The position numbers and the translations under genes are program-made. This document shows, in pieces, positions 1 through 32,612 of a stretch of 32,612 nt of DNA. The stretch is taken from positions 1 through 32,612 of the forward strand of contig JAQWDH010000009.1 of the NCBI GenBank assembly GCA_028705565.1. The letters run 5' to 3'. Origin of the DNA: Patescibacteria group bacterium. Lineage in GTDB: Bacteria > Patescibacteriota > Patescibacteriia > Magasanikbacterales > GWA2-37-8. The stretch's first letter is position 1, and every line of letters begins with the position of its first letter. The notes under the pieces were generated by a model. It did no database searches and had not been told where the DNA came from. It was given only the letters and a program-made list of their open reading frames with translations.

Positions 1-39
1 TTGCTTTTTTTCCTTTTTTTCATTAAAATACCGAGTATT

Positions 40-2784
40 ATGAAAGAACTTGAAAAGGCATACGAGCCGCGAAAATACGAGGATAAAATTTATAAGCTCT
101 GGGAGGAAAGCGGATTTTTTAATCCGGATGTTTGTGTTGAAAAAGGAGAAATTAAAAAAGATTCGCGTTATTTTTCCATTGTTTTGCCTCCGCCGAATGT
201 TACTGGAACTCTGCATATGGGACATGCCGTGATGCTGGCGATTCAGGATGCGATGGTTCGCTACCATCGCATGAATGGCGAAAAGACATTGTGGGTTCCC
301 GGCACGGACCACGCCGCCATCGCCACGCAGACCAAAGTGGAAAAGATTTTAATTGAAAAAGGTATAAAGGACCCGAAAAATGATTTGGGGAGAGAAAAAT
401 TTTTATCAGAAGTGAAAAAATTCGCCCAAGAGTCGCGCGATACGATTGTAAATCAATGCCGAAAAATGGGCGCTTCTTTGGATTGGAGCCGCGAGGCGTA
501 CACTTTGGACGAGAAACGCAATTTGGCGGTGCGTTCGGTTTTTAAAAAAATGTATGACGAAGGATTGATTGAAAGAGGATACAGAATCGTTAATTGGTGT
601 CCGCGCTGTCATTCCACTCTCGCGGATGACGAAGTTGAATATAAGGAACAGTCGGCAAAAATATACACTTTCAGATATTCCGTTGAATTTCCTTTTTCCA
701 TCGCCACCACTCGTCCTGAAACGAAATTGGGAGACACAGCCGTTGCCGTGAACCCGAAGGATAAAAGATATAAAAAATTCATTGGTAAAATTTTTGAAAT
801 AAAAAATTTCGGCGGCGGGCCTGATTTAAAAATAAAAATAATTTCCGATCCGTCGGTGGATGTGTCATTCGGAACAGGCGCGGTCGGCGTGACGCCGGCG
901 CATTCTTTCGCGGATTACGAAATGGCGCTGAAAAATAAACTTTCTATAATCAAAGTGATTGACGAGGACGGAAAAATGACAGCCGAAGCCGGCTCCGCGT
1001 ACGCGGGTTTGTCGGCGAAAGAAGCGAGAAAAAAAATAGTTGAATTTCTACGGACGAATAATTTATTGGAAAAAGAAGATGACGCGCCCAATAATCTGTC
1101 GGTTTGTTATCGCTGTGAAACACCGATTGAACCGTTGCCTTCACGGCAGTGGTTTATCAGAGTTGAAAAAGAATTCAAAATGGGACCGTCAAAAATCAAA
1201 GGGATAAAAAAGGGGCAAAAAACCACATTAAAAAAATTGATGCAAGCGGCTGTGCGTGGAGGGCAAATAAATATCATTCCAGAGCGTTTTGATAAAACAT
1301 ATTTTTATTGGATAGATAATTTGCGCGATTGGTGTATTTCGCGGCAGATTTGGTACGGACATCGCATCCCTGTTTATTATTGCAAACAGGGGGATTACCA
1401 TGAGAATACCGCTTCGCTAAAAAATAATAAATGCGACAAATCGATTGTAAGCGTTGAAGAAATAAAAAAATGTCCTCATTGCGGCGGAGCGGTGGAACAA
1501 GACACCGACACCTTGGACACATGGTTTTCTTCCGGTCTTTGGACTTTTTCAACGCTCGGTTATCCTGATTTGAATTCCGAAGATTTGAAAAATTTTCACC
1601 CGACATCGGTAATGGAAACAGGATATGATATTTTATTTTTTTGGGTCGCGAGAATGATTTTAATGACTACTTATGTTTTGGGGGATATACCGTTTGAGAA
1701 AGTTTATTTGCACGGGCTTGTGCGCGACGAGCAGGGAAGAAAGATGAGCAAATCGCTCGGCAATGTCATCAATCCGTTGGATATGATAGAGAAATACGGC
1801 ACTGACGCGGTGCGCCTGTCTTTGCTTTTGGGCAATACGCCGGGCAATGATATGAAATTATCCGAAGAAAAAATCGCCGGTTTCCGCAATTTTACGAACA
1901 AACTTTGGAATATATGCCGGTTTATATTGTCTTTGGACAATGAAGAATCGGCAATTAACAAAAAAATCAAACCAAAAACCGTCGCCGATGTTTGGATTTT
2001 ACGAAAAATGTTGAACCTGATTTATAATGTTGATTTTGATATTATAAATTATAATTTTTCGCAGGCGGGTGAAAAATTGAGAGAATTCACATGGAATGAT
2101 TTGGCGGATTGGTATTTGGAGGCGAGTAAATTTGAGAATACTGAAGAAAAAAATAATATTCTATATTTTATTTTGAAGGACCTGTTAAAATTATGGCATC
2201 CGTTTATGCCGTTTGTGACAGAAACTATTTGGCAAGAAATCAGTGAAGAAAAAATGTTGCTGGTTAGCGAATGGCCGAAAGAAAAAAGTTATAAAGAAAT
2301 TATAGACAATACCAAGTTGCCTTATAATTTTGAGTTGATACAAAAAATTATCATAGCGATACGCAATATGCGCGCGGAAAACAAAATTGAAGCGGCGACA
2401 AAAATTAGAGCCGTTATTTACGCGCCGAACAATGTTTTTGACTTGGTTGTTTCGCAAAAACATATTATTGAAAATTTAAGAACGGGAGTTGAAGAGTGCG
2501 TGATTCAAAACAATAAACCTAAAATTGATAATGCGATTTGCGTTTCCGTAGACGGGGTTGAGATATACCTTAGTGTCTCCATTGACGCGGAAAAAGAAAA
2601 ATTCAGACTTCAAAAAGAAATCTCCTCGGCTGAGCCGTATGCCGTTGGATTGGCTAAAAAACTTTCAAATAAAGAATTCATTAAAAACGCCCCGAAAGAA
2701 ATTGTGGAAAAAGAAAAACAAAAATTGTCGGAAGCGGAAGAAAAGATAAAAAAATTAAAAGAACAATTAAAAAATTTATCGTAA
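40..2784 (+). CDS. valS: Valine--tRNA ligase
   Basis: ORF contains PPPNVTGTLHMGHA (HIGH region), WVPGTDHAAIATQ, DTLDTWFSSGLW and GRKMSKSLGN (KMSKS). ATG at 40 (MKELEKAYEPRKYE) is a more likely start than the window-edge TTG at 1. Confidence 0.97.
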   Translation: MKELEKAYEPRKYEDKIYKLWEESGFFNPDVCVEKGEIKKDSRYFSIVLPPPNVTGTLHMGHAVMLAIQDAMVRYHRMNGEKTLWVPGTDHAAIATQTKVEKILIEKGIKDPKNDLGREKFLSEVKKFAQESRDTIVNQCRKMGASLDWSREAYTLDEKRNLAVRSVFKKMYDEGLIERGYRIVNWCPRCHSTLADDEVEYKEQSAKIYTFRYSVEFPFSIATTRPETKLGDTAVAVNPKDKRYKKFIGKIFEIKNFGGGPDLKIKIISDPSVDVSFGTGAVGVTPAHSFADYEMALKNKLSIIKVIDEDGKMTAEAGSAYAGLSAKEARKKIVEFLRTNNLLEKEDDAPNNLSVCYRCETPIEPLPSRQWFIRVEKEFKMGPSKIKGIKKGQKTTLKKLMQAAVRGGQINIIPERFDKTYFYWIDNLRDWCISRQIWYGHRIPVYYCKQGDYHENTASLKNNKCDKSIVSVEEIKKCPHCGGAVEQDTDTLDTWFSSGLWTFSTLGYPDLNSEDLKNFHPTSVMETGYDILFFWVARMILMTTYVLGDIPFEKVYLHGLVRDEQGRKMSKSLGNVINPLDMIEKYGTDAVRLSLLLGNTPGNDMKLSEEKIAGFRNFTNKLWNICRFILSLDNEESAINKKIKPKTVADVWILRKMLNLIYNVDFDIINYNFSQAGEKLREFTWNDLADWYLEASKFENTEEKNNILYFILKDLLKLWHPFMPFVTETIWQEISEEKMLLVSEWPKEKSYKEIIDNTKLPYNFELIQKIIIAIRNMRAENKIEAATKIRAVIYAPNNVFDLVVSQKHIIENLRTGVEECVIQNNKPKIDNAICVSVDGVEIYLSVSIDAEKEKFRLQKEISSAEPYAVGLAKKLSNKEFIKNAPKEIVEKEKQKLSEAEEKIKKLKEQLKNLS

Positions 2785-2789
2785 AAATT

Positions 2790-3989
2790 ATGAAAATAAA
2801 CACCGACCCAGAAAAAATAAACGAACTTTTGACAAGGGGAGTTGAAAATATTTTTCCGACAAAAGAATTTTTGGAAAAAGAATTAAAATCCGGCAGACGA
2901 CTTACTTTGTACACCGGTTATGACCCCACCGCGCCCACACTGCACATCGGCCACGCCATTACCATGATGAAACTTCGTCAATTTCAAGATTTGGGGCATA
3001 AAGTGATTATGCTCATCGGCGATTTTACGGGCATGATAGGCGACCCGACCGATAAATCATCCGCGCGCCAACAATTGACACGCAAACAAGTTTTGGAAAA
3101 TTGCAAATCATATAAAAAACAAGCAAGCGTGATTTTGAATTTTGGAGGAAAAAATCCGGTTGAGATAAAATTCAACGGAAAATGGTTGTCAAAGATTAAT
3201 ATGGAAGATATGCTGGAATTGACGAGCCATTTCACGGTTCCGCGTCTTTTGGAAAGAGATATGTTCCAAGAACGTATTAAGGAAGGGAAAACGGTTTTTT
3301 TGCATGAATTTTTATATCCGGTTATGCAGGCGTATGACAGCGTGGCGATGGATGTTGACGGAGAGGTCGGCGGAAACGACCAGACATTCAATATGCTTGC
3401 CGGAAGAGACCTGATTAAAGAATTAAAAAACAAGGAAAAATTCGTTTTGACGACAAAATTATTGGCTGACGCGAACGGCAAAAAAATGGGCAAGAGCGAA
3501 GGCAATATGATTGCTTTGTCCGATAACGCGGAAGATATGTTTGGCAAAGTGATGAGTTGGACAGACGGAATGATTATGGTCGGTTTTGAATTATGCACGA
3601 AAATTTCGGTTGAAGAATTTAAAAAATATGAAGCTGAAATCAAATCAGGCGCCAATCCGCGCGACATTAAATTGATTTTGGCTTTTGAAATAGTAAAAAC
3701 ATTTTTGAGCGTAAAAGAAGCTGAAAAAGCGCGGACGCGTTTTATTTCCACTTTCAGTAAAAAAGAAACACCCTGTGAAATTTCGGAAATCGAGCCGAGC
3801 GTTTACGACATCGCGACTGTTCTGGCTGAATCAAAAATTTGCAAAAGCAAATCCGAAGCCAGACAGGTGATTGACCAAGGAGGCGTTAAAATCAATGACA
3901 TGAAAGTTGAAGCGAAAAAATACGACCAGACGGTCAAATCCGGAGATGTAATACAAAAAGGCAGTCGCTGGTTCGCGAAAATCAAATAA
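2790..3989 (+). CDS. tyrS: Tyrosine--tRNA ligase
   Basis: YTGYDPTAPTLHIGHA, GGNDQTFNMLAGRDL, KKMGKSEGN and a C-terminal S4-like segment. Confidence 0.96.
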   Translation: MKINTDPEKINELLTRGVENIFPTKEFLEKELKSGRRLTLYTGYDPTAPTLHIGHAITMMKLRQFQDLGHKVIMLIGDFTGMIGDPTDKSSARQQLTRKQVLENCKSYKKQASVILNFGGKNPVEIKFNGKWLSKINMEDMLELTSHFTVPRLLERDMFQERIKEGKTVFLHEFLYPVMQAYDSVAMDVDGEVGGNDQTFNMLAGRDLIKELKNKEKFVLTTKLLADANGKKMGKSEGNMIALSDNAEDMFGKVMSWTDGMIMVGFELCTKISVEEFKKYEAEIKSGANPRDIKLILAFEIVKTFLSVKEAEKARTRFISTFSKKETPCEISEIEPSVYDIATVLAESKICKSKSEARQVIDQGGVKINDMKVEAKKYDQTVKSGDVIQKGSRWFAKIK

Positions 3990-3998
3990 TAAAACATT

Positions 3999-5774
3999 AT
4001 GAATTTTTTAAGCGCGGAAGTCGTTTCTTTGTTAAAATCCGTAGGAGTCGGCGGAGAAATTGAATTTACAAAACCGCCAAAGGCGGAGATGGGCGATTTG
4101 GCGTTCGCGTGTTTTAATATCGCGAAAGAACGTAAAATGTCGCCAGTTGAAGCCGCTAAAGAACTGGAATTAAAAATCAAAGAAACGAGCGAAAACACCA
4201 TTATTGACGACGCAAAAGCGGTCGGTCCTTATTTGAATTTTTATTTTAATCCTCAAAAAATCGCTGAAAAAGTTTTAACGGAAATAAAAAAGGCCGATAA
4301 GAAATTCGGCTGTTGCGAAATCGGTAAAAACAAAAAAATATTGATTGAATTCGCGCATCCGAATACGCATAAAATGTTTCATATCGGGCATTTACGAAAC
4401 ATCATAACCGGAGAAACTGTTTCGCGAATTTTGGATAATGCCGGTTTTAAAGTAAAAAGAGTTAATTATCAAGGCGATGTTGGAATGCACATCGCGAAAT
4501 GTTTGTATGGCATTTCGCGAATTCAAAACTCCCCACCAGTGGCAGGTCCGCCGCTTTTGGCGGAAAAATTCAAAACTCCCAGCCGGAGGCATGTCCGCCT
4601 TTGGCGGAAAGATTTAAAATCAATTGAAGAAAAAATGAAATTTTTGGGGCAGGCGTACGCGGCCGGAAGCAAGGCGTTTGATGAAAACGAAGAAGCGAAA
4701 AAAGAAATTATTGAGTTAAACGAAAAAATTTATTCCGGCGATAAAGCGATAAAAAAACTTTATCAAGAAACGAGAAAATGGAGTTTGAAATATTTTGACA
4801 AGATTTACAAAAGGGTGAACACAAAATTTGACCGTTTATATTTTGAATCGGAAACTTTCAAACGCGGAAAAGAAATCGTTTTGGAATTTTTAAAAAAAGG
4901 AATTTTTAAGGAAAGCGACGGCGCGATTATTTTTGAGGGTTCAAAATACGGTTTGCACGACCGCGTATTCGTGAACGGCAAAGGTTTTCCGACATACGAA
5001 GCCAAGGACTTGGCTTTGGCGGAACTGCAATTCAAGGAAAACGGGCCGGACAAGATTTTTCATGTCGTGGCTAAAGAGCAATCCGAATATTTTAAAGTGA
5101 TGTTCAAGGCGCTTGAATTTACTTTGCCGAAAAGCAAAGACAAAGAAAAGCATTTGGTTTACGGTTGGGTTAGTTTGAAAGAAGGCAAAATGAGTTCGCG
5201 CTCAGGACAGGTGGTTTTGGGCGAATGGCTTTTGGACGAGGCGGAAAAAAAGATTTTTACCATAATAAAAGACAGGGAAATAAAAAATAAAGAGGCGGTC
5301 GTAAAAAAAATAGCTCTCGCGGCCGTTAAATACTCAATGCTTAAAACCGGAGTTGGCAATGATATGATTTTTGACATTAACGAATCAATAAGTTTGACCG
5401 GAGACAGCGGACCGTATCTTTTGTATATTTGCGCGCGCGTAAAAAGCATTTTGAAAAAAAGCGGAAAAAATAAAACCGGAAAAATCATAGCGCCGAACAA
5501 AATTGAATTGGCTGAAAAAAAATTGCTTTTAAGTTTGGCTCGGTTTCCGGAAGCCGCGGCCGAAGCCGCGGCGGACGATTCTTGCGATCCGTCAAAAATA
5601 GCCAAATATCTTTTTGAGTTGGCGCGGGAGTTCAATGATTTTTATCAAGAATGTCAGGTATTAAAAGCGGAAAAAGAAATTCAAGCTTTTCGTTTATCGC
5701 TTATAAAATCAGTTGGAGAAACAATGGCAAAAGGGTTGAATCTTTTAGGCATTGAAACCGTTGAAGAGATGTAA
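3999..5774 (+). CDS. argS: Arginine--tRNA ligase (carries an in-frame repeat insertion)
   Basis: FAHPNTHKMFHIGHLRNIITGE, VNYQGDVGMHIAKCL, EGKMSSRSGQVV and a C-terminal DALR-type helical domain. Confidence 0.95.
   Translation: MNFLSAEVVSLLKSVGVGGEIEFTKPPKAEMGDLAFACFNIAKERKMSPVEAAKELELKIKETSENTIIDDAKAVGPYLNFYFNPQKIAEKVLTEIKKADKKFGCCEIGKNKKILIEFAHPNTHKMFHIGHLRNIITGETVSRILDNAGFKVKRVNYQGDVGMHIAKCLYGISRIQNSPPVAGPPLLAEKFKTPSRRHVRLWRKDLKSIEEKMKFLGQAYAAGSKAFDENEEAKKEIIELNEKIYSGDKAIKKLYQETRKWSLKYFDKIYKRVNTKFDRLYFESETFKRGKEIVLEFLKKGIFKESDGAIIFEGSKYGLHDRVFVNGKGFPTYEAKDLALAELQFKENGPDKIFHVVAKEQSEYFKVMFKALEFTLPKSKDKEKHLVYGWVSLKEGKMSSRSGQVVLGEWLLDEAEKKIFTIIKDREIKNKEAVVKKIALAAVKYSMLKTGVGNDMIFDINESISLTGDSGPYLLYICARVKSILKKSGKNKTGKIIAPNKIELAEKKLLLSLARFPEAAAEAAADDSCDPSKIAKYLFELAREFNDFYQECQVLKAEKEIQAFRLSLIKSVGETMAKGLNLLGIETVEEM
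4520..4609 (+). repeat. Two tandem palindromic repeat units inserted in frame in argS
   Basis: Exact 14-bp direct repeat AATTCAAAACTCCC at 4520-4533 and 4567-4580. Each is followed by a TCCGCC-(loop)-GGCGGA inverted repeat (4547-4564 and 4594-4608). Confidence 0.85.
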
Positions 5775-5881
5775 GGAGGGTATTGAATAAAACAAAAAAA
5801 AATTGTAAGATGTATATAGTTATAACCATTTTGTCCAAAATTTTTAATTATCAAATTAGTTAATTTTTAAATTATTTAAGT

Positions 5882-6343
5882 ATGATTTTTCAAAAATCGT
5901 CAGTTGAAGAAGATCGTTACGGCGTAGAGCCGTCCGCGAGCAAAGACGAAGTGGAAACAATAGTCGGACCATCCGTGAATGTTGAAGGCGATTTCGCTTC
6001 GGAAGGAAATATAATAGTGAAAGGCACGGTTGCGGGAAGCGTTCGCACAAGTAAATTTTTGACAGTTGAATTGGGAGCGAAGGTTTTGGCGAATGTGCGC
6101 GCCGGAAGCGCCAAAATTTCAGGAGATGTCAGGGGAAATATGAAAATAAAGGAATCTTTGGAAATAACATCAACCGGAAAAGTTGGCGGAGACATTGAAG
6201 TAAAAACATTGATAGTGGAAGCCGGCGCCGCGATTTGCGGTAAAGTTTCCATGCCTGGTATGGAAAATTGCGAAAAACCATCTTCCGCTAAAAGTAAATC
6301 ATCGTTGATTTCTAAAAAGTCCGAAGAAATTATCGCGGCCTGA
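5882..6343 (+). CDS. Bactofilin-family polymer-forming cytoskeletal protein
   Basis: IVGPSVNVEGDFASEGNIIVKGTVAGSVRTSKFLTVELGAKVLANVRAGSAKISGDVRGNMKIKESLEITSTGKVGGDI is a typical bactofilin beta-helix pattern. Confidence 0.9.
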   Translation: MIFQKSSVEEDRYGVEPSASKDEVETIVGPSVNVEGDFASEGNIIVKGTVAGSVRTSKFLTVELGAKVLANVRAGSAKISGDVRGNMKIKESLEITSTGKVGGDIEVKTLIVEAGAAICGKVSMPGMENCEKPSSAKSKSSLISKKSEEIIAA

Positions 6344-6361
6344 TTTTTTTAGTTTGCGGTT

Positions 6362-7129
6362 ATGTATGTTTATCTTTACGACAATTTTTTGCGTCAAAAA
6401 AAATTTGAAACTGTCACAAAAGCGATTGAGGTGAAACTGACGGATTACGGGATAGGGGGAAAGATTTTGCGTTTAAACAATTATTCGGACGCAAAATTTT
6501 TAATTGAAGACGAAATCAAAAGAGGCGCCAAGACAATAGTTATAGTCGGCAACGACAACACAGTCGGACAAGTTCTGTCCAGCAGCGCCACGGCAAATTG
6601 CGTTTTCGGTTTTATACCTGTCGGTCAGAACAACACAATCGCCGAAGTGCTCGGCATTCCTGTTGGAGCGGAAGCTGTGGATGTTTTGTCTCGCCGACGA
6701 AAAGAAAAATTGGATATCGGCTGGATGAATAACAGATTTTTTGTTTCGCAGTTGCGTGTTTTTCCGGCGAGGATAGAAGTTTTTTACGATGAAAAATTCA
6801 AGGTTTCCGCGAATGATAAAATGGAAGTTGTAGTTTGTAATTTACAGCCGTTTTTTTGGAAAAAAGACGGAGATAAAACCGGTAAAAATCAAGTAGTGCA
6901 TCCGCAGGACGGAAAATTGGAAGCGTTTTTGAGGCCATTGACAAAGAAGCGTTTTTGGGGATATAAATATGATGAGCCGAGCATTTTTCCGTTTTTGGAA
7001 ATGGAAATCATCGGCAAAGAACCGTTTAAAGTGGAAGCTGACGGAAAAGCGTCAAAGGAAATAAAAGTGAAAATAAAATTGGCATACGGAAAAATTGAAT
7101 TGATTGTCGGCAGAAACAGAAAATTTTAA
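6362..7129 (+). CDS. Diacylglycerol/lipid-kinase-like fold protein with degenerate nucleotide-binding motifs
   Basis: IVIVGNDNTVGQVLSS...GFIPVGQNNTIAEVLGIP aligns by eye with the DAGK pattern GGDGTxxEV...G(I/V)IPxGTxNDxAxxLGIP. Confidence 0.6.
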   Translation: MYVYLYDNFLRQKKFETVTKAIEVKLTDYGIGGKILRLNNYSDAKFLIEDEIKRGAKTIVIVGNDNTVGQVLSSSATANCVFGFIPVGQNNTIAEVLGIPVGAEAVDVLSRRRKEKLDIGWMNNRFFVSQLRVFPARIEVFYDEKFKVSANDKMEVVVCNLQPFFWKKDGDKTGKNQVVHPQDGKLEAFLRPLTKKRFWGYKYDEPSIFPFLEMEIIGKEPFKVEADGKASKEIKVKIKLAYGKIELIVGRNRKF

Positions 7130-7137
7130 CAAAATTA

Positions 7138-7221
7138 GCCGGGGTGGCGAAACTGGTAGACGCACTACTTTGAGGTGGTAGCGGCCGCAAGGCCATGGAG
7201 GTTCGATTCCTCTCTCCGGCA
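7138..7221 (+). tRNA. tRNA-Leu(GAG)
   Basis: Acceptor GCCGGGG/CTCCGGC; anticodon stem CTACT/GGTAG with loop TTGAGGT (anticodon GAG); long variable arm; GTTCGATTC T-loop. CCA not encoded. Confidence 0.95.
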
Positions 7222-7236
7222 CTTTAAAACAAATTT

Positions 7237-7479
7237 ATGCATTACATTATAGGCATCGCATTGGCCGCCATCGGAGTTGTTTTGGTTTTAAAAACCGAGT
7301 GGTTTGTCCAAAATTTCGGGCATATCGCTTGGGCGGAAGAACATTTGGGAGCGGACGGCGGTAGCCGTTTGATGTATAAAATCATAGGTTTGATTTTTAT
7401 TTTTATCGGTTTTCTTTTGATTACCAATATGTTTCAAGGTTTTATAATGGGCACAATCGGCAAAATTTTTCCACGCTAA
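7237..7479 (+). CDS. Small two-TM membrane protein of unknown function
   Basis: 80 aa with two hydrophobic segments, directly downstream of tRNA-Leu and before the methyltransferase gene. Confidence 0.7.
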   Translation: MHYIIGIALAAIGVVLVLKTEWFVQNFGHIAWAEEHLGADGGSRLMYKIIGLIFIFIGFLLITNMFQGFIMGTIGKIFPR

Positions 7480-7491
7480 TTTTTTAATTTT

Positions 7492-8040
7492 ATGTCTCAC
7501 ACAGGCATCGCTTTAATAGACCCGCGCGCTATTTTTGAAAAAATATCTTTGAACAAAGGTATGCGCGTCGCTGATATGGGATGCGGACGCACGGGTCATT
7601 TTGTTTTTCCGGCTTCGCATGTCGTCGGGGAATCCGGAGTCGTTTATGCCGTGGATGTGATGCGTGATGTTTTGGAAAATGTTAAAAGCCGCGCTCGGAG
7701 CGAGGGTTGCGATAATGTGCTCGCCGTCTGGTCGGATGTTGAATGTCCGGGAAAAACTCCGATAATGGAAAAAAGTTTGGATGTCTGTTTTTTTACAAAT
7801 GTTCTTTTTTTGGTGAAAGAAAAAAAGGAAGCGATTAAAGAAGCGACGCGCCTTTTGAAAAGTGAAGGGCGTTTGGTGATTGTTGATTGGACGAAAAAAC
7901 TCGGACCTCTTGGACCGTCGCCGGAAGCAATGGTTAATATTGAACAAATTAAAAATTTAGCCAAAGAGGAGGGACTGGAATTTATAGAAAATATTCCTGC
8001 CGGCAAGTATCATTTTTGTTTAATTTTTAAAAAAATATGA
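7492..8040 (+). CDS. Class I SAM-dependent methyltransferase
   Basis: MRVADMGCGRTGHFVFPAS...GVVYAVDV...LDVCFFTNVLFLV...LLKSEGRLVIVDW matches methyltransferase motifs I-IV. Confidence 0.88.
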   Translation: MSHTGIALIDPRAIFEKISLNKGMRVADMGCGRTGHFVFPASHVVGESGVVYAVDVMRDVLENVKSRARSEGCDNVLAVWSDVECPGKTPIMEKSLDVCFFTNVLFLVKEKKEAIKEATRLLKSEGRLVIVDWTKKLGPLGPSPEAMVNIEQIKNLAKEEGLEFIENIPAGKYHFCLIFKKI

Positions 8041-8441
8041 GCATATTAAATGTTTTGGATTTGTCTTATTGGTTTTATCAGCCGTTTATGGCGCGAGGGC
8101 TATCTTTATGGGTTTTGGTCGGTGGTTTTTTGCTTTTTGTTTTGGCAAGTTTGGTTTTGCGTTTTTTAAGGAGCCACGAGGCAGATTCGCTGAAAAAAGA
8201 ATTGATGCGCCGTTTTGGAGATTTGTTTTTTTGGACCGGCATAGTCGGACTTTTTTGGATGTTTATGAGACAGGAACGAATTCCGTTTTTCGCTTGGCGT
8301 TTTTGGCTTTTGTTTTTGGCGGTTGGTTTTGGATGGTGGACATTCAGAATCATTTGGTATTGGAAAAAGAGAATGCCGAAAATTAAAGAAGAAAAATTAA
8401 GAAAAGAAACGTTGGAAAAATATCTTCCGAAAAGCAAGTAA
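8037..8441 (+). CDS. Membrane protein of unknown function
   Basis: 134 aa with several hydrophobic segments. Overlaps the upstream stop by 4 nt (ATGA), suggesting translational coupling. Confidence 0.75.
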   Translation: MSILNVLDLSYWFYQPFMARGLSLWVLVGGFLLFVLASLVLRFLRSHEADSLKKELMRRFGDLFFWTGIVGLFWMFMRQERIPFFAWRFWLLFLAVGFGWWTFRIIWYWKKRMPKIKEEKLRKETLEKYLPKSK

Positions 8442-8461
8442 ATATTTCGCGAAAGGAATTT

Positions 8462-8827
8462 ATGACAAGAGAAAAAAGAAATTTGGGCGACTGGGGCGAA
8501 GAACAGGCGTGCGGTTTTCTGCGTAGAAACGGTTTCAAAATTGTTGACAGAAATTTTCAGACCACGGCCGGAGAAATTGACATCGTCGCCGAAAAAGGCG
8601 GCGATTATTATTTTGTGGAAGTGAAGACTCGCGCGGACAAGGAATTCGCGAATGATTTGGCCGTCACTTATTTTAAAAAACGCAAATTGGCGAAGACGAT
8701 AAAAGCGTATTGTTATAAACGCGATTTAGGAGAGGTGTCCGTAATTATGGCGGCTTTGGTGGTTTTTGTTGATCGCCAAAGCAGAAAAGTCAATTTTCGT
8801 TTCACGGTTTTAATTGAACCGCTTTGA
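8462..8827 (+). CDS. YraN/UPF0102-family putative endonuclease
   Basis: GDWGEEQACGFLRRNGFKIVDRNFQTTAGEIDIVAEKGGDYYFVEVKTR contains the UPF0102 GEIDxIxxxxxxxxFVEVK signature. Confidence 0.93.
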   Translation: MTREKRNLGDWGEEQACGFLRRNGFKIVDRNFQTTAGEIDIVAEKGGDYYFVEVKTRADKEFANDLAVTYFKKRKLAKTIKAYCYKRDLGEVSVIMAALVVFVDRQSRKVNFRFTVLIEPL

Positions 8828-8858
8828 CTTTTTAGAAACAAGATGACACCTGAAAAAA

Positions 8859-8887
8859 TTGACTTATGTTTGATTTTTTGTTAAAAT
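8859..8887 (+). promoter_or_regulatory. Sigma70-like promoter for ndk
   Basis: TTGACT (8859-8864), 17-nt spacer, TAAAAT (8882-8887), about 30 nt upstream of the ndk ATG at 8918. Confidence 0.65.
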
Positions 8888-8917
8888 TATAAAAATTCAT
8901 TTTTAATCAAGCGCTAT

Positions 8918-9505
8918 ATGCCAAACTTCAAAAAAGAAAGGACATATGTAATGGTTAAGCCGGACGGAGTAAAGAAGGGCTTAATCGGAGAAATCTTGCA
9001 TCGTTTTGAACAGCGAGATTTAAAAATCGTGGCTTTGGAGATGTTTCACGCCACCAAAGAACAAATTGATAATCATTACCCGAAGGACGAAGCGTGGATA
9101 AGGCGCCTTGGACAAAAAACTTTGGGTACTTACGAAAAATACGGACTTGACGCGGTAAAAGAACTTGGTACGAATGATGATTTGGAATTGGGAAAATTCG
9201 TGCGCGGATGGCTGGTGGAATATATGACTTCGGCTCCGCTTGTCCGTATGGTTGTGGAGGGAGTGCACGCGGTTGATATGGTTCGCAAAATTTGCGGAGC
9301 CACTTTGCCGTATCTCGCCGATATGGGCACAATTCGCGGCGATTATTCCAATGATTCGCCGGTTATCGCCAATATGGAAAAGAGGTCTGTAATGAATATA
9401 ATGCACGCCTCCGAGACTCCTGTTGAAGCCCAACACGAAATAGAGCATTGGTTCGGCGGAAGGGAAGAAGTGATCTTTGACTATAAAAGATACGGTGAAG
9501 AATAG
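8918..9505 (+). CDS. ndk: Nucleoside-diphosphate kinase (extended form)
   Basis: ERTYVMVKPDGVKKGLIGEIL, EYMTSAPLVRMVVEG, GTIRGDYS and NIMHASE match NDPK motifs. Confidence 0.94.
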   Translation: MPNFKKERTYVMVKPDGVKKGLIGEILHRFEQRDLKIVALEMFHATKEQIDNHYPKDEAWIRRLGQKTLGTYEKYGLDAVKELGTNDDLELGKFVRGWLVEYMTSAPLVRMVVEGVHAVDMVRKICGATLPYLADMGTIRGDYSNDSPVIANMEKRSVMNIMHASETPVEAQHEIEHWFGGREEVIFDYKRYGEE

Positions 9506-9544
9506 GCATTGACAAGGATTTTGTGTTTTTTTTGACTTTTTTGG

Positions 9545-9550
9545 TATAAT
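9545..9550 (+). promoter_or_regulatory. -10 element (TATAAT) of the ncRNA at about 9554
   Basis: Perfect TATAAT ending 3 nt before the start of the RNA closing stem. The -35 is poor (TTGTGT at 9521-9526). Confidence 0.55.
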
Positions 9551-9553
9551 ACC

Positions 9554-9722
9554 TTTGTTTGAAGCGGCGGTTATAAATGTTCTACAAACAATCATAATGG
9601 TTAGCCAAATTTGTTTAGCCCGTGGGTTAAACGTGAGGCATACCACTTACAGTCACGGAACTCGTGACACCGCCTCTTATCAAACAAATCAATCCCGACG
9701 CAAGTTGGGATTGATTTTTTTC
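9554..9722 (+). ncRNA. Structured small RNA with intrinsic terminator; 6S-RNA-like candidate
   Basis: Long-range closing stem TTTGTTTGA(9554-9562)/TCAAACAAA(9680-9688) plus GGCGGT(9566-9571)/ACCGCC(9669-9674). Internal hairpins GTTTAGCCC..GGGTTAAAC and GTCACG-GAACT-CGTGAC. Terminator follows at once. No convincing ORF. Confidence 0.6.
9687..9722 (+). terminator. Rho-independent terminator
   Basis: AATCAATCCCGAC-GCAA-GTTGGGATTGATT: 13-bp stem with one G-T wobble, GNRA-type tetraloop, then a T-run. Confidence 0.9.
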
Positions 9723-9823
9723 CGGCAAAATGATAGATTAGGATTGATTTTACGGGCTGTAGCGATTGCTTCTGATTTAATTTGCTATAAATAATTTTAT
9801 AAAATAATCAAATTAAATATTAT

Positions 9824-9896
9824 CGGGCTGTAGCGAAGTTGGTATCGCGCATGCATGGGGTGCATGAGGCCGCGGGTTCAAGTCCCGCCAGCCCGA
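9824..9896 (+). tRNA. tRNA-Pro(GGG)
   Basis: Acceptor CGGGCTG/CAGCCCG; anticodon stem CATGC/GCATG with loop ATGGGGT (GGG); T-arm GCGGGTTCAAGTCCCGC; CCA not encoded. Confidence 0.93.
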
Positions 9897-9971
9897 CGAA
9901 CGAAGCGGAGATATATTGTCAGGAAATTATTACTTAGAGTAATTTTAATTTTTCTTGAGTAATTATAACCT

Positions 9972-10724
9972 ATGTCCAAATATTACACGCCACAGCGAGT
10001 AAAATGTTTATATAATACGAGGTCTGACGAGCCGTTTAAGTTATCGCGGTCAAAGATTGATTTGTTTTTAAACTGTCAGCGATGTTTTTATTTTGACCGC
10101 CGACTTGGCGTTGGCCGTCCGCCCGGGTTTCCTTTTGCTTTGAATTCGGCAGTTGACCATCTTTTAAAGCTTGAATTTGATATTCATCGCGTGAACGGCA
10201 CGAAGCACCCATTAATTGAAAAATACGGAGTTGACGCGCGTCCTGTCGCTCACGAAGATTTGGACAAGTGGCGGCATAATTTTACGGGGATTCAATTTTT
10301 ACATAAACCAACCAATTTTTTGGTGTTTGGCGCGATTGATGATCTCTGGCAAAACTCCAAATGCGAATATATAGTTGTTGATTACAAATCCACTTCCAAA
10401 GATGAAGAAATAAACGAGCTTAACAAAGATTGGCAAATCGGTTATAAAAGGCAAATGGAAATTTATCAATGGCTGCTTCGTCAAAATGGTTACAAAGTTT
10501 CCGATACAGGATACTTTGTTTATTGCAACGGACAGACGGACCGAAAAGCTTTTGACGCCAAGCTTGAATTTGATGTTACTTTGATTTCATACAAAGGCGA
10601 CGATTCTTGGGTTGAAAAAACCATCAAAGAAGCTCATAAATGTTTAAACAGCGATAAAATTCCAAAAGCCGATGATGATTGTGATTATTGCAATTATATT
10701 AAAGCGGTAAATGGTAAAAAATGA
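9972..10724 (+). CDS. PD-(D/E)XK nuclease-family protein (Cas4/RecB-like) with flanking Cys pairs
   Basis: GAIDDLWQ...YIVVDYKSTSK (D...DxK), QMEIYQWLL, N-terminal CQRCFYF and C-terminal CDYCNY. Confidence 0.8.
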   Translation: MSKYYTPQRVKCLYNTRSDEPFKLSRSKIDLFLNCQRCFYFDRRLGVGRPPGFPFALNSAVDHLLKLEFDIHRVNGTKHPLIEKYGVDARPVAHEDLDKWRHNFTGIQFLHKPTNFLVFGAIDDLWQNSKCEYIVVDYKSTSKDEEINELNKDWQIGYKRQMEIYQWLLRQNGYKVSDTGYFVYCNGQTDRKAFDAKLEFDVTLISYKGDDSWVEKTIKEAHKCLNSDKIPKADDDCDYCNYIKAVNGKK

Positions 10725-10752
10725 ACATTGTCGCGCGTCCAAATTAAAAGTT

Positions 10753-11046
10753 ATGTTTGAAATAAAAAAATCCAAAATTCACGGTAATGGATGTTTCGCG
10801 AGCGAGCCGATTAAAAAAGGAAAAACAATCGGCGCGGCTTTTGTAAAAATCAATGACACGGGAAACTGCGACGCGGATTATCAAAGAACAAAACTCGGAC
10901 AATTTGTGAATCATTCCGACAAACCGAATTTGAAAATTAAAAAAGATAATGGCAAGATTTTATTTGTCGCGAAAAACGCCATAGACGCGGGCGAAGAGTT
11001 ATTCGCGAATTATGAAGAATTTGGTTGGGAGGGCAAAAAAATTTAA
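10753..11046 (+). CDS. Small SET-domain protein (putative lysine methyltransferase)
   Basis: SKIHGNGCFASEPIKKGKTIG...LGQFVNHSDKPNLKI...LFVAKNAIDAGEELFANYEE contains SET motifs NHSxxPN and GEELxxxY. The internal ATG at 10753 fits the domain start better than 10711. Confidence 0.88.
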   Translation: MFEIKKSKIHGNGCFASEPIKKGKTIGAAFVKINDTGNCDADYQRTKLGQFVNHSDKPNLKIKKDNGKILFVAKNAIDAGEELFANYEEFGWEGKKI

Positions 11047-11064
11047 AATAAAAGGAGGGACTTT

Positions 11065-11478
11065 ATGTTAAGCCAAGAAGAGAAAAATAGAATTATCAGT
11101 GAAACAACTTTTGAGTTCGCGCGGTCTGGCGGGCATGGCGGACAAAATGTCAACAAGACATCATCCAAAGCCCAATTGCGTTGGAATGTGGCGGATTCGC
11201 GCGTTTTTGATGAACAACAGAAAAAAGCGATTAGTTCTTTTCTAAGAAATCGTTTGAATTCCGAAGGTGTGTTGGTTTTGTTTTGCGAAGAGGAGAGGTC
11301 GCAGTCGCAAAATAAAGAAAAAGTTATCGCTCGGTTTTTTGGATTATTGGAGCAAGCTCTTAAACCGAAAAAAAAGAGGTTTTCCACAAAACCGACCAGA
11401 GCGTCTAAGGAGAGAAGGTTGGAAGAAAAAAAGAAGAAATCATTAAAAAAGGAAAGGAGAAAAATACAGTTGTTTTAA
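11065..11478 (+). CDS. arfB: ArfB/YaeJ-type peptidyl-tRNA hydrolase (ribosome rescue)
   Basis: RSGGHGGQNVNKTSSKAQLRW, EERSQSQNKEKVIARF and a basic tail KPTRASKERRLEEKKKKSLKKERRK typical of ArfB. Strong SD (AAAGGAGGGACTTT-ATG). Confidence 0.92.
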   Translation: MLSQEEKNRIISETTFEFARSGGHGGQNVNKTSSKAQLRWNVADSRVFDEQQKKAISSFLRNRLNSEGVLVLFCEEERSQSQNKEKVIARFFGLLEQALKPKKKRFSTKPTRASKERRLEEKKKKSLKKERRKIQLF

Positions 11479-11517
11479 GGTCTTGCGTGTGATTTATCCA
11501 GCAAGACCTTTTGTTTT
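11477..11517 (+). terminator. Rho-independent terminator after arfB
   Basis: AAGGTCTTGC (11477-11486) / GCAAGACCTT (11501-11510), followed by TTGTTTT. Confidence 0.8.
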
Positions 11518-11598
11518 AAACGATAAAATTTTTTCCAATGGTATATTGACAAAACCGTCAAAATGTGCTATTATTACCTATTCTTTGACAATTATCAG

Positions 11599-11620
11599 TT
11601 GTCATTCCGAGAAGCGAAGT
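11599..11620 (+). repeat. REP-like half-site
   Basis: TTGTCATTCCGAGAAGCGAAGT resembles the reverse complement of the sequence at about 12053-12075. Confidence 0.65.
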
Positions 11621-11624
11621 GCCA

Positions 11625-12026
11625 ATGAAAAAAGCCATACCAACAACACAAGACCCTCTTATACAAGAAGCCAAAGATTATTTACTTTCTAAATCTTCTT
11701 TATTAACTGGCATTCCCTCAAATAAAATTGTAGCACCCAGCTTACCTAAATTTGGTTTGGAGACAAAAGTTTCGCCTTCCTTAACCAAAACTCTTTCGCC
11801 GGCGGGAGCGTCTAAATCTATTTTATATTCTGAACCTTCCCAAGTGAAAATTTTAGATTCCATAGATTTTAATAAGTTATCTCCTTCTGATTTAAGTATA
11901 ATACAAAAAGTAAATTCTATCAACAGCAAACCATTTTCTAACGCTTTAGAAAAAGCGACTGGTCGGTTATATTATAAAAATCGGACAGAGATCCCTCGTC
12001 ATTTCATTCCTCGGGATGACAATTAA
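11625..12026 (+). CDS. Low-confidence ORF between palindromic repeats
   Basis: Open frame, no clear SD. Its C-terminus (RTEIPRHFIPRDDN) is translated from a REP-like repeat. Overlaps an opposite-strand ORF. Confidence 0.25.
   Translation: MKKAIPTTQDPLIQEAKDYLLSKSSLLTGIPSNKIVAPSLPKFGLETKVSPSLTKTLSPAGASKSILYSEPSQVKILDSIDFNKLSPSDLSIIQKVNSINSKPFSNALEKATGRLYYKNRTEIPRHFIPRDDN
11678..11857 (-). CDS. Low-confidence small ORF (MESKIFTWEGSEYKIDLDAPAGERV...)
   Basis: Protein-like composition and an upstream AGAAGGAG on the minus strand, but the spacing to ATG is long. Start approximate; competes with the + strand ORF. Confidence 0.3.
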   Translation of the reverse strand, partial: SKIFTWEGSEYKIDLDAPAGERVLVKEGETFVSKPNLGKLGATILFEGMPVNKEDLESK

Positions 12027-12116
12027 ATCCTTGTCATTCCGAGCGAGGCTCGTCGCTACGCTTCTCGGGATGACAGTCAAATTTTTGTCATTCCCGCATC
12101 TTCACAATGACAAAAA
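11984..12116. repeat. Cluster of three REP-like palindromic repeats
   Basis: GACAGAGATCCCTCGTCATTTCATTCCTCGGGATGACA (11984-12021); TGTCATTCCGAG...CTCGGGATGACA (12032-12075); perfect 11-bp inverted repeat TTTTTGTCATT/AATGACAAAAA (12082-12116). Confidence 0.85.
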
Positions 12117-12156
12117 AGCTCGCCTACGCTAAAGCCGTGGTGAGCAAAGGAGGTTT

Positions 12157-12834
12157 TTGATGAAAAAATTATATTATATTATTATTGTTATTATTTTACT
12201 TTCTTCCGCTAATGCGGAAGGCAGGTTCCGAAAAGAAGTTTTGTGGAATTTGCTTGCCGCGCCGGTATACGGGTTTGTTCAGTTAAATGTCCATGAGGGC
12301 TCGCATGCCCTCGGAGCTTTAACAGTTGGGGCGGAAGTAGTTAAATATCAACCTTACCCATCTGTTGAAGATGGAACGTTTATGTGGGGGAAGGTGATAA
12401 CGAATAAAATTCAGGATAGGCACGAAAATGGTTTTGTGCTTGTCGCCCCGTATATATCTGATGTTGCAATATTTACAACTTCGGATATACTTCTCTCTGC
12501 GGAAATCGTTTCTCCGCGTTCTATTTCCGGCGGAATTTTATTCATCGCCGGAATGGTCGCTCCATTTGCAGATTTTGTCTGCAATGTAAATAATTGGAGT
12601 GATGGGAACGACTTCACGAGGATATCGGAATTATACGATGTTCCCCGTGTGTTCACCGTGGTAATGGGGAACATAATCGCAGCCGTAGCCTTATGGAGGT
12701 TGGTTACGGTTGGAATTAAAGTTTTTTTTGAAGAAGAGAATGAAAATGAAGAGGAAGAGACAAGAATAAGTTTTTCAGTAATGCCAACCGTAGGAGGCGG
12801 GGGCGCTACAATGTCTTTTTCTTTTCAATTTTAA
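12157..12834 (+). CDS. Membrane protein with HExxH motif, putative M50-like metalloprotease
   Basis: Signal-like N-terminus, LNVHEGSHALGAL (HExxH), further hydrophobic segments. SD AAAGGAGGTTTTTG-ATG. Confidence 0.65.
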   Translation: MMKKLYYIIIVIILLSSANAEGRFRKEVLWNLLAAPVYGFVQLNVHEGSHALGALTVGAEVVKYQPYPSVEDGTFMWGKVITNKIQDRHENGFVLVAPYISDVAIFTTSDILLSAEIVSPRSISGGILFIAGMVAPFADFVCNVNNWSDGNDFTRISELYDVPRVFTVVMGNIIAAVALWRLVTVGIKVFFEEENENEEEETRISFSVMPTVGGGGATMSFSFQF

Positions 12835-12860
12835 AATACCCCGAATTATTCGGGGTATTT
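12834..12860. terminator. Bidirectional intrinsic terminator between convergent genes
   Basis: AAATACCCCGAA-TTA-TTCGGGGTATTT, perfect 12-bp inverted repeat. Confidence 0.88.
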
Positions 12861-12866
12861 ATTATT

Positions 12867-13583
12867 TTAAAAATAATTTTTTACTATTACTTTTGTTCCT
12901 ATCTTTACAAAATTTTGATTTAGCCATTTTGCGTCCTCTGTAAAAAGACGGACGCATCCGTGGGATGCGTTGAACCCAGGAAGGTTGTTTGATCCATGGA
13001 AACCCATACCATTGTGAAATGGCATAAACCATGGAATCTGGGCGCATGAGTCGCCATGGCACCCAATCGGGTAAAGCGATGACCGAGCGTCAATCCCCCT
13101 TTTTTCTAAAATTTTAAACACACCAGTCGTGGTGCGGCACCTGCGATTTATATCGTCGCACCAATTTGCGCCTCCGGAGGCTGGTCCCCAATTTATTAAT
13201 TTTCCATCAGTTTCGTAAGCGGCCCACGCAAGAAGTTTGGGGTCAAAAATAATTAATTTTTCATTCGGCGGGGTGATTGATTTTTCAAAAGGTGAAAAAT
13301 CAATTCTTGTTTTTTTAGCAATTTCATTCGGTATTGCCAGTGTCATCCATCCTTTTAGTTTTATGTTCATTCTATTAATTCTCCTTATTAAATCCCTTTC
13401 AATTTCATTTGGAAAAACTGTTTCCCATGAATCGTTTTTTTGTATTTTTAAACAATGGAACCCTGTGTTCTTACATATTCTCACCCCGTACATTCTTGGC
13501 AGTTTATGAGCTTCTGCTACGGTTACGGTTCCGAAAGCTATGATAAAAAACAATAAAATAATGACTGATTCTCGTATTTTCAT
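12867..13583 (-). CDS. L,D-transpeptidase (YkuD fold), EnhA-like
   Basis: Signal peptide; WGPASGGANWCDDINRRCRTTTGVFKI; FHGSNNLPGFNASHGCVRLFTEDAKWLN (HG...SHGCVR catalytic signature). SD AGGAGG on the minus strand. Confidence 0.92.
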   Translation of the reverse strand: MKIRESVIILLFFIIAFGTVTVAEAHKLPRMYGVRICKNTGFHCLKIQKNDSWETVFPNEIERDLIRRINRMNIKLKGWMTLAIPNEIAKKTRIDFSPFEKSITPPNEKLIIFDPKLLAWAAYETDGKLINWGPASGGANWCDDINRRCRTTTGVFKILEKRGIDARSSLYPIGCHGDSCAQIPWFMPFHNGMGFHGSNNLPGFNASHGCVRLFTEDAKWLNQNFVKIGTKVIVKNYF

Positions 13584-13664
13584 TTTTTCCTCCTTTACTT
13601 CTTGGAATAGTTTTTAAAAGAGCTGTAATTTAAATTAGTCCAAAATCGCAAAAAAGTCAATAAT

Positions 13665-13695
13665 CAAAAAACCCCGATTAAATCAGGGCTTTTTA
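13665..13695 (-). terminator. Intrinsic terminator downstream of rpmB
   Basis: Minus strand GCCCTGATTTAATCGGGG followed by TTTTTT. Confidence 0.7.
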
Positions 13696-13753
13696 ATTGA
13701 ATTCGGTTCATTATAATTCCGCGAATCCCATAACACTTTGGTCTGGGTATGAT

Positions 13754-13927
13754 TTACTTTATTTTCGCCATTGTTTTTATGCATTTGGCGCAAATCTTGG
13801 TTCTTTTGCCGTCAATATTTTTCCACTGCAAATTCAGCCGTAATGTGCGTTTTGTTTTGATATTTGAGTGGCTGCGGCTTGCTCCCGTGATGGTTCCGCG
13901 TCCGCAAATTTCGCATTTTCTTGCCAT
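13754..13927 (-). CDS. rpmB: 50S ribosomal protein L28 (four-Cys form)
   Basis: Minus-strand translation MARKCEICGRGTITGASRSHSNIKTKRTLRLNLQWKNIDGKRTKICAKCIKTMAKIK* (57 aa). Below the size of ORFs listed in the track. Confidence 0.95.
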   Translation of the reverse strand: MARKCEICGRGTITGASRSHSNIKTKRTLRLNLQWKNIDGKRTKICAKCIKTMAKIK

Positions 13928-13992
13928 ATTTTTGGATTTAATTTAACATTAAGAAGATTAAGTGATATAATCATATCATTAAACCGTTAAAT

Positions 13993-14601
13993 ATGCAAGA
14001 GTTAATCAATTTTTTGTTTTTTCTCATCATCCTCATCCCATCGGCTATAATACACGAATACGCGCATGGTTGGATGGCGGATCGGTTGGGAGACCCTACG
14101 GCGCGGTATATGGGCCGGCTTACGCTCAATCCGAAAGCGCATGTGGATTTATGGGGAACGATTTTATTGCCTCTTATTTTATCCATTATCAGCGGAGGGC
14201 GATTTATTTTCGCTTACGCAAAACCGGTGCCTTATAATCCTTATAATTTAAGATATCAAAAATGGGGACCTGCGATTGTCGGTTTGGCCGGGCCGTTGGC
14301 AAACTTGCTTTTGGCTTCCGCTTTCGCGGTTTTGACACGCGTGGCGATGGATTCAAATCTCGCGTCTTTTCTCGCGACAATCGTGTATGCCAATGTGATG
14401 CTTTTGGTTTTTAATTTAGTTCCGATTCCGCCGTTGGACGGTTCAAAAATTTTATACGCGATTCTTCCCGATTCGGCGCAAAACATAAAAATTTTTTTAG
14501 AAAAGTATGGGACTTTCATTTTGCTGTTTTTCATTTTTTTCTTGTTTGACATTATTTCGCCAATAATCAATTTAATTTATAATTTGCTTGTCGGCATATG
14601 A
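13993..14601 (+). CDS. Site-2 protease family (M50) zinc metalloprotease
   Basis: IIHEYAHGWMADRLGDPTARYMGRLTLNPKAHVDLWGT...FNLVPIPPLDGSKIL contains HExxH and NxxPxPPLDG. Confidence 0.94.
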   Translation: MQELINFLFFLIILIPSAIIHEYAHGWMADRLGDPTARYMGRLTLNPKAHVDLWGTILLPLILSIISGGRFIFAYAKPVPYNPYNLRYQKWGPAIVGLAGPLANLLLASAFAVLTRVAMDSNLASFLATIVYANVMLLVFNLVPIPPLDGSKILYAILPDSAQNIKIFLEKYGTFILLFFIFFLFDIISPIINLIYNLLVGI

Positions 14602-14789
14602 AAAATTATTCTTCCAATCGGGCGCAAAAAGGCAAGACGGCTTATCGCACGCCCAGCCGTCTGAAAATTTCTCCGCAAACGGATAAAGCCGTGAAAGAGA
14701 CGCAATATTTTCGTTCCTGCTACGCGACGCGGCAGGAAATAAACAGGTCTGTTTACGCGCCGTCGCGAAAAAAAGCTGCTAAAAAGTAA
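14598..14789 (+). CDS. Small basic protein of unknown function
   Basis: 63 aa ORF whose ATGA overlaps the stop of the upstream protease gene. Confidence 0.5.
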   Translation: MKNYSSNRAQKGKTAYRTPSRLKISPQTDKAVKETQYFRSCYATRQEINRSVYAPSRKKAAKK

Positions 14790-14817
14790 ACCCCATCACT
14801 AAACTGTGAATCGGCTT

Positions 14818-15531
14818 ATGAACATTTTTTTTAAAAAGGAAAAGAAAGAAAAAATTATCGTTTTGTCTCTCGGCGGTTCGCTTATCGCGCCAAAAGACGG
14901 TTTTGATTCGGACTTTTTACGCGGATTTAAACGGATGATTTTGAAATTAACGGAAAACGGTTTCAGGTTTATTATTGTTTGCGGAGGCGGACAGACGGCG
15001 CGAAATTATCAGACCGTGACAAAAGAAATAGGGGAGCTCACGAATGAAGATGTTGATTGGATAGGAATTCACGCCACCCGTTTAAACGCGCATCTGATGA
15101 GAACCATATTCAGGCAAATAGCGAATCCCATTGTAGTAAAAAATCCGACGCGTAAATTAAAATGGACGGAAAAAATTCTTATCGGAGCAGGTTGGAAACC
15201 CGGCTGGTCCACGGATTATGACGCGGTAAAATTAGCCGAACTTTACGGAGCCAAAACCGTGATAAACCTTTCAAATATTGAATTTGTCTATGACAAAGAC
15301 CCGCGTCAATTTCCGGACGCGCGTAAAATAGAAAAAATTGCTTGGCGCGATTTTAGAAAAATCGTTGGAGATAAATGGGACCCTGGTTCCAATGTTCCTT
15401 TTGACCCTGTTGCCAGCCGCGAAGCGGAAAAATTAAACTTAAAAGTTATAATTACGCGCGGAACGGATTTGGACGAGGCGGAAAAAGCAATCAAAGGCGA
15501 GCAATGCAAAGGAACGGTAATTGAGGGTTGA
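14818..15531 (+). CDS. pyrH: UMP (uridylate) kinase / amino-acid-kinase family
   Basis: KIIVLSLGGSLI, FIIVCGGGQTARNYQ, GWKPGWSTDYDAVKLAELYGAKTVINLSNIEFVYDKDP, FDPVASREAEKLNLKVII. Start uncertain (14806 in the track; ATG at 14818). Confidence 0.88.
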   Translation: MNIFFKKEKKEKIIVLSLGGSLIAPKDGFDSDFLRGFKRMILKLTENGFRFIIVCGGGQTARNYQTVTKEIGELTNEDVDWIGIHATRLNAHLMRTIFRQIANPIVVKNPTRKLKWTEKILIGAGWKPGWSTDYDAVKLAELYGAKTVINLSNIEFVYDKDPRQFPDARKIEKIAWRDFRKIVGDKWDPGSNVPFDPVASREAEKLNLKVIITRGTDLDEAEKAIKGEQCKGTVIEG

Positions 15532-15555
15532 CATATATTTTAAAAGGTGTATAAT
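15528..15555 (+). promoter_or_regulatory. Promoter of the rplJ-rplL operon
   Basis: TTGACA (15528-15533), 16-nt spacer, TATAAT (15550-15555). Confidence 0.85.
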
Positions 15556-15557
15556 AT

Positions 15558-15680
15558 GGTTGCTATAGACAGCAGGTTCCCGAATTGACGGGATTAAATA
15601 TCCTGCCGAGGCAATTGAGCTTTTTGCTTTTTTAAGGTCGAAATTGCTTGTGGTCTGTGGCTTTTATAGCCATTTTTTTA
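15558..15680 (+). promoter_or_regulatory. Ribosomal protein L10 leader
   Basis: AGACAGCAGGTTCCCGAATTGACGGGATTAAATATCCTGCCGAGG matches the AGACAGCAGG...ATATCCTGCCGAGG core of the L10 leader, lies upstream of rplJ and ends in a possible attenuator. Confidence 0.88.
15658..15679 (+). terminator. Putative attenuator terminator in the L10 leader
   Basis: TGGCT-TTTAT-AGCCA followed by TTTTTTT, about 60 nt upstream of the rplJ start. Confidence 0.7.
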
Positions 15681-15741
15681 TTCATATTTTTGTTGAATAA
15701 AAAAAGGACCTGTTATATCAATCAGTTAATTGCGATTGTTT

Positions 15742-16263
15742 ATGCCAAAATCAAGAGAACAAAAACAGACAACATTGAAATTACTCGCGTCGTGGCTGAA
15801 AGACGCCAAGTCAATTGTCTTTGCCAATTTTCAAGGTTTGAAAGTGTCAGAGGCGACTGTATTGCGTCGCGAGTGCCGAAAACAAAACATAAAAGTTTTG
15901 GCGACCAAAAAAACATTGCTTAAAAAGGCGTGCGAAGAATTGGGTTTAAACATTGAGCCTGAAAAATTCTCCGGCGGCGTGGCGGTGTTTATGGGCGTTG
16001 AAGACGAGGTCGCTCCCGCGAAGACCGTGGCCAATTTTGCCAAAACTCACGAGATTGTTTCTATTTTCGGAGGCATGCTTGAAGGCAAAATGGTGGATGC
16101 TTCGGTCGTTAAGTCGTTGGCATCTTTACCGAGCAAAGAAGCGCTTCTCGCCAAAATGGTTGGCGCGCTCAACGCGCCCGTATCAGGTTTCGTCAATGCC
16201 TTATCCGGCAATTTGCGAAACTTGGTCGGTGTATTGAACAATATCAAAGAAGCTAAAGTTTAA
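15742..16263 (+). CDS. rplJ: 50S ribosomal protein L10
   Basis: [63 protein letters not shown]; followed by L7/L12. Confidence 0.95.
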
Positions 16264-16286
16264 TTATTTATTTAATTTATAAAAAT

Positions 16287-16688
16287 ATGTCAGAAGAAAA
16301 AAAAGAAGTGATTGTTCCCGAAAAATTCAAATCGCTCGTGGAACAAGTTGAAAAAATGTCGGTTTTGGACTTGTCCGAATTGGTTAAAATTTTAGAAGAC
16401 AAATTTGGCGTGTCCGCTTCGGCCCCCGCCGCGATGATGGCCGCTCCGGCAGCCGCCGCCGCTCCGGTTGAAGAAAAATCGGAATTTGATGTTGAATTGA
16501 CAGAAGTTGGAGCGAATAAAATCAATGTCATTAAAGCCGTGAAAGAAATCACAGGCTTGGGTTTGGCTGATGCCAAGGCATTGGTTGACGGCGCTCCGAA
16601 AATGATAAAGACCGGCGTTAAGAAAGAAGAAGCCGAGGCAATGAAGAAAAAGATTGAAGAAGCCGGCGGTAAAGCCGTTTTGAAGTAA
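16287..16688 (+). CDS. rplL: 50S ribosomal protein L7/L12
   Basis: [71 protein letters not shown]. Confidence 0.97.
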
Positions 16689-16704
16689 GGTGTATATTTT
16701 CATA

Positions 16705-16740
16705 AAAAATCCTCCCGATTTTTGGTCGGGAGGATTTTTG
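16705..16740 (+). terminator. Rho-independent terminator after rplL
   Basis: AAAAATCCTCCCGA/TCGGGAGGATTTTT, perfect 14-bp inverted repeat. Confidence 0.92.
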
Positions 16741-16760
16741 TTTGATTATTTTTTTATTTT

Positions 16761-19064
16761 TTAAAAATTCAGGCGGTAAAGTTTATCGGAATCCAGTATG
16801 TAAATCGTTTTGCTCGGTTCGTCAACTGACATTCCGACCGGGTTCGCGAATTCCGCTGCCGTGATTTGCGTTTTTAATTTTCCGTCTTTTTCCAAAATTA
16901 CAACCCGCTTGTTTTTTGCGTCCAGTATATAGATATACTGCGAATCTGTGTATGTCCAAATTTTATTTCCTGAATCAAGCGCAGGATCAAGACCTGATAT
17001 TTCAAAAGTTTGTTTTACGCCCTTGGTCATTTTAATTATTTTTCCGTTTTTCGTTAGCGCGAATATATCTCCGTCAATGGCCATATCAGCGTTTTCTTTT
17101 AAAGTTTCAATATTTTCTTCGGTCCACGGTTTACCGCGCTCAAAACCGGTTTTAATACTGTCGTGTTTCAATATTCTTCCTTGCGCCGCGTCCAAACTGT
17201 AAAGGCGCCTGTTATAGACCAAAATTCCGCTGATGTTCGCTCCTTCGGTCGGGTAGCTTATTTCAATCTTTTTCCATGAGTTGTCTTTTGGGTCATAAGA
17301 AATGAGGTCTTTTTTGTTGTATAAAAACAACGCGTAATCGTTTTCTTTCGGGGCTGCGGCGGCGGAAAATCCGACCGCGCTCGCGTCTGTCCGCATCTTC
17401 GCTGATTCTTTTGAAATTATATTATAAACATAAATTGAAGAGGTGCTTTCGCCGAATGCTAAAATTTTTCCGTTCAATTTCAAGATTCCTGACAAGTTCG
17501 CTTTTTCATTGGTCCAATCCGCGGCAAGTTCAACCGGAACGGTTTTCATTTTACGCGCGCGCGACAGTATTGTTTCTATTTGTCCGTTCAAATCCGCGCA
17601 TTCTATTTTTTTTTGTTTAGTGTCGCAGGCGAGTTTGGCGAATAAATCTTTAGCCGAAACGATTTCCGCCAGAGCGGCGGTCGTATCGTTGTAAATTAAA
17701 GAGCTTTCCGCCGCGTCTTTTTTATTTTTTATGGTTTGTACGGTGTCTTCATAAATTTTGGTTTCCGCCGCGTCGCGTTTGTTTTTAAAATATATTATTG
17801 AACCGGAGCTTACCGTCAAAAAAGCCGCGATTGAAAATCCTAAAATTATTTTTGTGTACAAAGGCAATGAAAAAATGTTTTCTTTGCAAGAACGCCATTG
17901 TCTGCCCCAGTCGTCCAAAATTGTTTTGCGTCTGTTCTTGTAATTTATAATTACGAATAATAAAAGTATTGAATTTTTTCCCAAGACAAGAATAGCTGTC
18001 CATAAAAACACGGAGAACCACCACGCGGCTTTGGCAACTCCGCCACCAATCGCCGCGACGGCGATTTTTAGATATTTTAGGAAAATCTTAAAAGCAACGG
18101 ACGCGTTTGAAGGTTTTTCAGAAACATCGGATTTGTATGGCGTATGAGCGTGAAGTCGCGCGGAGTTTGTCTTCAGGGAAGTTGTTTCGTTTTCCAAATT
18201 TGTTTCTTCCGCGGGCGATTCGTTTTTTTGCCTTCCGTATTTTTCGGTTATTGATTTTATTTTTTCGCCGAACCTTGGAAAGATGGAAGGGGAGAGTATT
18301 GTGTTGGTTTTTTGCCTTAAATCAAAAAGATTGGATAAAGATTTTGATGATTCGTTTTCTGTTGATTTGTTGTTAAATTCAGCCGCGTTTTCGCGTTTTT
18401 CCATATTTATTATCAACCCTCCGAAAGAAAATCCGTTTTTCAATTCCGATAGCACTCTTTGCAGATGTTCCGAGCTTTCGCGCGCGGATTTGACCGTGAT
18501 TATTTTTTGCAAACGGTCATGATTGAAATAATTGGCGGTATGCGGCGTGCCGGCGAACATAAAATCCCCGCCGTTGATTTTTCCCTGCACGATTTGGGCG
18601 AATAATTGTTTTTTTTCTTCTTCCGGTTCTGGTTTGTTTTCTTCCACCAAATCCATTTTTTGGTATTCGCCATTATGTTTTTGGTAAAAAATCAGTATTT
18701 GGGGACGACCGCAGAAACTCAACATCAATTCGTTGCCTCGCATAGAGCAGATAACGCAATGCAATTCAACCCCGCGATTTAAAAAAGAAAAAGTTTTTTG
18801 ATTGATTTTTTCCAATGCGATTTCCAACGATGTTTTGTCTTTTTCGTCCGCTATTTCATAATAATCGTTTTCCATTTCACTTATCATATCTTGCAGTTTG
18901 ACGATGAATTCCGGGGAAGCATTATTGATTTCGCAGACAGCGAAAAAATATCCCTTCTTTTTTTCTTCCGCGGTCGCCGGTTCGCTGATATGCAAAAGCG
19001 CGTGCGATTTGTTTTGGTCGCCTCCTTCCACGAAGAACTCGTTTAATTGCAATGTATGTTCCAT
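16761..19064 (-). CDS. PP2C-like (degenerate) N-terminal domain, central TM segments, C-terminal beta-propeller-like domain
   Basis: 767 aa. N-terminal ELHCVICSMRGNELMLSFCGRPQILIFY resembles PP2C core strands. TM segments near VAAIGGGVAKAAWWFSVFLWTAILVLG and IILGFSIAAFLTVSSGSIIYF. Repeated NHL-like strands at the C-terminus (NPVGMSVDEPSKTIYILDSDKLYRL). Confidence 0.6.
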   Translation of the reverse strand: MEHTLQLNEFFVEGGDQNKSHALLHISEPATAEEKKKGYFFAVCEINNASPEFIVKLQDMISEMENDYYEIADEKDKTSLEIALEKINQKTFSFLNRGVELHCVICSMRGNELMLSFCGRPQILIFYQKHNGEYQKMDLVEENKPEPEEEKKQLFAQIVQGKINGGDFMFAGTPHTANYFNHDRLQKIITVKSARESSEHLQRVLSELKNGFSFGGLIINMEKRENAAEFNNKSTENESSKSLSNLFDLRQKTNTILSPSIFPRFGEKIKSITEKYGRQKNESPAEETNLENETTSLKTNSARLHAHTPYKSDVSEKPSNASVAFKIFLKYLKIAVAAIGGGVAKAAWWFSVFLWTAILVLGKNSILLLFVIINYKNRRKTILDDWGRQWRSCKENIFSLPLYTKIILGFSIAAFLTVSSGSIIYFKNKRDAAETKIYEDTVQTIKNKKDAAESSLIYNDTTAALAEIVSAKDLFAKLACDTKQKKIECADLNGQIETILSRARKMKTVPVELAADWTNEKANLSGILKLNGKILAFGESTSSIYVYNIISKESAKMRTDASAVGFSAAAAPKENDYALFLYNKKDLISYDPKDNSWKKIEISYPTEGANISGILVYNRRLYSLDAAQGRILKHDSIKTGFERGKPWTEENIETLKENADMAIDGDIFALTKNGKIIKMTKGVKQTFEISGLDPALDSGNKIWTYTDSQYIYILDAKNKRVVILEKDGKLKTQITAAEFANPVGMSVDEPSKTIYILDSDKLYRLNF

Positions 19065-19192
19065 ATATTTTTGACTTTTAGGATTATAATTATTATACTA
19101 TATAAAGATTTTAAAGTATAGATTGGTTTTAAACAGTAATTCTGTCGGACGCGGTTTTGACGTTTCTTCATAATAAATTTTGAATTATTTTT

Positions 19193-19804
19193 ATGCTTGA
19201 ACACATTTTTGGTTCAAAGACCAGAATTAAACTTTTGCGCGTATTTTTTCGTTATCCGGCGAAATCTTTTTATGTGCGTGAATTATCCCGCGCCATAGAC
19301 GCGCAGTTAAACGCGGTTCGGCGCGAACTCGGCAATTTGGAAAAAGTGGGAATCATAGAATCTGCTCCGGCGGCGGAAACGGAGGGCGATTTGGTGGAAG
19401 ACATAAAAAGAAGCCGTTCAAAATATTTTCGTTTAAAAAAGGATTCTTTGATAGCGCCGGAATTCAAATCGCTTTTGGAAAAAGCCGAGTTGCTGGAAGA
19501 GCAAGAAATCATTGACGAGCTTAAAAATAACGGAGGCAAAATAAAGTTGATGGTTTTAAGCGGAGTTTTCGTTGGTGAAGATGACGCGAAAACGGATTTG
19601 CTTTTGGTCGGAGAAGCGTTGAAGCCGCTTGTCATTTCCAAACTTATAAAAAAATTTGAAGAATTATTTGATAAAACTTTGCGTTATACAATTATGCCGA
19701 AAAAAGAATTTTCCGAAAGAAGACGCTATGGCGACAAATTCATTTACGGAATTTTTGAAGGCAAGCACAGGATTTTAGTTGACGAGGAAAAACTTTACAG
19801 TTAA
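19193..19804 (+). CDS. Winged-HTH regulator with nucleotidyltransferase-like C-terminus
   Basis: FGSKTRIKLLRVFFRYPAKSFYVRELSRAIDAQLNAVRRELGNLEKVGIIES (wHTH), then LMVLSGVFVGEDDAKTDLLLVGE. Confidence 0.75.
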   Translation: MLEHIFGSKTRIKLLRVFFRYPAKSFYVRELSRAIDAQLNAVRRELGNLEKVGIIESAPAAETEGDLVEDIKRSRSKYFRLKKDSLIAPEFKSLLEKAELLEEQEIIDELKNNGGKIKLMVLSGVFVGEDDAKTDLLLVGEALKPLVISKLIKKFEELFDKTLRYTIMPKKEFSERRRYGDKFIYGIFEGKHRILVDEEKLYS

Positions 19805-19810
19805 TTTTTT

Positions 19811-20311
19811 ATGTTTATCGCCGATTATCTTTTGCAGTTGTTTATCGGTTGGCCGCCAGAGCTTGCCACATTTTTTTTGGCGATGATTCCAATCGGCGAA
19901 TTGCGTTTGGCGATTCCGGTTTCAATCGCCGCCTATCATTTGGCGCCGTGGGAAGCGTTTGTCTGGTCAGTGGCCGGGAATATGGTTCCTGTCGCTTTTA
20001 TTTTATTTTTTGCCGAGAGATTTAACAAATGGGTGGAAAAAAATTCCGGATTTTTATTCGGCAAAGCGTGGGTAAGATATTTGCGCAGGGCGCAGGAAAA
20101 ATTCGCGAAAGATTATGAAAAATACGGATTGATAGGACTCGCGATTTTTGTCGGCATCCCATTGCCGCTTACAGGAGCTTTTACAGGAGCTTTGGCCGCT
20201 TTTGTTTTCGGCATTCCGATGCGCAAAGCAATGCCGTATATTTTTGCCGGCGTTATAATGGCCGGTTTGATTACTTTGTTTTTGACGGTAGGCGCGGTAA
20301 AGGTGTTTTAA
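19811..20311 (+). CDS. Small multidrug export protein family (COG2426-like)
   Basis: MIPIGELRLAIPVSIAAYHLAPWEAFVWSVAGNM...LGLAIFVGIPLPLTGAFTGALAAFVFGI-type sequence, multi-TM. Confidence 0.85.
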   Translation: MFIADYLLQLFIGWPPELATFFLAMIPIGELRLAIPVSIAAYHLAPWEAFVWSVAGNMVPVAFILFFAERFNKWVEKNSGFLFGKAWVRYLRRAQEKFAKDYEKYGLIGLAIFVGIPLPLTGAFTGALAAFVFGIPMRKAMPYIFAGVIMAGLITLFLTVGAVKVF

Positions 20312-20316
20312 AACCC

Positions 20317-20377
20317 GCCCGCCCTGCCTGCCGGTTTACATACCGTAGGTATGCAGGCAGGCTCTGGCGGGGTGATT
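20317..20377. repeat. Compound palindromic repeat upstream of prfB
   Basis: CCTGCCTGC...GCAGGCAGG enclosing CATACC-GTA-GGTATG. Confidence 0.75.
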
Positions 20378-20392
20378 GAAAATTATTTATCT

Positions 20393-21472
20393 ATGTCTAT
20401 CTCCGAACGCCTGTCGGCGTTAAAAAATAAAATTCAAGAAACGCAAAAGCTTTTGAAGATTGAAGAGTTGAAAGGAAAAATGGAACAACTGGCCGAAGAA
20501 ATGAATCGGCCTGATTTTTGGCATGACCAGGAAAACGCGCAGGCGATATCGCAAGATTACAAAAGTATTGAAGAAGAAATAAAAAAATGGGAACGATTGG
20601 CGAAAAAAACAGAAGACGCGATTGACTTATCCGGAGCCGGAGATATTGAATTGGAAAAAGAATTGGAAAAACAAACAGGCGAACTTGAAAATGAATTTGA
20701 GAAATACGAATTTTTTTTGCTTTTGAACGGACCTTACGATCAAAACAACGCGATTGTTTCCATCCACGCGGGTTCAGGAGGCACGGAAGCGCAGGATTGG
20801 GCCGAGATGCTTTTGCGAATGCTTCTTCGTTTTTGCGAAAAACAAGGTTGGCAGACGAAAATTTTGGATGAGTCGCGCGGAGCTGAAGCTGGATATAAAT
20901 CAGTCACTTTTTCCGCGCGCGGCCGCCACGCTTTCGGATACTTGAAATCCGAACATGGTGTTCACAGATTGGTTCGCATTTCGCCGTTTGACGCTGAAAA
21001 AATGAGACACACTTCCTTCGCGCTTGTGGAAGTTTTGCCTGAATTGGATGACGACATTGAAATTAAAATTGACCCGAAGGATGTAAGAATAGACACGTTT
21101 ATGTCAGGAGGGCATGGAGGACAAAGTGTTAACACAACATATTCGGCCGTGCGTATCGTGCATATCCCGACTGGCATAAGCGTGTCATGTCAGAACGAGC
21201 GGTCGCAACAACAGAACAAAGAAACCGCGATGAAAATTTTGCGCGCGAAATTGCACCGTTTGGAACAGGAAAAAAAAGCCAAAGAAAAAAAAGAATTGCG
21301 AGGGGAATACAAATCAGCGGAATGGGGAAACCAAATCCGTTCCTATGTTTTGCACCCGTATCATATGGTAAAAGACCACCGCACAGATTATGAAGCGTCA
21401 AATCCGGAAGATGTTTTGGAAGGCGAAATTTTGCCGTTGTCCGAGGCGTATCTTAAATGGTTGAAAGAGTAG
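20393..21472 (+). CDS. prfB: Peptide chain release factor 2
   Basis: VSIHAGSGGTEAQDWAEML, HRLVRISPFD, FMSGGHGGQSVNTTYSAVRIVHIPTGI, EWGNQIRSYVLHPYHMVKDHRTDYE. ATG at 20393 is preferred because the 20351 start lies in a palindromic repeat. Confidence 0.95.
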   Translation: MSISERLSALKNKIQETQKLLKIEELKGKMEQLAEEMNRPDFWHDQENAQAISQDYKSIEEEIKKWERLAKKTEDAIDLSGAGDIELEKELEKQTGELENEFEKYEFFLLLNGPYDQNNAIVSIHAGSGGTEAQDWAEMLLRMLLRFCEKQGWQTKILDESRGAEAGYKSVTFSARGRHAFGYLKSEHGVHRLVRISPFDAEKMRHTSFALVEVLPELDDDIEIKIDPKDVRIDTFMSGGHGGQSVNTTYSAVRIVHIPTGISVSCQNERSQQQNKETAMKILRAKLHRLEQEKKAKEKKELRGEYKSAEWGNQIRSYVLHPYHMVKDHRTDYEASNPEDVLEGEILPLSEAYLKWLKE

Positions 21473-21517
21473 GACTGACGAGAGAATTATGAATTATGAC
21501 AAATAGCGGTTTATATT

Positions 21518-22144
21518 ATGTTTTTGCTTAAAAAAGAAAATTTGGACAAGGCCGTTGAACTTTTGAAAAAAGGAAAAATTTTGATTTTTCCAACGGAAAC
21601 TTCTTACGGTTTGGGTTGCGATGCAACAAATCAAAAAGCAGTTGACAAGATTTTTAAAATCAAAGGCAGACAGACCGACAAACCGCTTTTGGTTGTCGCG
21701 CCGACCGTTGAATCGGCGAGAAAATATCTGGAATGGAGCGATATTTTGGAAAAAATTTCTTCAAAGCGCTGGCCGGGACCGATAACTGTTGTGGGAAAAT
21801 ATAAAATCAATAATTCAAAAATTGAAAAATTAAAATTATCGGATGGTGTCGTGGCAAAAGATGGAACGGTGGCGGTGAGAGTTTCAGCTCATCCTGTTTG
21901 TAAGTTTTTATCAGAAAAATTGGGCTCGCCGCTGGTGGCGACTTCGGCGAATTTATCCGAAGCCGGCGATATTTACGATTCGGCCGACGCGATAAAAATT
22001 TTTGAGAACAGAGAATTTAAGCCGGACGCGATTTTGGACTACGGACGCGTTCCTTTTCGCAAACCTACGACCATCGTGAGTGTCATTAAAAAAAAATTAA
22101 AAATTTTAAGACAGGGAGAAATAAATGTATTACATAATCCGTAA
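21518..22144 (+). CDS. L-threonylcarbamoyladenylate synthase (Sua5/YciO/YrdC family)
   Basis: ILIFPTETSYGLGCDATNQKAVDKIFKIKGRQTDKPLLVV, WPGPITVV, VAVRVSAHPV, SPLVATSANLSEAG. Confidence 0.94.
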   Translation: MFLLKKENLDKAVELLKKGKILIFPTETSYGLGCDATNQKAVDKIFKIKGRQTDKPLLVVAPTVESARKYLEWSDILEKISSKRWPGPITVVGKYKINNSKIEKLKLSDGVVAKDGTVAVRVSAHPVCKFLSEKLGSPLVATSANLSEAGDIYDSADAIKIFENREFKPDAILDYGRVPFRKPTTIVSVIKKKLKILRQGEINVLHNP

Positions 22145-23264
22145 AATTTCTTATTGGTTTGTTTTCTTTTTTCTTTCCGTGTGGACGGGAATGTTTATTT
22201 TTTCGCAAGGTTTGTATTGCGCCGCTGTTTTGGACGCGGATGCCGTGCTTTCTGAATTCAAATACGAAGCCGGTCAAGAAATAACGCGCCCGGCTCCGAT
22301 TAAAGTAAAAGGACTTTATCTCACGGCTTACTCGGCCGGAAATCCGCAGAAAATTTCCGAGATAATCGGTTTGATAAAAAGCACGGAATTAAACAGCGTG
22401 GTCATTGATTTGAAAGATTACAGCGGGCTCGTTCTTTACGATTCAAAAATTGATTTTGTCAACAAAAACGGATTGAAAGAAACGCGAATAAAAAATCTCA
22501 AATCGCTCGTAAAAAAATTAAAAGACAATGGAGTGTACGCCATAGCGCGCATCAGCGTTTTTCAAGACCCGATGCTTGCCGAAAAAAAACCGGATTTGGC
22601 GATTAAAACAAAGGACGGAAAATTATGGAGAGACAAAAAAGGATTGGCGTGGGTGAATCCGATAAAACGCGAAGTTTGGGATTATGTGATTTCCGTCGCC
22701 AAAGAAGCGAGCCGCGCCGGTTTTGATGAAATCAATTTTGATTATATCCGTTTTCCGACAGACGGCGATATGGGCGCGCTGGCTTACGCAATAGGCGGAA
22801 AGAAAAGATACGAAGTGATGAATGAATTTTATAAATATCTGTCGGAACGGATGAAAAATGAGCCGGTTTATATTTCCGCCGACCTGTTTGGGCTTACGAC
22901 TGAAAAAAGCGGGGAAGACGATATGCAAATAGGTCAGAGATTGGCGGACGCGGTAAAATATTTTGATTATGTATGCCCGATGGTTTACCCGTCGCATTAT
23001 CCGAAAAATTATATGGGTTTTAAAAATCCGGCCGAACATCCGTATGAAGTTGTTTTGAACGCGATGAAAGCCGGCGTTAAGCAAGCGACCGGCAACAGAG
23101 GCAAACTGCGCGCTTGGATTCAGGCATTTAATATGGGAGCGATTTATGACGGAGATAAAATCAAAGCGCAAATCAAAGCGTCTGACGACGCGGGCGCTGA
23201 CGGATGGATTTTATGGAACGCGAGAAATGTGTATGCCGCCGACGGGTTGTCAGTGGTCAAATGA
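22125..23264 (+). CDS. Putative glycoside hydrolase (DUF4015/COG1306-like), secreted or anchored
   Basis: N-terminal TM/signal; VKGLYLTAYSAGNPQKISEIIGLIKSTELNSVVIDLKDYSG, GFDEINFDYIRFPTDG, ISADLFGLTT, YVCPMVYPSHY. Confidence 0.87.
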   Translation: MYYIIRKISYWFVFFFLSVWTGMFIFSQGLYCAAVLDADAVLSEFKYEAGQEITRPAPIKVKGLYLTAYSAGNPQKISEIIGLIKSTELNSVVIDLKDYSGLVLYDSKIDFVNKNGLKETRIKNLKSLVKKLKDNGVYAIARISVFQDPMLAEKKPDLAIKTKDGKLWRDKKGLAWVNPIKREVWDYVISVAKEASRAGFDEINFDYIRFPTDGDMGALAYAIGGKKRYEVMNEFYKYLSERMKNEPVYISADLFGLTTEKSGEDDMQIGQRLADAVKYFDYVCPMVYPSHYPKNYMGFKNPAEHPYEVVLNAMKAGVKQATGNRGKLRAWIQAFNMGAIYDGDKIKAQIKASDDAGADGWILWNARNVYAADGLSVVK

Positions 23265-23318
23265 CCAATGTCCAATGTCCAATGACCGCAGTCCAATGTC
23301 CGTAGTCCAAAATAGTCC
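23255..23318 (+). repeat. Short imperfect tandem repeats (CCAATGTC/CCAATGAC/TAGTCCA)
   Basis: gaccaatgtccaatgtccaatgaccgcagtccaatgtccgtagtccaaaatagtccac. Confidence 0.7.
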
Positions 23319-23321
23319 ACT

Positions 23322-24155
23322 ATGCCAAATTTATTCAGCATAAATTATTTGAAACAATTGTGCGCGGAATACCATTTTACGCCGTCAAAAAAATACGGCC
23401 AGAATTTTTTAATAAACCCGGCTCCGATAACAAGGATGGTTGAGGCCGCGGAAATTTCCAAAGAGGACACGGTCGTTGAGATCGGACCAGGGTTTGGAAT
23501 TTTAACATTCGCGCTGGCGGAAAAAGCCGGAAAAGTTTTGGCGTTTGAAATTGAAAAAAAATTGGAATCGTATTGGAATAAAAAAATTGAACATTATAAA
23601 AATATTGAGATTGTTTGGGGAAACGTTTTAAAAAGTTCCAAATTCCAAAATTCAAAATTCAAAAAATATAAAGTGGTCGCTAATTTGCCGTATCAAATTA
23701 CCTCCAACGCGATACGCGTTTTTTTGGAAGCGGAAAACAAACCTGAAATAATCGTTTTGATGATACAAAAAGAAGTCGCGGAAAGGATTTGCGCTGGGCC
23801 AGGAAAAATGTCAATTTTATCCGTGTCTGTTCAGTATTACGCCGAACCGGAAATCGTTATGAAAGCCCCGCGTTCGTATTTTTGGCCGGAACCGGGCGTT
23901 GACAGCGCGGTTTTAAAATTAAAAGTTTGCAAAAATCGTGACACCGACGTTGAAAATTTTTTCAGGATGGTTAAAACAGGATTCGCGAACAAACGGAAAA
24001 TGTTGATTAAAAATCTTGAGTCGCTGGTCGGCAAAGACGGAAAAGAAAAATTAAAAAACGCTTTTAAACAAACAGGGCTTGATGAAAAAATTCGCGCGCA
24101 GGACTTATCCGTTGAGGATTGGGTGGGGCTGTCTATTAAAATTTTTAATTTTTAA
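23322..24155 (+). CDS. rsmA: 16S rRNA (adenine1518-N6/adenine1519-N6)-dimethyltransferase
   Basis: KKYGQNFLINPAPITRMVEAA, VVEIGPGFGILTFALAEKAGKVLAFEIEKKL, VVANLPYQITSNAIRVFL. Confidence 0.95.
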   Translation: MPNLFSINYLKQLCAEYHFTPSKKYGQNFLINPAPITRMVEAAEISKEDTVVEIGPGFGILTFALAEKAGKVLAFEIEKKLESYWNKKIEHYKNIEIVWGNVLKSSKFQNSKFKKYKVVANLPYQITSNAIRVFLEAENKPEIIVLMIQKEVAERICAGPGKMSILSVSVQYYAEPEIVMKAPRSYFWPEPGVDSAVLKLKVCKNRDTDVENFFRMVKTGFANKRKMLIKNLESLVGKDGKEKLKNAFKQTGLDEKIRAQDLSVEDWVGLSIKIFNF

Positions 24156-24212
24156 TTTTATAAATCCGTATTTGGAATTTAGTTGCGTCTTATTATTTAT
24201 CCACTTCTTTAC

Positions 24213-24249
24213 CTGACTTCATTTTTGTTTTATGGTATAATAATACCAT
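24213..24249 (+). promoter_or_regulatory. Promoter with inverted repeat overlapping the -10 box
   Basis: CTGACT (24213-24218), 17-nt spacer, TATAAT (24236-24241). Perfect inverted repeat ATGGTAT-AATA-ATACCAT (24232-24249) covers the -10. Confidence 0.6.
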
Positions 24250-24275
24250 TATAGCTTCCTATTTTTCGTTGTCTT

Positions 24276-24902
24276 ATGGACGAAATCGGAAAGCAACCCA
24301 ACGGTTTGAAAAAAGAGCAAAAGATTGGAATTATTCTCCTGTCTTTTTTTGCTGTATTCGCGATTGGATTGGGGGTTTTACAAATCAGGAACACGATGTA
24401 TTCTCCGTTCGCTTTGAAAAAAACAGCGCCTCCGATTGACGAGAGTTTGACAAACGATATGAACGCTTTGCGTTTTCGCGACACGGACAAAGACGGCCTG
24501 AATGATTTTGATGAACTGTATGTTTATACTACGAGTCCATATCTTGAAGACACGGATTCTGACGGAATTTTTGATAAGCAAGAAATAGACAGCGGCACAA
24601 ATCCGATTTGCGCGGAAGGAAAGGAATGCGAATCCGCGGGATTGGCTTCGGACGCGTTGTTGACGCAGAGCGCGACAAACACGTCAGCGTTTGGCGCGGT
24701 CGCTCCGGAAACGGAAAAACCCGTGAATATAAACGAGGCATTGCAAGATCCGAAACAGCTCCGCCAGATGCTTTTGGATTCCGGAATGAATGAACAAATT
24801 TTAAATAAAATTTCCGATAAAGATTTATTAAAAATGGTTCAGGAAATTATGGTATCCACTTCCACGATGGATATGATGAAACAGCTGAATAATATAAAAT
24901 GA
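24276..24902 (+). CDS. Membrane-anchored protein with thrombospondin type-3/EF-hand-like Ca-binding repeats
   Basis: N-terminal TM (IGIILLSFFAVFAIGLGVLQI), then DTDKDGLNDFDELYVYTTSPYLEDTDSDGIFDKQEIDSGTNP. Confidence 0.8.
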   Translation: MDEIGKQPNGLKKEQKIGIILLSFFAVFAIGLGVLQIRNTMYSPFALKKTAPPIDESLTNDMNALRFRDTDKDGLNDFDELYVYTTSPYLEDTDSDGIFDKQEIDSGTNPICAEGKECESAGLASDALLTQSATNTSAFGAVAPETEKPVNINEALQDPKQLRQMLLDSGMNEQILNKISDKDLLKMVQEIMVSTSTMDMMKQLNNIK

Positions 24903-24923
24903 AATTGAAAATGAAATTTTTTT

Positions 24924-27900
24924 ATGTCAAAAATTAAAAAAACCGGCCTTGGATTTATGATAGCGATTTTCGCTTTTTTCAGTATGTTCGGTTCGCTGTT
25001 TTTTTCAATTCGTCCGGCTCAAGCGCAGTTGCCTGTCACTATAACAACTTCACTTCCGGATACTGTAAAAGATTTAAAGGATATATTAATGAGTTTTTTG
25101 AAAGGCGCGCTTTTAAATGCTGTGATTCAGGCAGTAAGTTACGCCACTGATAAAATAGCTTACGAAGGAGCGGTTTGGATGGCTTCGGGAGGAAAAGGAC
25201 AATCGCCGATGGCGCACACGGAAAGTTTCGGCGATTTTATGGCGAATGTCGGAGACGAGGCGTTCGGAGTCGCTTTGGAAGAACTCGGCGAACCGTATGG
25301 TTTGAATTTATGCGAAGTTCCGGACCCGCAAATTGATTTGACTTTGCGTCTCGGCATCGGCTTAAACGCGCGCGCCGGAACAGCCCAGGCTCAACAAATT
25401 CCGAACTGCTCTTGGAGCCAATTCCGCGAAAATTGGAGCAGCGCGATTGACACTTGGCGAAGTCAATACGGTTCGCAGGACGCTCTTTTAAATCAATTGA
25501 ACGATTCAATTTCAGTTGACCAAAGCGATGTGGGAATTTATCTTGGCGCTTTGGCGAGAATCAATGATAGAGTGGTTGCCGAGAGAGAAGGCGAGGCGGC
25601 GCAGAGGACAGAGGACAGCGGTTTTAAGGCCCAAGTAAAACAAATATCAGATACCATTCTTACACCCGGCAATATGATAATGGCCGAAGCGCAAGCAAAT
25701 TTGCCGAGCGCGCAACAAGATAAATCAGCTGAAAATTTTGACGCTCAGCTTGCCGCGGCAGGCGATAACGCGTTTATGATTATTCCGACAATGCTAGCCA
25801 CATTTTTAAACACGCTTACTTCGCAGATGATTACGAATTATACCGAGAAAGGAATGTTTCCTTTTGGCATTGGAACTGAAGAAGGGGGCGGTTCTGATGT
25901 CGCGAGCGAATACGGTTCAATTTCTTCAGTAAGCGGACGGCGCGCCGCAGAGAAAATTTTCAGCGATTTGCTTACGACTAAAGTGTCTGCTGTGGAAAGA
26001 TACAATATCCTGCCGGAGTTGACAAATTGTCCCGACACTCCCGGTATTTACAATTGCGTTGCCGATGAATCTTTGGCGCAAGCCGCGCAAGAATCCACAA
26101 CCGGAAAACCGATTACAATTAAAGAAGCGATTGAAAAAGATTGGCTGCACGGAAATTGGAAATTGATTTCTCCGAATCGCGAAGCTGATAATATAAATAA
26201 AACTTGTTACCAAAGTTCTTATTGTTATGCAAATATAAAAGTTTTGCGCCAGTTGCGTTTATTGCCATTGGGTTTTGAGATCGCGGCTTTGAACAGCGAC
26301 CCGGATAATCCTTGGACATTGAAACAGGTGGTTGACGGGTTTAGCGATTGCAGTTATATCAAAGACAGCCAGGGGAATATCGCTGGAATCAATAATGATC
26401 CCGTTAACAAACCATTTTGTCATCTTATTGACCCGAATTGGGTGATAAAGATATCGCCTGTGCGGTGCAATGCGATGGTTTACGGTTCAACTCCGATGGC
26501 GGACGGATTGTCAATACGGAAAGAAGAATGCGTGGATATGCCGTCTTGTGTCGGTTTTAACACCGACGGCTCCTGCTACGCTTACGGATATTGCGCGCGT
26601 GAAAAAAATGTTTGGCGTTTTGACGCTGATAAATGCGAACCCGAATACGCCAGTTGCCGAGTTTTTAAAGACGAAGGCGGCAACCAGCTCGCTTATCTCT
26701 ATCGCACGCTGGACACTTCTTATTGTTCGCAGGACACGGAAAATTGCGCGGCATACAGTTTATATAAAAAGAACGGAAAATGGGCCGAGCCGGATTCCAA
26801 TTTTATAAATCAACAAATTCATTTTAATAAAAAAGTTTCCGCTTCTTGTTCGTCCGGTTCAGCCGGATGTTCGGCGTTTAAAATCGCTTCAGCCGACAGT
26901 TCATTGTATCTTAAAAAAGCGCCGGATTATTTGAAGTGTTATGATGCTGACACGGCTACGGAAAAAATTGACTGGCCGCAGACACAGGCCGATTTAACCA
27001 AAATGAAATTAAGCGAAGAATGTGGAGAATACGCCAAAGCATGTATTAAAGATGAGCTTGGTTGCAATTGGTACACATCGGTTTTAAATCCATCGCTGAA
27101 AATTCCGGGCAAATTCACGCCGGCTGCGGTTGAAGAAAATCAAATCGTTTGGAACGACCAGTGCGACGCGAAATGTTCCGGATACGCGGCTTATCGTGAA
27201 ATGCCAAGTAATTATTCCAACGGATTAAACACCGCTTACATCGTTCCTTCCACAGGACAATCATGTTCGTCGGAAGAAGAAGGGTGCGCGGCTTTCACAA
27301 ATTTGGAAACCACCGAGAGCGGTTTGGAAAAATCAGAATACTATTCATATCTGCGTCCCTGTATTAAACCAGACGCTAATAAACAGCAAACTTTTTATAC
27401 TTATGAGGGTTCCGTGGTCGGCGGTTATCAATTGAAAGTTTTTATTTTGGAAAAAGACGAACAAGGAGGTCCGAAATATTTTTATCGCGCAGCTGATGAT
27501 ATAAATTTATATACTACGATGTGCTCGGAAGATTTGTATAAAAAAGGTTTGGCGAGTTTGGACTGCCGGCAATTCAATGACGCGCAAGGAAATGTTTTTT
27601 ACAAACTGCTTTCAAAAACAATCGCGGTTTCAGAAAAATGCGTTTCTTATCGTTTGAATAGCACTGAATTATACGCGGTCGCCGCGGCAGACGCGACAGC
27701 TTGCTCAAATATGAACGGCGTGTGGAGAAACAACGAATGTAAAGTATGCTTCCAAAATGGCGAATACAGAGACGAATTTTGTTTTTACTCCGGTTTGCCG
27801 CAGGGTGTTGCAAACAACGCGGGCGAAAGCAAAGGTTGTTCATCGGCAGTTGATACTTGCCGAGCGTATAAAGGCAACGCAGGAAATAATATAAAATTAA

Positions 27901-30900
27901 TTTATGAAAATGATTTTGAAATCACAGGAGAAGCCGTGAACAATTGGTCTGCAAAAACTGGACAAATTTCTTTGTCCCCTGAAGCCACCCGTGTCGGAGG
28001 ACACTCTTTGAGCTATGTGAATCAGAACGCGGATTCGGTCTCTTTGAATAATTTAAGTTTGAAAGCCGGAAAGAGTTATGATTTGACTTTTTGGGCAAAA
28101 GCCGGCGCCGGAAAAATCACCGTGAGTTTAAACAGCGGTGTTTTTGGCGTTGTAACTCCTGGCGACACTTGGCAATATTATCATCTAGGGCCAGTTGAAT
28201 TGACGGGCGCGGATTCAGGCGCGAATTTATCTTTCGCTTTGGAAAAAGGAGGAAGGATATATCTGGATAATTTGCGTTTAACGGAAATCACCGATTATAT
28301 TTATTTGGTAAAAAAATCTTTAGTTGTTGACCCTGTTTGCGACAGCGACGCGGACGACGGATTGCCGGGCGAAGCGTTGGGATGTTCGGAATACAAAACA
28401 GCTGATAATAATTCCATATTTTTAACCAATTTCAGTTATCTTTGCCGCGAAGACGCGATCGGTTGTGTCGGTTTGGTTGACACATATAATACGCCATCTG
28501 ACGCAAAACCGCGCGCGTATAATGTTTGGCTTGCTGGTGAAAGCGGATCTACTCCCGAAATAACAATTGGAGGAAAAATTTTCTCTTGCCACATTTCAGT
28601 CGGCGAAAACGGATGTTATACAAATATTTTTGGATACATAAAAGAACAGATTGAAACCGCCGGAGGATTGTTCAATGCTTCGTCGGTTTATATTTCAGCA
28701 GATACTTCCGTGAACAGCCCGATTTATTTGGTGGCTATCAAAGAAGCGACCTGCAATCAAGCTGATTTGGGTTGTTCAAAAGCCGGACTTAAAAAATCCA
28801 CACAGGCAGGTTATCAATACGAAGATGTTTTGATTAAAAACGACCCGGCGACTTATGAACAGACATTGTGCCAGAGCGAAGCTGTCGGTTGTCGCGCTTA
28901 TTCTTCGGCGCAAGGAACATATTATTTTAAAGCTCCGGAAATGACCGGACAAAAAGTTTGTTCTTATAAAAAAGATGTTACCGTGAATGGAGTAAAAACC
29001 AGCGGATGGTTTTGGAAAAACACGGGTATTTGCTCAAACAATTCAACAAGATATTGTTCCGAGAATGGCGATTGCGCGACCGGAGGAACTTGCCAGGGCA
29101 TAGGCGACCAACCATGTTATCCGAATTATCTTTTGGCAGGAGGAAATTATGGAATTTGGTCTTTCGGAGACAAAGCGGAATACAAAAATTTTGTCGGCGA
29201 ATGTTCTATAGAAGCTGACGGATGTTCAAAATTTGTTGACCATTCAGACAATGACACCGCGTATTATTTTTTGGAAAACAATAAATTTAAAAATAAACAA
29301 AGCGAATGCAGAGGCGAGGCGAGCCAAAGCTACGGATGTATTTTGCTTGATAAAACGGATTCGCCAAATAAATCGTGGAGCACCGCTGCGACTTATCTCG
29401 CGAGCGCGCGCAAGAGTTATGATTTGGTTGCTCCGGAATCAAATGAAAACAATGACGCGAATGTAATTATAAAAGTAACGAAAGACAGAGAGTGCGGAGA
29501 GTGGCTTTATTGCAACCAGGTGCGACCGGTAAAAAACCCTGAAACAGGAGAAGTCGCTAATAAATGTTACGGGTTGGGTGTATGCGAAAAATCCCAGCCC
29601 GGCGAAGGAAGCAGCCAATGCGCAAAAGATATTACTTCAAATTGGGAAGGCAAAAATCAAATTTTAACGGAAAATGTTTATCGCGGACGCGATGTTTCGT
29701 GGAGAGGAATGGATTATTCCGGCTATTCGTTGTTTAACCAATTCCAACCTGCTGATTTGAACACGGTTGTTTATAGTGAAGGAGGCAAGGAATATAGCAT
29801 TTTGGCGATTTATAAAAATGAAACCTGTTCGGGCGCAGATGACGGAAAAAATTGCGGAAAAGACAATAATGGCGATGGCAATAAAGACGGAATATGCAGT
29901 AAAAAAATGTGTTATTATCCTGTTTCTGGAATTACTCCCGGCGGAGCGCAAGGGCTTGTAAAAGATAAATTGGTTGAGACATCTGTTTGTCGCGGTTATC
30001 CTGAAAAAGACAGTCCATATCCGTCCTCCATACTTTCAAGCGACGGCAGGTTTAAAACAGGTTTTGATAAAGTGAATTTATGCAACGGAGGCGATTGCGA
30101 TTGCAGTTATCTTAAAAAATCATACGGTTCAAACGATGAAAAATCAATGTATTACGAGTCGGCAGATTTAGCCGGAGACCGCGTGTGCAGTGGAGGAAAA
30201 TATAATGATGTTTTTTGCTCAGAAGATGGAACGACAACCGCGGAAGAAGGTTATGTGACGAAAGAAAATTGTCAGAATGAAGGCGGATCGTGTTTGAGCG
30301 CGCATCGCCAGTCGTATCTTACGGGCTGGCAGGGTTATTGTTTGGAGCGCGATATGAGGCGAAAAATCAATGGCGACCCAAAACAGAATTCTTGTTTGAC
30401 GTGGCTGCCTTTGGACGCCGGTTCAGGCATTAAAGATATTTTTTACGAAAACACTTCCGCCGGTTATTTGGCGAATAATAATCAGGATAGGTATGTGTGT
30501 TTGTATAACGAATCGCCGTTGGATAAAAATTATTCAAAAGTGTTCGTTGATATGAATGGAAGTTCGGAAGGCGGAATGGTTAACGCTTTTGTAGATGTCG
30601 GAAGTAATTATAACCAATATGGCGATTTATTAGATGAGGATAATTATGTAAGGGGAGTTGACCCGAAATTGCAAATAATTATGGACAGTGGAAAATTTGG
30701 GGTTAATTTTACTTCTTTGGCAAAGGCGGTTATAAATAAAAGTTATATAATGTCAGATGAGAACCTCCGTTCAAATGAGAACAGCCGTCTTTATAGGGAA
30801 TGGTTTATACCTTTGGGTCGCGATTATGTAATCCCCGGCAATAACGGCAATGAAGATTTTATCAAAAAAGAAGAAATCAAAAGGATTGATGTGTATTTTG

Positions 30901-32612
30901 ACGGAGAAGATCAGCTCACTTCAATAACTCCAAACATTGTTTCTTTTGAAACAGACGGCGTTAATCTTGTAAATTCAACTATTTGGAAGGGCAAGGAGTA
31001 TGGCAAATTTAATTCCGGTATGATTGACAATGGAAAATATGAATATTGGGAGTGGCAAGGTTTTGTGGAAAATACCGAATGCAGTATAAATAATATTTCA
31101 GACCCAATCTTTAATTTGTTTCCAAATTTATACAAACAACCAAAATGGAATACCCAGGGAGCAACCGCGAACCAGGGATTGCTTGATTTAAGCAACGGAG
31201 ATGGAGGTATGTATTACAATGGCGCTGATTCCGAAGGAAGTTGCAGCGGTTTAGGAATAAGGGCGGTTTTTGACAAAGATAATTATTTTAAGGGTTTTTG
31301 GATGTTTATGCACCACAACGCGGAAGGCGCGGGACACGAGGGATTTTTCTTTGTAATTCATTTTACAAATGGCAGATGCAAAGTGATGGCTCAAGTGTCG
31401 CAAAAAAGCAACAGCGCGTTTTCTTTGGACACAAAACCGATAACATGGCAGATGCGATTGGATGAATTAAAGATTAATCCCGTAAAAATACAAGAAGAAA
31501 AATTTCGTGTCAACCGTAAAAAGAATTTTAATTTTATTGAATACGGTTTGACCAGCTCGCTTGTTAATCTGCCAAAAAATTTAACAGTTCCAATTTGGGT
31601 TGATCCGTTTAATCCGAATGAAGCGGCTTTGGATTTAAGTCAAAAACCAGCCGGTGTTTACAAGGGTGGTATTCCGATGGCAGTATTTACTAATTCAAAC
31701 GCCGCTCCGAGCACCCTTGATACCGCAGGAAATTGCGGCGGCGATGATACGCATCCAGTCGGTTGTTTATTGGAAGAAATGTTTGCCAAGATTTATAAAA
31801 TATGGACTTGGAATTCAAGCGAAAAAAAATACGATGAAAATTTAAATTCAGTAAACGATGCCGCCGCGTTGCGCAGAAATTCCATCCCTCAAATCGCCGC
31901 GCCGGATTTCAGTTCCTGTATCAATAAAAGCGCGGGTTCCGGATGTAGAATAGCTAAAAAAAGCGCTTTCGCGGTGAATGATAAATATAACGAAGATGTT
32001 TATTTATCAAGCGGAAATTCGGCGTTCGTTCGCTTTTACGCTTGGGCCGACCCGATGCAAATGCCGTTAAGGCGAATCAAGATTGATTTTGACAATGGCA
32101 GTTTTCCATTCCAAAGCCAGAATGACGCGCAAAGCAATTATAAACCGCGTTGCGACGCGCCGAATGGAAAATTTTGTTCAGCTGATAATAAAATTCCTTG
32201 CGCCACTAACGCGGAATGTATAAATTTATCAACTCCGGCGAGGGGATGTTCATCAGAAGACGCGACACATCCACAATCAAATTTCGGCAACACCACGGAA
32301 ACTGGTTGCGTGCCGGATTATTTTGAAGTGAGCACGAATTATGTCTGTGATTTGGAAGGGTATGCGAACATAGATGATGTTCCGGCGGCAAAAAGATACG
32401 GAAGTCCGGAAGGCGGCCATATAGCGGTAATGAAAACAACTGTGTCAGAGAACTATCAAATCGCGCTTACTCCTAAAGCCCGCGCTCTCGGACTTTCAGA
32501 CGGCTCGCTCGTCTGCGCTTTCAAACCAAAAGTGCAGGTAATGGACAATTGGGGCTGGTGCAGTGGGAATTGCGGTGGAGCGGAGGGGTGTTATAAAGAA
32601 TTTATTGATAGT
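24924..32612 (+). CDS. Giant secreted Cys-rich protein, 3'-truncated by the window end (at least 2563 codons)
   Basis: Read by hand from ATG 24924 (MSKIKKTGLGFMIAIFAFFSMFGSLFFSIRPAQAQLPVTITT..., signal peptide) to the last base in one frame (7689 nt = 2563 codons) with no stop found. Absent from the supplied ORF track, which lists only small spurious ORFs here. Confidence 0.93.
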   Translation, partial: MSKIKKTGLGFMIAIFAFFSMFGSLFFSIRPAQAQLPVTITTSLPDTVKDLKDILMSFLKGALLNAVIQAVSYATDKIAYEGAVWMASGGKGQSPMAHTESFGDFMANVGDEAFGVALEELGEPYGLNLCEVPDPQIDLTLRLGIGLNARAGTAQAQQIPNCSWSQFRENWSSAIDTWRSQYGSQDALLNQLNDSISVDQSDVGIYLGALARINDRVVAEREGEAAQRTEDSGFKAQVKQISDTILTPGNMIMAEAQANLPSAQQDKSAENFDAQLAAAGDNAFMIIPTMLATFLNTLTSQMITNYTEKGMFPFGIGTEEGGGSDVASEYGSISSVSGRRAAEKIFSDLLTTKVSAVERYNILPELTNCPDTPGIYNCVADESLAQAAQESTTGKPITIKEAIEKDWLHGNWKLISPNREADNINKTCYQSSYCYANIKVLRQLRLLPLGFEIAALNSDPDNPWTLKQVVDGFSDCSYIKDSQGNIAGINNDPVNKPFCHLIDPNWVIKISPVRCNAMVYGSTPMADGLSIRKEECVDMPSCVGFNTDGSCYAYGYCAREKNVWRFDADKCEPEYASCRVFKDEGGNQLAYLYRTLDTSYCSQDTENCAAYSLYKKNGKWAEPDSNFINQQIHFNKKVSASCSSGSAGCSAFKIASADSSLYLKKAPDYLKCYDADTATEKIDWPQTQADLTKMKLSEECGEYAKACIKDELGCNWYTSVLNPSLKIPGKFTPAAVEENQIVWNDQCDAKCSGYAAYREMPSNYSNGLNTAYIVPSTGQSCSSEEEGCAAFTNLETTESGLEKSEYYSYLRPCIKPDANKQQTFYTYEGSVVGGYQLKVFILEKDEQGGPKYFYRAADDINLYTTMCSEDLYKKGLASLDCRQFNDAQGNVFYKLLSKTIAVSEKCVSYRLNSTELYAVAAADATACSNMNGVWRNNECKVCFQNGEYRDEFCFYSGLPQGVANNAGESKGCSSAVDTCRAYKGNAGNNIKLIYENDFEITGEAVNNWSAKTGQISLSPEATRVGGHSLSYVNQNADSVSLNNLSLKAGKSYDLTFWAKAGAGKITVSLNSGVFGVVTPGDTWQYYHLGPVELTGADSGANLSFALEKGGRIYLDNLRLTEITDYIYLVKKSLVVDPVCDSDADDGLPGEALGCSEYKTADNNSIFLTNFSYLCREDAIGCVGLVDTYNTPSDAKPRAYNVWLAGESGSTPEITIGGKIFSCHISVGENGCYTNIFGYIKEQIETAGGLFNASSVYISADTSVNSPIYLVAIKEATCNQADLGCSKAGLKKSTQAGYQYEDVLIKNDPATYEQTLCQSEAVGCRAYSSAQGTYYFKAPEMTGQKVCSYKKDVTVNGVKTSGWFWKNTGICSNNSTRYCSENGDCATGGTCQGIGDQPCYPNYLLAGGNYGIWSFGDKAEYKNFVGECSIEADGCSKFVDHSDNDTAYYFLENNKFKNKQSECRGEASQSYGCILLDKTDSPNKSWSTAATYLASARKSYDLVAPESNENNDANVIIKVTKDRECGEWLYCNQVRPVKNPETGEVANKCYGLGVCEKSQPGEGSSQCAKDITSNWEGKNQILTENVYRGRDVSWRGMDYSGYSLFNQFQPADLNTVVYSEGGKEYSILAIYKNETCSGADDGKNCGKDNNGDGNKDGICSKKMCYYPVSGITPGGAQGLVKDKLVETSVCRGYPEKDSPYPSSILSSDGRFKTGFDKVNLCNGGDCDCSYLKKSYGSNDEKSMYYESADLAGDRVCSGGKYNDVFCSEDGTTTAEEGYVTKENCQNEGGSCLSAHRQSYLTGWQGYCLERDMRRKINGDPKQNSCLTWLPLDAGSGIKDIFYENTSAGYLANNNQDRYVCLYNESPLDKNYSKVFVDMNGSSEGGMVNAFVDVGSNYNQYGDLLDEDNYVRGVDPKLQIIMDSGKFGVNFTSLAKAVINKSYIMSDENLRSNENSRLYREWFIPLGRDYVIPGNNGNEDFIKKEEIKRIDVYFDGEDQLTSITPNIVSFETDGVNLVNSTIWKGKEYGKFNSGMIDNGKYEYWEWQGFVENTECSINNISDPIFNLFPNLYKQPKWNTQGATANQGLLDLSNGDGGMYYNGADSEGSCSGLGIRAVFDKDNYFKGFWMFMHHNAEGAGHEGFFFVIHFTNGRCKVMAQVSQKSNSAFSLDTKPITWQMRLDELKINPVKIQEEKFRVNRKKNFNFIEYGLTSSLVNLPKNLTVPIWVDPFNPNEAALDLSQKPAGVYKGGIPMAVFTNSNAAPSTLDTAGNCGGDDTHPVGCLLEEMFAKIYKIWTWNSSEKKYDENLNSVNDAAALRRNSIPQIAAPDFSSCINKSAGSGCRIAKKSAFAVNDKYNEDVYLSSGNSAFVRFYAWADPMQMPLRRIKIDFDNGSFPFQSQNDAQSNYKPRCDAPNGKFCSADNKIPCATNAECINLSTPARGCSSEDATHPQSNFGNTTETGCVPDYFEVSTNYVCDLEGYANIDDVPAAKRYGSPEGGHIAVMKTTVSENYQIALTPKARALGLSDGSLVCAFKPKVQVMDNWGWCSGNCGGAEGCYKEFIDS

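Follow-up and report, generated by a model that had tools for sequence, protein, structure and literature searches.

An in-frame doublet of palindromic repeats inside the essential arginyl-tRNA synthetase gene (argS) of a Patescibacteria genome is, on the evidence below, likely a decayed and duplicated representative of a broad family of palindromes in this phylum that are compatible with translation. We judge it probable that a short, selfish palindromic element spreading in Patescibacteria gave rise to the argS segment, which would consist of two copies of it in tandem. The doublet lies in the window, by which we mean the whole 32,612-nt stretch of DNA that was analyzed. A sequence-only reading of the window had proposed a coding palindrome resembling the Rickettsia palindromic elements (RPEs), in a CPR-like genome. 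The genome does belong to Patescibacteria, and the likeness to RPEs is supported as to behavior; the TCCGCC-GGCGGA palindrome on which the proposal was based is only half of the usual 30-nt unit. The features are as follows.

3999..5774, + strand: argS, arginyl-tRNA synthetase, the insertion's host gene; a 591-aa open reading frame (ORF) matched by NCBIfam TIGR00456 (E 1.1e-114, cut-off passed).
4520..4608, + strand: the insertion doublet, about residues 174-204 (IQNSPPVAGPPLLAEKFKTPSRRHVRLWRK); absent from 29 aligned relatives and marked by its AlphaFold2 pLDDT.
4520..4533, + strand: A+T-rich arm and 14-bp direct repeat, copy 1, from repeat comparison; a similar arm lies beside the ppsA copy of genome G010 (locus L094).
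4532..4564, - strand: unit 1, likely a decayed copy of the 30-nt double hairpin, 33 nt long with a first loop of 6 nt, in reverse orientation; from the sequence and the consensus.
4547..4564, + strand: the unit 1 hairpin TCCGCC-GCTTTT-GGCGGA, from motif search.
4567..4580, + strand: A+T-rich arm and 14-bp direct repeat, copy 2, from repeat comparison.
4579..4608, - strand: unit 2, likely a 30-nt double-hairpin element with three mismatches to the consensus, in reverse orientation; from the sequence, the consensus and DNA-level matches (83-91%) elsewhere in the order.
4594..4608, + strand: the unit 2 hairpin TCCGCC-TTT-GGCGGA, from motif search.

The two units repeat with a period of 47 nt and 85% identity over 33 nt, and the exact 14-bp repeat in their arms reads AATTCAAAACTCCC. 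Unit 1 is more decayed than unit 2 and has three extra loop bases. Neither unit fits the strict element pattern given below (at least three mismatches each); their family membership rests on similarity. Both are translated in frame within the single argS ORF, unit 1 as PPxAGPPLAE and unit 2 as xxRLVRLxRK, between the VNYQGDVGMHIAKCL and FLGQAYAAGSKAF blocks; this is a reading of the sequence, without transcript or protein data. The earlier claims of two units about 47 bp apart, sharing an exact 14-bp repeat and each containing TCCGCC-loop-GGCGGA, and of their in-frame translation within argS are therefore both upheld. Across the 32.6-kb window, TCCGCC-loop-GGCGGA occurs at these two sites only; dinucleotide shuffles give an expectation of 0.03, and not one of 100 contained as many as two such palindromes. 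Another palindrome-like sequence in argS, CCGCCAAAGGCGG at 4074-4091, was considered and rejected; it is native to the gene and encodes the conserved PPxxEMGD motif.

We compared the loop that holds the doublet with its counterparts in 29 aligned relatives. It is 44 residues long here, versus 20-22 residues in the closest relatives (about 60% identity), and its length varies among the relatives. On the strength of this difference, we regard the segment as a probable addition in this lineage. The strain-specificity of the ArgS copy rests on no same-genus comparison: no ArgS from the same genus was found among the 37 genomes searched, and the closest named match, from a Magasanikbacteria metagenome-assembled genome, is 58% identical by tblastn and about 61% identical in the protein alignment, where no relative exceeds 61%. 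Conservation of the segment in all orthologues would have refuted an insertion; the segment is absent from the relatives, so this refutation is not met. The added length, first put at about 30 aa, holds only in part. The repeat itself spans about 30 aa, but the closest relatives already have a loop of 20-22 residues there, which leaves a net excess of about 22 aa.

The AlphaFold2 model of ArgS has a mean pLDDT of 91.4, and its sole stretch below 50, residues 180-199, is inside the insert. The insert lies between helices 163-175 and 209-229, and the remaining enzyme folds confidently. In this predicted structure, the insert adds a segment without confident structure. In another genome of the order, G004, the same ArgS loop holds an inserted palindrome of a different kind, CTGCCTGCCGGCAGGCAG, which is read as LPAGRQ; the loop therefore accepts such elements.

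A DNA search with the doublet across 86 genomes of the order matched unit 2 at 83-91% in eight genomes beyond the window's own (nine of 86 when the window genome is counted too), and the related units in those eight have E values of 6e-7 or better. The matches are mostly in-gene and in frame, in ppsA, three tsaD genes, pgk, uvrB and an O-antigen-ligase-like gene; the peptide of the ppsA copy, IQKSPPKAGPPLAEK, is nearly identical to the ArgS peptide IQNSPPVAGPPLLAEK. These matches bear on a first rival explanation, that the segment is an ordinary variable loop of the enzyme that became palindromic by drift and tandem duplication, with no mobile element involved. The differing loop lengths among relatives speak for it. 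Against it stand the 83-91% matches of unit 2 to elements in other genomes, including the same peptide frame in ppsA, the two palindromes in the window versus 0.03 expected, and the different palindrome family in the same ArgS loop of G004. We consider the variable-loop explanation very unlikely and retain the dispersed element as the preferred reading.

The element is a 30-nt double hairpin, TCCGCC-NNN-GGCGGA-CC(A/C)GCC-NNN-GGC(T/G)GG, in which two 6-bp hairpins abut. Its consensus over 84 copies is TCCGCC (A/C)NA GGCGGA CC(A/C)GCC TN(G/T) GGC(T/G)GG, preceded by TT and followed by (A/G/C)A. Among 50 distinct elements, positions 17 and 27, which were left free in the search pattern, covary above every shuffle: 24 have an A-T pair there and 24 a C-G pair. 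Partial complementarity between the two loops also allows the 30-mer to fold into one long hairpin. Of the order's 86 genomes, 25 contain the strict pattern, at 85 sites in total, and a sample of 380 genomes from across the phylum gave matches in 34; with the reversed pattern as control, both searches returned zero. The genomes searched are mostly metagenome assemblies.

Within the window genome itself (931 kb, 98% complete), TCCGCC-N-GGCGGA occurs at 24 places versus one for the reversed pattern. Most of these single hairpins are intergenic or located just upstream of start codons or near Shine-Dalgarno sites, so that the motif count in this genome alone is misleading. The argS doublet is its only clear in-gene insertion; radA has an SARGG peptide from one hairpin, but that linker varies in all relatives.

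By our reading of the site listings, about 33 of the 85 order-level sites are in-gene, nearly all in housekeeping genes. A lack of other copies would have counted against the family, and these sites remove that objection. NCBIfam profiles match both sides of the insert, either spanning or flanking it, in tsaD (3), recG (4), gatA (2), ligA (2) and valS (2), and also in pcrA/uvrD, miaA, secA, pgk, phosphoglucose/phosphomannose isomerase, epmA, pyrG, uvrB, trmD, pheT, aspS, aroB and ksgA. In the wider phylum, two further genomes have the tsaD insertion at the same site, and dnaK, ruvC, valS and cca were identified as host genes by eye. The element is present in host genes in all six frames.

We compared host genes with their congeneric orthologues, which lack the element. 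In ligA, valS, uvrB and recG there is a clean gain of exactly 30 nt; in pheT, trmD and secA a few codons are replaced rather than cleanly gained. The valS insertion splits a Tyr codon, yet both the frame and the Tyr codon stay intact. Partial tRNA genes that adjoin intact tRNA genes also carry the exact 30-nt element (locus L148, 1501-1527; loci L138, L163 and L164, at about 1501). At L148, GGGCGTTTAGCTCAGTT followed by the 30 nt and GGTTAGA adjoins the intact GGGCGTTTAGCTCAGTTGGTTAGAGC, and L138 and L163 have the same filled and empty arrangement at AGTT^CAATGG. The element is in the D-loop of these tRNA fragments, and one L163 fragment has a second copy in its T-loop. Neither target-site duplication nor target loss was found at the cleanly comparable pairs (the tRNA fragments, ligA, valS, uvrB and recG). 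The element is dispersed and absent from orthologous congener sites, and wherever the comparison is clean its gain amounts to exactly 30 nt, with the target neither duplicated nor lost.

Assembly or binning artefacts are a second rival explanation. The assemblies are metagenome-derived, and repeats can misassemble. Against an artefact, similar insertions, always open in frame, are found in many independent genomes, some of them in few contigs (G042, G012 and G071), and the steps relative to orthologues are exactly 30 nt. An artefact is all but excluded, and we continue with genuine insertion.

Some sites were occupied more than once. In recG, four genomes carry the element at one and the same codon and in one orientation, and a RecG tree built without the insert places them in four separate clades; G079 has the element where its sister G078 does not. 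Three of the four same-site cases have altered codons after the insert in common; local transfer of the recG segment consequently cannot be excluded as opposed to repeated insertion. The tsaD gene is likewise recurrently occupied at the same codon in several separate lineages, and gatA is also entered recurrently at one codon. Together, presence and absence among congeners, exact boundaries and same-site hits point to gain and not merely to loss.

Several observations concern the same loci and genomes. The RecG ORF of G079 (L128) apparently has a GxxExxY-family protein (NCBIfam TIGR04256) inserted in frame at residues 243-357, and the RecG proteins of G077 and G072 are long and of similar size. 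In the window genome there are two RecG-like genes (C31:67775-69778 and C24:6039-8069) and two RadA-like genes (C31:63952-64998 and C24:9662-10702); a foreign contig in the bin is possible, with both pairs split between C31 and C24 (reported contamination 2.95%). Downstream of the 23S gene of this genome (L043, about 1700-2000; contig C36:69500-73000), a truncated 5S gene terminates in the element, with a complete 5S gene after it, and just upstream one palindrome is nested in another's loop. In pgk and aroB of G071 (L123 and L178), a GATATTAAGATATTGG repeat precedes the element, which suggests composite insertions. The tsaD gene of G004 (L105) has, after about residue 245, a further in-frame insert, SVILSETKDPL...LRFAQNDK, that resembles the intergenic repeat GTCATYCTGAGCGAAG.

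We then asked whether the inserts are translated. The element is nearly stop-free in every frame, and its 30 nt equal ten codons. Among forward-orientation insertions, 19 of 22 are at phase 0, which gives the peptide SAKGGPASGW, compared with an expectation of 38-41% based on the codon phases of TT-type target sites in those genes, a control for target preference (P 4e-6 to 1e-5). Among reverse-orientation insertions, 9 of 11 are in the favored phase (P 0.001-0.05). The same-site cases are not independent in these statistics. The favored frames give Gly/Ala/Ser-rich peptides, and the codon-phase bias suggests, as the likely reading in the absence of transcript or protein data, selection on the encoded peptide. 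In an AlphaFold2 model of RecG, the insert (residues 563-572) is predicted to be a low-confidence coil or loop between a strand and a helix.

A third rival explanation holds that the insert is not translated, either because it is cut out of the mRNA or because the ribosome skips it. The hairpin 'byp' elements of some yeast mitochondria provide a model for ribosome skipping. The presence of GC-rich hairpins in essential genes and the near-exact insertion boundaries are in its favor. However, as indirect evidence, removal would not yield the observed codon-phase bias in either orientation, and of the 41 sites lying outside long ORFs, not one interrupts a gene out of frame. The length changes of host proteins also all preserve the frame, although this is weak evidence of translation because 30 nt is a multiple of three. 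We find removal or bypass unlikely and prefer translation of the insert.

We propose that an insertion landing in a surface loop would be read as a flexible linker rich in Gly, Ala and Ser (or Pro and Arg) and be tolerated, as its length of ten codons and near absence of stops in every frame would allow. Tolerance in loops may then let the element survive even inside essential genes. The ArgS doublet, with its 33-nt and 30-nt units, A+T-rich arms and a different frame for each unit, would be one insertion that was later duplicated.

This proposal of mobility is made without an identified copying or integrating agent. One candidate is a RAYT (Y1) transposase; in this fourth rival explanation, it would move the element as a REP-type repeat. 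Short palindromes, some of them in repair genes as with REPs (PMC3733652), are consistent with it, and Y1_Tnp is somewhat commoner where the element is present (14 of 25 genomes versus 17 of 61 others, Fisher P 0.025). However, the consensus has no GTAG or CGTC tag, 11 of the 25 element-bearing genomes have no detectable Y1_Tnp, including the copy-rich G008, G012 (f1) and G085, and the window genome has one weak Y1 match (25 bits). With Y1_Tnp undetected in those 11 genomes, RAYT as the mobilizer is not supported and appears unlikely. A bolder reading, which we offer only as a possibility, is that the element targets loops of structured RNA or single-stranded DNA when it moves, given its exact entry without target duplication into tRNA D-loops and a T-loop and the recurrent codons in recG, tsaD and gatA. 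It would then be a class of transposase-independent coding mobile element and a source of new protein loops across Patescibacteria.

Other palindromes were also observed in these genomes. A second family, TGCCTRCCGGYAGGCA, is present in 42 of the 86 genomes of the order (reversed pattern zero), with 10 copies in the window genome, and is often in frame as LPAGRQ or LPTGRQ, as in the ArgS of G004 (L066), a RecG and a HisRS-like protein (further loci L293 and L190). In the window genome, single 15-nt hairpins, TCCGCCNNNGGCGGA, lie directly upstream of the Shine-Dalgarno sequences of about ten genes (for example L006, L011, L013, L019 and L020, at 1501). Several have a common A+T-rich leader (AACAAAATTTATATTTA), possibly a shared 5′ leader.

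Extra peptides of this kind can mislead the annotation, structure prediction and phylogeny of Patescibacteria proteins. With this family, two questions become testable: the way in which palindromic elements lacking a known transposase insert, and the way in which proteins gain new loops.

We found no earlier account of coding palindromes in Patescibacteria in the literature searched, which left out most subscription papers; in the titles and abstracts of Patescibacteria and CPR papers, 'palindromic' mostly refers to CRISPR or has unrelated senses. MITEs (PMC10969869) resemble the element in being small, non-autonomous palindromes with the ability to form in-frame fusions with genes. They differ in having terminal inverted repeats and, as a rule, target-site duplications; duplication of the target was not found for the element, and no parent transposon is known. 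The GC clusters of yeast mitochondria are, like the element, very short GC-rich hairpins that are thought to be mobile by an unclear mechanism, of similar size and base composition, and the Allomyces double-hairpin elements (cited in PMC4478555) have two adjacent hairpins, as here. The criteria for mitochondrial double hairpins, namely adjacent hairpins and presence or absence between relatives, are met as to form only, with no common ancestry implied. The mitochondrial elements are organellar, and the putative AG or ACT target duplications of the yeast clusters (GC42; PMC4478555) have no counterpart in the Patescibacteria element. Intragenic REPs with GTAG or CGTC tags are sometimes found in replication and repair genes and occasionally at about the same site, as in recB of Xanthomonas (PMC3733652). 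The element shares with them short in-gene palindromes and same-site occurrence, but has neither tag and no consistent RAYT (Y1) gene in the genomes that bear it.

The closest parallel in behavior is with RPEs, which are in-frame palindromes in unrelated Rickettsia genes (RPE-1, RPE-4, RPE-6 and others; Ogata et al. 2000, 2002, per PMC10969869 and PMC3733652). In both cases the palindromes are dispersed, lie in frame in unrelated housekeeping genes, encode extra segments and occur as single and grouped copies; CGTC-tagged RPEs likewise have no known transposase. The differences are in form and setting. RPEs are about 150 bp long or short and CGTC-tagged, whereas the element here is a 30-nt double hairpin in another phylum, gained as exactly 30 nt without target duplication and found at the same codon in separate lineages. 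The short RPEs (RPE-4 and RPE-6) are CGTC-tagged and REPs are GTAG-tagged (PMC3733652); neither terminal tag is present in the consensus of 84 copies, in which TT precedes and (A/G/C)A follows the 30-mer. The element works like RPEs but is not shown to be one; the resemblance is of behavior, and no sequence homology is established. Protein-coding palindromes of the Rickettsia type have a counterpart in an unrelated phylum, an independent family whose copies are in frame in genes for tRNA synthetases, DNA repair, translation and replication, have exact boundaries and recur at the same sites.
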